A stretch of DNA of 64,000 nt from Tahibacter amnicola (lineage in GTDB: Bacteria > Pseudomonadota > Gammaproteobacteria > Xanthomonadales > Rhodanobacteraceae): contig NZ_CP104694.1 of NCBI RefSeq assembly GCF_025398735.1, forward strand, positions 4,427,001-4,491,000, read 5' to 3'. Every line of letters begins with the position of its first letter. Position 1 is the first letter of the stretch. Below, piece by piece: positions 1 to 64,000 of the stretch. A model generated the notes under the pieces. It made no database searches, had not been told where the DNA came from, and was given only the letters and a program-made list of their open reading frames with translations. A program made the position numbers and the translations under genes.

Positions 1-1290
1 GTACGGGGGCGAGTCCTTGATACCGCGCAGGGTGAAGGTCTTGATCGGGCCATCCGGAATCATCTTCTGTCCGTTGATGACTTCGCCGGTGCGGTAGAAC
101 CGCTCCAGCTTCAGGTCATGCATGGCGTTATCGGTGAAGGCCATCACAGGCACATGGCATTCGGCACACCGCGCCTTGCCCAGGAACAATGCCTCGCCGG
201 CCAGCTCGCTCTCACTGGCCTTGGCTTTGTCGAGGCGCCCGGTGGGGTCGAGCTTGGGTGCCGGCGGAAAATCGATGATGTTCTGCATCTGCGCCATCAT
301 GGCAACCTGACTGGCACGATCTGGCAGGTGGACACCCTTGCGCTGCGCGCTGACGTGGTCGCCGTTGAAGTAGGCGGTGCGCTGCTCGAACTCGGTGAAA
401 TCCTCGATCGACCGCAGTGACCGCTTCGATCCATGCAACTGCTGCGCAAACATGCCGCGCAGACTGACCGTGTCGAGACGGAATCGCGCATTCTGCGGCC
501 GAACGTCCGGTGTAAGGTGGAAGGTGGCGTTGGTGTGGAAGTTCGCGTGACAGTCCAGGCACGTGACGCCAAGACTCTGCTCGGCGCTCTTGCGATCCTC
601 GGTCTGGTTGAATTCCTCCTGAGGGAATGGCGTCAGCAGCAGGCGCAATCCTTCGATCTGCACCGGCGTCAGGACACCGACCACCAGCGGGTAATAGTTC
701 TTGATCGTCAGCAGCTGGCCGCGCGAAATATCACCCAGATCCGGACGCGTCGTGAGGAAGATGGGCGCCGGGAATTCCGGCGTGAAACGCTCCGGCAGGT
801 CAAAGTCGACATCGAACCGGCGCAGGTCACGCTTCTCCTGGCGCAGGATCTCGTCGATCTGCTGCTGCAGGAACACCTGGCCGCCGACCGCATGCTTGAC
901 GTGCGGCAAGGGCTTGAAGCCTTCGGGCAACAGTTGCCGGTCGCGGATGGCATCCGGCGTCAGTTGCGAAAGACTATCCCACGTCTGGCCGTCCTTGAGC
1001 TTCACGCGGACGCCGCCTTGCACGGCCTTGCGCCCCCCGGACATCATCACCCCGGCGATGGGCCTGTCAGCAAGGTCATAGCGCGCTTCCAGCAAGGCGC
1101 GCTGACGCTGCATGACACCGGGCTTGTCGGCCTCGTCCTTGCGCTTGACGGTCTCGAACGGCTGCGTGGGTAGTGGCCGGTACGAATCCGCCGGATCGAC
1201 CGCAGGCGGCGGTGCGATCACCGGCTCTTCCGCCATTGCCGTTGCAGCCAACAGGCTGATCCATACCGCATGAAAGCGTGTAATTTTCAC
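1..1290 (-). CDS. Di-heme cytochrome c peroxidase-like protein (3' end beyond window)
   Basis: Open from a GTG at 1288-1290 to the window edge, 430 codons without a stop, so the C-terminus is missing. The GTG follows AGGAGGGGC at good spacing and begins a signal-peptide-like MKITRFHAVWISLLAATAMA, indicating a periplasmic protein. Two haem c sites are visible, CLDCH near residue 244 and CAECH near residue 375. The stretch after the second (KTFTLRGIKDSPPY) matches the conserved TPTLR...PY segment of bacterial di-heme peroxidases (CcpA/MauG superfamily), which reduce H2O2 or perform related oxidations in the periplasm. The roughly 240 residues before the first haem are much longer than in classical CCPs, so it belongs to an atypical subgroup and the substrate is unknown. 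It is the last visible gene of the minus-strand series, 116 bases after the neighbouring membrane-protein gene. Confidence 0.8.
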   Translation of the reverse strand, partial: MKITRFHAVWISLLAATAMAEEPVIAPPPAVDPADSYRPLPTQPFETVKRKDEADKPGVMQRQRALLEARYDLADRPIAGVMMSGGRKAVQGGVRVKLKDGQTWDSLSQLTPDAIRDRQLLPEGFKPLPHVKHAVGGQVFLQQQIDEILRQEKRDLRRFDVDFDLPERFTPEFPAPIFLTTRPDLGDISRGQLLTIKNYYPLVVGVLTPVQIEGLRLLLTPFPQEEFNQTEDRKSAEQSLGVTCLDCHANFHTNATFHLTPDVRPQNARFRLDTVSLRGMFAQQLHGSKRSLRSIEDFTEFEQRTAYFNGDHVSAQRKGVHLPDRASQVAMMAQMQNIIDFPPAPKLDPTGRLDKAKASESELAGEALFLGKARCAECHVPVMAFTDNAMHDLKLERFYRTGEVINGQKMIPDGPIKTFTLRGIKDSPPY

Positions 1291-1406
1291 GATTGCCCCT
1301 CCTGGCAGGAAATGCGGATGATTCGACAGGACCTCCACGCATTGGCGCGCTTGCGGCCAGTGCTCACGCTATCGCTGTGCCCACAGAACGGACCGAGGCC
1401 CTTTGT

Positions 1407-1976
1407 TTACTTTGCGGCATGAAGTGTCGCTGCACTGTGTAGCGGCGCTGACGCCCCTTCCCGCCCGGTCCGTTGCGCGCGCCAGCAACGCCACCATTCC
1501 TCCAGCGTGGGGGCCAGGCCAAAGAGCGCACTGGCAGCGAGCACGAGAACAGTGACCGGCAATGGCAGCGGTACGGACTTCAGGCGAACGCTCCAGTCCG
1601 CAACACGGTGCGCCCCGTCCAACAGGAGCATTGTCAAGGCGATGATCGGCAGCGTCACCAGGAATCCGTGGGCAAGGTGCTCGCCCGCGCTGATGACGCG
1701 CCGGACCTGCGTGTAGCGGATGTCCCACCAGGCGGTGACCGTATGCGCAACCACCGCCACCGTACACAACGCGAGCACCAGGCGGTTCACTTCCAGAAAG
1801 AGCACCGCGATAACCGGAATACCGATCTGCGCCAACTGCACCACGTGCAACCACGCCTCACCCAGGCCGGACGTGTGGGCGATCGCACTGCGGCGATGAA
1901 ACAGGTAATCCGCACAACCTGCGATCAACCACAGCGGGAGCACCACACCGAGCAGATAAGTGCGTACCTCAACCAC
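1407..1976 (-). CDS. Conserved multi-pass membrane protein, function unknown
   Basis: 189 residues with about four or five hydrophobic segments (near LLGVVLPLWLIAG, IGIPVIAVLFLEV, LVTLPIIALTMLLL and VTVLVLAASALFGL). Charged and His residues lie at membrane edges (DYLFHRRS, WWDIRYT, EHLAHG), a pattern seen in membrane enzymes or haem/metal-binding proteins, but I cannot name a family. The chosen GTG at 1974-1976 has GGAGG nine bases upstream and overlaps the TGA of the preceding FAD/Rieske gene, so the pair is probably translationally coupled. An upstream GTG at 1998-2000 in the same frame lacks a Shine-Dalgarno. The coupling suggests a role with the oxidoreductase, for example as membrane partner or electron acceptor. 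That is inference. Confidence 0.65.
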   Translation of the reverse strand: MVEVRTYLLGVVLPLWLIAGCADYLFHRRSAIAHTSGLGEAWLHVVQLAQIGIPVIAVLFLEVNRLVLALCTVAVVAHTVTAWWDIRYTQVRRVISAGEHLAHGFLVTLPIIALTMLLLDGAHRVADWSVRLKSVPLPLPVTVLVLAASALFGLAPTLEEWWRCWRAQRTGREGASAPLHSAATLHAAK

Positions 1977-3516
1977 TACCGACGACCTCCGCGGCGGCAC
2001 TTTCCACCTCCACGGTGTTCACGGCCTCCAGCCCCTTCGCCGCGGGACCGTTGATCACGTGACCGTCGTCTGCCGCAAAGCGCGAACCGTGACAGGGGCA
2101 ATCCCAGGACTTCTCCGTGCCGTTCCACCGCACGCAACATCCCAGATGCGGGCACCTCGCCGAGTACGCCTTCAGCGCACCGCCGGGCTCCCGGTACAGC
2201 GCGAAACGGTGCAGTCCGTGACGCACGACCGCGCCGTCCCCCGGGGCGATCCGGGCCGCGGAGGTGGCATCACCCGACTGCAGCCAGTCGCGGTACTGGG
2301 CCGCTACGTTGGCGTTCTCTTCCAGCCACGTACCATTTAGCCGCTTGCGCGAAGGGTCGTAGAGCGACTGCCACGTATGGTGACCCTCCTTGATGAGGCC
2401 GGCGATCAGCAGACCCGAGAGCGTGCCATGGGTGAGGCCATTGCCGGAGTCTCCGCTGACGACGTACACGTTTTCGCGGCCGGACTCCTTGCCGATGAAC
2501 GCCAGCCCGTCCACCGGCTCGATGATCTGCCCGGACCATGCATATTCCACGTTGCTGAATTCTGGACAAAACCCGCTCGTCCAGCGCCGCAAGGCATCGA
2601 AGCGCGCCCCTTCCTCCACATCCTGGCCGGTCTTGTGATCCTCGCCGCCGACGATCAGCCAATCCATTTCTGCGTCGGGCTGAATGCGCGCGTAGAAGTA
2701 CGGGTCGCCCGTGTCCCAGTACAGACCATCGGCGATACTGCCCTTGGGGATCCGACCGGCGATGACCAGGCTGCGGTAGGCTGCCTGCTTGGTGTGAAGG
2801 AACACGCGGCGGTCGAACGGCACATTGGTAGCAACGACGACGGCGTTCGCCGTGATCTGCGCGCCGTCGCGCCACTGCACGGCCGGGTTTGCACCATCCT
2901 CCACGCCGACGACGTCGCCGCGGACGAACCGCCCGCCCGCCTGCCGGATCACCCGGATCAGGCCGGCGAGGTAGCGGCTGATATCGAAGCGGGCCTGACG
3001 GTCAAATCGCAGGACACGACGTCCCTTCAGGAACGCCACCGGTCCGTCGGGCAACAGCTCCACCGTCAGTCCGGCCTCGCGGGCCGCTTTCAGCTCGCGC
3101 GCCAGCTCGTCTGCATCGCTGTCCGGCGCGCGGAACAGATAACCCGGCACGCGGGCGAAATCGCAATCAATCGCGTAGCGCGCCACCCACGCCTCGATCT
3201 GGTCGATCGCCACCGCATGGCTCTGCGCAGCCAGGCGTGCGCCGTCTCCGCCATGCCAGTGCGCCAGCTGGTGAAAGCGGTCGTCCAATGCACTGGCAAG
3301 GTGTGCACTGGTCCGGAGCGTTTCTCCGGAACCGACGCCGTCGCGCTCGACGATCAGCGGAGAACGACCCGACTCCAGCAGGCACAAGGCAACGGAAAGG
3401 CCTGCGATTCCACCGCCCACGATGCACACGTCGGCACGGGAAGGTACCTGCGCTTCCCAGATATCGCCCGGATCCGCCCACCGCGACTGCCAGTAGGATT
3501 GTGTGTGGTTTTTCAT
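1969..3516 (-). CDS. FAD-dependent oxidoreductase with C-terminal Rieske [2Fe-2S] domain
   Basis: 515 residues. The N-terminal half is a DadA-type (DAO family) FAD domain with a dinucleotide-binding motif VCIVGGGIAGLSVALCLLES followed by the acidic strand end VERD. The C-terminal 90 residues are a Rieske domain with both ligand boxes, CPHLGC and CPCHGS, so the cluster ligands (Cys-His/Cys-His) are intact. The architecture resembles the B. subtilis YhfW family. Members are predicted to oxidise an amine or other small molecule through FAD and pass electrons to the 2Fe-2S centre; the substrate is not known. No signal peptide is visible, so it is probably cytoplasmic. The ATG at 3514-3516 is preceded by GAGGTG; an in-frame extension of 13 codons upstream lacks such a site. 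It lies 48 bases after the UbiB-like gene and overlaps the following membrane-protein gene. Confidence 0.88.
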   Translation of the reverse strand: MKNHTQSYWQSRWADPGDIWEAQVPSRADVCIVGGGIAGLSVALCLLESGRSPLIVERDGVGSGETLRTSAHLASALDDRFHQLAHWHGGDGARLAAQSHAVAIDQIEAWVARYAIDCDFARVPGYLFRAPDSDADELARELKAAREAGLTVELLPDGPVAFLKGRRVLRFDRQARFDISRYLAGLIRVIRQAGGRFVRGDVVGVEDGANPAVQWRDGAQITANAVVVATNVPFDRRVFLHTKQAAYRSLVIAGRIPKGSIADGLYWDTGDPYFYARIQPDAEMDWLIVGGEDHKTGQDVEEGARFDALRRWTSGFCPEFSNVEYAWSGQIIEPVDGLAFIGKESGRENVYVVSGDSGNGLTHGTLSGLLIAGLIKEGHHTWQSLYDPSRKRLNGTWLEENANVAAQYRDWLQSGDATSAARIAPGDGAVVRHGLHRFALYREPGGALKAYSARCPHLGCCVRWNGTEKSWDCPCHGSRFAADDGHVINGPAAKGLEAVNTVEVESAAAEVVGSG

Positions 3517-3564
3517 GGTGCACCTCATGACGATCAGCTCGAGCGTTCCATGCAACGGCGTTGG

Positions 3565-5253
3565 TCAGGGTTTGCGCGCGCGGTAGGGCGAGACGTGGCG
3601 GTCCGTGAGCATCGCCGAGACGACCAGCACGGCGCCGAGGCAAAAGGCGCCGACAAACATCACCAGGGCCAACGCCGGGTAGCCCCACAGCCGCGTGCCG
3701 GCATCGACCCGCAGCGCCAGCGCGGCGCCGATGATCAGGCCAGCCGTGATGATTCCTGCCGATATGCGATTGGCGATCTTCTGAAGGTTTTCCAGCAATC
3801 GCGACTCCTCCAGTCCGGCCAGGCGAACACGGACGCGATTGCGCGCGATGTTCTCCAGGATGGCGCGGGCCTGGCGGGGGAAGTCCTGAAGCAACTCCAG
3901 CAGATCGACCGAACGGGTCATCAGTGCGGCGGGGCGAAATGCGCTGCCGACCCGGCCGCGCACCAACGACGCCATATGTCGGCGCACGATGTCACGCACG
4001 GCGATTTCCGGATCCAGCAGCCGCGCCACGTTGTCGAGGTTGAGCAGCGTCTTGCCCAGTAGTCCCATTTCCGGTGGTGGCCGCAGGCCGGATTCGATGC
4101 CAACCCGGGTCAGCTCGATCAGTAGCTGCCCTTCGCTGATCCCATGCCCTGGCTCCTGCGTCGCATAGCGTCCGATCAGCCGGCCGCAGCGGCGGCGCCA
4201 GACGACCTCGTCGAACATCGCCAGACGTTCGCTGATCGACGCACATTCGTCGGCCACCTGGTCGTCGTCGCCTTCTACCGCTGCAAACAGCACTTTCATC
4301 AGCGCTGTCCGCATGCGGGGCCCGAGGCGGGCGACCATACCCAGGTCGACCAGAGCAATTCGACCGAAATCATCGATCATCACGTTGCCCGGATGGGGAT
4401 CCGCGTGCACCAGCCCATGTACAAACACCTGATCCAGATAGCCCCTTATCAGCTCCGTGGCCCGATCGCCCAGCGGCTGGTCGAGGCGGCGCAAGGCGAT
4501 AGCCTGGGAAACCTTGGCCCCACGAATGCGTTCCATTGTCAGCACGCGCGCCGACGACAGGTCGCCATAGACGCGGGGCACGACCAGATTCCGATGCTCG
4601 GACAGATGCGCGGCAAATACGCGCAGGTTCTCCGCTTCCAACCGATAGTCCAGTTCTTCCTTCAGCGTATCGCTCATCTCGGCGATCCACTGCTTGAAGC
4701 GGACGCGACGGCCGTGCTCGGTGCAGCGATCCGCTGCGTCAGCCAGATGGGAGAGAATCTTCAGATCCGTCGCGATCTCCTCGGCGATGTGCGGCCGCTG
4801 CACCTTCACGGCGACCTCCGTGCCGTCACGCAGTTGCGCCGCGTGCACCTGCGCCAGGGATGCCGCCGCCAGCGGTTCCTCGTCAAAGCGCGAGAACGCC
4901 TTGGTCAGGCGCACGCCCAGTTCGCTTTCAACGAGTTGGCGGATCTGCGCAAACGGCACGACGTCCACGTCGTCCTGCAGCTTCTCAAGTGCCAGGCGAT
5001 AGTCGGGAGGCAGAAGATCCGGGCGCGTCGACAAGGTCTGGCCAATCTTTATGAAAGCCGGCCCGAGCGCCTGCAGGTCCGCGACGAACGCCTCCGCGCC
5101 AGGCGCGTCGTGCGTCGCATCCTGGTGTTCACCTATCAAGCCCGCCAGCGCACGGTGCTTGATCACAAAACGCGTCAACCGCGCCGTACGGGACCACGCG
5201 CCACCGCGTTCGCCGGCCGTTGACGCATCCATTGCAGTCACGCGCTCATCCAT
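3565..5253 (-). CDS. ABC1/UbiB-family protein kinase-like protein
   Basis: 562 residues. The family signatures are present in order: KxGQ motif (FIKIGQTLSTRPDLLPP), Ala-rich nucleotide loop (AAASLAQVHAA), invariant Lys (VAVKVQRP), catalytic-loop motif VHADPHPGNVMIDD and metal-binding DLGM. Two transmembrane helices close the protein (IITAGLIIGAALAL and ALALVMFVGAFCLGAV), as in UbiB, which is an atypical ATPase/kinase needed for ubiquinone biosynthesis at the inner membrane. It is not beside ubiE/ubiJ, so it may be a second UbiB-like paralogue rather than the housekeeping copy; no symbol is given. The ATG at 5251-5253 was chosen because the upstream in-frame residues look non-conserved. The Shine-Dalgarno is weak (GGTGGA), and an ATG seven codons further in is an alternative. 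Confidence 0.87.
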   Translation of the reverse strand: MDERVTAMDASTAGERGGAWSRTARLTRFVIKHRALAGLIGEHQDATHDAPGAEAFVADLQALGPAFIKIGQTLSTRPDLLPPDYRLALEKLQDDVDVVPFAQIRQLVESELGVRLTKAFSRFDEEPLAAASLAQVHAAQLRDGTEVAVKVQRPHIAEEIATDLKILSHLADAADRCTEHGRRVRFKQWIAEMSDTLKEELDYRLEAENLRVFAAHLSEHRNLVVPRVYGDLSSARVLTMERIRGAKVSQAIALRRLDQPLGDRATELIRGYLDQVFVHGLVHADPHPGNVMIDDFGRIALVDLGMVARLGPRMRTALMKVLFAAVEGDDDQVADECASISERLAMFDEVVWRRRCGRLIGRYATQEPGHGISEGQLLIELTRVGIESGLRPPPEMGLLGKTLLNLDNVARLLDPEIAVRDIVRRHMASLVRGRVGSAFRPAALMTRSVDLLELLQDFPRQARAILENIARNRVRVRLAGLEESRLLENLQKIANRISAGIITAGLIIGAALALRVDAGTRLWGYPALALVMFVGAFCLGAVLVVSAMLTDRHVSPYRARKP

Positions 5254-5425
5254 GACAGTCCACCCAGAAGTCGTCCAGAGGAGTTCATCAAGGACCGTGC
5301 CATCGCCACCCCCGGCGACAAACCCCGCAGCCGGTCCGCACACAGGGCGTTGTGCCCAGCGCGGCAGAACCCGTCGCGCAAAATTCACGACCGGCCGCGC
5401 CCGCTCGCACAAAGCGCCGCTACCG

Positions 5426-6166
5426 CTAACTGCTCCGCCACAGATCCTGGCACCGAAGACAGAAGAAGGATCGGCGCTGTGTCCTGCCGAGCTTCCCATT
5501 CTCCAACTCGGATCCGCAGCGCGGGCAGATACTCCGCGTGTGCACCAGCCAGTGCTTTTTCAGCACGAAAGCTCTTTTCCACGCGAGGAAATCGAAACTG
5601 TAGTTGCGTGACTCGCGGACCAGTCGCCCCAGGCGCCGTGCAGGGAGGGCTCCCACCTCCGACAAGGGATGGACGCGGATGCGGAACAGCACTTCGTTCT
5701 TGATGATGTTGCCGACCCCGGCGAAGATTTCCTGGTCCAGCAGCGCATCGCATGCAAGCAGGCCGGGGTGTGCACGCAGCTTGCGCAGCGCCAGGCGTGG
5801 ATCCCACGCATCGGCCATCACATCGCTGCGCCAGTCGTAGACCGAGTCCAGCGGCGCATCGATGTATCGCACGGAACAGGCGTACAGGTTCAGTTCGCCG
5901 CGCTTGCCGCGCAGGCTCAGCCGCGGCGTGACACCTTCACGCCGTTCGTCGATCCGGTACGTTCCAAAAAGAAGGAAATGGACGCGCAGGCTGAAGGCCC
6001 GGAACTCGACCAGGAAGTGTTTTCCCCAGCTGCGCAATGCAAGGATGCGCTGACCTTCCAGCCGCCCCTTGTCGAGCCGGGTATTCCCCTCGACGGCATC
6101 AATGCGCATGCCGACCAGATGCGCGGCCTGCTCCCGGAGGATGACAATGGAAGGCCCTTCCGGCAT
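5426..6166 (-). CDS. Fpg/Nei-family DNA glycosylase (endonuclease VIII-like)
   Basis: 246 residues beginning MPEGPS. After Met removal this exposes the N-terminal Pro nucleophile and the catalytic Glu of the Fpg/Nei family, which excises oxidised bases and nicks the abasic site by beta/delta elimination. The helix-two-turn-helix region (QEIFAGVGNIIKNEVLF) and a C-terminal zinc finger (CPRCGSE...CLRCQ) are intact. The PEGPSI start and the sequence between the domains resemble Nei (endonuclease VIII) more than MutM, but subfamily assignment by eye is uncertain. It follows the cupin gene by 14 bases on the same strand, so the two are probably co-transcribed. Confidence 0.88.
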   Translation of the reverse strand: MPEGPSIVILREQAAHLVGMRIDAVEGNTRLDKGRLEGQRILALRSWGKHFLVEFRAFSLRVHFLLFGTYRIDERREGVTPRLSLRGKRGELNLYACSVRYIDAPLDSVYDWRSDVMADAWDPRLALRKLRAHPGLLACDALLDQEIFAGVGNIIKNEVLFRIRVHPLSEVGALPARRLGRLVRESRNYSFDFLAWKRAFVLKKHWLVHTRSICPRCGSELENGKLGRTQRRSFFCLRCQDLWRSS

Positions 6167-6180
6167 CAGCCTGTCCCGCG

Positions 6181-6522
6181 CTACTTCCGTCCCCGCGGCA
6201 GCGCATTGCCGTCGCCGTCGTAGGCGGGTGGCACGTAGAGATTCACCGTGCGCAGCATGGCCCTGCCGGTATTGCGGATCTCATGGGAAGTCCCGCGCTC
6301 GATCAGCAACAGCGTACCGGGTCGCAGTGCTCGCCGCTTTCCTCCGATGATGGCGATGCCCGAACCATCGACGACGAACAACCATTGGTCCGCGCCGCGA
6401 TGGCGGTTGTCTGCCCCACCCTCCCCGTCACCGGGCCCGATGACCATTTCCGCCGCCTGCGCGCGCCGATTGCCGAAGACCACCCTGAAACCTTTGCCAA
6501 ATCGCAGCGTCTTTGCCGGCAT
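6181..6522 (-). CDS. Small cupin-domain protein
   Basis: 113 residues forming one cupin barrel. Visible features are the first-motif region (HRGADQWLFVVDGSG), the glycine-turn strand (IGGKRRALRPGTLLLIERGT) and the second-motif His (SHEIRNTG) followed by VNLYVPPAY. Single-domain cupins bind a metal and act as isomerases, dioxygenases or small-molecule sensors; the substrate cannot be told here. The ATG at 6520-6522 has GGGAGG four bases upstream. A much longer in-frame extension (to about 7368) runs antisense through two plus-strand genes and is rejected. It is the first gene of a pair with the Nei-like glycosylase and diverges from the gene at 6598. Confidence 0.8.
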   Translation of the reverse strand: MPAKTLRFGKGFRVVFGNRRAQAAEMVIGPGDGEGGADNRHRGADQWLFVVDGSGIAIIGGKRRALRPGTLLLIERGTSHEIRNTGRAMLRTVNLYVPPAYDGDGNALPRGRK

Positions 6523-6597
6523 GGTGCCTCCCTGCTCGCCAATGTGTAGTGCGCGACTCCAACGCTTCCCTGGCACGCTCCGTGCCAGTCCGACGGC

Positions 6598-7011
6598 ATG
6601 AAGCCTGCGAAAAGATCCACAACCGGAGAACCCCGCAATGCCGGTGCACGGCCTGCTATCGCGCAGGGAGTGAATCGCCAGAGCACGACGGTGGCGCGCG
6701 GCTGCCGGCTTCTGCGCCAGGCCATTCGCGAAAGACGCCCCGTCACCGCGATGTACGACGGACTGCAACGCAGGATGTGTCCGCATGTTCTGGGCCGCAC
6801 CGCGGACGGACACTGGCATGTACTGGTGTACCAGTTCGACGGAAGGACGCGTGGCCGCCCCCTCGGTTCGGAAGGATCGCCCGGGAACTGGCGGTGCATC
6901 CAGGTAGCCGGCTTGTCCGCGCTGCGTCTGGTCGACGGCGCCTGGCGCAGCGCAGCCAACTACGCCTGGCAGCGCCAGCACTGCGTCCTGGAGGTTGACG
7001 TACATGTCTAG
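6598..7011 (+). CDS. Small WYL-like domain protein
   Basis: 137 residues. The region from about residue 35 (CRLLRQAIRERRPVTAMYDG, then a PHVLG turn, VYQFDG, and WRCIQVAGLSALRLVD) follows the pattern of short WYL-like domains: Leu-rich helix, YxG/PxxLG strands and a WRxF/LxL strand. WYL domains bind nucleotides or other small ligands in regulators, but this protein has no visible DNA-binding domain. The first 30 residues are low-information and the true start could be downstream. It is divergent from the cupin gene, with 75 bases between the starts. Confidence 0.55.
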   Translation: MKPAKRSTTGEPRNAGARPAIAQGVNRQSTTVARGCRLLRQAIRERRPVTAMYDGLQRRMCPHVLGRTADGHWHVLVYQFDGRTRGRPLGSEGSPGNWRCIQVAGLSALRLVDGAWRSAANYAWQRQHCVLEVDVHV

Positions 7012-7087
7012 AGGAATGGCACGTTTGTTGCCATTTTCTGCGGACAAACCGCTGTGTCGGTTCCCATGAAAGGCCACGGAGCACGCC

Positions 7088-7336
7088 ATGGACGAGGACG
7101 AAGATATCCGCGACGGGCAGAACACCGCCGATGCAAGCGTGGATGACGCGTCGGACGATCCGGATCCGACGGACGAGACCGGACGCGCCGCCGTGATGGA
7201 CCACCTGGATCGTGCGGCAGAAGTACTTCGCCAGCACCCGTTGTGCACGCTTGCGGTTGTCTTCGCCGCCGGGATCCTCCTGGGCAAATGCATCGGCCTT
7301 GCCGAGACCCGATCACGCCGCTTTCCGCTGTGGTGA
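7088..7336 (+). CDS. Small tail-anchored protein, ElaB/YqjD (DUF883)-like
   Basis: 82 residues. The first 30 are strongly acidic (MDEDEDIRDGQNTADASVDD), followed by a short helix (AAEVLRQHP) and a single C-terminal transmembrane segment with a glycine motif (LAVVFAAGILLGKCIGL). This resembles the C-terminal anchor of the ElaB/YgaM/YqjD family, inner-membrane proteins that can bind ribosomes in stationary phase. The N-terminal part is shorter and more acidic than usual. A stress role fits its position just upstream of the BON/low-complexity protein, but that is inference. Confidence 0.6.
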   Translation: MDEDEDIRDGQNTADASVDDASDDPDPTDETGRAAVMDHLDRAAEVLRQHPLCTLAVVFAAGILLGKCIGLAETRSRRFPLW

Positions 7337-7537
7337 GCAAACGGCGCAGCCGTCACCGTCCTACGCAACGGTTTCCCACTTCTTGTAGGAATTACATCGC
7401 ACGGAATTCACCCGACAGCCCGACGAGCCCGACATATCCACTCCTATACAGGTGGATCCGGATGGCATGCGACTTGCTCTTCTGAGCCGCGGCCGTTTTT
7501 GTGCGGCCGCCTTCTCCATCCCTGAAAGGAGTTCCAC

Positions 7538-9319
7538 ATGCAATCACGAAACTACGAGGACAACGGACTCGGCCGCGGCCGCGGCCGCGATGGCGAGTAC
7601 GAAGGCGGATTCGGCCAAGGTCGCGTGGAAGGTCGCGGACAGCAGTCCGAATACGGCCGTTACGGTGGATACGAACGCGACCGGGAATACGGTCAGGGCG
7701 GCCAGGGCGAGGGCCAGCAGGGACCCGGCGGCTACGCCTCCCAGTACGGCCAGAGCCAGGGTGGCCAGTACGGCGGTGGCATCGAGCAGGAGTACCGGCA
7801 GGACGATCGCTACGGTATGGGTAGCAGTCGCCAGGAGTACAGTCAGGGTTTCGGTGGACAGTACGGTGGCCAAGGCTACCTGGGCTCGCAGTACGGTCAG
7901 GGCGGCCAGCAGAACCAGGGTTACGGCCAGAGCATGGGCGGCCAGTACGGCAGCCAGAGCCATCTGGGTGGGCAGCAGAACCAGGGCTACGGCCAGGGCA
8001 TGAGTGGGCAGCACGGTCAGAGCCATCTCGGTGGCCAGTATGGCCAGGGCTACAGCCAGGGCACGGGTAGCCAATACGGCGGCCAGAGTCACCTCGGTAG
8101 CCACTACAGCCAGGGCGTGGGCGGCCAGTACGGCAGCCAGAGTCATCTCGGTAGCCAGTATGGCCAGGGCTACGGCCAAGGCATGGGCGGCCAGTACGGT
8201 GGCCAGTACGGCCAGGGCTATAGCCAGGGCGTGGGCGGTCAGTATGGCAGCCAGAGTCATCTCGGCAGCCAGTATGGCCAGGGCTACGGCCAAGGCATGG
8301 GCGGCCAGTACGGTGGCCAGTACGGCCAGGGCTATAGCCAGGGCGTGGGCAGCCAGTACGGCAGCCAGAGTCATCTCGGCAACCAGTATGGCCAGGGCTA
8401 CGGCCAAAGCATCGGTGGCCAATATGGCGGCCAGAGCCACCTCGGTAACCCGTATGGCCAGGGCTACAGCCAGGGCATGGGTAGCCAGTATGGTCAGGGC
8501 ATAGGCAGCCAATATGGCGGCCAGAGCCACCTCGGTAACCCGTATGGCCAGGGCTACAGCCAAGGCATGGGTAGCCAGTACGGCCAGGGCATGGGCGGCC
8601 AGTACGGCGGCCAGAGCCATCAGGGCAGCCAGTACGGCCAGGGTTATGGCCAGGGAATGAGTGGGCAGTACGGCGGCCAGAGCCAATACGGCAGCCCGTA
8701 CGGCCAGGGCCTCAGCAGTCAGTACGGCGGGCAGAGCCAGTTCGGCAGCCAGAGCCAGGGTTACGACCAGGACAGCGGCAGCCGCTACGGCCAGGGTGGC
8801 CAATCTTCCCGCTACTCTAGTGGTAGCCAGCCGTATGGCAGTGAGCGTGGCGGCGGCAGCTATGGCGGTTCGCAGCGTCTGGGTGCGGGACAGTCCGGAT
8901 CACGCTGGCAGGGCTCGGGCCGCGGTTCCGGCATGCAGACCGACAGCCACCGGGGGCGCGGGCCCAAGGGCTATACCCGTTCCGATGACCGCATCAAGGA
9001 CGACATCAACGAACGCCTCACCGACGATGACCGCATTGACGCAAGCAATATCGATATCGAGTGCAGCAACGGCGTGGTGACGATTTCCGGCAGCGTCGAC
9101 CAGCGCTGGATGAAGCATGTGGTCGAAGACTTGATCGAAGGTTGCAGCGGCGTGAAGGATATCGAGAACAAGCTCACCGTCCGCAATCGCAACGACGAGA
9201 GCAGCAGCTCGCGGTTGGGCAGCTCCGATACCAGCTCACGCCTTGGTGGTTCGGCGCCCAGCACCTCCGGGGCCTCCTCCACGACGTCCGCCACCAGCGG
9301 CGCGAAGAAACTGCAGTAA
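7538..9319 (+). CDS. Gly/Gln/Tyr/Ser-rich low-complexity repeat protein with C-terminal BON domain
   Basis: 593 residues with AAAGGAG upstream of the ATG. Residues 1 to about 470 are almost entirely G, Q, Y and S with scattered R, M, H, L and N, arranged as endless variants of SQYGQGYGQGMGGQYGG and QSHLG. I see no Cys, and no Lys before about residue 475. There is no signal peptide or membrane segment. Residues about 474-555 (from GPKGYTRSDDRIKDDINERL to DIENKLTVRN) are a BON domain (contains VVTISGSVD), a fold that binds phospholipid or partner proteins and is common in osmotic-stress proteins. The tail is Ser/Thr-rich and ends AKKLQ. Shorter proteins with a GPKGY-R-SD-R-I BON domain after a Tyr/Gly/Arg-rich stretch are known in Proteobacteria; here the disordered part is greatly expanded. 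The composition resembles phase-separating [G/S]Y[G/S] domains such as FUS. The cellular role is unknown. Confidence 0.85.
   Translation: MQSRNYEDNGLGRGRGRDGEYEGGFGQGRVEGRGQQSEYGRYGGYERDREYGQGGQGEGQQGPGGYASQYGQSQGGQYGGGIEQEYRQDDRYGMGSSRQEYSQGFGGQYGGQGYLGSQYGQGGQQNQGYGQSMGGQYGSQSHLGGQQNQGYGQGMSGQHGQSHLGGQYGQGYSQGTGSQYGGQSHLGSHYSQGVGGQYGSQSHLGSQYGQGYGQGMGGQYGGQYGQGYSQGVGGQYGSQSHLGSQYGQGYGQGMGGQYGGQYGQGYSQGVGSQYGSQSHLGNQYGQGYGQSIGGQYGGQSHLGNPYGQGYSQGMGSQYGQGIGSQYGGQSHLGNPYGQGYSQGMGSQYGQGMGGQYGGQSHQGSQYGQGYGQGMSGQYGGQSQYGSPYGQGLSSQYGGQSQFGSQSQGYDQDSGSRYGQGGQSSRYSSGSQPYGSERGGGSYGGSQRLGAGQSGSRWQGSGRGSGMQTDSHRGRGPKGYTRSDDRIKDDINERLTDDDRIDASNIDIECSNGVVTISGSVDQRWMKHVVEDLIEGCSGVKDIENKLTVRNRNDESSSSRLGSSDTSSRLGGSAPSTSGASSTTSATSGAKKLQ
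8150..8377 (+). repeat. Two tandem 114-bp coding repeats
   Basis: Units 8150-8263 and 8264-8377 each encode the same 38 residues (from GSQYGQGYGQ to GSQSHL) and differ by only a few bases, including the shared run CAAGGCATGGGCGGCCAGTA. The near-identity at DNA level, synonymous positions included, points to recent duplication inside the low-complexity gene rather than protein-level selection alone. Confidence 0.9.
8444..8623 (+). repeat. Two tandem 90-bp coding repeats
   Basis: Units 8444-8533 and 8534-8623 each encode 30 residues (GNPYGQGYSQ...GGQSH) and are almost identical in DNA. They form a second, independent expansion in the same gene, 66 bases after the 114-bp pair. Confidence 0.88.
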
Positions 9320-9329
9320 CGTCTTGCGG

Positions 9330-9352
9330 GCCGTGGCGCTTTGCGCCACGGC
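9330..9352 (+). terminator. Hairpin after the BON/low-complexity gene
   Basis: A perfect 10-bp stem (arm GCCGTGGCGC, loop TTT) starts 11 bases after the stop codon and is followed by CTTT. The U-tract is short, so termination is likely but perhaps incomplete. Confidence 0.65.
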
Positions 9353-9400
9353 CTTTGCGCGCGACACCGCATCGCGCAGGCCCTGTCAGCGCAATCATCC

Positions 9401-9460
9401 GAAAAGAAAAAGAAGGACTGGCTCCAGCGGCCCCGTGGCGCGCACTGGAGGCAGTCCTTC
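9401..9460 (-). terminator. Intrinsic terminator of the EF-hand gene (minus strand)
   Basis: Inverted repeat with arms 9412-9427 (GAAGGACTGGCTCCAG) and 9445-9460, 16 bp with one mismatch and a 17-base loop. On the minus strand the stem is followed by TTCTTTTTCTTTTC (9401-9414), a good U-rich tract. It lies 32 bases downstream of the EF-hand gene's stop. Confidence 0.8.
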
Positions 9461-9491
9461 AAAGAGACATGCCAAACTGCGGTGAAGCAGA

Positions 9492-9938
9492 CTACCTCAG
9501 GCAGGCGTCAAACTCGTTGCGTGTGATGCGCCCATCCGCGTCGCGGTCGCAGTCGGTCATGTTGTTGCCCGAAACCTTGAACTCCTCAAGCGACAGTACG
9601 CCGTCCGTATTGGAATCCAGTGTCACGAAACTGTGCGTGCCGCGAACATCCTGGCGGCTGGCCAGCTGCTGGTTCGGCGCGACCGGGTTGCGGCCGGTGG
9701 GCGTCGCGCCGGCAATCGGTGGCGTCTGACGGGGATTGGGCGGCGAAACGGCCGGTGGCGGGTTTGAACTCGGCGGCACGGTGCGCGTATCGACCGGATC
9801 CTGCCTGGACGGCGGCTGCGCCACGGGCGGCGCCGTCGCGGGATGCTGCGCCGGAGGCGTCTGCTGCGCCATCGCGGTCATGGTCAGTGCAATGCCGGCA
9901 AACAGCAGGGACGGCGTAATACGAAGGTACTGCGTCAT
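9492..9938 (-). CDS. Secreted Pro-rich EF-hand protein
   Basis: 148 residues: an N-terminal signal peptide (LLFAGIALTMTAMA), a long Pro/Thr-rich linker (about residues 26-90), then two EF-hand loops, DSNTDGVLSLEEF and DRDADGRITRNEF, with Asp/Asn/Glu at the Ca2+-coordinating positions. It probably binds calcium in the periplasm or outside the cell. The ATG at 9936-9938 has GAGGAG eight bases upstream. An upstream in-frame extension lacks such a site. A similarly built protein is encoded at 54773-55138. Confidence 0.8.
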   Translation of the reverse strand: MTQYLRITPSLLFAGIALTMTAMAQQTPPAQHPATAPPVAQPPSRQDPVDTRTVPPSSNPPPAVSPPNPRQTPPIAGATPTGRNPVAPNQQLASRQDVRGTHSFVTLDSNTDGVLSLEEFKVSGNNMTDCDRDADGRITRNEFDACLR

Positions 9939-10274
9939 GAAGTCTGCTCCTCGGCTACCCGTTCGGTTGAAAAGCGTGACGAAACGCCAGGCCGACGGCA
10001 CGCTTCGCCGGCCTCTCTTCCGTGAGAGGCCGGCCTCTTTCGCATACCACGTCCGTGTGCGGCCAGCGGCCGGGCTTGCGCGGGCGTACGCCAATTGGGG
10101 GTGCATCCTGTCAGACACCCGCGCAATCCACTGCGAACTGCGCCGGTTGCCCACATCGCAACAACCATGCCACGAAAAACCGCCTGCATTGGCGTTCGAC
10201 ACCGCAGGGCAATGCATCACCCAGCGGCCATTTTTACAATTTATCGTAAAGTATTCAGCAGCTGCATCGTCGCA
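9939..10274. other. Intergenic region with a strong hairpin and an AT-rich island
   Basis: 336 bases between two minus-strand genes. It holds a perfect 11-bp hairpin at 10007-10034 (arm GCCGGCCTCTC, six-base loop) in what should be the 5' leader of the EF-hand gene. It also holds an unusually AT-rich patch around 10229-10257 containing TTTACAATTTATCGTAAA, which could be promoter DNA. No convincing ORF was found. Confidence 0.5.
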
Positions 10275-10850
10275 TCAGGCGGCGCGGTGACCGTGCGCTA
10301 CCGGCCGGCCCCGCGGCCGGGCACCGACCGGCGTGGCCACATCGACCACATTCACGCGTCCGCTCGTCGCAGGTGCTTCCTCGTCGGCCACGCGGGCTTC
10401 CAGCTGGCGTTTCAGGGCTGACATCTCCACGCCCAGGGCTTCCAGATCCAGATCCGTGCGCTCCGCCGCCGGAAAGAGTTCGTGCTCTTCCTCCTGTACG
10501 TGGTGCTTGACATACTCCTGCAGCACACTGACTTGCGCGCAAAACATCGGCTCGTTCGGACTGGCGCCGTTGAGCAGGCTGATCAACCCCTTGAGCGTGC
10601 CGTGTTCGACTGCCGCCTCGCGAATCAGTTCGGCATCCTCCTTGTCGAGTGCATTGAGCACGCGCGGATAGAACACGGTTTCCTCGACTTCCGCATGTAT
10701 CACCAGCGCCTGACAGATCTGACTGACCAGTTTGGCGGCGGCGCCGTTGTTCGGTGCCTCCTCCCACTGGCGGAACAGATCTTCGACGAGGCGGTGATCA
10801 CGCTTGAGCAAATTGACGGCATGAGTTTCGGATTTGCTGGAAAACAGCAT
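10275..10850 (-). CDS. Hemerythrin HHE domain protein
   Basis: 191 residues. The hemerythrin four-helix bundle shows the expected iron ligands: DHRLVEDLF, HAEVEETVFYP, EHGTLKGLI and HHVQEEEHELFP. Such proteins bind O2 at a di-iron site or act in repair/NO and oxidative stress; the HHE type with HxxxE in helices 2 and 4 is common in soil bacteria. The tail after residue 150 is Pro/Arg/Gly-rich and poorly conserved. The ATG at 10848-10850 has AGGAGG six bases upstream. It stands as a single gene. Confidence 0.88.
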   Translation of the reverse strand: MLFSSKSETHAVNLLKRDHRLVEDLFRQWEEAPNNGAAAKLVSQICQALVIHAEVEETVFYPRVLNALDKEDAELIREAAVEHGTLKGLISLLNGASPNEPMFCAQVSVLQEYVKHHVQEEEHELFPAAERTDLDLEALGVEMSALKRQLEARVADEEAPATSGRVNVVDVATPVGARPRGRPVAHGHRAA

Positions 10851-11077
10851 GAGCGGCCTCCTGACGGAATTCCACGGACGAAACGCGCCTGGATCACCAG
10901 GCGCGATGGAGGAGCGGGGGCAAGAGACAGGCCAACGGAACCGGAACGGAACGTTCGCGTTTCTGGGTGGAATCGCCGGGAGAAATGCATGAATTGCGTC
11001 GCCGACAGGGCGAGGTGCATGCGACACGGACGTGCCGACCGTGTTGCGGAACAGCAGCCGGTGGCACTGGGCAAGTT

Positions 11078-11110
11078 CGCCGCCGGGGCCTTGCGAAGGC
11101 CCCGGCGGCG
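11078..11110 (-). terminator. Perfect 15-bp hairpin after the fungalysin-like gene
   Basis: Arms CGCCGCCGGGGCCTT (11078-11092) and its exact complement (11096-11110) enclose a GCG loop, 12 bases past the protease stop. There is no U-tract, so it may act as an RNA 3'-end stabiliser or a Rho-assisted terminator. Confidence 0.55.
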
Positions 11111-11122
11111 CAGCGACGGCTG

Positions 11123-12847
11123 CTACTGGAAGCCGTTGGCGAAAATGACGTCGGAAACGGGCGGCACGGTCACGGCATAGTTGCAGGAGGTATTGAACGC
11201 CTGCGCGATACCGTTGATCTGCGTGGCGTTGTAACCCAGCGTACCGGCGGCATTGATGATCGCCTGTGCGGTTTGCTTCTGCGTCGAGTTCTCGTTCGTC
11301 ATGGCGAGCCCGGCCAGGAAGGCCTTGTCCATCGCCTGGCCGCCGATGGCGTCACGGGCGACGATATTGCACGAGGCAAAGTACTGGCCGGCCGTGTGCC
11401 CGCTGCCGATATTGTTCGGATAGCTATGGCCGACGTGGTAGTTGGTAATGCGGCCAGGCCAGAACGGATTGTGGCCATCGTAGTTGAACACCCAATGGTA
11501 GGCGGCATCGGCGCTGGTCCACTGGTTCGGGAAATCGCGACTGTAGGCCTGCGCAAGGTAGTCGCCGACACCTTCCGACAGGCCTTCGACCTGCGACAGG
11601 CCACCGTCGGTGATCCAGTCATGCAGGCCATGGCCCAGCTCGTGGATGATGACGTCGGCGTCCTGTGCATCATCAACACCGCCTTCGCCAAATACAAGCT
11701 CGCCCGTGGCACCGTTGTAGTGCGAATTGTCTGCGCCTTCTTCGCCGTGCGGATCAATCTTCACGCCGCCGCTGTACTGGATCGGCATCACCGCAATGCC
11801 CAGCGTCAGGTTGACGTAGCGCATGAACGTGTCGACGTGGTAGTACACCATCGTCGCATCAAACGTCATCGCCGAACGCGTGACGCTGAAATTGGTCGAT
11901 GCCTGCGTCGGGCACGCTGCGTCGGCAGGTGCCTCCCATTCGGTGCACACCGCGTACGGACCCGCCAGGGAGTACTGCCCGCCATTGCTGGTGATGTCGC
12001 GCAGCACCACGCTCTGGAGGGCCGCCGTCAATTGCGGCGAGTCGGCATTGTTGTTGTCCGCGTAGCCGGCCGTCGAATAGGACACCTTGGCGAACGAGAG
12101 CGGGTCCGGCTTGAAGACGGTCGCCGTACCGTCGACATTGTGTTCGATCGTCTGGGAACGCAGGATGCGTCCGTCTGTCGCATCCACCAGGATTTCCCAG
12201 CCGCCCACGCGCGCGTCGACGCTGGTGGCCAGCACGCGCCATACGGGACGGGTGCCGTCCTGGGTCTGGTACAGCATCTGCACGGCATCGCTGTGACGCA
12301 GCGGCTTCATCTCCAGGTGGCGCATTGCCGCGGCGATCGCCTCGCTCTGCGCAAGCACGGCACGCGCAGCAACCGTCGCCACACCGCGAACCGAACCGTT
12401 GGCCACGTAGACGATGGTTCCGTCATTCTTCGCCGTCACGACGATGCTGCTGCCGTACACCGGCAAACCGTCGACCTGCTGCGTGAACCGCACGATGCCC
12501 ATGGTGTCAATCGAACGCTCGGCGCGGACGACCAGGCCGGCCAGGTCTGCCTGGTTCAGGCCGAGCTCTGGTCCGCGTGCGGTCAGGTATTCCAAAGCCG
12601 CCGCGCGCGGCGTGCGGGCCGTAGCCTTGAAACGCGGCGAGAACACCGTCGCCGGCGTGCCGTCGGTGCGGTAATCACCATCGACGCCAGCCAGAAAGAC
12701 GGGTTTTTCTTCCACACCACGCGTCAGCGACAGCGCGAGGGTAGAACCCTCCGGGCTGGCTGGCGACAGCGCGAGGGCCACAGGCGCTGCACCGGTTGTC
12801 AGGGCAAGGGCAAGCGCTGCGGAGAGTGAACGGACAAGAATAGCCAT
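11123..12847 (-). CDS. Secreted fungalysin-like (M36/thermolysin-type) metalloprotease
   Basis: 574 residues. A signal peptide (MAILVRSLSAALALALTTGA) is followed by an FTP/PepSY-like propeptide (about residues 40-230, with TQQVDGLPVYGSSIVVT and GWEILVDATDGRIL), typical of thermolysin and fungalysin zymogens. The catalytic zinc motif HELGH is at about 402-406, and the third ligand is probably Glu425 in SEGVGDYLA, the M36 position. The protein ends DVIFANGFQ, a tail also found on the protease at 17633-20722. It is expected to be exported, self-processed and to degrade extracellular protein. The start was set at the signal peptide; GGAG lies 12 bases upstream, rather far. Thirteen in-frame codons further upstream look non-coding. 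Confidence 0.85.
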   Translation of the reverse strand: MAILVRSLSAALALALTTGAAPVALALSPASPEGSTLALSLTRGVEEKPVFLAGVDGDYRTDGTPATVFSPRFKATARTPRAAALEYLTARGPELGLNQADLAGLVVRAERSIDTMGIVRFTQQVDGLPVYGSSIVVTAKNDGTIVYVANGSVRGVATVAARAVLAQSEAIAAAMRHLEMKPLRHSDAVQMLYQTQDGTRPVWRVLATSVDARVGGWEILVDATDGRILRSQTIEHNVDGTATVFKPDPLSFAKVSYSTAGYADNNNADSPQLTAALQSVVLRDITSNGGQYSLAGPYAVCTEWEAPADAACPTQASTNFSVTRSAMTFDATMVYYHVDTFMRYVNLTLGIAVMPIQYSGGVKIDPHGEEGADNSHYNGATGELVFGEGGVDDAQDADVIIHELGHGLHDWITDGGLSQVEGLSEGVGDYLAQAYSRDFPNQWTSADAAYHWVFNYDGHNPFWPGRITNYHVGHSYPNNIGSGHTAGQYFASCNIVARDAIGGQAMDKAFLAGLAMTNENSTQKQTAQAIINAAGTLGYNATQINGIAQAFNTSCNYAVTVPPVSDVIFANGFQ

Positions 12848-13376
12848 TGAAAAAGGGAACTCCACTTCAATTTCGATTGCGAACAATCACGACCGAGTCG
12901 CGGTGCGAGCACCGCGACACCACTGCATCACGCGTCATTGGCGGGGTCTATGGCGAGCCTCTCCGTGAGGACATGTCCGGTCCTGACGCGTGATCGGGCC
13001 GAGCATAGCCCAGCGCGTCCCGCCGTACCGTTGACGATTGTGGAAATTCATATCGCGCAACGCACGCCGGAAGCGGACTCAACCGGCCGCTTCCGCCTGC
13101 AGACAGACCGTTCTGCTACTCAGGGCGGAGCAGACGCTCACGTGCCGGTACACACCCATGCAGGGGTGTGGAAAGCCCTCCCTTCACACGGTCGGCGCGG
13201 GACACCCCCGATTGCCGTTCCTGGCAGGTGACCACCCCGCCCCCCGGCGCACCGCCCGAACCTCACTCTCCCCGCATTGACGGCGCGATTCCGCCAACCG
13301 GTTCCTGGTTTCCCCGCGAACCGCGTCGCGCTCCGCCTCCGGACCGAGCCCGACCGAATGCACTAGAATGGGGGCC
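12848..13376. other. Divergent intergenic region, 529 bases
   Basis: Lies between the minus-strand protease and the plus-strand sigma factor and should hold both promoters. I see a 7-bp hairpin at 13151-13170 (CACACCC, loop ATGCAG, GGGTGTG), but no recognisable gene, RNA or repeat. Short frames here have no homology I recognise. Confidence 0.5.
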
Positions 13377-13940
13377 ATGGGCCAAACCGACTCCGACACG
13401 ACCGTCCTGCTGGCGCAGTGGAACGACGGCAGCGCCGCCGCAGGCGATGCGCTGCTCAAGCGCTTCTATGACGAATTACGCAAGCTGGCCGCCGCGCAGC
13501 TGGGCCGCGAATGGGGCGGCAAGACACTCCAGGCGACCGAGCTGGTGCACGAGGCCTGGTTCCGCCTCTGCGGCGACCAGCAGCCCAGTTTTGCCAATCG
13601 CCGGCACTTCTTCGGCAGTGCCGCGCGCGCCATGCGCCAGGCCCTGATCGATCGGGCGCGCGGCCGGCAGGCAGAAAAGCGCGGCGGGTCGGCCGAGAAG
13701 ATCCAACTCGATGAAATTCTGGAATTGTCCGGAAATCCCGATGTGGACCTTCTCGAACTCGACAATGCCCTGCGCCAGCTGGAGCTTCTGGACGAGCGCC
13801 AGGTGCAGATCGTCGAACTGCGCTATTTCCTGGGCTTGTCCATCGAGCAGACGGGCGAAGCGCTCGGCCTGCATCCCAGCACCGTCAACCGCCAATGGGA
13901 GAGCGCCCGCGCATGGCTGCTTCGGACCCTCAGTCCCTAG
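13377..13940 (+). CDS. ECF-type RNA polymerase sigma factor (TIGR02999-like)
   Basis: 187 residues with the ECF regions: region 2 (FYDELRKLAAAQLG, TELVHEAWFRL, HFFGSAARAMRQALIDRAR) and region 4 (VQIVELRYFLGLSIEQTGEALG, helix-turn-helix ending STVNRQW). The conserved NRRHFF...AARAMRQ and RGRQAEKRGG stretches are typical of the TIGR02999 subgroup, which is nearly always next to a Ser/Thr kinase, as here. The ATG at 13377 follows GGGGG; an ATG three codons earlier (13368) has no upstream site. The kinase gene begins inside its 3' end, so expression is coupled. Confidence 0.87.
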   Translation: MGQTDSDTTVLLAQWNDGSAAAGDALLKRFYDELRKLAAAQLGREWGGKTLQATELVHEAWFRLCGDQQPSFANRRHFFGSAARAMRQALIDRARGRQAEKRGGSAEKIQLDEILELSGNPDVDLLELDNALRQLELLDERQVQIVELRYFLGLSIEQTGEALGLHPSTVNRQWESARAWLLRTLSP

Positions 13941-16342
13941 AGGCCGCCCGTCTTCGCCACCGGCGGCTGTGTGAGGCGTTTGACCGGTTGCACACCCTGA
14001 CGCCCGATCAGCGCGAAGCGGAGCTGGCCGTGGTGGCGCAGGAAGACGCCGGCCTTGCTGCCGAACTGGCCGCCATGCTCCATGCGAGCGAATCCGATGG
14101 TTTGCGCCCGCGCGAAACTCCCGTCCCGGTGACGGTCTCGGAAGACCTGGGCACCGAACGGGGTTATCGCATCCTGCGCCAGCTGGGCCACGGCGGCATG
14201 GGCCGCGTGCTGCTGGCCGAGCGCTCCGACGGCCGGTTCAGCCGGCAGGTCGCGATCAAGGTGCTCGACAAGTCGCCAGACGATGACGGCTGGCGGCGCC
14301 GTTTTGCAGCAGAACGCGAAATCTTGGCGCGCCTGGTACATCCGAACATCGCCCGCTTGCTGGACGCCGGCGAAGACCCGAACGGCGTGCCGTATCTGGT
14401 GATGGAGTACGTCGACGGCGTGGCACTCGACCGGTGGATGCAGCAGGCGGCCCCGTCGCTGCCAACCCGGCTGGACGTGTTCGTCCAGATCGCCCAGGCC
14501 GTGGCGCACGCACATCAGTCCCTGGTCGCGCATCGCGACCTGAAGCCGGCCAATATCCTGGTTGATCACCAGGGCAAACCGCACCTGCTGGACTTCGGCA
14601 TCGCCCGCCTGCTTTCGGAACAGAGCGCGACGATGACCGATACGCGAGCGCTGACGCCACGCTATGCCGCGCCGGAACAGGTCGCCGGCGCGCCGGCGAC
14701 CGTCGCCGTGGATATCTACCAGCTGGGCGTGCTGCTGTTCGAACTGCTGACCGGCAGAACACCGTTTTCCGACCTGTCCGGCCCTGCCCTGCTCGATGCC
14801 ATCGTCCGGCGCGAACCGCCCACCCCCAGCCATCTGGCCGAGTCCGAGGACAGCGTGCCGTGGGCCCGGCGTCTGCGTGGCGACCTGGATGCCATCGTGG
14901 CCAAGGCCATGCGGCGGGAACCGCTGGAGCGCTACCGCAACGTCGATGCCATGATTGACGACGTACAGCGCTGGCGACGCGGACAGCCGGTGCTGGCACG
15001 CCAGGGCGGCACGCTGTATCGCACGCGGAAATTCGTCCGTCGCCACTGGCTGGCGCTGGCGACGGTAGGCCTGATTGCCGCCCTGATTGCCGGGTTTGTC
15101 TGGCGGCTGCAGCAGGAACTGGCGCGCAGCGAACGCGAGCAGGCAACGGCCAAGCAGGTCACCGAGCTGATGATCGATGTGCTGGGCAGCGTGGACCCGC
15201 GTCGGGCCAAGGGCCAGGAACTCACCCTGCGCGAGGCGCTCGACCAGGGCGTCGCCCGGATCCGCGAGCAGAAAGACCTCCCCGACGCCGTACGCGGCCG
15301 GCTGCTGCACGCCCTGGGCGGCGTCTATCTGGAACTGAGCCAGTTCGACGTCGCTGGCCAGATGCTTGAGGAGGCCCTGCCCTATCGCAAACGCGCGGGA
15401 ACACCGACCGACGCGATCAACACGGCCTATTCCCTGGCCGTGCTGCGCCAGCGCCAGGGCCGCCTGGAGGAAGCCGAACGCTGGGTGCGCCACAGCCTGG
15501 ATCTGGTGGCGGAATTCACGCCCGACGACTACGAGATGGCGGCGGAACTGCACAACGGCCTGGCCATCGTCAGCCGGATGCGGGGCCGCGACGATGTCGC
15601 CGCGGTCGAATTCGAGCGCGCTATCGACCTGGTACGGAACAAGGTCACGAACAAGGTAGAAGAGGACCTGGCCCCGCTCCTGCGCAATTTCGCCGAGTTC
15701 ATCGACGACAGGGGTGATCACGACCGTGCCCGGTCGCTCATCCGGGAAGCCTTTGCCGCCGCCGAGATTGGGTATCCGGGCGAGAACCCCGAACGTGCCC
15801 GGCTGCTGCGCGTCGAGGCGCGCAACGCGCTTTACCGCAAGGACGCCACGCTCGCGGCGACACGCGTCGGCGAGGCCTGGGCGATGGCACAGCGCCTGTT
15901 TCCGGAAGCCCATGAAGAACGCATTCGCATCGCCGACCTGCATGCGCAGGAACGCTGGTCGGCCGGCGATACCGCCGCAGCCGAGGCCTTGCTGCAGGAA
16001 GTACTCGCAAAGGGCCAGATCATCTACCCCGACGGACACCCCCGCCTGATTTCCGCGGCCACACGTCTGGCGGCGCTCTACCTGTTGCGCCAGAACGATG
16101 CGAAGGTGCCGGCGCTGCTCGAACTGGCCGAGCGATCGCGGCACATACACGGCGTTTCGTCCGCCGATACCAAGGCGCTGGATCTGCTGCACGCGCTGGT
16201 CGATTGCATCAAGCAAGGCTCGGAAGACCGCCACAACGCCGTGGAAATCGCGGTCAGCGCCGTCGTCGGCGACCCGCAATTCCTGGTCTGGCTCAAGCCC
16301 GGCTGGCAGGCGGTTGCCCTGCGCTGCGAGCGCAAGCCCTAA
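13913..16342 (+). CDS. Membrane Ser/Thr protein kinase with TPR-like C-terminal domain
   Basis: 809 residues. The Hanks-type kinase domain (about 80-350) is complete: glycine loop GHGGMGRVLLAE, invariant Lys in VAIKVL, catalytic loop HRDLKPANIL, DFGIARL and activation-segment TPRYAAPEQ. A single transmembrane helix follows (HWLALATVGLIAALIAGFVW, about 377-396). A long alpha-helical region then carries TPR-like repeats (for example LRQRQGRLEEAERWVRHSL), presumably periplasmic. In TIGR02999-linked pairs the kinase is thought to control the sigma factor by phosphorylation. The start at 13913 was chosen inside the sigma-factor end; an ATG at 13895 has no ribosome site. Confidence 0.88.
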   Translation: MAASDPQSLEAARLRHRRLCEAFDRLHTLTPDQREAELAVVAQEDAGLAAELAAMLHASESDGLRPRETPVPVTVSEDLGTERGYRILRQLGHGGMGRVLLAERSDGRFSRQVAIKVLDKSPDDDGWRRRFAAEREILARLVHPNIARLLDAGEDPNGVPYLVMEYVDGVALDRWMQQAAPSLPTRLDVFVQIAQAVAHAHQSLVAHRDLKPANILVDHQGKPHLLDFGIARLLSEQSATMTDTRALTPRYAAPEQVAGAPATVAVDIYQLGVLLFELLTGRTPFSDLSGPALLDAIVRREPPTPSHLAESEDSVPWARRLRGDLDAIVAKAMRREPLERYRNVDAMIDDVQRWRRGQPVLARQGGTLYRTRKFVRRHWLALATVGLIAALIAGFVWRLQQELARSEREQATAKQVTELMIDVLGSVDPRRAKGQELTLREALDQGVARIREQKDLPDAVRGRLLHALGGVYLELSQFDVAGQMLEEALPYRKRAGTPTDAINTAYSLAVLRQRQGRLEEAERWVRHSLDLVAEFTPDDYEMAAELHNGLAIVSRMRGRDDVAAVEFERAIDLVRNKVTNKVEEDLAPLLRNFAEFIDDRGDHDRARSLIREAFAAAEIGYPGENPERARLLRVEARNALYRKDATLAATRVGEAWAMAQRLFPEAHEERIRIADLHAQERWSAGDTAAAEALLQEVLAKGQIIYPDGHPRLISAATRLAALYLLRQNDAKVPALLELAERSRHIHGVSSADTKALDLLHALVDCIKQGSEDRHNAVEIAVSAVVGDPQFLVWLKPGWQAVALRCERKP

Positions 16343-16479
16343 AGACCGCCAGAGCACGCCGCGACGGTCCAATTCCTCCGCCGGAAAAAATTTCCGGCGG
16401 GTGCGAAAAATTCTTCCCGGTTTGTCGCACGTGTGGACAGGGACAACACACCCTGTACACCACCGGCGAGAAAACCTTC

Positions 16480-17523
16480 ATGAAAATCCTCATCCTGCGT
16501 AGCCTTCTTACCGCACTGCCTGTGCTTTCGCCGATGGCGAATGCCCAGACGGTCTACACCGATTCGTTCGACAGCATCGGCGGCTGGCCCGACTCCGACG
16601 CCACGGGCGACCTCAGCGCCGTCTACACCGTGGTCGGCGGCGAATACCTGATCAACCCGCTACAGGATCGCCACTACGCCCTGGCGACGGCACCGGCGCG
16701 GACCGACTCCACCAACCAGGTGGTCGAAGCCGACGTGCGCCTGGCCGCTTCGCACAGCGATTCCCGTGCGGGCGTGGCCTGCCGCGTGGGCCGCGGGCTG
16801 ACGTTCTACGCGTTCAACCTGGTCAAGTCCGGCGGCGTGGAAATCGTGCGCGTCGTTGACGGCGATGCGTCGCTGCTGGCCACCGGCCACCTGGGCGTCG
16901 ACCCCTCCGAAGGCGTGAAACTGCGCGGTGAATGCCGCGGCAGCTCGCTCGTGCTGTCGGTCAATGGCCGCGAACTGGCGCGCACCACGGACGGGTCGCT
17001 CGGCGATGGCACTGGCGCCGGCCTGCTCAGCGTGTCGCCGGTGATCGCCGCGACCAATGCCGCCTTCGACAACTTCCGCCTTTCCGACGGCGGCGGCAGC
17101 AGCGGCGCGATTTCCCATTCGTCATCGGCGCCGCCGCCACGTTCGAGCGGTCGCCAGCTGGACGGCGGCTCTGGCTCAGGCGATGGCTACTCGGGCGGCA
17201 TGCCCGTCGTCGACGACATGGCCCTCTACAATGACGCGTTCGGCAAGCCGGGTTCGCGCCAGAGCCTGTTCGATGCCGGCAACCGTCGCGTCTACATCGT
17301 GATGGAGCTGGGCAATCGCGCCCGTGCGCAGTTCCGCGCCGAGTGGCGCCGCATTGCGGGTACGGACGAGTCGTACATCATGGACAGCAAGATGGATAAC
17401 GCCGCCGGCCACTCCCGCGTCTGGATGTACGCGGACCGTTCCTGGCAGCCGGGTCTGTACCGCGTGGACGTCTATGCGGATGGCCGCCTGCTCGACCAGC
17501 GCGAATTCTCTGTCACCGACTGA
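16480..17523 (+). CDS. Secreted protein of unknown function
   Basis: 347 residues with a signal peptide (MKILILRSLLTALPVLSPMA, cleavage near ANAQT). Residues about 25-200 look like a concanavalin-A/LamG-type beta-sandwich: YTDSFDSIGGWPDSD, GLTFYAFNLVKSG, LRGECRGSSLVLSVNG and NAAFDNFRLSD. A Ser/Gly/Pro-rich linker follows, then a second beta-rich domain of about 110 residues (YIVMELGNRARAQFRAEW, WQPGLYRVDVYADG). It follows the Ser/Thr kinase by 136 bases and could be an extracellular ligand or target of that system, which is inference. A strong terminator ends it. Confidence 0.65.
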   Translation: MKILILRSLLTALPVLSPMANAQTVYTDSFDSIGGWPDSDATGDLSAVYTVVGGEYLINPLQDRHYALATAPARTDSTNQVVEADVRLAASHSDSRAGVACRVGRGLTFYAFNLVKSGGVEIVRVVDGDASLLATGHLGVDPSEGVKLRGECRGSSLVLSVNGRELARTTDGSLGDGTGAGLLSVSPVIAATNAAFDNFRLSDGGGSSGAISHSSSAPPPRSSGRQLDGGSGSGDGYSGGMPVVDDMALYNDAFGKPGSRQSLFDAGNRRVYIVMELGNRARAQFRAEWRRIAGTDESYIMDSKMDNAAGHSRVWMYADRSWQPGLYRVDVYADGRLLDQREFSVTD

Positions 17524-17539
17524 TCACACCGTGCCGGTG

Positions 17540-17572
17540 AGCGATCGGCCAGGGAAGGCCGATCGCTTTTTT
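17540..17572 (+). terminator. Intrinsic terminator
   Basis: Perfect 11-bp stem (AGCGATCGGCC/GGCCGATCGCT, loop AGGGAA) followed by a T6 tract, 16 bases after the stop of the secreted-protein gene. Confidence 0.93.
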
Positions 17573-17594
17573 CGGAGGTTCTTCACTTATTTCC

Positions 17595-17630
17595 GCAGAT
17601 GCCGCCCGACTCGCGTCGGACGGCATCTGC
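17595..17630 (-). terminator. Hairpin after the reprolysin-like protease gene
   Basis: Arms GCAGATGCCGCCCGAC and GTCGGACGGCATCTGC (one mismatch, four-base loop) lie two bases past the minus-strand stop. There is no U-tract on the minus strand, so it is a probable 3'-end hairpin rather than a classic terminator. Confidence 0.55.
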
Positions 17631-17632
17631 GC

Positions 17633-20600
17633 TTACTGGAACCCGTTGGCGAAGATGCGGTCACCGCCGGTCGTATCGAGCGAGATCGCCAGGTTGATGG
17701 CGCCGCCCGTCGCGTTGGCCGCCGCATTGGCCACGGCAATGACATAGGTCGTACCGGCAGTGACCGGGAAGTCCACCTGGGACGTCGTGACGCCCGCTGC
17801 CGCGTCGTTGTTCATGGCCACCGGAACCAGCTGGGCGAGCGAGGTGCCCGTATACACCGCGACGACGCTGTCGAACGCGGTACCGGCCAGACTCACCCGC
17901 GCCAGGCCCGCCGAGGGTGCCGTCCAGCGCCACCACACGGAACCGGAACCCGGCAGGCGGGCGTTGTGCGGCGGTTCCAGGTATTCCATCGTCGCGTACA
18001 GGTTGGTGCCCGTCGTCGTGACGTTCGCGCCCGACAGGGCGATCCGATTGACGAACGCATCGTTTGCCGGTCCGGCAACGCCGGTGATGGCGCCCTGCGC
18101 GCGACCCGGGTAGGCCACTTCGTAATCAATGCCGTCCGCGATATCCACAATGACCGACTCATCCGCCTCGTTGGGCGAGGTGTCCGAGTTGGCCGTCGCG
18201 ACAATGTCGGCGCTCGCCGCTCCAGCGGGGATATCGACGAACAGCGCCGTGCCAGTGGAGATCTTGTAGTCGTCCGAAGTGTTGGTGGGGTTGCCCGACG
18301 TAAAGGCGGTACCGCCCCGCTTGAACCAGACTTTCAGCGGATTGGTCGTTGCGCCGGTGCGCGCCACGCGGAAGACCAGCGTGTCGGTGCCGTTGGGTTG
18401 CGCGGTGGTATCCACTGCCGTCACCGACACCACAGGGTGCGCGGTGGCCGTGAAATTCACGTCCGTGCGATCCGCCGTCAGGTTCACCGGATTGGTGAAC
18501 TGGGCCGCCATGTCCATGCCCTTCTTGCTGGCCTGGAAGGTGATCGAGCCGGACGCCAGCTTGTTGATCTGGAACGTGCCATCGCTGGCCGTATACGCGC
18601 CGCGATAGTTGCTGCCCGTCGCGCCATTCCACACGTGCACGCCTTCCACGCCGACACCGCCGACGGTCACGCGTCCGCTGGCGCGAAGCGCCGTCGCCGG
18701 CGGGGTGCCGACCGTCACCACGACCGCCGCGCTGGCGGTGCCACCCTTCATGTCGCTGGCTGTTACACGAACGCGATAGTGACCGGCGCTGCTCCACGAC
18801 TTGGTCGCTGTACGCGCATTGATGCCGCCATAGGTGCCATCGCCCCAATCCCAGGTGTAGGCCAACGAGTCACTGTCCGCGTCCGCCGCCGTTGCCGTGA
18901 AGGTGACCGTGGCCCCGGTTGCGGCTGTCGTGGTGTCCGCAACCACGCTCACCGTCGGCGCGCGGTTTCCGGCAAATTCGCCATTGTTCACCTGCAGCGT
19001 GATCGTCGCGGGCGTACCGTCCTGCTTGGCCACGGGCGTGACGTGCAGACCCAGCATGCGATCCGAATACGTCCGACCGAGCATCAGCGCACCGTCGCCC
19101 ACGCCGCCGCCGCTTTGCGGCGTCATGTCGACAAACCAGTTCTCGGTTCCCTGCAAATTGACATGCACCGCGCGATCAAACGCCGGGAACTGCGTGCGAT
19201 GTTCGAACCAGGCGATGCCGTTGACCGGTTCGGTCGCATCGGCCGCCATCATCCAGTAGCGTTCACGCGGGTAGAACGCAGCGGCGCCCAGCGTGTTCGA
19301 CAAGGTCGTCACGTCGTGCGACGCAAACCGGTACTCACCCGACCCCCACACGCGCACCAGCTGGCGATTGAACAGCCAGGTCAGTTTTTCCTTGGCACTG
19401 GCCGTGAAATGCGCTGTCAGGGCGCCGCCGCTGCCCATGCGATCGAAGATGTTGCCGTACTCGGAATTGGTACCCGGGCCGACCACGTCGTTGCCGGCGG
19501 CGATATAGGCATTGGCATGAAACAGGCCGAGGTTATGACCGAACTCGTGCGCCAGCACGCCGGCGCTGTTGGTCTTGAGCCAGATTCCCGTGGCGCCGAC
19601 GTAGGCCTTGCCGCCGTAGCTGCCCGGGCCATCGCGGAAACGCACCGCGTAGAAATTGAAGTTCGCCGTATTGAACCCGGCGGCCGCCGCCGCGGCGCGG
19701 GCGTCGCTCAATATGCCGCCGTCGCCATTGTCGAGGTAGTGTTGCTGCGTGTTGGGTAGCACCAGGATCGGCGTGATGGTCGGCACTACGTCGCTGATCG
19801 CGTTGTAGCTGAAGGCACGCGAAAAGTCGCGCAGGCCGCTCATGGTCGCCGCCGCGGTGGCGTCGTCGGGCAGCTGGGAGGCGTCCTGGTCGCTGAAACG
19901 GACGCGAATATAGAGAAACGTCTTGGAACCGGTGGTCCAGGACGATGCGACGTCGCCCAGGCGCAGATCGGCATTGCCGGTCCTGGCTTCCTGTTCGGCG
20001 ATACCCCACTGCTGGACAATCTGCTCGAGTTCGGCCGCGCTGCAGAGCGTTCTGACCTGGTTGCCGGTCACGATGCGCTGGCGCGCAGCCGGTTCGCTGC
20101 ACGTCCTGGCCGGATCGGCCACCTGGGCCGCGGCCACGGACTCATCCGCTTCCAATACGCGATAAGGCCATTCAGAGATCGCCACGTCACCGTCGATCGC
20201 GATGCCATGCACCGGCAGTGCACGCAAGGTAGCCAGCGATTTCCGGCGTCCGTAGGTGAACGGCAGATAGCGCTCCTCGCCCATCACCAGCGCCGGAACG
20301 CGTACCGCGCGATGAAACGGCTGCTCGACGCCATCGGCGTCGGCGCGGTGTTCGTGATACATCTCGATGGCGTGCGTGAGCACACCCATGCCGTCGATCG
20401 GCTGCTCCAGTTCCGCCTGCACGGTCGCCGGCAACCCGGCACGTACCGATGCCGGCACGGCGTGCTGCAGAGCCTGCGCAGGATCCGTCGTGATCAGCGC
20501 ATGCAGCGCAACGCGGCGCGATTGCGCGAGCCGTCGACCCTCGGCCAGCGATTCTGCAGATCGCTCAGTGGTCGTGGCGCGCGCGTAGACCTGCGCCCAG

Positions 20601-20722
20601 TCGTCGAAGGCCCGGATAGCCGCGGTGTCTGCCCCTTGGGCCCCGTGGGCCACGTGGGACACGGCAACAAGCGCGGCGAGGCCGATTCCCCACCGGCGGA
20701 TAACGCCATTCAAGCGGTGCAT
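17633..20722 (-). CDS. Large secreted reprolysin-like metalloprotease with PKD domain
   Basis: 1029 residues. After a signal peptide (GIGLAALVAVSHVAHGAQG) and a long N-terminal region, the metzincin zinc motif HEFGHNLGLFH begins at about residue 392. Downstream lie a PKD domain (APTVSVVADTTTAATGATVT...WDWGDG), a carboxypeptidase-regulatory-like beta-sandwich (ASGRVTVGGVGVEGVHVWNG), a Calx-beta-like segment and a C-terminal sandwich (SVWWRWTAPSAGLARVSLAG). It ends DRIFANGFQ, the same tail as the protease at 11123-12847. The role is extracellular proteolysis. The ATG at 20720-20722 has GGGGA seven bases upstream; an ATG nine codons earlier has none. Confidence 0.85.
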   Translation of the reverse strand: MHRLNGVIRRWGIGLAALVAVSHVAHGAQGADTAAIRAFDDWAQVYARATTTERSAESLAEGRRLAQSRRVALHALITTDPAQALQHAVPASVRAGLPATVQAELEQPIDGMGVLTHAIEMYHEHRADADGVEQPFHRAVRVPALVMGEERYLPFTYGRRKSLATLRALPVHGIAIDGDVAISEWPYRVLEADESVAAAQVADPARTCSEPAARQRIVTGNQVRTLCSAAELEQIVQQWGIAEQEARTGNADLRLGDVASSWTTGSKTFLYIRVRFSDQDASQLPDDATAAATMSGLRDFSRAFSYNAISDVVPTITPILVLPNTQQHYLDNGDGGILSDARAAAAAAGFNTANFNFYAVRFRDGPGSYGGKAYVGATGIWLKTNSAGVLAHEFGHNLGLFHANAYIAAGNDVVGPGTNSEYGNIFDRMGSGGALTAHFTASAKEKLTWLFNRQLVRVWGSGEYRFASHDVTTLSNTLGAAAFYPRERYWMMAADATEPVNGIAWFEHRTQFPAFDRAVHVNLQGTENWFVDMTPQSGGGVGDGALMLGRTYSDRMLGLHVTPVAKQDGTPATITLQVNNGEFAGNRAPTVSVVADTTTAATGATVTFTATAADADSDSLAYTWDWGDGTYGGINARTATKSWSSAGHYRVRVTASDMKGGTASAAVVVTVGTPPATALRASGRVTVGGVGVEGVHVWNGATGSNYRGAYTASDGTFQINKLASGSITFQASKKGMDMAAQFTNPVNLTADRTDVNFTATAHPVVSVTAVDTTAQPNGTDTLVFRVARTGATTNPLKVWFKRGGTAFTSGNPTNTSDDYKISTGTALFVDIPAGAASADIVATANSDTSPNEADESVIVDIADGIDYEVAYPGRAQGAITGVAGPANDAFVNRIALSGANVTTTGTNLYATMEYLEPPHNARLPGSGSVWWRWTAPSAGLARVSLAGTAFDSVVAVYTGTSLAQLVPVAMNNDAAAGVTTSQVDFPVTAGTTYVIAVANAAANATGGAINLAISLDTTGGDRIFANGFQ

Positions 20723-20978
20723 GCTGATTCCCCGATTCAGTTCGTCCATCGGCGCCGTTGCTGTGACGGCGCCAGCCCATATAAGGCGACGGATATTGTT
20801 TCCGGATTAACCCAACCGATCCCTAATACGCCGCACAAAAATGACATCTGGTTATTTCGCGCGCCCTGGCCGACTGGCCAGGCTGGCGGCCGAGACTGGT
20901 TGTCCGGACGTGATCGGCGTAGGCTGGCTCCACCCTGGCTGGACCGACGGGCGGGCCACACACCCTGGGGGACAACGT

Positions 20979-21530
20979 ATGCTCTTGTACGGATTGGGCA
21001 TTGCAGCCCTGCTGTTCGTCAGTGCCGTGGTCCTCGGCGCGCTTCACCTGCGCGAGAGCCGGCGCCGCGCGCTGGCGGCGATCGCCATGATCACCCTGCC
21101 CCAGATCGAATCATTGCGCCGCGAATGCGAAACCGTATTCCGCGACAGATTCGGCAAAACGCTTTCACTGGGCGACTTCGAATCCAGCGCGCTGTTGCTG
21201 AGCGAATATCTGGATAATTCCCAATTATTGAAATCCGCTTTTGCACGACCGGATTTCTATTGGTATTTCATATTGCCGGTCGGCGCCTATATCGGCGAAC
21301 TGGTGCGCACCCACGGCAAGGGCACCTGGCGGACGTCGCGCGGTGGCGGCGTCGAGATGTCGATCGACCTCGACGATGGCCACGCGACGATGTATCCCTT
21401 CGAGAAGATCCTCAAGCACTTGCTGATGGGCTCGGCGGGCGATATCTACGCTTACCTGAAGTCCGCCGCGACGATGGAACAGGTCGTCAGCCGGATCGCA
21501 CCACTGCATGATCCGGCCGGATCACCCTGA
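20979..21530 (+). CDS. Single-pass membrane protein, function unknown
   Basis: 183 residues with one N-terminal transmembrane segment (MLLYGLGIAALLFVSAVVLG) and a soluble remainder with no family I can name (LPQIESLRRECETVFRDRFG, DFYWYFILPVGAYIGELVR, GVEMSIDLDDGHATMYPFEK). The second half, with its YIGE and YPFEK segments, looks like a small folded domain. The start at 20979 has GGGGGA upstream; the longer frame from 20841 has a non-conserved Arg/Gly-rich extension. Confidence 0.6.
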   Translation: MLLYGLGIAALLFVSAVVLGALHLRESRRRALAAIAMITLPQIESLRRECETVFRDRFGKTLSLGDFESSALLLSEYLDNSQLLKSAFARPDFYWYFILPVGAYIGELVRTHGKGTWRTSRGGGVEMSIDLDDGHATMYPFEKILKHLLMGSAGDIYAYLKSAATMEQVVSRIAPLHDPAGSP

Positions 21531-21721
21531 AAACGCCCCTCGGCCGTCCCGCGTCGCCCAGCAAGGGCGCTTTCGCCTGAACGCGTGACCCGGCGGAACG
21601 TCCGCAGGCGCGGGTGTGCATCACGCCACTGCCGTTCGCCTGCGGCTATGCTGTGCCACTTTGCGCCGGGATGGCGCTGTAAAGCGGTAACCGTGTCGCC
21701 ACTCTGCCAAGGATACGAGCC

Positions 21722-24544
21722 ATGTCCGACCGACTTCTCCGCGCCCTGCTGCCGGCCGCCCTGGGTGCCGCGCTGGCCGTTCCCGTCCGTGCCGACGAGT
21801 CGGTCTTCGTCACCCCGGAGCTGACCGTGACGGCGTCGCCGGCGATCGCGTCACACTGGGCACTGCCTGCCGACGAGAAGGTGATCGATTTCGACATCTG
21901 GCCAGACCGTCCCGTCGCCGTCGCCCTCGTTCGCGGCGCAGACGGCGCAGTCGGCGTGCGGGAATGGACGATCGGCACCACGACCGCAAAACTGCTGGTT
22001 GCCTTGCCCGGGGACGTGAAACCGGCCAGCCTCACCGTTCATCCGCTGGGCCGGAAGGTATTCCTGACAGCGCGCCGCGGGGAGGAGTCGGTGATCTTGT
22101 CGGCCGCCGAGCAGGAGGGCTGGCAATGGAAGACGCTACGCCAGGGCAAACGCGAGCTGCGGCGCCTCCTGGTCGCGCCGCGCCCCTTCGTCACCGGCTA
22201 CGAAGCCGCCACGAACCAACCGATCCTGCGCTACCGCATCGTCTTTGGCGAGCGCCTGGAGAACGGCAGCTATTCCACCCGATCGATTACCGAAGAAGGT
22301 GATCGCGACTACCAGGTCGTCGGCCCGGCTTCCGACTACACCGCCATGCCGGACGTCGACATGGAACCCACGCGCAACGAGGCGGCCTCAGCCCTGCCTT
22401 CGGCGTTCCATCCGGCGGGCCACATCCTGCTGTGGCAGGACCCACACGGCTGCTTCCAGCAATTGCCCTACGACAGCATGAACTGGGGTTCACCCAGACC
22501 CGTCGCCGGAAAGCCCTGCGGCGGCTCGGTCACCGTCACGCCCAACGGCCTGGGACTGCTGCACTGGAAGAAGGGCACGCCCGGCGTCACGCTGATCACC
22601 GGGCATGGACAGGTGAAATCCTCCGTCGCCGCCACGCAGACGTTTACCGGCACGCCGTCGTCCGTTGCCGACGGCAAGGGGCTGGTGGGGCTGGTCGACC
22701 AGGGCGGCACCACGGCCATGCACTACGTACCGATTTCGGTGCCGCTGGCGGATGTTGTCAACGCCTGGATGTTCGTGGAAGACCCGACGGACGAAAAGCA
22801 GCTGACCGCCAATAACGGGCTGTTTCGTCCGCTCGATCACGAGCAGCTCTACCAGCTGTACGAATCCGAAAACTATGCCTGCGGCGGCTACGAGGCCAGC
22901 ATCCCGACGCGTCCCTACTTCATCACGACCGATGTCTTCCTGGAGCTCGTCGGCGCCGCGTACGAAGGCATTTTCGTGATGCACGAGCACCAGGCCGCGG
23001 TGCCCGCATTCTGGACGTTCGTCGACGCCGCCGCGGCCGACCTCGCGACCCGCCAGCCGGATAGCCCCTGGGCCAAGGCGTTTGCCGCCGTGGCGGCACT
23101 GCGCCAGGACGGCACCCGCAACGCCGAGACCCAGCGCATCCGTGCCGCCAACGCGCGCGCGCCGTCGGACGCACTGGAGTCGGACTTCAACTTCGCCGAG
23201 CTCACGCCGCGCGGCCACTACACCGGTTCGCCGGAAATGGAAACCTACTTCAAGGGCGTGCGGTATCTCACGCGGATGGCGGCGCTGCGAACGGACTCCG
23301 CCGTGCTGTCGTCGGCCTCCGCCGAGGTCAAGACCCGCGCATTGCGCTGGACCGATGCCTATCGCGCCTTCATCGCACCGGGCCGCGCGCCCCTGGCCTG
23401 GAGCGCCGGCAGCCGCGCCCTTCCCGCCTACGCACGGCATCCGTTGACACAGCCACAGGTATTCCCGCTTTCCTGGGGCTACGACAACGAGATCCTGCTA
23501 TCAACGGTGTATCACCCCGACTGGCCCGAGGCGGAACAGATCAAGGGTAAAGACGGGCCACGCCTGCTGCCCTCGGGGCTCGACCTCGCCGCGGCGTTCG
23601 GCAGCGAGCGGGCACGCGAACTGTTGCGGGAAGATCTCGGCCGTTATCCGGCCCTGGGTCCCGTCCTGGATAGCGTCGGCCGCCGCGCACCGACAGCCGG
23701 GGCCGGCGACAGCCTTTACGATGCCTGGATGCTCCTGCTCGGACGCCAATGGCGCACTGCCGATCTTCCCGGCGCGGCGGAACTGGACCGCACCTTCTGG
23801 CAGACCAAGCGGTTGCAGACCGGCCTGGCCTCCTGGGCGACGCTGCGCCACGCCACGGCCCTGGTCAATGAGCTGGTTGCCGCCGAATGCGGCGAGGGTG
23901 GTTTCGAAGCCATCGTGCTGCGGCCGCCGCGCGGCTACGTCGAGCCGGATCCGGAGTTCTTCGCAACTGCGGCGCGCCTGTTCGAGCAGATCGACCGTGC
24001 CGTCGCCGCACTGGAAAGCGCCCCCGGCGGCAAACCACTGGAAGTCAGCGACAACGGTGTTTTCAGCGGCGTCAATGAAGGTGTGTCGCGTCGCCTGAAG
24101 GCCACCGCCGAACAAGCCCGCCTGTTCGAAGCCATAGCCCGCAAGGAACTCAAGGGCGAGCCGCTGACCGATGCGGAGTACGAGGCAATCCTCTACATCG
24201 CGCGTATCGCCGAGCACCACCTGCTGATCTTCAAGAGCCTCAACAACAAGGATCTCGCGCTATCGAATCCGGAGCCGATGATGAAGATCGCCGAAGTGGC
24301 TGGCGAAGGCCCCTGGCTGATGGCCGCGGTGGGACGGCCGCTGGAGTGGGACCAGGTTGTTCCGTTCTATGGCCGGCGCGAGATCGTGAAGGGAAGCGTC
24401 TATTCCTACTATGAGTTTCCGTCCGACACCGTCATGACCGATGCGCAATGGCGCGATCGCGTGGACCAGGCCACGCGACCGGCGTGGATCTCGCGGCACC
24501 TGTCGAGCAAGGGGCTGTCATGTCCTGCCGTCGCGCCGTTCTGA
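21722..24544 (+). CDS. Secreted DUF3160-family protein
   Basis: 940 residues with a signal peptide (LLRALLPAALGAALAVPVRA). The first 350 residues look beta-rich (propeller-like). The C-terminal 550 contain DUF3160 features: PYFITTDVFLELVGAAYEG, the FPLSWGYDNEILLS region, a W-x-x-K/R-L...SWATLRHATAL segment and PRGYVEPDPEFF. The family is widespread but has no assigned function; members are exported. It overlaps the following CapA-like gene by 25 bases, so the two are co-translated and probably act together at the cell surface. Confidence 0.75.
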   Translation: MSDRLLRALLPAALGAALAVPVRADESVFVTPELTVTASPAIASHWALPADEKVIDFDIWPDRPVAVALVRGADGAVGVREWTIGTTTAKLLVALPGDVKPASLTVHPLGRKVFLTARRGEESVILSAAEQEGWQWKTLRQGKRELRRLLVAPRPFVTGYEAATNQPILRYRIVFGERLENGSYSTRSITEEGDRDYQVVGPASDYTAMPDVDMEPTRNEAASALPSAFHPAGHILLWQDPHGCFQQLPYDSMNWGSPRPVAGKPCGGSVTVTPNGLGLLHWKKGTPGVTLITGHGQVKSSVAATQTFTGTPSSVADGKGLVGLVDQGGTTAMHYVPISVPLADVVNAWMFVEDPTDEKQLTANNGLFRPLDHEQLYQLYESENYACGGYEASIPTRPYFITTDVFLELVGAAYEGIFVMHEHQAAVPAFWTFVDAAAADLATRQPDSPWAKAFAAVAALRQDGTRNAETQRIRAANARAPSDALESDFNFAELTPRGHYTGSPEMETYFKGVRYLTRMAALRTDSAVLSSASAEVKTRALRWTDAYRAFIAPGRAPLAWSAGSRALPAYARHPLTQPQVFPLSWGYDNEILLSTVYHPDWPEAEQIKGKDGPRLLPSGLDLAAAFGSERARELLREDLGRYPALGPVLDSVGRRAPTAGAGDSLYDAWMLLLGRQWRTADLPGAAELDRTFWQTKRLQTGLASWATLRHATALVNELVAAECGEGGFEAIVLRPPRGYVEPDPEFFATAARLFEQIDRAVAALESAPGGKPLEVSDNGVFSGVNEGVSRRLKATAEQARLFEAIARKELKGEPLTDAEYEAILYIARIAEHHLLIFKSLNNKDLALSNPEPMMKIAEVAGEGPWLMAAVGRPLEWDQVVPFYGRREIVKGSVYSYYEFPSDTVMTDAQWRDRVDQATRPAWISRHLSSKGLSCPAVAPF

Positions 24545-25959
24545 TCCTCGCGCTGGCACTGGCGAATACCGCACCGGCATTCGCCAACGAGTTGCGCCTG
24601 CTGTTTACCGGCGACATCCTGCTGTCGCGCCAGGTGCATGAAGAGTGGCGCCGACGGGGCACCTCGCCCTGGGAGTCGCTGGCGCCGCTCTTCCAGGCGG
24701 CAGACTGGGTGGGGGGCAACCTCGAAGGTGCCTTCGGCAACAGCGAGGGCTGCGCCGGCGCAGCCGGTCCCTGTTTTGCCATTGATACGGCGACAGTGCC
24801 GCTGGTCGTGCAGGCCGGCTTTGATGTTCTCACCCACGAGAACAACCATTCCGGCGACCTGGGAACTGCGGGCCGCAGGGAAACCATCGCGGCGCTGCAT
24901 CCGGCCGGCGTGCTGGCGCTGGATTTCGCGCAATCGCCCCGGTTTTTTCAACGCGGCGAAACGACGCTCGCGCTTATTGCCGTTAACACTGTACGCGGCC
25001 GCGACGGTCGCACGCAGGCAATACCGTCCGTCGAGCTGGCGCAGAAGTTGCGCCTGGCCCGTTCCGTTGCGAGCGTCGTCGCGGTATCGATTCACTGGGG
25101 CCCGGAACTGGTCGACTGGCCCAGCTCCACCCAGCGCGCCCAAGCGGCATGGCTGGTGGACCAGGGCGCCGACGTCATCTTCGGCCACCATCCGCACGTG
25201 GTGCAGCCGGCCGAATGCGTCAGCGGCAAGCCGGTGTTCTATTCGCTGGGAAACCACCTGTTCGACCAGAAATACCCGCAGACCAAACTCGGCGCCATTG
25301 CCGATTGCCGCGTCCGTGACCACACGCTGCGCTGCGCGGCGCTGGCCACGCGAACCTCACCGGGCAGCACGTACCCGCGGCTGGCGGATATCACGCCTGC
25401 GAACACGTTGGCTGACTGCGCCGCGCCCCTGCGCGCCGGGCTCGTCGTCGATGGCGTCGCGATCCGGCCGGAACCGTGGTCCTCTGAGCTGCCGCCCGAT
25501 GGAATGGCGCTGGAAGGCTGGCGTGACGGAAAACGTCTCTGGCGTTCGCGGCGCCAGCACGTGCTATCCCTCGAGCAGGCCCGGCTGTCCGGCGACAATG
25601 CGCCTCCCCTGCTGTTCGCCCTGGAGCGGCACGCGTCGCCGCTGGACATGACCACCGGTGTACGTCCGTACGTGTACGCAGTTGGTCCGCGCGGGCTGAT
25701 TGCCCGTTGGCGCGGATCCGCTCTGGCCTGGCCGCTGCTCGACGCCGTCACGCAGGCTGGCGACGATCGCAGCATCCTGTGTGCGCTGCATCGTGGCGAC
25801 TCCTTCATTGCACCGGATCCGACGACGCGACAGACTCGCGTCGCTGCCTACCGCTGGAACGGATTCGGCTTCGCCGGACTGGACCCGGCCGGTACCGATG
25901 CCTGTGCGCGCCGCTTCGCCACCGTGCCGACGGGCGATGCCGCGAAGGCATCCCCTTGA
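24520..25959 (+). CDS. CapA-family (PGA_cap) calcineurin-like protein
   Basis: 479 residues with a signal peptide (VLILALALANTAPAFA). The CapA metallophosphatase-like fold is visible: FTGDILLSRQ, GNLEGAFG, LTHENNHSGDLG, SIHWGPEL, GADVIFGHHPHVVQP and YSLGNHLFDQ. The Asp, Asn and His residues expected at the metal site are present. CapA proteins take part in poly-gamma-glutamate capsule synthesis or, more widely, in unknown surface-polymer steps; no other cap genes are near, so capsule function is not implied. The ATG at 24520 lies inside the DUF3160 gene and is preceded by AAGGGG. The C-terminal 170 residues are an extra domain without a recognised family. Confidence 0.78.
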   Translation: MSCRRAVLILALALANTAPAFANELRLLFTGDILLSRQVHEEWRRRGTSPWESLAPLFQAADWVGGNLEGAFGNSEGCAGAAGPCFAIDTATVPLVVQAGFDVLTHENNHSGDLGTAGRRETIAALHPAGVLALDFAQSPRFFQRGETTLALIAVNTVRGRDGRTQAIPSVELAQKLRLARSVASVVAVSIHWGPELVDWPSSTQRAQAAWLVDQGADVIFGHHPHVVQPAECVSGKPVFYSLGNHLFDQKYPQTKLGAIADCRVRDHTLRCAALATRTSPGSTYPRLADITPANTLADCAAPLRAGLVVDGVAIRPEPWSSELPPDGMALEGWRDGKRLWRSRRQHVLSLEQARLSGDNAPPLLFALERHASPLDMTTGVRPYVYAVGPRGLIARWRGSALAWPLLDAVTQAGDDRSILCALHRGDSFIAPDPTTRQTRVAAYRWNGFGFAGLDPAGTDACARRFATVPTGDAAKASP

Positions 25960-26092
25960 TGCGGCCGGATTATCCAAAGGCGCGATTTGAGCTATCAAAT
26001 CATCCCGTATTTTTCATACTCTTTTCCGGTTCCGCGCCGCGCGGCTGCGACGCGCTAACTGCTTACTTTTCTCACCTCCAAGGAGCTTCACC

Positions 26093-26470
26093 ATGAAAGC
26101 GTGGATTGGCCGCTGGTTGACCGTTGTCGGCGTACTGCATTCGGCCTTCGCCGTGCTCATCATGAAGCCGGTGTTCCCTACGATCCTGGAACGCGGCGTG
26201 ATTGATTCGGTAGGCAACGAAGCCCTGATCGGCGCGCCGGTGTGGTTCATGTTGTTCAGCTTCCCGCTCCTGACGACAGGCCTGGCGATCTCCGCACTGG
26301 AAAAGTCCCGCGCGGACATTCCCAAGTCGACGGGCTGGCTGCTGCTCCTGATGTGTGCCGTCGGTGCCGCGCTGTTTCCCGCATCGGGTTTCTGGCTCGC
26401 CATCCCGGCCGGCATCGCCATCCTGGTGCGCAAGCCCGCGCGCTCGAAGCTATCCATGACCCCCGCCTGA
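26093..26470 (+). CDS. Small membrane protein, DUF6463-like
   Basis: 125 residues with four hydrophobic segments (WLTVVGVLHSAFAVLIM, WFMLFSFPLLTTGLAIS, WLLLLMCAVGAALFP, GFWLAIPAGIAILV). The order and the GRWLTVVGVLHS start match small inner-membrane proteins annotated DUF6463. The function is unknown. AAGGAG lies seven bases upstream of the ATG. Stand-alone gene. Confidence 0.7.
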   Translation: MKAWIGRWLTVVGVLHSAFAVLIMKPVFPTILERGVIDSVGNEALIGAPVWFMLFSFPLLTTGLAISALEKSRADIPKSTGWLLLLMCAVGAALFPASGFWLAIPAGIAILVRKPARSKLSMTPA

Positions 26471-26496
26471 GTTCGCATTGTCGCTGTGAGTCAATG

Positions 26497-26528
26497 CACG
26501 CCGGCTGCCCCGCAGGGCAACCGGCGTG
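26497..26528 (+). terminator. Hairpin after the DUF6463-like gene
   Basis: Arms CACGCCGGCTGCCC and GGGCAACCGGCGTG form a 14-bp stem with one internal mismatch and a CGCA loop, 26 bases past the stop. No T-run follows, so terminator function is only probable. Confidence 0.55.
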
Positions 26529-26609
26529 ACGACAGAAAGGCAGCACCCGTGAGGCCGTTGCCGGCCACTGCAACCACGTGGCACGCGCCGGTATCTCTTC
26601 CCCGGACGT

Positions 26610-26639
26610 CCTTGGTCACCCGGCTAGCGGTGACCAAGG
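26610..26639. promoter_or_regulatory. Perfect 11-bp inverted repeat upstream of the NTF2-like gene
   Basis: CCTTGGTCACC, eight bases (CGGCTAGC), GGTGACCAAGG: a perfect dyad 48 bases upstream of the ATG at 26688. It could be an operator or an RNA hairpin in the leader. Confidence 0.5.
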
Positions 26640-26687
26640 AAACCACCTCCGCGCCGGATCCCGGCGTGGACCACACGGGAAACTGCC

Positions 26688-27233
26688 ATGCACCGACGCT
26701 ACCTGCTCGCCTTCCTGCTCCTTCCATCACTGGCCATGGGGGGCGACCCGCTCGTCACGCGCACTCTGGCCGACGGACACCAGCTGACCGACGGACCGCG
26801 ATCCAGCGCCGCCCTCGAGCAGGAAATCCGCGCCCTGGACGCACAGTTGTTCGACGCGGCCTTCAACCACTGCGATGCGGATCGCACCGCCGCACTGGTT
26901 TCCGCCGATTTCGAGTTCTACCACGACAAGTGGGGCCAGACCGCGGCATCCGGACAGGCTTTCATCGATGGCGTCCGCGCCATGTGCGAGCGCCGCCGTA
27001 CGGGCCAGGACTTCCTCGCGCGACGGGAGCTGATCCCCGGGAGCCTGCGCGTCTACCCCATGAACGATTACGGCGCAATTGAAACCGGATCGCACCGGTT
27101 CTACCGCGTCGAAGCGGGCAAGCCCGACGTCCTGACGGAAACCGGGCAGTTCACGCAATTGTGGAAGAAGGAAGCCGGCGCATGGAAGCTGACGCGGGTA
27201 CTCAGCTTCGATCATGTGCTGGCAAGCCCGTAG
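26688..27233 (+). CDS. Secreted NTF2/SnoaL-like (DUF4440) protein
   Basis: 181 residues with a signal peptide (MHRRYLLAFLLLPSLAMG). Residues about 45-178 show the DUF4440 pattern: a helix LDAQLFDAAFNHCDADRTAA, LVSADFEFYHDKWG, a strand IETGSHRFYRVEAG, FTQLWKKEAGAWKLTRVLSF and a final DH. The fold is a cone-shaped binding or catalytic pocket with diverse uses; substrate unknown. The ATG has GGGAAACTGCC upstream. A convergent gene pair follows. Confidence 0.72.
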   Translation: MHRRYLLAFLLLPSLAMGGDPLVTRTLADGHQLTDGPRSSAALEQEIRALDAQLFDAAFNHCDADRTAALVSADFEFYHDKWGQTAASGQAFIDGVRAMCERRRTGQDFLARRELIPGSLRVYPMNDYGAIETGSHRFYRVEAGKPDVLTETGQFTQLWKKEAGAWKLTRVLSFDHVLASP

Positions 27234-27254
27234 AGGATTCCGGCCTTTACCGAC

Positions 27255-27290
27255 CCTGCCGACGAAGCGCGGCGTCGCTGCGTCGGCAGG
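27255..27290 (+). terminator. Hairpin between convergent genes
   Basis: Arms CCTGCCGACG (27255-27264) and CGTCGGCAGG (27281-27290), perfect, 22 bases after the NTF2-like stop. The rest of the 288-base gap to 27521 shows no gene or RNA that I recognise. Confidence 0.5.
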
Positions 27291-27521
27291 AAGCACGCAA
27301 TGCTTCAAGCGTGGCGAAGCCTGATCGTTCAGATCCACGCGCTGTCTGCGCGCAAGACCACACGCTACGCCATACATTTCGCAACGTGTGGTCGCGAAAT
27401 CGACCGCACGGAAGAGCGGTCGCGGAATCGGCCAGGCCCAATCGCGCGGTACAATCCAATCCTGGGTTGGCGGCACCGCGTGTATCCTGCTTGTGCGTGT
27501 CGGCCCTGGAGCGAAAACCTC

Positions 27522-27983
27522 CTACTGTCGAATCGCAATCGGCCGATTCCCACCGCCCCCGAACAGCGACGTCAGTGTCGTGACGCCAACGCAGACGACG
27601 AACAACAGTCCCCACCCGTTGGCCATGCGTCCGGCCGACGGGAATGCGCGCTGGGCCTGGTCCAGCCATTGACCGCCTTCGGTAAGGCCAAAGAACAGCG
27701 CGACACCGGCCAGTACCAGCACGGACAACCACAAACCGCCGCGCTCCAGGCGGGATTCGGGCCCCGGGTCCGCCATCGCTGCCCGCTGCGCCACCCGCCG
27801 CGCGAAATCCGGGGGGAGTACCGTCACCGGCGGCTGGCTCAGCACCTCAGCCATCAGACGGTAGACCTGCGCCTCGGAATCGACTTCGCCTGCGGGGAGC
27901 TTCCACGCCGCCGCCAGCCGCCCGCGCTCCTGCGCCTGCCATTCGCGCTCCCGGCGCGGATCGGAAAAAGAAGGGGTATTCAT
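27522..27983 (-). CDS. Putative membrane partner (anti-sigma-like) of the adjacent ECF sigma factor
   Basis: 153 residues: a charged N-terminal half (REREWQAQERGRLAAAW, with an Ala/Leu-rich helix) and two transmembrane segments (LWLSVLVLAGVALFFGL and GWGLLFVVCVGVTTLTSLF). No zinc-binding CxxC motif is present. The ATG at 27983 shares ATGA with the sigma-factor stop, so the two are co-translated. That position is where an anti-sigma factor usually sits, and the topology (cytosolic N-terminus, membrane anchor) fits. No family was recognised, so the role is inferred from context. Confidence 0.55.
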   Translation of the reverse strand: MNTPSFSDPRREREWQAQERGRLAAAWKLPAGEVDSEAQVYRLMAEVLSQPPVTVLPPDFARRVAQRAAMADPGPESRLERGGLWLSVLVLAGVALFFGLTEGGQWLDQAQRAFPSAGRMANGWGLLFVVCVGVTTLTSLFGGGGNRPIAIRQ

Positions 27984-28543
27984 GCCATCACTCCAAGACG
28001 GTTTTCCAGCCACTGGCGCAACTGCAGGCGCGTGCGGAACAGGTGGCTCTTGATCGTGCCCACGGCCATGCCGGTGACCTGGGCAATATCCGGGATGCTG
28101 AGTTCTTCCAGGTGATACAAGGTCAGGATCGTGCGTTGCACCGGCGGCAGCGCGTCGATCGCCGCGTGCAGGTGGCCGGCCAGCTCGTGATCGACCAGGG
28201 CTGACTCCAGGTCGAAGCCGTCGCTGTGACTGGCCAGCAGATCCCCGTCATCGTCCGCGTCGGCCGATACGACCGGGATGCGCTGCTTCTCCAGGTGCCG
28301 CAGGGCCACCATGTAGGCCACCCGGCCGATCCAGGACTTGAGCGCGCAGTCGTAGCGGAACTGGTGCAGGAACTGGTGGACCCGCAGGAACGCCTCCTGG
28401 CACAGGTCGCGGGCATCTTCCGGATGCCGAACCAGGCGCAGGATGATGTGCCAGCACAGCCCCTGGTGAGTGGCGACCAGGCGCTCGAAAGCCCCCGGTT
28501 TCCGGGCCAGTACGGCTTCGACCAGTTCCTGGTCCGGATTCAT
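27980..28543 (-). CDS. ECF sigma-70 family RNA polymerase sigma factor
   Basis: 187 residues. Region 2: LVATHQGLCWHIILRLVRHP, EDARDLCQEAFLRVHQFLHQF, KSWIGRVAYMVALRHLEK. Region 4: LPPVQRTILTLYHLEELSIP, then DIAQVTGMAVGTIKSHLFRTR. The start MNPDQELVEAV at 28541-28543 is the usual ECF N-terminus; a GTG four codons upstream is an alternative. It forms an ATGA-coupled pair with the membrane protein at 27522-27983 and diverges from the gene at 28669. Confidence 0.88.
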   Translation of the reverse strand: MNPDQELVEAVLARKPGAFERLVATHQGLCWHIILRLVRHPEDARDLCQEAFLRVHQFLHQFRYDCALKSWIGRVAYMVALRHLEKQRIPVVSADADDDGDLLASHSDGFDLESALVDHELAGHLHAAIDALPPVQRTILTLYHLEELSIPDIAQVTGMAVGTIKSHLFRTRLQLRQWLENRLGVMA

Positions 28544-28668
28544 TGCGGGCAGCACTCCATGCTCGCAAAGATACGGGGTGTTGCGCGCCGGTTGCAGCCG
28601 TTGCAACCGACGCTGCTTCGGCCGTATCCCTATGCCTGTCGCCGTCACTGCCTGCCGCGGAGCCTGCC

Positions 28669-29010
28669 ATGGAACAACGCATCCTGATTCCCATTTTCAT
28701 GTTTGGCTGCATCACCTACGTGGTCAAGCTCCTGATCGATGCGCGCATGCGTTACCTGCTGCTGCGCATGGCGGCGGCGGAGGACGTGGTCCGTGGCATC
28801 GTCGCCAGCGAGCAGGTGCAACGCCGGCACGCCTCGCTGCGCACGGGGATCACGCTGGGAATGGTGGCGTTGGGATTCGCCCTGATCGAGAGCTTCGGCT
28901 GGCGCGACGTGACGCCGGGGGTGATTGCGGTGCTGGCCGGCGCCCTGAGCGCGGGCAACCTGATCTACTACCACCTGGCCCGGCGCTGGGCGACGTCCCC
29001 GGATGCGTAA
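28669..29010 (+). CDS. Small membrane protein, function unknown
   Basis: 113 residues with a first transmembrane segment (LIPIFMFGCITYVVKLLI), a charged central helix (MAAAEDVVRGIVASEQVQRR) and two further hydrophobic segments (TLGMVALGFALIESFG and GVIAVLAGALSAGNLIYYHL). GGAG lies upstream of the ATG. It is divergent from the ECF sigma gene and may be in its regulon (inference). Confidence 0.6.
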   Translation: MEQRILIPIFMFGCITYVVKLLIDARMRYLLLRMAAAEDVVRGIVASEQVQRRHASLRTGITLGMVALGFALIESFGWRDVTPGVIAVLAGALSAGNLIYYHLARRWATSPDA

Positions 29011-29076
29011 GGAAGAATCCAGACCGGCTGGTGCGCCCTATCCCGCAGCCAGTGACCTGAACGCCGCCGAAGCGTC

Positions 29077-29610
29077 TTACCCGTAGCGACGCGCGTTGCG
29101 CCAGCGCCGACGCAGCATCGGCACGACGCCCCAGGCAACGGCCCCGTCCAGTGTCCGGATCGGCAGCAGATTGATCGCCAGTACCAGGAGATTGATCGGG
29201 ATCCAGACGAAAAACGCCGGACCAATGACCTGCGCCAGCCCGGCTGGCAGGCGCGGCATGACGACCAGCAGCAGGACCGCCGCCACCAGTACGGCCGCCT
29301 GGGCCAGTGCCCCGCCCCAGGCCACGAAGATGTGATCTTCCAGGTGACGGGGCTGCTGGAAAATACAGCGTCCGTGAAAACCGACGAGATTGATCTCGAT
29401 GACGCGCAGTCCTCGCCAGCGCGCCATCAGTGCGTGCCCGGTCTCGTGCGCCAGGATGAGTCCGAAATAGGCCAGCGTTGCGGCGAGCGCTCCGAGGAAC
29501 CGGCCCGTTGCGGCAAACGCCACGGGAAGCATCAGCAGCACGGACCAGTGCACGACCACAGCGACGCCGCCAAGGCGCAGAATGCGTGTGCCGCGAGCAC
29601 CAGGACGCAT
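29077..29610 (-). CDS. M50-family site-2 protease-like membrane protein
   Basis: 177 residues with about four or five transmembrane helices. The zinc motif HETGH lies in LILAHETGHALMARW, and the third-ligand motif is NLLPIRTLDG. Both are needed for M50 intramembrane proteolysis and are intact. It is short, the minimal catalytic core without PDZ or CBS domains, close to bacterial SpoIVFB-like members. The ATG at 29608-29610 is preferred over a TTG seven codons upstream. No substrate is indicated by the neighbours, although an ECF/anti-sigma-like pair lies 0.5 kb away. Confidence 0.8.
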   Translation of the reverse strand: MRPGARGTRILRLGGVAVVVHWSVLLMLPVAFAATGRFLGALAATLAYFGLILAHETGHALMARWRGLRVIEINLVGFHGRCIFQQPRHLEDHIFVAWGGALAQAAVLVAAVLLLVVMPRLPAGLAQVIGPAFFVWIPINLLVLAINLLPIRTLDGAVAWGVVPMLRRRWRNARRYG

Positions 29611-29726
29611 GAAGGATCCGGACTTCCCCAACTGTCAGTGGCGCCATTAGGCCCCAAGGCCCGATGGCCTGGCAATGACAGCGGGGTATTTCGTGACGCG
29701 ATGTAGCAATCCGGCGCGGCTCGGGC

Positions 29727-31106
29727 TCACGGCGCGGATTCGAATCCGTCGATGAACAGCGCATCCGTATCGACGATGACGCGCATCACGCCGAAGTCGG
29801 CGATCCCGGCAGCAGCGTGTTCGGGCATGTAGCCTGCCACCAGCACACGCCCTTGCGCGTCCATTACGGGCCTGGCGGCGTAAAAAAGGCCGCTGGGTTC
29901 GAAGATCACCTGCGCGACGCCATGGGTGCCGAAGGTGTCATCCCGCTCGCCTTCGGCCGTGAAGCGCGCAACAAAGGCGCCGGTCCCGTTGTCCGGTCCC
30001 GCGGCGACCCACCGGCCCGCGCGGGTTTTCGCCAGCAGAAGCGCTTCGGCCGGTGCGGGCGCCGTTGCAACTCCAGCCTGGCCGAAGCTCGTATCGACGC
30101 TGCCGTCGGCATTCAGGCGCAGCAGTACCAGGCCGAAGGAATCGCTGGTTCCGGCAACCATCGTCCGGCCGTCCGGCAGGGCAACCGCTGCGGTCAGATG
30201 CAGTATCTGGGGTCCAAAGACCACGGAGCCGCCATTGCCGAACGAGAGAACCCGCGCACCGCGCGCGTCCACATGCAGTGCCCCGGCGCTGAACGCTTCT
30301 GCCGTGTACTCGGTGCCGACGACCGTGATGCCGCCGCCGGCCTCCATGGCGATGGACTGGGCGTGCGCCTGATGGCCCGCGCTTTGCGGCGCGTAGTGAA
30401 ATTCAGCAAGCCCGCCGTATCCGAATCCCGTGGCGAACAGGCCGTCTGCGGTCATCCGTGCCAGCATCACGCGCCCTTCTGCCAACGCACTGCCGACCGG
30501 GCGGTAGAGTGCCTCGCCAGCCAGCAGGACGCGGCCATCGGCGGTCAGGCTGCTGGTCGCGATCGTCGTGGAATCGGCCTGGAACAGGCCGAAATGGGTG
30601 CTGCCTGCCGTCCCGAACCCTGTATCCAGCGCACCTGCCGGGGTCAGGCGGATCACGGCGGCATGCCCGAACCGGCCGCCAAAGAATGCATTTCCCGCCA
30701 CGAGCAGGGAACCATCGGGATACACATTGACGGACGTGGCGCGATCCTCGCTGTGCCCGGTCAGTCCGCTGAGATTGAAGGCAAACGTTCGCCAGCCGTC
30801 CTGGTCAGTGGCGAACGCCGGGTCGCGGGCACCGTCGGGCAATAGCCGTGTAATCAGAAACTGTGGATTGGTGTACCCGGCGTGCCTCGTGCCGGATCCG
30901 GCGACGCCGATGCGCCCTTGTGCATCCACGGCGATCGCGCGCGGCTCCGCCCAGCCGTCGGGCCAGTCGAATGTCGCCCGCCCCTGGGTACCAAAGGTCG
31001 GATCCAGCTCACCATCAGCAGCCCGCGACGGCAATGTGCAGGCCATGCTGATCGCGGCGATCGCGCCGCAATGCGCCAGGTACCGCCAGAAAGCCGTTCG
31101 ATGCAT
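29727..31106 (-). CDS. Secreted delta-60-repeat beta-propeller protein
   Basis: 459 residues with a signal peptide (YLAHCGAIAAISMACTLPSRA). The rest consists of repeats of the type LDPTFGTQGRATF, LDTGFGTAGSTHF, TGFGYGGLAEF, VDTSFGQAGVAT and RDDTFGTHG, each followed by VAGN/VAGT-type strands. These are delta-60 beta-propeller repeats. The C-terminus is DALFIDGFESAP, close to the IFANGFQ tails on two other secreted proteins here. The function is unknown; such proteins are usually surface-exposed or secreted. GGGAAG precedes the ATG. Confidence 0.78.
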   Translation of the reverse strand: MHRTAFWRYLAHCGAIAAISMACTLPSRAADGELDPTFGTQGRATFDWPDGWAEPRAIAVDAQGRIGVAGSGTRHAGYTNPQFLITRLLPDGARDPAFATDQDGWRTFAFNLSGLTGHSEDRATSVNVYPDGSLLVAGNAFFGGRFGHAAVIRLTPAGALDTGFGTAGSTHFGLFQADSTTIATSSLTADGRVLLAGEALYRPVGSALAEGRVMLARMTADGLFATGFGYGGLAEFHYAPQSAGHQAHAQSIAMEAGGGITVVGTEYTAEAFSAGALHVDARGARVLSFGNGGSVVFGPQILHLTAAVALPDGRTMVAGTSDSFGLVLLRLNADGSVDTSFGQAGVATAPAPAEALLLAKTRAGRWVAAGPDNGTGAFVARFTAEGERDDTFGTHGVAQVIFEPSGLFYAARPVMDAQGRVLVAGYMPEHAAAGIADFGVMRVIVDTDALFIDGFESAP

Positions 31107-31185
31107 TGCCGCTTCCCACGATGCTTTGCAGCAGACGTTGCCAGCATAGCGGATGACGACGCTGATCCTGCTGGCAGCACGCGAA

Positions 31186-32487
31186 TCAGCGACTACTGTC
31201 CCCGCCCATCGGCAGAACGCCGACCACGACGCCATCCCCCAGTTTCTCCGCGACGGCACTCAGCGGCGGCACCTGGGCCAGCTGGCGCTGCTTGTCCTCT
31301 TCGGTGGCGCCTTCGCTGCTCTGGATATGGGCGATGCGTTCCCTGCGCGTGCGGATGGCCACCAGTTCTTCCGGCAGGCGCACGGGGGCGGAAACCGGCA
31401 CGTCCGCGAGCGTGAGCATCGCGAGGAAGGTGCTGCCGACGCGGGAAGAGCCGCCTTCGATGTAGCGCAGGTCCGTTGCACCGCGCAGGGTCCAGTGGAG
31501 ATCGAAGGAGTAGACGGTCTTGCGGTCGGCTGACAATTGCGCGAGGAGGCGATTGCCGTGCAGACGGACGGGATAGTCCTTGCGTGACTGGAAATCGTAG
31601 ATCACCGATTCCAGTCCCGACGCCAGCAAGGCGTAGCGACCATCGCTGCCCAGGGCAAGTGCCCGATAGGAACCATACCGACCCCAATAGCGTGCAGGCA
31701 CGGTGAATGTGTGGCGCTCGCCGTTGGCGGCAATCCGGGTCAGTTCACCGGTCGGGTCCAGGCCGTTCTCGGTGCCACTTTCGTTGTTGAAGCGCGCCAG
31801 CAGGATATCGCCGTTGGGCCAGCAATCCTGCACCCAACCCGACCGCAGTTCTTTCGCGCGGGCCGCCGGCGTGTCCAATGGCGGCGGCGCCGGTAACAAC
31901 GAAAGGGTGTAGTCGAAACGACGAAACCAGGCGTTGCCGAGAAAGGCCTGGCTGCCGGCGACATGACAGGCCCCGACCATTTCGCCACTATTTTCCACAC
32001 CCCTGCCAATTACCGTGGAGGGCTCCGAGCGGCGACGCACTTCGCCGTGCACGCGGTCGGATGCGTCGAACATCAGGTAGTCGATGCTGTCTTTTCGCGG
32101 CGCATCCGGCCCGGAAACCACATGAGTGGACGTCAGAATCACGTCCGCGCGGGGGTCAGCCGGTATCTCCACTTCCGTGACGCCGGGCAGGAAGCCGATA
32201 CGCTGGAGATTACCCAGCGCGAAGACGGCCGTTCCACGGTGGTTGTAGGGCGCATCGATCACCACGTAGGCCTTCTGCTGTGCGTGGTCCACGGTCACGG
32301 AGTACACCCCGCGGGCTTGCGCCGGAAGGTCCAGCTTCACCGCCTCGCCGGCGATCTGGCTGCCGTCGCCGCTCAGGGGCACTGTCCAGCCATTTTCGAA
32401 GACCAGCCGCAACGGCGCTGCCGCTCCGGCCAGTGGCAGTGTGACCAGCGCGAATGCCACTGCACGGATGATTCCTTTGCCTTGCAT
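31186..32487 (-). CDS. Secreted protein, probable beta-propeller, function unknown
   Basis: 433 residues with a signal peptide (IIRAVAFALVTLPLAGAAA). Repeated short strands such as YSVTVDHAQQKAYVVIDAPY, YRALALGSDGRYALLASG, YPVRLHGNRLLAQLSADRKT and VYSFDLHWTLRGATDLRYIE suggest a propeller, but no named family is apparent. The ATG at 32485-32487 is preceded by AGGAATCGACGC. It lies 55 bases after the neighbouring HExxH gene on the same strand. Confidence 0.6.
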   Translation of the reverse strand: MQGKGIIRAVAFALVTLPLAGAAAPLRLVFENGWTVPLSGDGSQIAGEAVKLDLPAQARGVYSVTVDHAQQKAYVVIDAPYNHRGTAVFALGNLQRIGFLPGVTEVEIPADPRADVILTSTHVVSGPDAPRKDSIDYLMFDASDRVHGEVRRRSEPSTVIGRGVENSGEMVGACHVAGSQAFLGNAWFRRFDYTLSLLPAPPPLDTPAARAKELRSGWVQDCWPNGDILLARFNNESGTENGLDPTGELTRIAANGERHTFTVPARYWGRYGSYRALALGSDGRYALLASGLESVIYDFQSRKDYPVRLHGNRLLAQLSADRKTVYSFDLHWTLRGATDLRYIEGGSSRVGSTFLAMLTLADVPVSAPVRLPEELVAIRTRRERIAHIQSSEGATEEDKQRQLAQVPPLSAVAEKLGDGVVVGVLPMGGDSSR

Positions 32488-32542
32488 GCGTCGATTCCTG
32501 GTCACTGGCCTGCCGCTGGGCAGGGACGACCGGCGGGATCCG

Positions 32543-33028
32543 CTACGCGTAGGGCCCATCCCGCACCTCGTGCAGGCGGGCCTCGACTTCCAACGGAGCA
32601 CGTTCATACCCGAACGTCAGCAGCTGGCGCAAATACACCGGCAGGAACCGGGCGATCGATCCGGCCTCCTCGTACTGGTGAACATGCCGCAATTCATGGG
32701 AAAGCAGCCGCATCCCCGCATAACCTTCCCGCAGGAAGATTCCATGGCCCAGCGTCAGCCCGAGGGTGGATGGCCTGAGAAACCCCAGCGCCCGCGCCGC
32801 CAGGCGCAATCGCCAACTGTCGGGAGCCGGGATGACGGTGACCACAAGCACGCGCACGCGTTCCGGCTCACGGACCCCCATGCGCCGGGCCACTGCCGTG
32901 CCACGCTGCGTCAGGGGCTTGCCATCGCGTGCGATCACGGCGGCCTGCTGTTCGGCCCATTGGATCGCCAGCGCAGCCAGCGAAGGCAGGCGCGCAAGCA
33001 GCAGACGTCGCAGCAAGTGACGAATCAC
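32543..33028 (-). CDS. Small zincin-like protein (DUF4157-like HExxH)
   Basis: 161 residues. LSHELRHVHQYE carries an HExxH motif in a context (GLTLGHGIFLREGY before it, YERAPLEVEA after it) like the DUF4157 putative-peptidase domain, where a downstream Glu completes the site. The N-terminal half is Arg/Leu/Ala-rich, with no clear signal peptide. The GTG at 33026-33028 has GGAG seven bases upstream; a TTG five codons earlier has none. Whether it is an active peptidase is uncertain. Confidence 0.55.
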   Translation of the reverse strand: MIRHLLRRLLLARLPSLAALAIQWAEQQAAVIARDGKPLTQRGTAVARRMGVREPERVRVLVVTVIPAPDSWRLRLAARALGFLRPSTLGLTLGHGIFLREGYAGMRLLSHELRHVHQYEEAGSIARFLPVYLRQLLTFGYERAPLEVEARLHEVRDGPYA

Positions 33029-33070
33029 GGCTCGTCTCCGCAACGCCGCGCGCTGGCGGCACGCGGCCGG

Positions 33071-33856
33071 TCAGAAACTCCACAGGACCGTCGTCACCCA
33101 TTGCCGACGGTCCATCGGCTTGGTCACAGTGCCCATTGCCGGTGAATTTGTCCACAACAGTGACGTGTACAGCGTGACGTCACCCAGCGCATAGCTCAGT
33201 CCGGCATTGCCGTAGGCGTAGTCCTGGGCCGGCAGCGGCCGCACGTCCGCGTAACCGGCACCCAGCTCCAGCGACAGTCCGGCAAACAGAGGCTGGTGCC
33301 AGGTGGCTTCCGCGTATACCACGGTGCCGCGCCGGTAGAAGCCACGCGGCTTTCCCTTGCCGGCGTGACGACCGGTGTAATCGGTCATGTCGTAGAGGGC
33401 CTGGTTCGGCGATACCGCCACGGACATGCGCCATCGATCACGGTAACCCACGGCAGCGACCGCCTCGTCGTAGTGGGAGTAGATCTCCCAACGGTTGCGC
33501 GGCGACTCGTAGTGCACCACGCCAAGCTTTGCCGCCCAGTCGTCGCCGAGCCGGAAGCGCCGATCCGCATAGGCCGCAAGCTGGACACCGGCCTTCTGGC
33601 CCGGCGGACGCTCGGCGGTTGCGCCCAGGCCAAAGAGCCAGCGCTCGCCGCTGTAGTGCGCGTCCGCCAGCCAGGCCGGAAGCCCGCTGCTCAGGCTGCG
33701 GCCGCGCTGGACATTGTCCGTGGCCATTCCGAGACTGCCGCCCCATTGCTGGGCCGTGGCGGGCGCGCACAATCCGGCCAGCAGGGCCAATCCCGAGCCG
33801 GCAAGGCGTGCGTTCCGGCGTTGGCTGCCTACCCTGTCCGACCCGACCGTATCCAT
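33071..33856 (-). CDS. TorF-family putative porin
   Basis: 261 residues with a signal peptide (GLALLAGLCAPATA) followed by WGGSLGMATDNVQRGRSLS, the TIGR02001 (TorF) opening. Alternating beta strands follow, ending in the aromatic outer-membrane signature LLWSF-type terminus (VTTVLWSF). The ATG at 33854-33856 has AAGGA upstream; an ATG seven codons earlier does not. Outer-membrane pore of unknown specificity. It diverges from the sigma-factor operon at 34020, with 163 bases between the starts. Confidence 0.78.
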   Translation of the reverse strand: MDTVGSDRVGSQRRNARLAGSGLALLAGLCAPATAQQWGGSLGMATDNVQRGRSLSSGLPAWLADAHYSGERWLFGLGATAERPPGQKAGVQLAAYADRRFRLGDDWAAKLGVVHYESPRNRWEIYSHYDEAVAAVGYRDRWRMSVAVSPNQALYDMTDYTGRHAGKGKPRGFYRRGTVVYAEATWHQPLFAGLSLELGAGYADVRPLPAQDYAYGNAGLSYALGDVTLYTSLLWTNSPAMGTVTKPMDRRQWVTTVLWSF

Positions 33857-34019
33857 CACAATCCTTTTGGTATTCAATGTTCTGGTTCGTTCTGACGCAA
33901 CAGAAGACCGCTACCCCACCCTGGGTGGCGCGCCACCATGACCTGCCGCACGGCGATCCGCAACCTTTTGGCGTGGCACCGGCACTCATCCCCGAAACAA
34001 CAGGTTCTGCAGTGACGCA

Positions 34020-34664
34020 ATGAAACCGATTTCGGACTTACCTGATGCCCAGTGCCACCCCCAGCGCCCTGACGAGGCGTCCGGCGACGGCGCGGAGCGT
34101 GCCCTGCTCACGGCCGTCGCAAATGGCGACCGCGTCGCATTCCAGCGCTTGTACACGCACTACTACACCCGCCTGATCCGCTTCCTGACGCGCCATACCT
34201 CGCGCAGGGACCTGCTCGACGAAATCATCAACGACGTGTTCTGGATCGTCTGGCGCAAGGCACCGGAATTCCGGGGCGACTCCAAGGTCGGCACCTGGAT
34301 CATCGGCATCGCCTACCGGTGCATGCTCAAAACCCTGCGCTTCGAGCCGGCCTCGCGCGAGAGCGCCGAATTCACCGACGACGACATGGACGGCGGCTGC
34401 ACTGACACGCCCGAAGCCGAGCAGCGCGAACTGCGCGACTGGGTCATGCGGGGCCTGGCCACGCTGCCGCCCGAGCAGCGCATGACACTGGAGCTGGCCT
34501 ATTACCTCGGCCAATCCTGCGAGGAAATCGCCGCGATCATGAATTGCGCGGTGGGCACCGTGAAAGCCAGGATGTTCCATGCCCGCCTCCGTCTTCGTAA
34601 CACCCTTCCGGCCATCGGCGGCGACACCGCCGTGCCAGTCCGTTTTCCGGAATCTGCACCATGA
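34020..34664 (+). CDS. ECF sigma factor heading the cytochrome-conduit operon
   Basis: 214 residues. Region 2: LYTHYYTRLIRFLTRHTSRR, DLLDEIINDVFWIVWRKAPEF, VGTWIIGIAYRCMLKTLR. Region 4: LPPEQRMTLELAYYLGQSCE, EIAAIMNCAVGTVKARMFHAR. Its stop shares ATGA with the anti-sigma factor start. It is the first gene of a block that runs through a protease, an MtrA/MtrB-like pair and further electron carriers, so it most likely controls them. No target promoter was identified by eye. Confidence 0.9.
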   Translation: MKPISDLPDAQCHPQRPDEASGDGAERALLTAVANGDRVAFQRLYTHYYTRLIRFLTRHTSRRDLLDEIINDVFWIVWRKAPEFRGDSKVGTWIIGIAYRCMLKTLRFEPASRESAEFTDDDMDGGCTDTPEAEQRELRDWVMRGLATLPPEQRMTLELAYYLGQSCEEIAAIMNCAVGTVKARMFHARLRLRNTLPAIGGDTAVPVRFPESAP

Positions 34665-35377
34665 GCGTTGAAACTCCTCTCACCCATCCGGAAACCTGGG
34701 AACTGATTCCCTGGGTCATCAACGGCACCGCCGACGCCCACGCAAAGGCGCGCGTGGAAGCGCATCTGCGCCACTGCGCCGACTGCCGCGACGAATACGC
34801 GCTGCAGTTCCAGCTGCACGCCGGCATGCAGGTACCGCAGGCCGGTGCACCGGATCCGCAGCCGGCCCTGCAGCGTCTGCTCGCCCGCATCGAAGCGGGC
34901 AGCGCAGATACAGAACCGGCTTCCGCCGCTCCACACACGGTGGTTGCGAACGGGGAACCTGCCCTCACCGTGACGCGCGGCAGCCGGCGCTGGATCTCGG
35001 GCCTGGCTGCGGCGGTGGCGGTGCAGGCGGTGGGCCTGGCATTGCTGGGCACGGCACTCGTCCAGCGTGACGACACCCCCGACACCCGCGCCGGATTCCA
35101 CACCTTGTCGAGCGCGGCAGTGCCATCGGCCGCACTGGTGCGTTTCGTGCCGGCGCCGGGAATGACAGTCAGCGAGATGCAATCGCTGCTGGCTGAGGTA
35201 AAAATGCATATTGTGGAAAGCAGCGAGGAGAGCGCGATCTATGGCCTGGCCCCCCGTCGCGATCCGGCGGCACCTGGCGCCGTCGCAACAACCGACGTTG
35301 CCGCAGTGGTGACGCGTCTGCGCGCCCATCCGCAGGTGCTGCTGGCTGAACCCATTGCCGGCAGCCAGATCCGATGA
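34661..35377 (+). CDS. Zinc-finger anti-sigma factor with subtilase-propeptide-like outer domain
   Basis: 238 residues. The N-terminal anti-sigma domain has the HxxxCxxC motif of zf-HC2 (AHLRHCADCRDEY). One transmembrane helix follows (GLAAAVAVQAVGLALLGTAL). The periplasmic domain (about 150-238; ALVRFVPAPGMTVSEMQSLL, IYGLAPRR, RLRAHPQVLLAEPI) follows the pattern of Fervidolysin/I9-type subtilase propeptides. It overlaps the sigma gene (ATGA) and shares ATGA with the downstream subtilase. It should hold the sigma factor inactive at the membrane until a periplasmic signal arrives. The propeptide resemblance was judged by eye. Confidence 0.85.
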   Translation: MSVETPLTHPETWELIPWVINGTADAHAKARVEAHLRHCADCRDEYALQFQLHAGMQVPQAGAPDPQPALQRLLARIEAGSADTEPASAAPHTVVANGEPALTVTRGSRRWISGLAAAVAVQAVGLALLGTALVQRDDTPDTRAGFHTLSSAAVPSAALVRFVPAPGMTVSEMQSLLAEVKMHIVESSEESAIYGLAPRRDPAAPGAVATTDVAAVVTRLRAHPQVLLAEPIAGSQIR

Positions 35378-36720
35378 GGCAGGCCGTGACAGCCGCCCGA
35401 CGCCCTGGTCGCCTCGTCCTCGCGGTGGGACTCTTGCTGACTGCCACGGGCATCTCGGCAAAGCAGGTCCAATGGCCCTCCGGTGAACCCTCAGAAGCGA
35501 TGATCGTGGTGGCGCTGGCCGACAAACCGGATCCCGCCATGGCCGCCGGGGGGACTCCGCGAGGCTACGGCGCCTTGCCCAGCTACGCAGGAAGCCAGCG
35601 CGCGGCATCCGCGTCCGCCCGACTGGCAACCGACTTCCAGCTGCGCGAGGTGTCGGCCTGGACGATCGAACCGCTGCGGCTGCGCTGCATGGTCTACGCA
35701 CTGGGTGATCCGGCAAAGCGCGACGACATCGTGGCCGCATTGCGCCAGGACCGGCGCGTGAAACTGGTCCAGCCGCTGCAGGAATTCGAAACCTTCGCCA
35801 GCCCGTCTCCACAGACGGAACCAGCCTCTGCTGCAGTGCGCCCGCGCTACAACGATCCCTACCTTGGCCTGCAGCACAGCTTCGCGGCGATCGAAGCGGC
35901 GGACGCCCAGCGCTGGGCGCGCGGCAAAGGCGTTACCGTCGCCGTGATCGACACCGGCGTGGATCCCCGGCACCCGGACCTGGAAGGTCGCATCGTCGCC
36001 TCCAAGGATTTTGTGGCGCAGACGGCATCCCCCGCCGCCACGGACCGCCACGGCACCGAGGTCGCGGGCGTGATCAGCGCCGTTGCGGACAACGAGGTTG
36101 GAATCGTCGGCGTCGCGCCCGAAGCACGGCTGTTTTCCTATCGTGCCTGCTGGCCGGTCGCCTCGCAGGCCAGCGCCGCACGCTGCAATTCGTACACATT
36201 GGCACTGGCACTGGGTGCGGCCATCCATTCCGACGCGCGTATCATCAACCTGAGCCTGGGCGGGCCGAAAGATCCACTGCTCGAAGAGCTGGTCCGTTAC
36301 GCGATTGACCATGGCAAGGTGGTGGTCGGCGCGGTGCCGCCATCGCGCAACATGACCGGCTTTCCGGTCGGCATCGACGGCGTGATCGCCGTAGATACCG
36401 GCGAGGCCGGTCCTGCCGCACCCGACGTGCTCGCGGCACCCGGCAAAGACATCCTCACCCTCGAACCGGGTGGCCACTTCGATTACGCCTCGGGCAGCTC
36501 GCTGTCTGCGGCTCACGTATCAGGGGCCGCCGCACTGCTGCTCTCGCTGCACCCACGGCTGGACGCCGCCCAGTTGCGCCAGCTGTTGCTGCGCAGCCGA
36601 CGCGATGCGGGCGCTTCCATCGATGTCTGCGCCGCGATGGCCGAGCTGCAGCGGGCGGTGCCCGGCGACCGCAACGTCCCCCAAGGATCCCCTGCCTGTG
36701 GACACTCGACGGATGGCTGA
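35374..36720 (+). CDS. S8 (subtilisin-like) serine protease
   Basis: 448 residues. After a signal peptide (LVLAVGLLLTATGISA) comes a propeptide-like domain (VYALGDPAKRDDIVAALRQD, VKLVQPLQ). The catalytic domain shows Asp in VIDTGVD, His in RHGTEVAGVI, and Ser in GSSLSAAHVSGAAALLLSLH. The Ser motif departs from the usual GTSMAAPH, but the nucleophile is kept. The ATG overlaps the anti-sigma stop (ATGA). Its position between the anti-sigma factor and the cytochromes suggests either processing of secreted operon products or cleavage of the anti-sigma factor, both inferences. Confidence 0.87.
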   Translation: MRQAVTAARRPGRLVLAVGLLLTATGISAKQVQWPSGEPSEAMIVVALADKPDPAMAAGGTPRGYGALPSYAGSQRAASASARLATDFQLREVSAWTIEPLRLRCMVYALGDPAKRDDIVAALRQDRRVKLVQPLQEFETFASPSPQTEPASAAVRPRYNDPYLGLQHSFAAIEAADAQRWARGKGVTVAVIDTGVDPRHPDLEGRIVASKDFVAQTASPAATDRHGTEVAGVISAVADNEVGIVGVAPEARLFSYRACWPVASQASAARCNSYTLALALGAAIHSDARIINLSLGGPKDPLLEELVRYAIDHGKVVVGAVPPSRNMTGFPVGIDGVIAVDTGEAGPAAPDVLAAPGKDILTLEPGGHFDYASGSSLSAAHVSGAAALLLSLHPRLDAAQLRQLLLRSRRDAGASIDVCAAMAELQRAVPGDRNVPQGSPACGHSTDG

Positions 36721-37753
36721 CCTCACCCGCCGTATTGCCGCACGACTGATTCGCCTTTCCACCCTGCTGCTCTTCGCCTGCGCTACACCCGGCGTAACAG
36801 CCCAGACCTTCACCGCCGACGCACGGCCGTGGCTGGCTGCTGCCGGCGCCGCGGGCGGCGATGCGCCGGCCGGCTTCGCCCAGGCGCGCGTGGCGCGCAA
36901 TCCCGGCGCGGCCCAGGCCGTGCCGATCGGCGAGAAGGCGTGCATTGCCTGCCACCAGCTCGAAAGCGAGCATTTCACCCACACCTTGCACGCCCTCGGC
37001 CTGCACGCCGCCGCCAAGGCAGACCCTTCTGTTCCGGTGTGCGAAACCTGCCACGGCCCCGGTTCCGAGCATGCCAAGGCGCCGACGCAGAAAGGCAGCA
37101 TCATCGGCTTTACGCGCGAGTCCGGCACGCCGATCGCCCTGCAGTCGCAAACCTGCCTCGGCTGTCACTCCGGCGGCGCCCGCGATCATTGGCTCGGGTC
37201 GGTCCACCAGCGCAATGACGTAACCTGCAGCGATTGCCACAACCCGATGGCGAACTTCTCCGGCGAGGGACTTCTGGCGAAGAAGTCCGTCAACGAGACC
37301 TGCGCGCAATGCCACACGGATGTTCGCGTCCAGTTCGACCGCCGTTCGCACATGCCACTGCCCGAAGGACAGATGAGCTGCGTGGACTGCCACAACCCGC
37401 ACGGCTCCACCGGCAAGTCGCTGCTCAAGACCGACAGCGTCAACGAGACCTGCTACGAATGCCACGCGGAGAAGCGCGGCCCGTTCCTGTTCGAACACGC
37501 CCCCGTGCGGCAGAACTGTCTCAATTGCCATACGCCGCACGGTTCCAACGAACATGCCCTGCTGGTCACCTCGGTGCCCCAGCTGTGCCAGCAGTGTCAT
37601 TCCGGGCTGGGCCATCCCAATGACCTGCAGACGCCACTGTCGCTGGGTTCCGGAACCCATCCGGACGAACGACTGATGGGGCGCGGCTGCGTCACTTGCC
37701 ATGCGCAGATCCACGGCTCGAACGCGCCGTCGGGCCCGAAATTTCACGAGTAA
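36713..37753 (+). CDS. Decaheme c-type cytochrome, MtrA/DmsE/MtoA-like
   Basis: 346 residues with a signal-peptide-like N-terminus (ARLIRLSTLLLFACATPGVT). Ten CxxCH sites are present: CIACH, CETCH, CLGCH, CSDCH, CAQCH, CVDCH, CYECH, CLNCH, CQQCH and CVTCH. Spacing and length match the MtrA/DmsE family (TIGR03508), which passes electrons across the outer membrane inside an MtrB/PioB barrel. That partner is encoded 12 bases downstream. In iron oxidisers the related MtoA and PioA carry electrons inward; in Shewanella MtrA carries them outward. Direction cannot be read from sequence. The ATG at 36713 overlaps the protease stop; a GTG at 36698 is an alternative start. Confidence 0.9.
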   Translation: MADLTRRIAARLIRLSTLLLFACATPGVTAQTFTADARPWLAAAGAAGGDAPAGFAQARVARNPGAAQAVPIGEKACIACHQLESEHFTHTLHALGLHAAAKADPSVPVCETCHGPGSEHAKAPTQKGSIIGFTRESGTPIALQSQTCLGCHSGGARDHWLGSVHQRNDVTCSDCHNPMANFSGEGLLAKKSVNETCAQCHTDVRVQFDRRSHMPLPEGQMSCVDCHNPHGSTGKSLLKTDSVNETCYECHAEKRGPFLFEHAPVRQNCLNCHTPHGSNEHALLVTSVPQLCQQCHSGLGHPNDLQTPLSLGSGTHPDERLMGRGCVTCHAQIHGSNAPSGPKFHE

Positions 37754-37765
37754 TCCGGAGCCGAC

Positions 37766-40357
37766 ATGCCGAACACGGAATCCCGTATCGCGCTGCCTGC
37801 CTCCTACCCGCCGGGCATCGGCCGGTGCGGGGCCTGTCGCGCCGCCGTGCCACTGTTCATGGCGTTCTCGCTTGGCTGGGCGGCCACTGCTTGCGCTGAC
37901 AGCGGTGCAGGGCTACGCAACGGGCCTCGCGAAGCAGGCGGCGTATCCGCACCAGGCGCCCTTGATCCGCGCGGCACGAGCTGGCTTCACGCCGGACAGC
38001 GGCGCAGTCCCGGCGGGCAGTTGTACGAGTGCCCCGCCCCACCGCCTGCCGACGCGGATGCCCCCTGGCTGCACGCCAGCGTCACCATCGGCTACGCCGC
38101 CACGGCTGGCGACGAACGCAATGCCCAATGGGGCCGGTTCCGCGGGTGGGACGACGGCGTCGTTGGTCGCGTCGCCGTGCGTGCGCAGGATCCGCTGGAC
38201 GCCACCTACCTGCAGGCCGATGCCGCCCGGCTGGGAGAAGACGACGCCTATCTGCAGGCGCTATTCGGTCGCGCCGGCAGTTTCAAGGTCAAGGCCATCC
38301 TCGAACGCCGCCCCAACCTGCTCAGCCACACTGCGCGTCCGATCTGGAACGGGGTGGGAACCAGCGCACTGACCTTGCCGGAAATCCTGCCCGCTGCAGC
38401 AAGCAGTGTCGGTCAGGTCGAGGCAGTGTCATCCGCCACGCCGGCCATCACGCTGGGGGTACGGCGCGAACGGCAGGCGCTGGAGTGGAACAGCTATCTG
38501 TCACCACGCTGGAGCCTGTATGCGCAGGTGCGCAACGAGCACCGTAAAGGCGCGCGCCCCTTCGGCGGTCCCTTCTATTACGGATTTGCCTTCCCTGACA
38601 ACGCCGGCGCGCTCGAATCGGTCAAGCCGATCGACGACGACACCCTGGCGCTCCAGGCCGGTCTCCGCTTCGCCGGCGACGACTGGCGCATGGCGTTTTC
38701 CTACGCCGGCTCGTTCTATCGCGACCGCTACCGCGGATTCACGTTCCAGATGCCGTATCCACTGACGCCATTCCTGGCCGGAGCCACATCACCGGGCATT
38801 GAACGCGGCCAGTTCGCCAGCGAGCCGGACAACGATCACCACCGCATTGCGGCCACCTTCACGCGCCGCCTTCCATGGAACGGCGAAGCCTCTGTCACCA
38901 CGGCGCTCGGGCGGATGCACCAGAATGACACGCTGATTGCCCCTGTCGACTGCACCGGCGTATTCGGTGTCGACATCCTCGGCAATGGACAGCCCGGACC
39001 CGACAATCCCTATCTGTACAACTGCGCAGACTGGAATTCGCCCGCTTCGCTGTCCCGCCCGCGGGCGGGACTGCAGATCGACACGTCCACCGTCAACGGA
39101 CGCATTGCGCTGCGCCCTTCCGACAGCTGGAATGTGTATGGCGAATGGCGTTTCCACCGCCAGGACTACCGTGGTGAATACCTTGCCTTCAACCCCCTGA
39201 CGGGACAGTTCGGCTACATCGCGGAAAACGGCGCCCAGGGCAGCATCCTGCCGGGGCAGGCCGGGTTCTGGGATCCGCTCACGGCCGCCTCGGTCGTGAC
39301 ACGCATCCGCAGCATTCCACTGGACCAGGAAACCACCGAAGCCACGATCGGTGCCGACTGGTACCTGCCGGGTCGAAACACGCTCGGTGCCACCGTGACG
39401 GCGCAGCACGATGCGTTCACCCATCGCGAACGGCGCGACCTGGATGACGTGCGCGGAAAACTGACCTGGATCAACCGCACGCTGGACGGCCTCACCCTGC
39501 GCGCCAACCTCAGCATCGGCGACCGCTCCGGCGGCGCCTACGACTACGCGCCGCACGCCTATGGCTATTCGACCAGCCTGCCCGGGTTTGTCGTGCCGGA
39601 TACCGGTATTCCCGCATTGACCGTCGACGCGATGCGCATGTACGACCTGTCCGATCGTCAGCAGCGCAAGGCGGATGTCATGGTGACGCTGGCCACGGGC
39701 GCACGCTCGACCGTGAATCTGTCGGTCCGCCACGATGACCAGGACTACGACGCGAGCATCGGACGCCAGGGTTATCGAACCCAAGGCATCACGCTCCAGT
39801 GGGAATGGCAGCCCATTGCATCGACGACGCTGTCGGTGCACGCGGGTCATGATCGCTCGCGCCTGGATATCGCCAACATCAACGACCAGGATATCGGCTC
39901 CGATCCGACGCTCGGTGGACCCACCTACCCGGAAGCCGGCCGCTGGTGGTCACGCGACCAGCAACGCAACCGGCATGCCGGCGCCACGTTCCGGACACAG
40001 TGGCGCGGCGTACATCTGGATGCCGGATGGAACTGGATGCAGTCGCGCGGCGTGACTTCCTATCGCTTCGAGACCGCCGCAGCCCTGGCCTATTTCCCCG
40101 ACGGAACGCGTGTGCCGGGCAATCAGTTTCCGGCGATGACGTACCAGCGAAATTCACTGTCGATCGGCGTCACGTTTCCGGTGGCCAGCGACTTCACGGT
40201 ACGGGTGTTCGACACTTACGAACGCGCGCGGATCCAGGACTGGCACTACAGCGGATTCGGTCTGGATCGCATTTTCGGCCGCCGCGTCTACACCGACGGC
40301 GGGCCGGAAAGCTATGGCGTCAACTGGTTCGGCGTCACCGCCGAGTACGTCTGGTAA
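37766..40357 (+). CDS. MtrB/PioB-family outer-membrane beta-barrel
   Basis: 863 residues with a hydrophobic export region near residues 24-44. Long stretches of alternating beta strands follow (for example LYAQVRNEHRKGARPFGG, WRMAFSYAGSFYRDRYRGFT, TLGATVTAQHDAFTHRERRD). The barrel ends SYGVNWFGVTAEYVW, with a terminal aromatic residue as needed for BAM insertion. Size and sequence pattern match the MtrB/PioB family (TIGR03509), the pore that sheaths the decaheme cytochrome. A CP-containing N-terminal segment (LYECPAPPP) is typical of the family's small Cys-bearing leader region. It immediately follows its cytochrome partner. Confidence 0.88.
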   Translation: MPNTESRIALPASYPPGIGRCGACRAAVPLFMAFSLGWAATACADSGAGLRNGPREAGGVSAPGALDPRGTSWLHAGQRRSPGGQLYECPAPPPADADAPWLHASVTIGYAATAGDERNAQWGRFRGWDDGVVGRVAVRAQDPLDATYLQADAARLGEDDAYLQALFGRAGSFKVKAILERRPNLLSHTARPIWNGVGTSALTLPEILPAAASSVGQVEAVSSATPAITLGVRRERQALEWNSYLSPRWSLYAQVRNEHRKGARPFGGPFYYGFAFPDNAGALESVKPIDDDTLALQAGLRFAGDDWRMAFSYAGSFYRDRYRGFTFQMPYPLTPFLAGATSPGIERGQFASEPDNDHHRIAATFTRRLPWNGEASVTTALGRMHQNDTLIAPVDCTGVFGVDILGNGQPGPDNPYLYNCADWNSPASLSRPRAGLQIDTSTVNGRIALRPSDSWNVYGEWRFHRQDYRGEYLAFNPLTGQFGYIAENGAQGSILPGQAGFWDPLTAASVVTRIRSIPLDQETTEATIGADWYLPGRNTLGATVTAQHDAFTHRERRDLDDVRGKLTWINRTLDGLTLRANLSIGDRSGGAYDYAPHAYGYSTSLPGFVVPDTGIPALTVDAMRMYDLSDRQQRKADVMVTLATGARSTVNLSVRHDDQDYDASIGRQGYRTQGITLQWEWQPIASTTLSVHAGHDRSRLDIANINDQDIGSDPTLGGPTYPEAGRWWSRDQQRNRHAGATFRTQWRGVHLDAGWNWMQSRGVTSYRFETAAALAYFPDGTRVPGNQFPAMTYQRNSLSIGVTFPVASDFTVRVFDTYERARIQDWHYSGFGLDRIFGRRVYTDGGPESYGVNWFGVTAEYVW

Positions 40358-40367
40358 GGGGACGCCG

Positions 40368-41042
40368 ATGAGAATGCCCGTGCACCGTGTTTTTCGATGG
40401 CCGATGGGCCTGCTGCTGATGGTTTCGGCCACGGCGTGCGTCGCCGACGATTTCCTGGACCTGCGCGCGGTCAAGCCCGTGCAGGGCGACGCTGCGCGCG
40501 GGGAAACGCTCGCGGCCACCTGCGGTGCCTGCCACGGTCCTGGCGGCAACGCCGTGATTCCTACGTTTCCGAAACTCGCCGGCCAGAAGGTCGGATACCT
40601 GTACTGGAAACTGGTGCAGTTCAAGCGCGAAGGCCGGCAGGAATCGCCTATGACGGCGCTGGTCAGCCCATTGTCGGATGCCGACATGCGCGATCTCGCC
40701 GCCTACTTTGCCAGCAGCAAGTCAGTGGCGCCGACAGCCGCGCCGAAGCCATCTACCGGCGCGACCTTGTTTCGCGACGGCGCCGCCGAGCGCGGTATTC
40801 CGCCGTGCCAGGCCTGCCATGGCGACCACGGCGAGGGCATCGATATCGCCGGCGAGCCACAGTACGCCGTGTATCCACGCCTGCAAGGCCAGCAGCCTGC
40901 CTATCTCACCCAGCGACTGACCGAGTTCCGCGACGGCAAGCGCCGCTTTACCAGTAGCGAACAGGTCATGAGCGGTGTTGCCAGGTCGCTGAGTGACGAG
41001 GACATCCGCGCCGTCTCCGACTGGCTGCCGTACGCGCAGTGA
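40368..41042 (+). CDS. Periplasmic c4-like diheme cytochrome
   Basis: 224 residues. Signal segment WPMGLLLMVSATACVA, then two cytochrome c domains with CGACH and CQACH. Each domain has a plausible distal Met region (SPMTALVSPLSD and SEQVMSGVARSLSD). Cytochromes of the c4 type shuttle electrons in the periplasm, for example to terminal oxidases. It lies 10 bases after the MtrB-like gene, with AAGGGG before the ATG, so it is the likely periplasmic partner of the conduit. Confidence 0.85.
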   Translation: MRMPVHRVFRWPMGLLLMVSATACVADDFLDLRAVKPVQGDAARGETLAATCGACHGPGGNAVIPTFPKLAGQKVGYLYWKLVQFKREGRQESPMTALVSPLSDADMRDLAAYFASSKSVAPTAAPKPSTGATLFRDGAAERGIPPCQACHGDHGEGIDIAGEPQYAVYPRLQGQQPAYLTQRLTEFRDGKRRFTSSEQVMSGVARSLSDEDIRAVSDWLPYAQ

Positions 41043-41099
41043 CCTAAAGCGGCGGCGCGGGTGCGCCGCCAAGTCATCCCCCCTGAAAACGAGGATTCC

Positions 41100-41510
41100 A
41101 TGCTCATTCGTTCGTCTCGCAATTGGCTCGCCGGCGCCGCCCTGCTCCTGCCAATGTCTGGCTTCGCCGCCAATCACACGATCCAGGTCGGCGGTGCCGG
41201 CGGCCAGGTCTTCGATCCACCGACGTTGAGCATCGCCGCGGGCGATACGGTCACTTTCTTTAACGCGGGCGGTTTCCACAATGTCCAATCCGATCCCGGC
41301 GCTGTCACCAGCTTCCGCTGCGCTGCGGGCTGCGACGGTGCGGGCGGCAACGGCAACCTCAGCTCCGACGCCTGGACCGCCACCGTCACCTTCAACGCGC
41401 CGGGCACCGTTGGCTACTACTGTGAAGCACACGGAGCGCCCGGCGAAGGCATGTTCGGATCCATCACCGTGAATGTACCGGTCGATCTGCAGTCATTTGA
41501 TATCGAGTAG
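41100..41510 (+). CDS. Secreted cupredoxin (plastocyanin-like)
   Basis: 136 residues with a signal peptide (WLAGAALLLPMSGFAA). Type-1 copper ligands are visible: His in GGFHNV, then Cys, His and Met in YYCEAHGAPGEGMFG. The fold is a small electron carrier. GAGGATT precedes the ATG. It is 57 bases downstream of the c4-like cytochrome and probably shares its transcript; it could serve as an alternative copper-based carrier for the conduit. Confidence 0.85.
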   Translation: MLIRSSRNWLAGAALLLPMSGFAANHTIQVGGAGGQVFDPPTLSIAAGDTVTFFNAGGFHNVQSDPGAVTSFRCAAGCDGAGGNGNLSSDAWTATVTFNAPGTVGYYCEAHGAPGEGMFGSITVNVPVDLQSFDIE

Positions 41511-41824
41511 GTAGCGGTTGCATCGCCCCCTGCCGGCGGCTCTGCGCGGCACATTACGAATGTCGACGCAGATTCACCCCGGGTGAACCCTGCGGGTTCG
41601 CCCGGGCTACATAGTGCGTAGCGAATGTGTACTTTGCAGCACAAGTCCGGGTGGTCGGCGACGCGCTGGCCCGCGCCCCCAGCCCTTGCGGCGAGCACAG
41701 GCACGCCATTTCCAGCTTTACCCAATTTGCTGCCAGACCGGGCACACTCGCCCAGCAACCATTCGGCCCGCACCCGGCACTCACCGTCCGTAGCACCCCA
41801 ACGGATACCCCACGGAGGAACCTC
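41511..41824. other. Intergenic region with a REP-like palindrome
   Basis: 314 bases between the two cupredoxin genes. It contains the REP-like element at 41578-41610. The rest shows no gene, and no promoter I can support. The gap may mean the second cupredoxin has its own promoter. Confidence 0.5.
41578..41610 (-). repeat. GTAG-type REP-like palindrome (single copy)
   Basis: On the minus strand the element reads GTAG followed directly by a 13-bp palindrome (CCCGGGCGAACCC, loop GCA, GGGTTCACCCGGG, one G-T type mismatch). A GTAG foot followed by a stem is the signature of RAYT-associated REP elements such as SMAG in Stenotrophomonas. Only one copy was found, and no RAYT transposase gene is in the window. 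Confidence 0.6.
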
Positions 41825-42586
41825 ATGAACCCGCTTATTCGCCGAATCCTTGCCGGCATTGCCCTGCTCACGGCTTCGGCCTGCGCCACGGCTGCCAATC
41901 ATGCCGTCCGCGTCGGTCCGGGACTGACTTTCAGCCCGGCCAATCTCACGGTCCAGGCCGGCGACACGGTGACGTTCACCAACGCCGGCGGCTTCCACAA
42001 CGTCGTCGCGGACGACAACTCATTCCGCTGCGCCGCCGGCTGTGACGGCGCGGGCGGCAGTGGCGCGCCCAGTTCCAACGCCTGGTCGGCCACGGTGACC
42101 TTCAATACCGCCGGCACCAAGGGCTACTTCTGCGAAGTGCACGGCAGCCCCGGTGTCGGCATGGCCGGCCGGATCGTGGTCGAAGGCGGCGGCAATACCT
42201 TCACCATTCCGCCGGGCATCTCCGGCAACTGGTACGACCCCAACCAGAACGGACACGGCTTCCAGTTCGAAATGGTGACACCGACTGTCATGACGGCGTT
42301 CTGGTTCACCTTCGACAACAACGGTGCACCGGCCTGGATTTCCGCTGCCGGCACCATCGAAGGCAATCGCGTCGTCATGCAGGCCAATCGCCTGGGCGGC
42401 GGGCGCTTCCCGCCGAACTTCAACCCGGCCAACGTGACCACCCTGCCCTGGGGCACCCTGACCTTCACATTCACCAGCTGCACCAGCGGCCGCGTCGACT
42501 GGACGTCGACCGATCCGGCCTTCACGCCCAGCGGAAACATGACCCTGACCCGCCTGACCCAGATCAACGGGCTGGCTTGTCCATAA
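41825..42586 (+). CDS. Secreted cupredoxin fused to a GxWYDPxxxGxGF domain
   Basis: 253 residues. Signal peptide (ILAGIALLTASACATA), then a cupredoxin domain (about 25-120) with ligands His (GGFHNV) and Cys/His/Met (YFCEVHGSPGVGMAG), closely similar to the preceding gene. A second domain follows (about 135-253), starting GNWYDPNQNGHGFQFEM and containing WFTFDNNGAPAWISAAGTIE and a Cys pair region (FTSCTSG...GLACP). This WY/GHGF module occurs on other exported proteins in the Xanthomonadales, but its function is unknown to me. GGAGG precedes the ATG. Confidence 0.75.
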   Translation: MNPLIRRILAGIALLTASACATAANHAVRVGPGLTFSPANLTVQAGDTVTFTNAGGFHNVVADDNSFRCAAGCDGAGGSGAPSSNAWSATVTFNTAGTKGYFCEVHGSPGVGMAGRIVVEGGGNTFTIPPGISGNWYDPNQNGHGFQFEMVTPTVMTAFWFTFDNNGAPAWISAAGTIEGNRVVMQANRLGGGRFPPNFNPANVTTLPWGTLTFTFTSCTSGRVDWTSTDPAFTPSGNMTLTRLTQINGLACP

Positions 42587-42601
42587 CGATGCCACTCCCT
42601 G

Positions 42602-42630
42602 GCGGACGGGGGCGCCATGCTCCCGTCCGC
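42602..42630 (+). terminator. Hairpin after the cupredoxin genes
   Basis: Perfect 9-bp stem GCGGACGGG/CCCGTCCGC, 11-base loop, 15 bases after the stop. No U-tract. It probably marks the end of the conduit block. Confidence 0.55.
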
Positions 42631-42774
42631 AGAGGACTCACCAGGGCTGCCGTAAACCTTTCTGCCAGGGGAAACCGGATGCCACCCGGGCAGCCCCCTC
42701 GGTTACACTGTGGCAAAGCCGACCTGGGACGCCGCGTGGAGTCGGATCAACCACTACGACGTGACCGCCTGAGC

Positions 42775-44808
42775 ATGCGCCTGACGCGCATCGTGCTGCT
42801 TTGGACGGTACTGATCGGCCTGGCGCTCGCCCTGATCCAGATCGCGCTCGATGCGCACACGCAGAATGCCGAACTCGACCGTTCGGCCCGCCAGGCCATG
42901 CGTGCACTGCAGCACGCGGCCGCCGAGGCCGTCTACGAGATTGACAACGACCTCGCCGCCCAGGTGCTGGATGGCCTGAGCGTCTATCCGGGTGTCTACG
43001 CCAGCACGATCGTGATGAAGCCGGACATGGTCCTGGCCAAGCGCGACGGCAGCCCGGTAACCAGCCGCTGGCGCGTAGTCACCGACCTGCTCTTCGATCC
43101 GCAGCGCAGCTATCTCGAATCCCTGCCGAACCCGCGCGGTGGTGAGCCGCTGGGTGAAATGCGCATGGACATCGATACCTATGTCGCCGGCCGAATTTTC
43201 CTCGAACGATCGCTGATCACCGCCGGCACGGCGCTGCTCTGGTCCGCCCTGGTCGGTCTGGTACTGCTGGCCGTGATCTATCGTTTCCTGACCGCGCCGC
43301 TGATGCAGCTGGCGTCGGCACTCGGGCGTGTTTCGGTCGCCAATCCCGAATCCGCGGCGGTGCCGGTGTCACCGCGCCACCAGCGCGACGAACTGGGCCA
43401 CGTGGCGCGCACCATCAACGGCCTGTTCGACGCCATCCGGGAAAGCCTGGCACGCCGCGCCGAGGCCGAGGCGCGCGCCAGCTACCTGCAACAGTTCGAT
43501 GACCTGACGGGCCTGGCCAATCGCCAGCTGTTCATGACCCGTCTGACACATGCGATCGCGACCGCTCCGACACGCGGTGAATCCCTCGCCCTGCTGATGC
43601 TCGACCTGCGGGCCTTCCGCGACCTGAACCAGTCCCACGGCAGTGCGCTGGGTGACGCGGTGCTGCGGGAAGTGGCGCGGCGCCTGGAATCATTCTGTCG
43701 CGGCAGCCTGTTCGTGGCGCGGCTGGTCGACGACAAATTTGCCATGCTGGTGCACGAGGGTGTCACGCGCGACACGGTGCGAGCCCTCGCCAATCGCGTG
43801 CTGGACGATCTGGCGCTGCCGATGTCGCTGGGCCACGGTCACTTCGTGCTGACCGCATGGGTCGGCGCGGCGCTTTACCCGGACGACGCGTCGTCTGCCG
43901 AGATGTTGCTGCAGAGCGCGGAAGCGGGACTTGAAATGGCCAAGCGCGAAGGCACGGACAGCGTGGGCTTCTACGACGCCATCCGGGACGACGAAACCTC
44001 GACCCGCCAGCGCTTGAGCCTCGACCTGCGCCGGCGCGAAGTCATCGACGAGCTGGAACTGGTTTTCGAACCGCTGGTCTCGGCGGGAGACGGTCAGGTA
44101 ACGGCGCTGGAAGCCCTGCTGCGCTGGCGCCATCCGGAGTACGGACTGCTGCGGCCCGGCAGCTTCATCCGCCTGGCGGAAGAAAACGGAGCGATCCAGG
44201 TGATCGGCGACTGGGTGCTGCGGCACGCCTGCGCCAAGGCGGTCGCCTGGCGCCTGACGGTGCGCGACAACCTGCGCATTGCCGTCAATGTATCGGGTGC
44301 GCAACTGCGTCACGGCCATCTGGACGCGCGCATCGCCAGTGTCCTGGAAGCCACCGGGCTACCGCCCCAGAACCTCGAGCTGGAAATTACCGAAACCGCC
44401 ATTGTGGACAACATCAAGATGGCGGCCGCCACGCTGCAGCGCGTCCGCGAGCTGGGGGTGGGTATCGTCATCGATGATTTCGGCACCGGCCATGCATCGC
44501 TCGGATACCTCAAGCGGCTGCCAGTAACCAAGCTCAAGATCGACATGAGCTTCGTGCGCGATGTGCTGACCGACGCCAGCGATGCAACCATCGTCCGCGC
44601 CATCGTCGGGCTGGGCCACAACCTGGGCCTGGTGGTGGCCGCCGAAGGCGTGGAAACCGCGGCGCAGCGCCGTTTCCTGCAGGACATCGGCTGCGATGTG
44701 CTCCAGGGCGGCTTGTTCGGTATTGGTATGCGGGAAACCGAGGCTCTGGCCTATGCCACCCGCTGGGCCGGCTCCACGCGCGAACTGCGGGTCGTACCGC
44801 CCCGCTGA
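42775..44808 (+). CDS. Membrane GGDEF-EAL protein with degenerate GGDEF, probable c-di-GMP phosphodiesterase
   Basis: 677 residues. Two transmembrane helices (VLLWTVLIGLALALIQIAL and TALLWSALVGLVLLAVIYRF) flank a periplasmic loop of about 120 residues, followed by a HAMP-like linker. In the GGDEF domain the signature is LVDDKFAML instead of GG[D/E]EF, so cyclase activity is unlikely. The EAL domain keeps its key motifs: LEALLRWRHP, NVSGAQL, LEITETA, IDDFGTG, KLKID, AEGVET and LQGGLFG, consistent with an active c-di-GMP hydrolase. The start at 42775 has no clear Shine-Dalgarno; a GTG at 42736 is an alternative. Confidence 0.87.
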   Translation: MRLTRIVLLWTVLIGLALALIQIALDAHTQNAELDRSARQAMRALQHAAAEAVYEIDNDLAAQVLDGLSVYPGVYASTIVMKPDMVLAKRDGSPVTSRWRVVTDLLFDPQRSYLESLPNPRGGEPLGEMRMDIDTYVAGRIFLERSLITAGTALLWSALVGLVLLAVIYRFLTAPLMQLASALGRVSVANPESAAVPVSPRHQRDELGHVARTINGLFDAIRESLARRAEAEARASYLQQFDDLTGLANRQLFMTRLTHAIATAPTRGESLALLMLDLRAFRDLNQSHGSALGDAVLREVARRLESFCRGSLFVARLVDDKFAMLVHEGVTRDTVRALANRVLDDLALPMSLGHGHFVLTAWVGAALYPDDASSAEMLLQSAEAGLEMAKREGTDSVGFYDAIRDDETSTRQRLSLDLRRREVIDELELVFEPLVSAGDGQVTALEALLRWRHPEYGLLRPGSFIRLAEENGAIQVIGDWVLRHACAKAVAWRLTVRDNLRIAVNVSGAQLRHGHLDARIASVLEATGLPPQNLELEITETAIVDNIKMAAATLQRVRELGVGIVIDDFGTGHASLGYLKRLPVTKLKIDMSFVRDVLTDASDATIVRAIVGLGHNLGLVVAAEGVETAAQRRFLQDIGCDVLQGGLFGIGMRETEALAYATRWAGSTRELRVVPPR

Positions 44809-44815
44809 AGCCGGC

Positions 44816-45649
44816 CTAGCGGCCGCCGATGCCGTGCTCGGCGCGTAGGCGAAACAGGGTTCCGTCGGCGGTGATTTCCGCAAGTCCCGCATCGCACCGG
44901 GCGCGCAGCTGGGCCATGTCTTCCGCGCGGCGCGACCAGGCGATGTACAGCGGCTTTTCTTCAATGGCCGGAGGCAGCATTTCCAGCACGCCGGGCTGCA
45001 GGCCGGTCGAATGCGCCATCAGGTATTCCGCGACGGCGCTGTCGACGAACACGAGGTCGACCCGTCCATACGCCAGCTTGCGCAGGTTCACGACATCGCT
45101 GGCGGCTTCCTCCTTGGCGAGGTAGTCGGCAGCGTCAAACGAGGGGTTGTTGAGGTAACCGCGGACGACGCCGAAGCGGTAGGACGTCAGGCTGCGCCAG
45201 GCGGCTTCCGGATCCCGGCGCGGATCCGCGCCGTAGGTGATGGCTTCGCCGCGTCGCTTGTACAGGGCGACCGGCCCACCGGGAAACCCGGCGGAAAATT
45301 CGAAATCGGCCAGGCGCGAAGCATCGTAGTACTCGGGCATCAGGCCGGCATAGTCACCGCGCACAGCCTGCAACAGCGCCCGCGCCCAGGGCAGGAAATC
45401 AATTTCCACGTCGACCGCGTGGCGTGCGCAAGCGGTACGGACCACATCCGCGGCATAGCCCTGGCGCCGCATGTTCTCACCCACATACGGAGCCCACTCA
45501 AGGCTGGCCAGCCGGGCGTACAGACGCGTTTCCCGCGGTGCAGGTGCTGCGGCGGTGTCCGGAAGGGTCCCGGCCAGCAGGCCCAGGAACCCTGCTGCCG
45601 CTAGTGCAAGACACTGCATTGGACTCGGGCGTCGGCGCATGGGCGTCAT
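44816..45649 (-). CDS. Periplasmic solute-binding-like protein (SBP_bac_3 type)
   Basis: 277 residues with a signal peptide (LALAAAGFLGLLAGTLPDTAAA). The fold pattern of extracellular solute-binding proteins family 3 is visible: WAPYVGENMRRQGYAADVVR, VEIDFLPWARALLQAVRGDY, FGVVRGYLNN, LAYGRVDLVFVDSAVAEY and IAWSRR. No ABC transporter genes are near, so it may be a sensor or orphan binding protein. It converges on the GGDEF-EAL gene, with seven bases between the stops. Confidence 0.75.
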   Translation of the reverse strand: MTPMRRRPSPMQCLALAAAGFLGLLAGTLPDTAAAPAPRETRLYARLASLEWAPYVGENMRRQGYAADVVRTACARHAVDVEIDFLPWARALLQAVRGDYAGLMPEYYDASRLADFEFSAGFPGGPVALYKRRGEAITYGADPRRDPEAAWRSLTSYRFGVVRGYLNNPSFDAADYLAKEEAASDVVNLRKLAYGRVDLVFVDSAVAEYLMAHSTGLQPGVLEMLPPAIEEKPLYIAWSRRAEDMAQLRARCDAGLAEITADGTLFRLRAEHGIGGR

Positions 45650-45692
45650 GCTAACGCGCGAGCGCCACGGCGCCTATGTTGGCAGACCGCCC

Positions 45693-46124
45693 CTACGGGC
45701 GGGCGCGCGGCCAGACTTGCCAGGTTCCGATCGCGTGGAACAATCCGTAGACGAGACAGATGAGCGAACTCCAGATCGCAAACGCATCGATGGCGTCGGG
45801 CTTGATGATGGCGGCCGGTACGAGGATCAGGCCACGCAGGAGATACACCGCGGAAATTCCCACCAGGGCCGTGCGCAACAAGGGAAGGCGCCGCATCAGG
45901 CCGGCGCCGGACCAGGCGTAGCAGCCCCAGCTGACCAGCACCGCCGTAATGCCGAGCGTCAGCAGGGCAGGAACCGGCGAACCCTGCTCCGCCATCGTGG
46001 CCATGCCTTCGCCCGCCCCGAAAAACCGGTACCACGCGGGGCCGCCAAGAATGCAGCCAACGTGCAGCAACGCAGCGACAAAACTCAGCACGCCGCCGAC
46101 GACCAGGGCCCTGTTCTTCTTCAT
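45693..46124 (-). CDS. Small multi-pass membrane protein, function unknown
   Basis: 143 residues with four hydrophobic segments (VVGGVLSFVAALLHVGCI, LLTLGITAVLVSWGCYAW, LVGISAVYLLRGLILVP, SLICLVYGLFHAIGTWQVW). The GPAWYRFFGAGE motif after the first helix recurs in small uncharacterised inner-membrane proteins. GGAACG lies upstream of the ATG at 46122-46124. A short hairpin covers the stop codon (45688-45703). Confidence 0.65.
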   Translation of the reverse strand: MKKNRALVVGGVLSFVAALLHVGCILGGPAWYRFFGAGEGMATMAEQGSPVPALLTLGITAVLVSWGCYAWSGAGLMRRLPLLRTALVGISAVYLLRGLILVPAAIIKPDAIDAFAIWSSLICLVYGLFHAIGTWQVWPRARP

Positions 46125-46257
46125 ACGAATCGTTCCATCGAGTGGTTCAGCGGGTGCACCGTCGCGCCCGCCATTCCCGATGCTATCCCGACGCGCGACA
46201 GCCCGTGAACTGACGAATGTCATTCGCGCGTCCATCAGCGGCCGGGTACGCCGGCGC

Positions 46258-47016
46258 TCAGCTCTCCAAGGTACCCGTTGCCTTTGCCGGCTCGGCGGCG
46301 CCGGTGGCCGGCACGCGCAGCGGAAGGTGCATGCGCACGGTGCTCCCCTTGCCCTCGCCCTCGCTGGACACACTCAGCGAGCCGCCGTGAAGAATGGCCG
46401 CGGCCTGTGCCGTGGCAAGACCGATTCCCAGGCAACCGCCACCGAATTCCGAGGCACGGCGTTCCACACTCATCGGTTCAGTCACCACCGGCAGCAGTGC
46501 CTCGGGAATGCCGACTCCCGAATCGGTAACGGCAATGGTCACGCCGTCGCCCTGCTGGGTGACACGGATGCCGACCGTCCCGCCCGGCGGCGTGAAACGC
46601 ACTGCGTTGTCGACCAGAGCGCCGAGCGCGCGGGCCAACAAGTGAAAATTACCACTCAAGTAGAAATCGGTTTCAGGCAACTCGACGTTCAGGGTGTGCC
46701 CGGCCGACGCGACCAGGCGCGAATGCGAGCCGACGACCGAATCGAGCACCATGCCGAGCTGGACGTCGCGCATCTCGATGTTCCCGCGTAACTGGGCCAG
46801 GTCGCTGATCTGCTCCACCAGGCGCAGCAGGTGCGAGATCTGCCGTTCGGCAGTGCCCAGCAGATCGCGCGAGCGGTCATCTTCCAGCGACCGCTTGAGC
46901 ATCTGCACGGACATCATCAACGGCGAGATGCCATTGCGGATGTCATGCACCAGGCCCGTGAGGAATTTTGTCAGATGCGCCTCGTCCGACGCGAACGTAG
47001 GTGGCTTACCCGGCAT
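46258..47016 (-). CDS. Soluble sensor histidine kinase (HisKA-HATPase_c only)
   Basis: 252 residues with no sensor or membrane domain. HisKA His in VHDIRNGISP; ATPase domain with N box LVDNAVRF, G1 DSGVGIP and G2 GGGCLGIGLATAQ. The ATG overlaps the stop of the hybrid kinase upstream, so it is made together with it. It may act as a phosphotransfer partner of the two larger kinases in the operon. No response regulator with an output domain is encoded beside it. Confidence 0.85.
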   Translation of the reverse strand: MPGKPPTFASDEAHLTKFLTGLVHDIRNGISPLMMSVQMLKRSLEDDRSRDLLGTAERQISHLLRLVEQISDLAQLRGNIEMRDVQLGMVLDSVVGSHSRLVASAGHTLNVELPETDFYLSGNFHLLARALGALVDNAVRFTPPGGTVGIRVTQQGDGVTIAVTDSGVGIPEALLPVVTEPMSVERRASEFGGGCLGIGLATAQAAAILHGGSLSVSSEGEGKGSTVRMHLPLRVPATGAAEPAKATGTLES

Positions 47017-48760
47017 TGGCACGATCCAGCGAAGACTTCTGGAAACTGCAGATTTGCTCAATATCGGTCAAATCGACGGGTTTGACCAGATGGAAATCAA
47101 ACCCCGCCAGACGCGACCGCCGCCGGTCCTCATCCTGGCCCCAGCCGGTCAAGGCGACCAGGACGATACCGTCACCGTTAGGCGCGGCGCGCACCATTCC
47201 TGCCAGTTCCAGTCCGTTGAGCTTGGGCATGCCCACATCGAGGAAGGCGAGGTCCGGGCCGAACTCGGCCAATGCGTCCATCGCCAGCAGAGGATCATAG
47301 ATCGTCCGCGTATCGTGCCCGAGCAGGTTGAGCGACAGTGCCAGGGTATCAGCTGCATCGCGGTTGTCGTCGACCACCAGGACGCGACGCTGCGGCACCT
47401 CGATCCGCAGTTGCATCGCCGGCACGTTCACCACGGTGGCTGACGGCACTTCGGCCAGCGGCAGGCGAACCTCGAATTGCGAGCCCTGCCCCGCCCCACC
47501 ACTGCGCGCAGCAACGACGCCGCCGTGCATTTCCACGAGACGTTTGACCAGGGTCAGCCCGATACCCAGGCCACCCTGCGACCGCTCCAGGGATGTATCC
47601 ACCTGCACGAAAAGATCAAATATGCCGTCGAGCTTCTCGGCAGGAATGCCGATACCGTTATCACAGACCGTCACGACCACCACGCCATTCTCGATGCCGG
47701 TGCGAAGCGTGATCGCGCCGCCGGTATCGGTGTACTTGCAGGCATTGCTGAGCAGGTTGCCGAACACCTGGGCCAGGCGCTGGGCATCGCCGTCGACATA
47801 GATCGGTGAATCCGGCACCTCGACCGACAGCTGGTGATTCATCGCATCCATCTGCGGCACGACCATTTCGACCGCGGCCGTCAGTGTCGTCGTCAGGTCG
47901 ATGCGCTCGCGCCGCAGGTCGATCTTGTCGCGCGTGATGCGCGAAACATCGAGCAGGTCATCCACCAGGCGTACCAACTGCCGAAGCTGGCGATCGATCA
48001 CTTCGGCCGCGTGGCGCGTGGCCGTGGGTTCCGCCCGCGACAGCTGCAACAGGGACAAGGCGTTGCGGATCGGCGCCAGCGGATTGCGTAGCTCGTGCGC
48101 CAGGGTGGCCAGGAATTCATCCTTGCGCCGGTCGGTCTCGCGCAGCTTTTCGGTCAGGGACAGCGACGTCTCCTGGGCCCGGCGCCGTTCGGCGACTTCG
48201 GCCTCGAGCAACTGGTTCGCCGCATAGAGTTCGGCGTTGGCGGCCGCCAGGGTTTCCGACAGTTGCTGGAATTCCAGCAGGCGCTCGGCCTGCAGCGCCA
48301 TGTTGGCCTGCGTGAGGCTGGCGTTCTCGCCCGCCAGCGCCTGGTTGAGCGCCTTGAGCTCACGCCGCTTGCGGTAAAGCTCGACCAGTACGGCGATCTT
48401 GCTGCGCAGAATGTCGGGGATCACCGGCACCTGGACGTAGTCGATGGCGCCCAGCCGATAGCCCTGCAGCCGATCCAGCTCGTCGATATGCACGCCCGTG
48501 ACGAAGATGATCGGCGTGCTTTCAAAGCGCGGATGCTGGTGGATCAGCTCCGCCGTTTCGAATCCGTCCATTCCCGGCATGCTGACGTCCAGCACGATCA
48601 CGCCGAACTCGGCTTCCATCAGGCGCTTGAGCGCCTCCTCGCCCGAACGGGCCGAAACCAGGTTTTCCCCGAGTTCCTCGAGGATGGCTTCGTAAGCCAG
48701 CAAGCGGGCGGGCTGGTCATCGACCAGCAGGATGTTGACCTTGTCCTCGTTCACAGTCAT
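47006..48760 (-). CDS. Hybrid histidine kinase REC-HisKA-HATPase-REC
   Basis: 584 residues. N-terminal receiver (LLVDDQPARLL, Asp in VIVLDVSMPGMDG), a coiled-coil linker (about 135-215), HisKA with HELRNPLAPIRNAL, HATPase_c (NLLSNACKYT, DNGIGIP, GLGIGLTLVKRLVE) and a C-terminal receiver (VLVVDDNRDAADT, Asp in LAFLDVGMPKLNG). There is no membrane segment. The N-terminal receiver suggests it is itself driven by another kinase, plausibly the 1912-residue one encoded 10 bases upstream. Confidence 0.88.
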   Translation of the reverse strand: MTVNEDKVNILLVDDQPARLLAYEAILEELGENLVSARSGEEALKRLMEAEFGVIVLDVSMPGMDGFETAELIHQHPRFESTPIIFVTGVHIDELDRLQGYRLGAIDYVQVPVIPDILRSKIAVLVELYRKRRELKALNQALAGENASLTQANMALQAERLLEFQQLSETLAAANAELYAANQLLEAEVAERRRAQETSLSLTEKLRETDRRKDEFLATLAHELRNPLAPIRNALSLLQLSRAEPTATRHAAEVIDRQLRQLVRLVDDLLDVSRITRDKIDLRRERIDLTTTLTAAVEMVVPQMDAMNHQLSVEVPDSPIYVDGDAQRLAQVFGNLLSNACKYTDTGGAITLRTGIENGVVVVTVCDNGIGIPAEKLDGIFDLFVQVDTSLERSQGGLGIGLTLVKRLVEMHGGVVAARSGGAGQGSQFEVRLPLAEVPSATVVNVPAMQLRIEVPQRRVLVVDDNRDAADTLALSLNLLGHDTRTIYDPLLAMDALAEFGPDLAFLDVGMPKLNGLELAGMVRAAPNGDGIVLVALTGWGQDEDRRRSRLAGFDFHLVKPVDLTDIEQICSFQKSSLDRANAG

Positions 48761-48770
48761 CGATTCGTGC

Positions 48771-54509
<5,739 letters not shown>

Positions 54510-54772
54510 CTGAAGCCTCTCCGATCACCCGTACCGTTGTCCTACGATAGTCGCCTGACCTGCCTTTTGCGACTGCTTGCGCGGAGAATTTTCCTCTGGC
54601 AGGCGCGTCCATTCCATCTGCACGACGAGACCGGCAGATCGTGCGCGCTGCACGCCGCAAATCCGCGAAAACCCCGCCATTGCGCGCAATGCCGATGGCA
54701 TGACGGTTGCGTGAAGAAAGGAGGGCTATCGACCCGGCAGGCGCTGCGGCCTGCGTCATTGTGGAGGTCACT

Positions 54773-55138
54773 ATGCAACTGTCTCAGCTTATTCCCATAG
54801 TGCTGTTTTCAACGATCGGCCTTGTGCTGGTGTCAGGACCAGCCTGGGGGGATCTTCCACCACCGGTGGACCCGAAGACGCACCCGGTAGATCCGCCGGA
54901 CTTCCGCCAGCCCCCGATTGCGCCGCCCAATCCGCAGCCGATCTCCAGCGAACAGAAGGAGCAGGCGCGCACGGGCAGCTTTGCCGGGCTTGATACCAAT
55001 GGCGATGGCACGCTGTCGCGCTCGGAGCTGGCATTCGACGTGGCCAAGGCGAGCCGCTTCGACGCACTGGACGCCGATCGCGACGGCAAGATCAGCGAGC
55101 AGGAATGGAAGAAGAATCCCGACGCCACGCGGCGCTAG
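54773..55138 (+). CDS. Secreted Pro-rich EF-hand protein
   Basis: 121 residues: signal segment (LIPIVLFSTIGLVLVSGPAWG), a Pro-rich linker (PPPVDPKTHPVDPPDFRQPP) and two EF-hand loops, DTNGDGTLSRSEL and DADRDGKISEQEW, with the calcium-coordinating residues in place. It has the same plan as the gene at 9492-9938. GGAGG precedes the ATG. First gene of the block leading into the trehalose cluster; the start-to-start gap to the divergent giant kinase gene is 263 bases and holds no other gene. Confidence 0.8.
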   Translation: MQLSQLIPIVLFSTIGLVLVSGPAWGDLPPPVDPKTHPVDPPDFRQPPIAPPNPQPISSEQKEQARTGSFAGLDTNGDGTLSRSELAFDVAKASRFDALDADRDGKISEQEWKKNPDATRR

Positions 55139-55152
55139 ACACGGAGGTAACC

Positions 55153-55356
55153 ATGCGCATCCACACGTCCAAGGGAGAAACCACGGCGTCCGGTCCCGGC
55201 GTGACGCCGGGCGATCCCCAGCCACAGCCGCCCGGCACGCCACCGCCCGCCCCCACCACGACGCCACCGAATCCGCCTCCCGCCGGACCGCCACCCATCA
55301 CTGCACACGCACCGGTCGGTGCGGAGCCGGATGATGGCCCCAAGGGAGCACACTGA
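55153..55356 (+). CDS. Short Pro-rich protein, function unknown
   Basis: 67 residues, one third or more Pro (PGDPQPQPPGTPPPAPTTTP), no signal peptide. GGAGG lies upstream of the ATG, and its stop overlaps the next gene's start by one base. These points support real translation despite the low complexity. Confidence 0.6.
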   Translation: MRIHTSKGETTASGPGVTPGDPQPQPPGTPPPAPTTTPPNPPPAGPPPITAHAPVGAEPDDGPKGAH

Positions 55357-55646
55357 TGGCCATGCTGCGGTTGCAGGTCACAGCAACCCAGGCCGAGGCG
55401 GCGGCGCTGGCCAAGTGCCTGGAGGCCATTGATGGCATCGAGCATGTGGAGGAAGTGGGCGACCTGATGCCGCACATGGATGACGCCGATTCCAGTTCAG
55501 CCGGTCTCCGCAGCGACATGGCTGAAGGCTTCTTCGCCTTCGACGTCGGTGTTCCCGACACGGACGCCGCGGAGAACGTCCGCAACGTGGTCACGCTGGC
55601 CGCGCGCGACCTGGGCATTGCCGTGGAATTTGACGATGCGATCTGA
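55356..55646 (+). CDS. Small protein, function unknown
   Basis: 96 residues, acidic, predicted alpha/beta: MAMLRLQVTATQAEAAALAK, a helix with IDGIEHVEEVGDLMPHMDD, FFAFDVGVPDTDAAENVRNV and ARDLGIAVEFDD. The pattern (strand, helix, GIEHVEEVGDL, strand) resembles a ferredoxin-like/ACT-type small domain, but no family was recognised. It is translationally coupled to the Pro-rich gene. Confidence 0.6.
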   Translation: MAMLRLQVTATQAEAAALAKCLEAIDGIEHVEEVGDLMPHMDDADSSSAGLRSDMAEGFFAFDVGVPDTDAAENVRNVVTLAARDLGIAVEFDDAI

Positions 55647-55721
55647 CGCTGTGCGCAGCGCGGGCCACGTTCCCGCACTCCGCACAGCGCCGGCAAACCC
55701 GTCACGCAAGGGGGGCCAGGG

Positions 55722-56492
55722 ATGTCCGCACTGACGCAACCGCTGCCGCAGGTATTGCTCGCGCCACCGGCCCATCCGCAGGCCCAGACGCGATGGGCTG
55801 TATTCCTTGATCTGGACGGAACGCTGGTTCCCTTCGCCCCCGCTCCCGACCTGGTTGTCGTGGACGAGGGACTGCGCCAGGCCGTACATGCGCTGCACCA
55901 GGCGCTGGGCGGCGCGGTCGCAATCGTGAGCGGACGGCGGCGCGCGGATCTGGTCGCCTATTTCGGCGAAACGGGGTTGCGCTTGATGGGTGAGCACGGG
56001 GCGGACGGCGCGGGCCTGCCCGCCGCGGAGATTCCCGCAAACCTGCGATCGGCACTGCATCATTACTGTGCGGCGCATCCGCCGCTGCTGGTGGAGGACA
56101 AGGGCGCCACGATCGCCGTGCACTACCGCATCTGCCCCGAGAAGGCCGATGCACTCATTGCACATATGTCAACGCTACGTGAAGAGATGGCGACACACTA
56201 CGAGTTGCTACGGGGCGACCACGTCTTTGAATTCCGTCCGCGGGGCATCACCAAGGCGGCCGCCATCGCCCGCTGTATGCAGATGGATCCTTTCCGTGAC
56301 CGCATACCGGTGATGGTCGGCGACGATGTCACGGACGAAGATGCGTTCGCCGAGGTGCAGGTCGGCGGGGGCTTCGGCATTATCGTAGGGCCGCGTCGCC
56401 CGACGCTGGCGGAGTTCGCCCTGCCTGACCCGCGCGCCACGCGGCAGTGGCTCGACAACCTCCTGTCGCATTTGCGCGAGCGTGCGGCGTGA
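55722..56492 (+). CDS. otsB: Trehalose-6-phosphate phosphatase
   Basis: 256 residues. HAD motifs: nucleophile in FLDLDGTLVPFAP, VSGRRRADL, Lys region FEFRPRGITKAAAI, and GDDVTDEDAF. It removes phosphate from trehalose-6-phosphate made by OtsA (58269-59678), the second step of trehalose synthesis, in the cytosol. It is followed directly by the GH15 gene, whose GTG start overlaps this gene's TGA. Confidence 0.92.
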   Translation: MSALTQPLPQVLLAPPAHPQAQTRWAVFLDLDGTLVPFAPAPDLVVVDEGLRQAVHALHQALGGAVAIVSGRRRADLVAYFGETGLRLMGEHGADGAGLPAAEIPANLRSALHHYCAAHPPLLVEDKGATIAVHYRICPEKADALIAHMSTLREEMATHYELLRGDHVFEFRPRGITKAAAIARCMQMDPFRDRIPVMVGDDVTDEDAFAEVQVGGGFGIIVGPRRPTLAEFALPDPRATRQWLDNLLSHLRERAA

Positions 56493-58272
56493 CCCGGCCG
56501 GCGTCGCTCAATCTCGGCGTGATCGGCAACGGCACGATCGCCGCGCTGATCGATGAGCACTCGCGCATCGTCTGGTGTTGTCTGCCTTATATCGATGGCG
56601 ATCCGGTGTTCTGCTCACTGCTTTCACCGCTTCTTCACGAAGCGGGCTACACCGAGGTGGTGCTCGAAGGCCAGGTCGCCAGCCGCCAGTACTACGAAAA
56701 AATACGGCGATCCTGATCACCGAAATGACCGACGCCAACGGGGCCATGGTGGAAGTGCTCGACTTCTCGCCCCGTTACCGGCAGTACGGGCGCTACTACC
56801 ATCCGGTGATGCTCATGCGGCAACTCCGCCCACTGTGCGGCGAGCCGCGCGTGCGCGTGCGGGTCCGGCCGCTGGTCGAGCACGGTGCCCGCATCCCCGA
56901 GCGAACCTGGGGCAGCAATCATCTGCGCTGGCTGCTGGACCAATACGTGCTGCGCCTCACCACGGATATCCCGGTCGACTTCGTGCGTGACGAGATGAGT
57001 TTCGTGCTCGACCGCGAAATCAGCCTGGTCTTCGGCCCGGACGAAACGGTTTCGGAGAACGTCGGCCGCCTCCTGCGCGACCATCTGGAACAGACCCGCC
57101 AATACTGGCATCACTGGGTGCGCAACCTGTCGGTTCCGTTCGACTGGCAGGACCAGATCATCCGCGCCGCGATCACGCTCAAGCTGTGCCAGTACGAGGG
57201 TTCCGGCGCCATCGTGGCGGCGCTCACGACGTCCATTCCCGAATGTCCCGGCAGCGTGCGCAACTGGGACTACCGCTATTGCTGGTTGCGGGACGCGGCG
57301 TTTGTCGTGCGCACGCTGAACCGGCTCGGCGCGACGCGCTCGATGGAGGAGTACCTGCGCTTCATCACCAACGTCGCCACGCACGACCACGACCTGCAGC
57401 CGCTCTACGGCATCCACTACGAACGCGAGCTGCACGAACGCGTGGGTGAACACCTCAGCGGCTACCGTGGCATGGGCCCGGTGCGGATCGGTAATGCGGC
57501 ATGGATCCAGCGCCAGCACGATATCTACGGCAGCGTGCTGCTGGCCACCTCGCAGCTCTTCTTCGACCGGCGCATCATCAAGGCCGGTACCGAGGCCACC
57601 TTCCGTCGCCTGGTGCCGCTGGGCGAGACGGCATTGGCGCGCTACAACCAACCGGACGCCGGAATCTGGGAATACCGTGGCCGCGCCGAAGTGCACACCT
57701 ACTCGGCCGTCATGTGCTGGGTCGCCTGCGATCGGCTGGCGCGGATCGCCGGGCACCTGGGCATGACCGAAGCGCATCACCGCTGGCGCAGCGAGGCCGA
57801 CCGGATGCATCTGGAGATCCTGCGCGCCGCATGGAATCCGGCCCGCAACGCCTTCACCGGTGCATTCGGCAGCGACATGCTCGATGCGAGCGTGCTGCTG
57901 CTCAACGACGTGGGATTCGTCCGGGCCGACGACCCGCGCTACGTTGCCACGGTCGAGGCCATCGGTCGCGAACTGGCCGACGGCGACTACGTGTTCCGCT
58001 ACCGCGCACCGGATGATTTCGGCCATCCGGAGACGGCATTCACGATCTGCACGTACTGGTACATCGACGCACTCGCCGCCATTGGCCGGCGCGAGGAAGC
58101 CGAACGCATTTTCCACACAATGCTTTCCCGCCTGAACCCGCTCGGCCTGCTGTCGGAAGACATGGATCCGCGCAGCGGCGAGCAGTGGGGCAACTATCCC
58201 CAGACGTACTCCCTTGTCGGCTTTATCCAGGCCGCCATGCGACTGAGCCGACGCTGGGAGGAGGTGACATGA
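56489..58272 (+). pseudogene. GH15 glucanohydrolase/trehalase-like gene with a -1 frameshift
   Basis: Two frames together encode one GH15 protein of about 590 residues. The first runs from the GTG at 56489 (LNLGVIGNGTIAALIDEHSR, PYIDGDPVFC) and breaks after QYYEK. The second picks up at NTAILITEMTD and continues to the stop at 58272 with the family motifs WDYRYCWLRDAAF, AFTICTYWYIDALA and LLSEDMDPRSGEQWGNYPQT. The break lies at 56697-56702 in an A6 run; one more A would restore a continuous frame. Family members hydrolyse alpha-glucosidic bonds (glucoamylase, glucodextranase or trehalase). Both ends overlap otsB and otsA, so this cluster position is ancestral. Whether the shift is a sequencing error, slippage-tolerant expression or true decay cannot be decided here. 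Confidence 0.85.
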
Positions 58273-59678
58273 CGCGACTGGTGGTGGTTTCCAACCGGGT
58301 AGCCTTGCCCAATGAACTCAAGCCGGGCGGCCTTGCCCATGCCATGCGCTCGGCCCTGCGTGAAATCGGCGGTATCTGGTTCGGCTGGAGCGGGCGCACG
58401 ACATCGCAGACCGCATCGATGGCGCAGATCCAGCGCGAGGGCAATGTCACCTTCGCCACACTGGACCTCGGCAAGCGCGACCACGAGGAGTACTACGCCG
58501 GTTTTGCCAATCGCACACTATGGCCACTTTTCCACTTTCGCCCAAGCCTGGTCGACTTCACCCGGCAGACCTGGGCCGCATACCGGCGCGTCAACGCCAT
58601 CTTCGCCGAGCACCTGGCCCGCTTCATCGAGCCGGACGACCTGGTCTGGATCCACGACTACCACCTGATTCCATTGGCCAGCCTGCTGCGCGAGCGCGGT
58701 ATTCGGGCCCGGCTCGGTTTTTTCCTGCATACACCTTTTCCACCACCGGAGCTGCTCAACATGCTGCCGGTACACCGCGAACTGTTCGAGGCGCTGGCCG
58801 ACTATGACCTGGTCGGATTCCACACCGCCGACTACCTTCGCGCATTCCGCGACTACATCCTGCTCGAAGCCCACGGCGAGGTGAACGATACGGGCGTGAT
58901 CAGCGTACGCGGGGGACGCCGCAGCTTTCGCGCCGGCGTCTTCCCCATCGGGATTGACGTACCCGAGGTCTCCAATCTTGCGGCGGCGGCGCATGCGCAT
59001 CCAGGCTGCGCGCAGCTGCATGAAAGCCTGCAGGGACGTGCCCTGATGATAGGCGTTGATCGCCTGGACTATTCCAAGGGCCTGCCGGAACGTTTTCGTG
59101 CCTTTGGCCGCCTGCTGGAAGAGTATCCCGAGTTCAAGCGGCAGGTGACCTTCCTGCAGATCGCGCCGGTGTCCCGCACGGAAGTGGCCGAATACCGGCA
59201 GCTCAAGCGGGAGCTGGAACGCATCGCCGGCGGTATCAACGGACGTTTCGCCGAACCCGACTGGACGCCGGTCCGCTATCTCAACAACGCGTACCCGCAC
59301 GCGGCACTCACCGGTTATTACCGGCAGGCGCGTGTCGGACTGGTCACACCACTGCGCGACGGCATGAACCTGGTGGCCAAAGAATACGTCGCCAGCCAGG
59401 ATGGCGATGATCCCGGCGTGCTGGTGTTGTCGCGCTTCGCCGGCGCGGCCCGCCAGATGGGCGGCGCCATCCTGGTCAATCCGCACGACCAGGATGGCAT
59501 GGTCAACGCCATGCGCGCGGCGATCACCATGCCGCTGGCCGACCGCCGCGCGCGCTGGCGGGAACTGATGGACGGCCTGGAACGCGAGGACATCACCGCC
59601 TGGCGTCGCAGCTTCCTCGCAGCCCTGGATGTCACCGCGGAGGCCCGGGATGGACGCCTGGCTGGCCTGGCTGCCTGA
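58269..59678 (+). CDS. otsA: Alpha,alpha-trehalose-phosphate synthase (GT20)
   Basis: 469 residues with the GT20 landmarks: VVSNRVA, GGLAHA, WFGWSG, WIHDYHL, FLHTPFPPPELL, DLVGFHTADY, FPIGID, GVDRLDYSKGLPERF, FLQIAPVSR, TPLRDGMNLVAKEY and LVNPHD. It transfers glucose from a nucleotide-sugar to glucose-6-phosphate in the cytosol. The ATG shares ATGA with the GH15 stop. otsB, a GH15 enzyme and otsA in one operon form a complete trehalose synthesis and turnover set. It overlaps the following mechanosensitive channel gene by 29 bases. Confidence 0.94.
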   Translation: MTRLVVVSNRVALPNELKPGGLAHAMRSALREIGGIWFGWSGRTTSQTASMAQIQREGNVTFATLDLGKRDHEEYYAGFANRTLWPLFHFRPSLVDFTRQTWAAYRRVNAIFAEHLARFIEPDDLVWIHDYHLIPLASLLRERGIRARLGFFLHTPFPPPELLNMLPVHRELFEALADYDLVGFHTADYLRAFRDYILLEAHGEVNDTGVISVRGGRRSFRAGVFPIGIDVPEVSNLAAAAHAHPGCAQLHESLQGRALMIGVDRLDYSKGLPERFRAFGRLLEEYPEFKRQVTFLQIAPVSRTEVAEYRQLKRELERIAGGINGRFAEPDWTPVRYLNNAYPHAALTGYYRQARVGLVTPLRDGMNLVAKEYVASQDGDDPGVLVLSRFAGAARQMGGAILVNPHDQDGMVNAMRAAITMPLADRRARWRELMDGLEREDITAWRRSFLAALDVTAEARDGRLAGLAA

Positions 59679-60768
59679 CGGGCCGCTGTTCCAGCCGCTC
59701 GTCCTGCTGCTGGCGGGCGCTGCGGGTGCCGTCGCCTGGCGCCTGGCCGCCGCTGCTGCGCGACGCGTAGCACCGGCGGGCAGCTATTCGCGCGCTGCGA
59801 TCGAGGCGATGCGCCATCCCGGGCGTGTCCTCGGTCCGATCGTCGGCATGGTCATCGTACGCACGGCGGCAAGCCTGGATCTGCCCGACGCCTCCAGCCG
59901 CATGCTCACCGTCACGTTGATCCTCGGGCTGGCCTGGAGCGCGGTGCGCCTGGTACGAAGTTTCGTGGCCTGGGTCATCTTCACGCACCCGCTCAATGTC
60001 TCCGACAACCTGTCGGCGCGCCGCATTCACACGCAGACCGAGGTGCTGGCACGGGCCGTGGTCGTGCTGATCGTCGTTCTTACCAGCGCGGCCATCCTCA
60101 TGACCTTCCCCGGTGCACGCCAGTTTGGTACGAGTCTGCTGGCCTCCGCCGGGGCCGCGGGCCTGGTGATCGGTTTTGCGGCCAAGCCGGTACTGGCGAA
60201 CCTGATCGCCGGTATTCAGATCGCACTGAGCCAGCCGATCCGCATCGACGATGTGGTCATCGTCGAGAAGGAATGGGGGCGGATCGAGGAAATCGGCGGA
60301 ACGTATGTCGTGGTGCGGCTCTGGGATGAACGCCGGCTCGTCGTTCCCCTGAACTATTTCCTCGAACATCCGTTCGAGAACTGGACGCGAACCAATTCCT
60401 CGCTCCTGGGAACGGCGCAGATCTGGGCGGATTACCGTATAGACGTCCAGTCAGTGCGCGCGGAACTGGAGCGCATCTGCCAGGCCTCGCCCCTATGGGA
60501 CAGGCGCACCTGCCTGCTGCAGGTAACCGAAGTGAGCGAGTACGCCATTGCCTTGCGCGCCCTGGTCAGCGCCGCCGATTCCGGGCGCAATTTCGACCTC
60601 CGCTGTGAGGTTCGGGAGGGTCTGGTGGCCTTTATCAACCGGCACCAGCCCCAGGCCTTGCCGCGCCGGCGCAACGAGCAGATCAGCGTGTCCGCCGCCG
60701 ATCTGCCGGCCCGCGGCGCAAGCCCGGTGCCCCGCCCGATGACTACCGATGGGCAAATAACTCGCTAG
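59650..60768 (+). CDS. MscS-family mechanosensitive channel
   Basis: 372 residues. Four or so transmembrane helices, with the pore helix TM3 region LLASAGAAGLVIGFAAKPVL followed by ANLIAGIQIALSQPIRIDD, the MscS hinge and beta-domain start. The beta domain (IVEKEWGRIEEIGGTYVVVR, RRLVVPLNYFLEHPFENWTR) is complete. Such channels release solutes after osmotic downshock. It overlaps otsA and has GGAGG upstream of its ATG. Coupling to trehalose synthesis gives opposite arms of osmotic adjustment. Confidence 0.9.
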   Translation: MDAWLAWLPDGPLFQPLVLLLAGAAGAVAWRLAAAAARRVAPAGSYSRAAIEAMRHPGRVLGPIVGMVIVRTAASLDLPDASSRMLTVTLILGLAWSAVRLVRSFVAWVIFTHPLNVSDNLSARRIHTQTEVLARAVVVLIVVLTSAAILMTFPGARQFGTSLLASAGAAGLVIGFAAKPVLANLIAGIQIALSQPIRIDDVVIVEKEWGRIEEIGGTYVVVRLWDERRLVVPLNYFLEHPFENWTRTNSSLLGTAQIWADYRIDVQSVRAELERICQASPLWDRRTCLLQVTEVSEYAIALRALVSAADSGRNFDLRCEVREGLVAFINRHQPQALPRRRNEQISVSAADLPARGASPVPRPMTTDGQITR

Positions 60769-60795
60769 CCGGCCGAAGCTCCTGTACCATCCGCG

Positions 60796-60982
60796 CCGCT
60801 CCACGGTGGCGGATGGGTCTTGGGCCCTGCCGCTTAAACGGGAAGCCGGTGCATATCCCGGCGCTGCCCCCGCAACGGTAAACGAGCAAACGCACGGCAT
60901 GAGCCACTGGATGTGATCCGGGAAGGCGCCGCGCGGGATCAGGACGATCCACTCGTGAGTCCGGAGACCGGCCTTGGAGCGG
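60796..60982 (+). ncRNA. Cobalamin (adenosylcobalamin) riboswitch
   Basis: Conserved core GGGAAGCCGGTGCATATCCC and GCTGCCCCCGCAACGGTAAA, the P6/P7 motif GAGCCACTGG with GGGAAGG, and the B12 box AGTCCGGAGACCGGCC (60958-60973). The outer helix P1 is CCGCTCCA (60796-60803) with TGGAGCGG (60975-60982), a perfect 8-bp pairing. Located upstream of btuB, as expected for class-I cobalamin riboswitches that shut off B12 uptake when cobalamin is high. Confidence 0.95.
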
Positions 60983-61006
60983 TCCGCACGGCGGATCTGG
61001 TGGTGC

Positions 61007-61104
61007 TGCGGAGGGCAGCGCCGCGGCGTGCATCCTGCCCGTTCGCCCTGCGTCCTCCGCAAACCGTGTCTTGTCTTACGAAACCGCGCGGGTGAGCGCG
61101 GAGG
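61007..61104 (+). promoter_or_regulatory. Riboswitch expression platform with competing Shine-Dalgarno pairing
   Basis: The segment CCTCCGCA (61054-61061) can pair with TGCGGAGG (61007-61014, 8 bp) or with GCGGAGG (61098-61104, 7 bp), which contains the btuB Shine-Dalgarno GGAGG. A second internal stem GGGCAG/CTGCCC supports the first hairpin. The mutually exclusive pairings suggest control of translation. Confidence 0.7.
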
Positions 61105-61109
61105 AACCC

Positions 61110-62954
61110 ATGAAACTGAACCTGCTTTCCGCCGCAGTGATCGCGCTGCTGGCCCTGCCCCATGCTGCCTCCGCCGCCACCGGCGACGAAGAACTCGACG
61201 ATGTCATCGTCACCGCGACACGCACCGCCGTTACGGTCGACGACACGCTCGCGCCGGTCAATGTGATCACCCGCGCCGACATCGAGCGCCTGCAGGCCCG
61301 GTCGCTACAGGATCTGTTGCGCGGCCTGCCCGGCGTGTCGGTTTCCAACAGCGGCGGGCCCGGCAGGAACACCTCCCTGTTCCTGCGCGGCACCGAATCG
61401 GATCACGTCCTGGTGCTGATCGACGGCATCAAGGTCGGCTCCGCCACCTCCGGCAATGTGGCCTTCCAGGATCTGCCGGTCGAGCAGATCGAACGCATTG
61501 AAATCGTCCGCGGCCCCCGTTCGAGTCTCTACGGTTCCGAGGCGCTCGGCGGCGTCATCCAGATCTTTACCCGGCGCGCCCACGGCGAATTCGCCCCGCA
61601 CTTCAGTGTGGGCTATGGCTCGGAAAACTCCCGCGAGGCCGCTGCCGGCCTGAGCCTGGCGGGCGACCAGGGCTGGTTCGCCGCCAATGCCGCCTACTCG
61701 GACACCGATGGCTTCAACGCCTGCAACGGCAAGCCCTTCCCCGGCGGCGCCGGCTGCTTCACCTATGAACCGGACAACGACGCCTACCGAAATGTCTCCG
61801 GCGCGCTGCGCGGCGGCTGGCGCTTCAGCGAGGCAGTCGAGGCGGAAGCCAACATCCTGCGTACGGAAGGCCACAACTACTTTGACGGCACCTTCGTCAA
61901 CGAAAGCCAGTACCGCCAGCAGGTGATCGGCACCAAGCTCACCGTCACGCCGTCCGAGGCGTTCAAGCTCACTGTCACGGCGGGCCGCAACAATGACGAT
62001 TCGGACAACCTGCTCAACGGCGTCTTCTCAAGCAAGTTCAATACGCGCCGCGACAGCCTCTCCGTACAGGGCGACATTACCCTGGCCCCGCATCACCTGC
62101 TGACCCTGGGTGGCGACCGGGTCGACGACAAGGTCGACAGCACCACCACCTTCGACGAACGCTCGCGCGAGGACATCGGCGTGTTCGCCCAGTACCAGGG
62201 CCAGTTCGGGCGCCATGACGTGCAGCTGTCGGCGCGCAATGACGACAACGAGCAATTCGGCAGCCACGCTACCGGCGGTGCTGCCTGGGGCTACGGGCTC
62301 ACCGAAAATCTGCGCCTGGTGACCAGCTACGGCACGGCCTTCAAGGCACCGACCTTCAACGAACTGTACTACCCGAACTTCGGAAACCCGACGCTGCAGC
62401 CGGAAGAATCACGCTCGTTCGAGGTGGGCCTGCGCGGCCAGGCGGGCAACCTGCGCTGGTCGGTCGATGCATTCCATACCCGCGCGGACGAGCTGATCGC
62501 CTATGACGCGTCCATTTCCAAGCCGGGCAATGTCGAGGAAGCAACCCTGCGCGGTATCGAAGCCAGCGTGGGCGCGCAGTTCGGCGACTGGTCCATCGAC
62601 GCCAGCGCCACCGGCCTCGATCCACAGAACGATGCGAACAATAGCTACAAGGGCAACGATCTGCCGCGTCGCGCCCGCGTGTCCGGCCGCGTCGACGTGG
62701 ATCGCGCCGTCGGCGACTTCCGCTTCGGCCTGACGTTCGCCGGCGAAGGCCGTCGCTACGACGACCTGGCCAATACCCGTAGCCTCGGCGGCTATGGCAC
62801 GGTTGACCTGCGCGCCGAGTACGCCCTGGCCCCCGACTGGCTGGTCCAGGCCAAGGTGGTCAACATCGCCGACCACGACTACACGACCGCGGCGTTCTAC
62901 AATCAGCCCGGTCGTAGCCATTTCGTGACGCTGCGCTATCGTCCCGCCCGCTGA
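61110..62954 (+). CDS. btuB: TonB-dependent vitamin B12 receptor
   Basis: 614 residues. Signal peptide (NLLSAAVIALLALPHAASA), TonB box (DDVIVTATR), plug domain (NVITRADIERLQARSLQDLL, GIKVGSATSG, IEIVRGPRSSLYGSEALGGV) and a 22-strand barrel ending GRSHFVTLRYRPAR-like strands. It imports cobalamin across the outer membrane using TonB energy. The assignment to B12 rests on plug similarity to BtuB, the upstream cobalamin riboswitch and the downstream btuM and cobO genes. GGAGG precedes the ATG at 61110. Confidence 0.93.
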   Translation: MKLNLLSAAVIALLALPHAASAATGDEELDDVIVTATRTAVTVDDTLAPVNVITRADIERLQARSLQDLLRGLPGVSVSNSGGPGRNTSLFLRGTESDHVLVLIDGIKVGSATSGNVAFQDLPVEQIERIEIVRGPRSSLYGSEALGGVIQIFTRRAHGEFAPHFSVGYGSENSREAAAGLSLAGDQGWFAANAAYSDTDGFNACNGKPFPGGAGCFTYEPDNDAYRNVSGALRGGWRFSEAVEAEANILRTEGHNYFDGTFVNESQYRQQVIGTKLTVTPSEAFKLTVTAGRNNDDSDNLLNGVFSSKFNTRRDSLSVQGDITLAPHHLLTLGGDRVDDKVDSTTTFDERSREDIGVFAQYQGQFGRHDVQLSARNDDNEQFGSHATGGAAWGYGLTENLRLVTSYGTAFKAPTFNELYYPNFGNPTLQPEESRSFEVGLRGQAGNLRWSVDAFHTRADELIAYDASISKPGNVEEATLRGIEASVGAQFGDWSIDASATGLDPQNDANNSYKGNDLPRRARVSGRVDVDRAVGDFRFGLTFAGEGRRYDDLANTRSLGGYGTVDLRAEYALAPDWLVQAKVVNIADHDYTTAAFYNQPGRSHFVTLRYRPAR

Positions 62955-62978
62955 GCGGGCGCGGAAACCGCGTCAAAC

Positions 62979-62999
62979 GGGCCGTCACGGCGACGGCCC
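62979..62999 (+). terminator. Hairpin between btuB and btuM
   Basis: Perfect 8-bp stem GGGCCGTC/GACGGCCC with loop ACGGC. No U-tract; may stabilise the btuB transcript or partly terminate it. Confidence 0.5.
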
Positions 63000-63030
63000 G
63001 GTCCCATCACCCTTTGCCAGGAGATCCCCG

Positions 63031-63615
63031 ATGAAGTTCCTGCCTACCAAGAAGCAATGGCCTGTCCTGATCCTTCTGATGGTGCTGATGCTGGTCACGC
63101 GCTATCACCCGTGGGGTGAAGTGCTGCACGTCAAGGACGCCTCCATGGCCGTGTTCTTCGCGGCGGGCTTCTACCTCGGCGGTACCTTCGCGCTGCCGCT
63201 CCTGCTGCTCCAGGCGGGTCTCATCGACTATGTCTCGATCACGCAGTCGGGTATCAGCGATTACTGCGTCACCCCGGCCTATTCCATGCTGGTCGTTGCC
63301 TACGCGGTGCTGTGGTATGGCGGTCTGCTGTTTTCCCGTTACTACCGCCAGTCCGTGTCGACCCTGCTGCCGCTGGCCGGCGTCGCCCTGGCCAGCAACC
63401 TGGTCTCGTTCTGGATCTCCAACGGCTCGTTCTACTGGTTCGGCGGTCGCGTCGGCGAAGCGACGTTCGCCGGCTACATTGAGAACTTCCTCAAGTACAT
63501 GCCGTGGTTCGTCACGGTGTCGATGCTGTGGATCATCACCATGGCCGCCGCCCACGCCGTCGCCGTGTGGGGCTTCGGCTACCGGTACGAGAGCCCGCGC
63601 CAGAACCGCGCCTGA
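63031..63615 (+). CDS. btuM: BtuM-family cobalamin transporter (solitary S-component)
   Basis: 194 residues, about 22 kDa, with five or six transmembrane helices (VLILLMVLMLVT, MAVFFAAGFYLGGTFALPLL, AYSMLVVAYAVLWYGGLLF, TLLPLAGVALASNLVSFWI, MPWFVTVSMLWIITMAAA). Size, position between btuB and cobO, and a single Cys at residue 79 (GISDYCVTPAYS) match BtuM. Studied BtuM from Thiobacillus denitrificans uses a conserved Cys at position 80 to bind and decyanate cobalamin. It would carry B12 across the inner membrane without a full ABC system; no btuCD or btuF genes are visible. Confidence 0.82.
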   Translation: MKFLPTKKQWPVLILLMVLMLVTRYHPWGEVLHVKDASMAVFFAAGFYLGGTFALPLLLLQAGLIDYVSITQSGISDYCVTPAYSMLVVAYAVLWYGGLLFSRYYRQSVSTLLPLAGVALASNLVSFWISNGSFYWFGGRVGEATFAGYIENFLKYMPWFVTVSMLWIITMAAAHAVAVWGFGYRYESPRQNRA

Positions 63616-63621
63616 TCCGGC

Positions 63622-64000
63622 ATGGAAAGCGACGCACGCGCGCAGCGCCACCGCGAGCGGATGCAGCGCAAGAAAGCCCTCGTGGACGCGGGTATTGCCC
63701 GCGCCACGATCGAGCGCGGCATCATCGTGGTGAACACCGGCAACGGCAAAGGCAAGAGTTCCTCGGGCTTCGGCATGGTCGCGCGCGCGCTCGGCCACGG
63801 CTTGCACGTCGGTGTCGTGCAGTTCATCAAGGGCAGTTTCTCCACCGGCGAAGAGGCCTTTTTCCGGCGCTTTCCCGGGGAAGTCAGCTACCACGTGATG
63901 GGTGAGGGCTTCACCTGGGAAACGCAGGACCGCGAACGCGACATCCGCGCGGCGCAGAAAGCCTGGCAGCTGGCAGCCGACATGCTCAGCGATCCCGAAC
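63622..64000 (+). CDS. cobO: Corrinoid adenosyltransferase (CobO/BtuR), cut by window end
   Basis: First 126 residues seen. The P-loop-like GNGKGKSSSGFG near residue 40 and VVQFIKGSFSTGEE match CobO/BtuR, which adenosylates cob(I)alamin to coenzyme B12. The basic N-terminal helix (RAQRHRERMQRKKALVDAGI) is typical. Starts seven bases after btuM; the rest lies beyond the window. Confidence 0.9.
   Translation, partial: MESDARAQRHRERMQRKKALVDAGIARATIERGIIVVNTGNGKGKSSSGFGMVARALGHGLHVGVVQFIKGSFSTGEEAFFRRFPGEVSYHVMGEGFTWETQDRERDIRAAQKAWQLAADMLSDPE

Follow-up and report, generated by a model that had tools for sequence, protein, structure and literature searches.

A Tahibacter gene block that probably joins an outer-membrane electron conduit to its own envelope-sensing switch

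It is mostly by their hardware that outer-membrane electron conduits are recognised, and to our knowledge little has been described of how aerobic soil bacteria control them. The porin-cytochrome conduit itself is an already known kind, as in MtrAB, PioAB and MtoAB. Among regulators, RseA-DegS is the type for class I anti-sigma factors and regulated proteolysis. The Shewanella MtrAB structure is 6R2Q, and PioA has been proposed to undergo proteolytic processing (both from an excerpt of PMC10654088). ECF54 and other ECF sigma factors have subtilases in their context, and for that protease a role with no anti-sigma factor involved has been proposed (excerpt of PMC8999054). Cyc2 proteins are cytochromes fused to a porin, a 16-strand barrel. 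They carry a signature, AxPxFAR[Q/K][T/Y] before CxxCH and PxL after it, with spacings worded as 5 and 4 in the excerpt of PMC8406198.

We analysed a stretch of 64,000 nucleotides from Tahibacter amnicola (the window) together with related genomes, and established families, gene order, motifs and co-occurrence from the sequences. The window probably holds a self-contained gene block for outer-membrane electron exchange with its own envelope-sensing switch (Table 1). A sequence-only reading had placed eight genes here, and all eight were found at that place on one strand. The stop/start overlaps that it claimed for the first four genes were recovered as 4 bases between sigma and anti-sigma (34661-34664), 4 bases between anti-sigma and subtilase (35374-35377) and 8 bases between subtilase and cytochrome (36713-36720); the next three genes, said to follow within 60 bases, do so with gaps of 12, 10 and 57 before the barrel, the c4-like cytochrome and the cupredoxin. 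A gap of 314 bases separates the cupredoxin gene from the fusion gene, which has a promoter-like motif of its own.

Table 1. Predicted features of the block, in positions of the window
Feature	Coordinates	Strand	Remarks
U33, small outer-membrane-barrel-like protein	33071..33877	-	divergent from sigma gene; 8/8 Tahibacter
Predicted ECF promoter of sigma operon, CAACCTTT-N13-GCACTC	33961..33987	+	exact before sigma, 8/8 Tahibacter
ECF sigma factor	34020..34664	+	Sigma70_r2, Sigma70_r4_2
Anti-sigma factor	34661..35377	+	zf-HC2, long helix 108-138, C-terminal predicted subtilase-prodomain-like domain
Subtilase (S8) with N-terminal prodomain	35374..36720	+	PF00082 Peptidase_S8; fold match to pro-subtilisin E
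MtrA/DmsE-family decaheme c-type cytochrome	36713..37753	+	10 CxxCH, TIGR03508, 6r2q_A
MtrB/PioB-family outer-membrane barrel	37766..40357	+	PF11854, 6r2q_B
Diheme c4-like periplasmic cytochrome	40368..41042 (start 40368 assumed)	+	Cytochrom_C in two stretches, two CxxCH
Plastocyanin-like cupredoxin	41100..41510	+	PF00127
Predicted ECF promoter of cupredoxin-fusion gene	41756..41782	+	at most 1 mismatch in 7/8 Tahibacter, 2 mismatches in the eighth
Cupredoxin fusion	41825..42586	+	PF00127 (Copper-bind) in residues 33-120 of 253 only; C-terminal domain without family match

The gene set was kept in all five other Tahibacter genomes with an unbroken contig; two fragmented genomes had it split over two contigs each, and the subtilase of one (G005) was not recovered. 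The exact order of the eight genes, whose conservation in relatives had been named as a check, was found in the window only. The other Tahibacter have the c4-like and cupredoxin genes swapped, and their fusion gene lies at the opposite side and is divergent. U33, missing from the earlier gene list, is a conserved member of the set. It had no match in Pfam or NCBIfam; a weak homologue (40 bits) adjoins the regulator at another locus, L191, and passes TIGR02001 (55.6 bits, cut-off 47.15), and U33 is possibly of the TorF/gcw_chp family.

The ten CxxCH motifs reported for the decaheme cytochrome were counted again, and cytochrome and barrel belong to the MtrAB/PioAB families by their TIGR03508, PF11854 and 6R2Q matches, with the barrel under one of two curated cut-offs. 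In the proposed search against TIGR03508 and TIGR03509, the cytochrome passed (258 bits, cut-off 192.2) but the barrel fell short (184.4 bits, cut-off 240.05). The barrel matched PF11854 MtrB_PioB at 259 bits (gathering 23) over residues 119-863. The cytochrome matched 6r2q_A (223 bits, E 7e-65), and a barrel profile of 13 relatives had 6r2q_B as its sole PDB match at E 0.001; we take these chains to be MtrA and MtrB, the record's molecule names saying neither. The mature barrel has no CxxC: 12 of 13 aligned rows contain none, and the single one in the window's protein (residues 21-24) lies inside the presumed signal peptide. A barrel without CxxC would suit non-reducing conduits.

The anti-sigma factor carries a zf-HC2 domain (PF13490, 28.9 bits against 22.2) and adjoins an ECF sigma with Sigma70_r2/r4, which places it in class I. 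In the subtilase, the Asp-His-Ser triad of an active S8 enzyme (D193, H226 and S376) was invariant in 18/18 rows. The model of the anti-sigma C-terminal domain showed a clear beta-alpha-beta-beta-alpha-beta topology (block pLDDT 75-97 over residues 161-230, pTM 0.40). Foldseek against the PDB ranked the PC1/3 prodomain first and subtilisin prodomains lower, with a best E of 0.018 and no match reaching E 0.001; unrelated ferredoxin-like folds (EF-1 beta, MgtC) ranked among the prodomains. Searched by sequence, the domain had no match in the PDB. The profile match between this domain and the subtilase's own prodomain gave E 6.8e-5 (probability 63%) and, the other way, 4e-4 (35%); two control pairs gave 0.47 and 0.07. 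For the periplasmic domain of the anti-sigma factor, the predicted fold is of the subtilase-prodomain kind, which suggests docking on the neighbouring subtilase. Weaker relatives of the sigma/anti-sigma/subtilase trio had no conduit within the fetched flanks (0/9). Therefore, the trio architecture appears wider than electron transfer, and the idea that every such trio serves a conduit was rejected as a general rule.

The motif CAACCNTT-N13-GCACTC stood exact before the sigma gene in 8/8 Tahibacter genomes and with at most one mismatch before the cupredoxin-fusion gene in seven. Some Rhodanobacter and Frateuria have sigma downstream, and there the motif lies immediately ahead of the cytochrome gene. 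All 14 linked loci of other arrangements had it 39-69 bases before sigma with 0-2 mismatches (two exact, four with one, eight with two; no shuffled control). Sites numbered 27 in the linked MtrB loci, spread over 15 of the 21, and five in the 59 MtrB loci without a trio in the fetched flank; the reversed pattern gave 0 in both sets. Here a trio meant sigma plus anti-sigma or subtilase, the flank of L111 being without a subtilase, and GCACTC was required, so that Dokdonella sites, ending GTACCC, were missed. One of the 27 (at 3658 of L111) lies before an acyltransferase-like gene that has nothing to do with this theme. Over 16 whole genomes, the motif and its reversal occurred 19 times and once, respectively.

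Where the cytochrome was its own unit, the motif lay directly before the decaheme gene at 6/13 loci, against a shuffled expectation of 0.00 (40 shuffles per stretch, single-base content kept), and in genomes without a strong anti-sigma at 0/16. Of these 13 loci, which have the trio nearby, another six (L092, L093, L095, L098, L111 and L129) had no motif with fewer than three mismatches before the cytochrome. This count omitted L115, with its cytochrome gene cut at a contig end, and genomes G190 and G177, and L222 (G201) was too short; L193 was omitted from the b561 promoter count, its Cyc2 gene lying outside the stretch. Where a genome carried the trio elsewhere, its MtrB genes mostly lacked the motif, with sites of at most one mismatch in 1/12 and 0/8 cases. 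Genome-wide, sites with at most one mismatch were near background in the eight Tahibacter (42 against 32 reversed); we therefore relied on exact or positionally conserved sites. A promoter-like motif common to the sigma gene and its predicted targets is what ECF autoregulation would produce, and the tie between regulator and conduit cluster is supported by these conserved promoter-like motifs.

Several further sites were observed. The window's genome has a third exact site, at 2539040, ahead of the gene for a 366-aa protein of doubtful relevance. Among exact sites before neither the sigma nor the fusion gene, the fourth is in T. soli (L144), where the gene that follows encodes a 146-aa exported protein, cupredoxin-like by eye and with no Pfam or NCBIfam match. 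Of the extra sites found in other genomes, three stand before genes for HprK-like proteins (PF07475 at 21.5-30.2 bits, all below the gathering 33.3), one before a gene that by eye resembles an ABC transporter and one before no ORF.

The regulator was linked to more than one kind of conduit. The anti-sigma clade was found in 95 of 197 genomes searched (kept from 113 with a threshold of 170 bits; G005, whose gene runs off a contig end and scores 118 bits, was kept as well); some genomes scored as without it, such as G078, G151 and G149, carry weaker relatives. Of the 95 genomes, 26 had MtrB no more than 12 kb from the anti-sigma gene (G205 retained despite partial matches at contig ends), 51 had a Cyc2-like cytochrome-barrel in this range and none had both; any conduit lay there in 77. 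MtrB was elsewhere or on another contig in 15 further anti-sigma genomes, and MtrB genomes without a strong anti-sigma numbered 17 of 66, after three of 69 with weak partial matches only (G103, G120 and G179) had been dropped. Every genome of the linked Cyc2-like clade (51/51, at 686 bits or more; matches of 320 bits or less were treated as another clade) had the gene within 12 kb of anti-sigma. The Cyc2-like proteins had no Pfam or NCBIfam match and end in Phe in 7/7 aligned rows, and their cassette contains a membrane b561 cytochrome. The two cassettes sit at equivalent places of one locus.

The linkage of regulator and MtrAB drawn by the sequence-only reading therefore held, recurring at 21 of the 80 MtrB loci that were named and in four arrangements, but it was not specific to MtrAB, and a regulator exclusive to MtrAB was ruled out by the Cyc2-like type in 51/95 genomes. 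Neither a lost linkage nor a barrel and cytochrome outside the expected families was seen. Since the same switch accompanies an MtrAB-type or a Cyc2-type conduit, it would in this clade be a regulator of surface electron transfer, not of one conduit.

We lean towards an inward flow of electrons, from a reduced donor at the surface, such as Fe(II), Mn(II) or some other compound, to the haem-copper oxidases of the cell, of which subunit I was found in 8/8 Tahibacter. An outward conduit, through which extracellular respiration of the DmsE/MtrAB kind would hand electrons from quinol to an acceptor outside the cell, is unlikely. The DmsE family is the cytochrome's best NCBIfam match, and the membrane b561 of the alternative cassette could feed from quinol. 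However, NapC/NirT occurred in only three of the eight Tahibacter genomes checked, so that a CymA-type partner as in MtoABD-CymA was not a regular companion, and in the window's genome it adjoins NapB-like (PF03892) and NapA-like molybdopterin oxidoreductase genes. As had been claimed, no outer-surface MtrC is among the genes of the block; PF22113 matches elsewhere in the genome, a 7-haem protein of 262 aa and a 10-haem protein of 555 aa with an FHA domain, are not MtrC-like by size or layout. An envelope-defence programme is somewhat unlikely: sigma would answer oxidative, metal or envelope damage, and the conduit, cupredoxins and cytochromes would get rid of electrons or detoxify Cu(I)/Fe(II) by oxidation at the surface, with no energy conserved. 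Motif-bearing genes outside the conduit do look surface- or stress-like (FdtA-like and NeuD-like sugar genes, for example), the motif precedes a peroxiredoxin in one Rhodanobacter (AhpC-TSA, 92.7 bits), and the b561 cytochrome lies within the Cyc2-type cassette; yet the Tahibacter block showed no such sugar gene and no peroxiredoxin, and the steady partners over the 77 genomes are electron conduits.

The subtilase may instead mature the conduit or the cupredoxins, leaving sigma and anti-sigma as a separate circuit. We regard this as improbable: the overlap of subtilase and cytochrome genes in the window and the processing proposed for PioA (PMC10654088, excerpt) speak for it, while the subtilase accompanies sigma and anti-sigma without a nearby conduit in 9/9 weaker trios and the anti-sigma factor carries the predicted prodomain-like domain. 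It is hardly credible that trio and conduit are chance neighbours held together by common descent. The co-occurrence statistics (Fisher tests) ignore relatedness, but the same pair recurs in four gene arrangements with shared motifs and with two unlike conduit types at one locus, on which grounds chance association was ruled out, and the subtilase tree (L111 absent) requires at least three forced changes of the MtrB label.

For an inward conduit under its own switch, we infer motif reading by sigma, anti-sigma cleavage, the signal, electron direction and substrate as follows. The decaheme cytochrome inside the MtrB/PioB barrel would carry electrons between surface and periplasm, where the c4-like cytochrome and cupredoxins would shuttle them. 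The sigma factor would recognise the motif and drive the cupredoxin-fusion gene as well as its own operon, through which it would also drive the conduit. The anti-sigma factor would keep sigma at the inner membrane. The predicted likeness of its periplasmic end to a subtilase prodomain makes it probable that this end binds the exported subtilase, whether to inhibit it, to anchor it or to be its preferred substrate. Upon a surface signal, the subtilase would cut the anti-sigma factor and free sigma. Tentatively, and with slightly less than even confidence, we propose a wider reading: a sigma/anti-sigma pair with a trans-acting prodomain and a matching subtilase is a module devoted in one clade to surface electron transfer, which stays while MtrAB-type and Cyc2-type hardware is exchanged, the anti-sigma factor being both sigma inhibitor and periplasmic protease cap. 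In full-text literature searches, we came upon no account of the regulatory module, the linkage or the conduit swap.

With a dedicated portable switch, conduits whose function is unknown could be marked out at the genome level and turned on in the laboratory, and the promoter motif of the switch would predict conduit regulons. The equivalent places of Cyc2-type and MtrAB-type cassettes beside one regulator suggest that one type can do the work of the other, which offers a testable lead on what Cyc2 homologues do in bacteria that are not known to oxidise iron. If real, an anti-sigma factor with a prodomain-like end would be a new way to couple a protease to a sigma factor.

The switch resembles RseA-DegS in its zinc-finger anti-sigma factor with a long helix and presumed periplasmic domain and in the exported protease encoded alongside; here, however, the protease is a subtilase and the anti-sigma C-terminal domain is predicted to resemble a subtilase prodomain. 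It shares with ECF54 and the other ECFs of such context a subtilase encoded near the sigma gene and differs from them, as excerpted from PMC8999054, in having an anti-sigma factor. Compared with the Cyc2 signature in the excerpt of PMC8406198, the alternative-cassette protein (about 450 aa) carries it exactly in L191, whereas 6/7 aligned rows have Y for F, and we counted spacings of 3 and 5 residues where the paper's wording gives 5 and 4. The conduit is like MtrAB, PioAB and MtoAB in its decaheme cytochrome and MtrB/PioB barrel, both matching 6R2Q chains. It differs from them in a barrel below the TIGR03509 cut-off and a locus without an MtrC-like partner, in a c4-like cytochrome and cupredoxins instead of PioC or MtoD/CymA, and in a block with its own sigma factor, anti-sigma factor and subtilase.

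All eight genes of the sequence-only reading were found in the complete 6.46-Mb Tahibacter source genome, with the stop/start overlaps of the first four (sigma factor, anti-sigma factor, subtilase and decaheme cytochrome; 4, 4 and 8 bases) and the close spacing of the next three (gaps of 12, 10 and 57 bases for decaheme/barrel, barrel/c4-like and c4-like/cupredoxin). The fusion gene starts 314 bases beyond the cupredoxin. U33, a small outer-membrane-barrel-like gene divergent from the sigma gene, was absent from that list and is a constant member of the set; a weak U33 homologue in a related locus passed TIGR02001 (TorF-family putative porin).

Features of the sigma-conduit block in the window
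Feature	Position	Strand or note
U33	33071-33877	minus
Predicted promoter before sigma	33961-33987	
ECF sigma, zf-HC2 anti-sigma, S8 subtilase, ten-haem cytochrome, MtrB/PioB barrel, diheme c4-like cytochrome, plastocyanin-like cupredoxin, cupredoxin fusion	34020-42586	one strand, in this order
Predicted promoter before fusion gene	41756-41782	

The decaheme cytochrome scored 258 bits against TIGR03508 (cut-off 192) and matched 6R2Q chain A with 223 bits, and the barrel passed PF11854 with 259 bits. The barrel profile (13 relatives) had 6r2q_B as its sole PDB match at E 0.001; 6R2Q is the Shewanella MtrAB structure, according to an excerpt of PMC10654088. However, the barrel remained below the curated TIGR03509 cut-off (184 vs 240 bits). 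Given these matches and the missed cut-off, the conduit is, judged by sequence, a divergent branch of the MtrAB/PioAB family; the proposed MtrAB likeness stood for both proteins.

Barrel and anti-sigma were present in all eight Tahibacter genomes searched. Five others with an unbroken contig carried fusion(-), U33(-), sigma, anti-sigma, subtilase, decaheme, barrel, cupredoxin and c4-like genes, and two fragmented genomes, each split over two contigs, were compatible with this order, the subtilase not being recovered in one of them. The gene set proposed earlier was thus kept across Tahibacter, whereas its order was not: in the window alone, c4-like and cupredoxin genes have exchanged places and the fusion gene lies downstream.

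Across the family, 21 of the best 80 of 119 MtrB loci had sigma plus anti-sigma or subtilase nearby. Seven of these loci, of the Tahibacter and Dokdonella types, have sigma immediately upstream in one direction, and in 3 more it is upstream across a gap; sigma is divergently upstream in 3 (Dyella) and downstream in 8 (Rhodanobacter, Frateuria and others). This recurrence in differing gene orders speaks for function over frozen synteny. The remaining 59 of these best 80 had no trio within the fetched flank, and their barrel was nearly always accompanied by decaheme and c4-like genes. Two loci (L071:7367-16238 and L078:7846-16021) hold a tandem pair of decaheme-barrel-c4-like cassettes, the second barrel being further from the window's. 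A second, weaker family of trios (L242 to L250) had no conduit in the fetched flanks; a cupredoxin-fusion relative was divergent from sigma in 3 of the 9.

The anti-sigma clade was also found in genomes without MtrB. Cyc2-type loci read NeuD-like(-), FdtA-like(-), b561, Cyc2-like (a putative fused cytochrome-barrel protein), cytochrome c, often a U33-like gene, sigma, anti-sigma and subtilase; the MtrAB-type counterpart, in four Rhodanobacter and one Frateuria (L117, L119, L123, L125, L127), reads NeuD-like(-), FdtA-like(-), decaheme, barrel, c4-like, sigma, anti-sigma and subtilase. In Rhodanobacter, Dyella and their relatives, the FdtA-like/NeuD-like operon (L191:957-3002 and equivalents) shares the predicted ECF promoter motif, and three loci (L200, L201, L203) have this operon and the trio with no conduit found between, MtrB lying elsewhere in the genome. 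The Cyc2-like protein had no Pfam or NCBIfam family match; the Cyc2 signature, taken from an excerpt of PMC8406198, was exact in L191, and the remaining 6 of the 7 rows carry Y in place of F.

Among 197 family genomes, 66 had MtrB, 95 a strong anti-sigma (a high-scoring clade relative) and 51 the linked Cyc2-like clade. Within 12 kb of the strong anti-sigma, MtrB was found in 26 genomes, Cyc2-like in 51, both in 0 and neither in 18; MtrB lies farther off or on a separate contig in 15 of these 18, two of which are the fragmented Tahibacter, and is absent from the other 3. All 51 linked-clade Cyc2-like genes lay <12 kb from an anti-sigma gene, and 8 of these genomes also hold a distant MtrB. A second, lower-scoring Cyc2-like clade showed no anti-sigma association, being present in 20 genomes that have the anti-sigma and 49 that lack it. 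When conduit labels were mapped onto a tree built from 41 subtilases, MtrB required 8 changes, of which well-supported branches force at least 3, and Cyc2 required 3, of which at least 1 is forced; these changes indicate a probable exchange of conduits beside one regulator, in an unsure number of events.

The predicted ECF promoter motif common to Tahibacter upstream of sigma, CAACCNTT-N13-GCACTC, was exact there in 8/8 genomes and preceded the fusion gene with at most one mismatch in 7/8 (two in the eighth, G002). In 14 linked loci of other arrangements it lay 39-69 bases upstream of sigma with 0 (2 loci), 1 (4) or 2 (8) mismatches, counted without shuffles; shuffled 700-base stretches from the decaheme-upstream test attained two mismatches in at most 2.5%. 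When up to one mismatch was allowed, we found 27 sites in the 21 linked loci (15 with a site) and 5 in the 59 MtrB loci without a trio in the flank, vs 0 in each for the reversed pattern; a tight form gave 19 sites in 11 of 16 whole genomes (reversed, 1). Before the decaheme gene, the motif at this stringency (≤1 mismatch) occurred in 6 of 13 trio-near loci with a separate cytochrome unit, all six with sigma downstream, in 0/7 where the gene sits inside the sigma operon, in 1/12 and 0/8 where the trio is elsewhere in the genome, and in 0/16 in genomes without a strong anti-sigma (shuffle expectation 0.00 to 0.03). A seventh of the 13 (L135) has boxes one base wider apart and one mismatch. The other six lacked the motif before this gene; therefore, regulation through the motif is a weaker claim for those arrangements.

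In Cyc2-type loci, a relaxed pattern without shuffled control placed the motif by b561 in 9/10 judgeable loci (start codons unassigned) and facing the FdtA side in 7/10. It also occurs at the divergent FdtA-like and NeuD-like sugar operon, through which surface glycan modification may be linked to the conduit regulon. Further exact sites (L180, L182, L187 and L188) lie before weakly HprK-like genes of three genomes and, in one of these, a Rhodanobacter, also before an exported peroxiredoxin (AhpC-TSA). A T. soli site stands before a small exported protein that is cupredoxin-like by eye only. The window's genome has a third exact site (G000:C1:2539040-2539066) 76 bases before a 366-aa ORF.

In the anti-sigma, an N-terminal zinc finger is followed by a long helix (108-138) and then by a C-terminal domain whose predicted topology is beta-alpha-beta-beta-alpha-beta. 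In Foldseek against all PDB chains, the C-terminal model ranked the PC1/3 prodomain first (E 0.018), with subtilisin prodomains lower (probability 0.96-0.97), unrelated ferredoxin-like folds intermixed and no match at E 0.001. Comparing a profile of this C-terminal domain with the prodomain of the neighbouring subtilase gave E 6.8e-5 (probability 63%; reverse direction 4e-4, 35%), whereas two control pairs gave E 0.47 and 0.07. The subtilase matches the pro-subtilisin E fold, retains the catalytic triad in 18/18 rows, and has a signal-like N-terminal stretch (by eye) and a lipobox-like motif in 6/18 rows. We infer that the C-terminal end of the anti-sigma would dock on the subtilase, which would cut the anti-sigma or be capped by it.

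Electrons may flow through the conduit in either direction. Inward flow is favoured by the lack of an MtrC-like neighbour at the locus, by the soluble c4-like and cupredoxin carriers, by haem-copper oxidases in 8/8 Tahibacter, and by NapC/NirT-type donors in only 3/8, the window genome's standing beside NapB and a molybdopterin oxidoreductase. Outward flow is favoured by the DmsE family label of the decaheme and by b561 in the Cyc2-type cassette. The window's genome also encodes a 555-aa protein (L239:3521-5188) with an odd pairing of ten CxxCH and an N-terminal FHA domain (PF00498, 27 bits).

The open-licence literature, in excerpts and among the matches listed, gave no account of the trio-conduit linkage, nor of any anti-sigma that carries a prodomain. 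The text of PMC8805035 mentions none of Rhodanobacter, Xanthomonad-, Dyella, Dokdonella, Lysobacter and sigma factor, and that of PMC7406223 none of subtilase, subtilisin and propeptide. In the portions available, subtilases are described near ECF54, with no anti-sigma (PMC8999054), Rhodanobacteraceae appear among Cyc2 homologues (PMC10654088), and Cyc2 is reported in a Rhodanobacter (PMC5566968).
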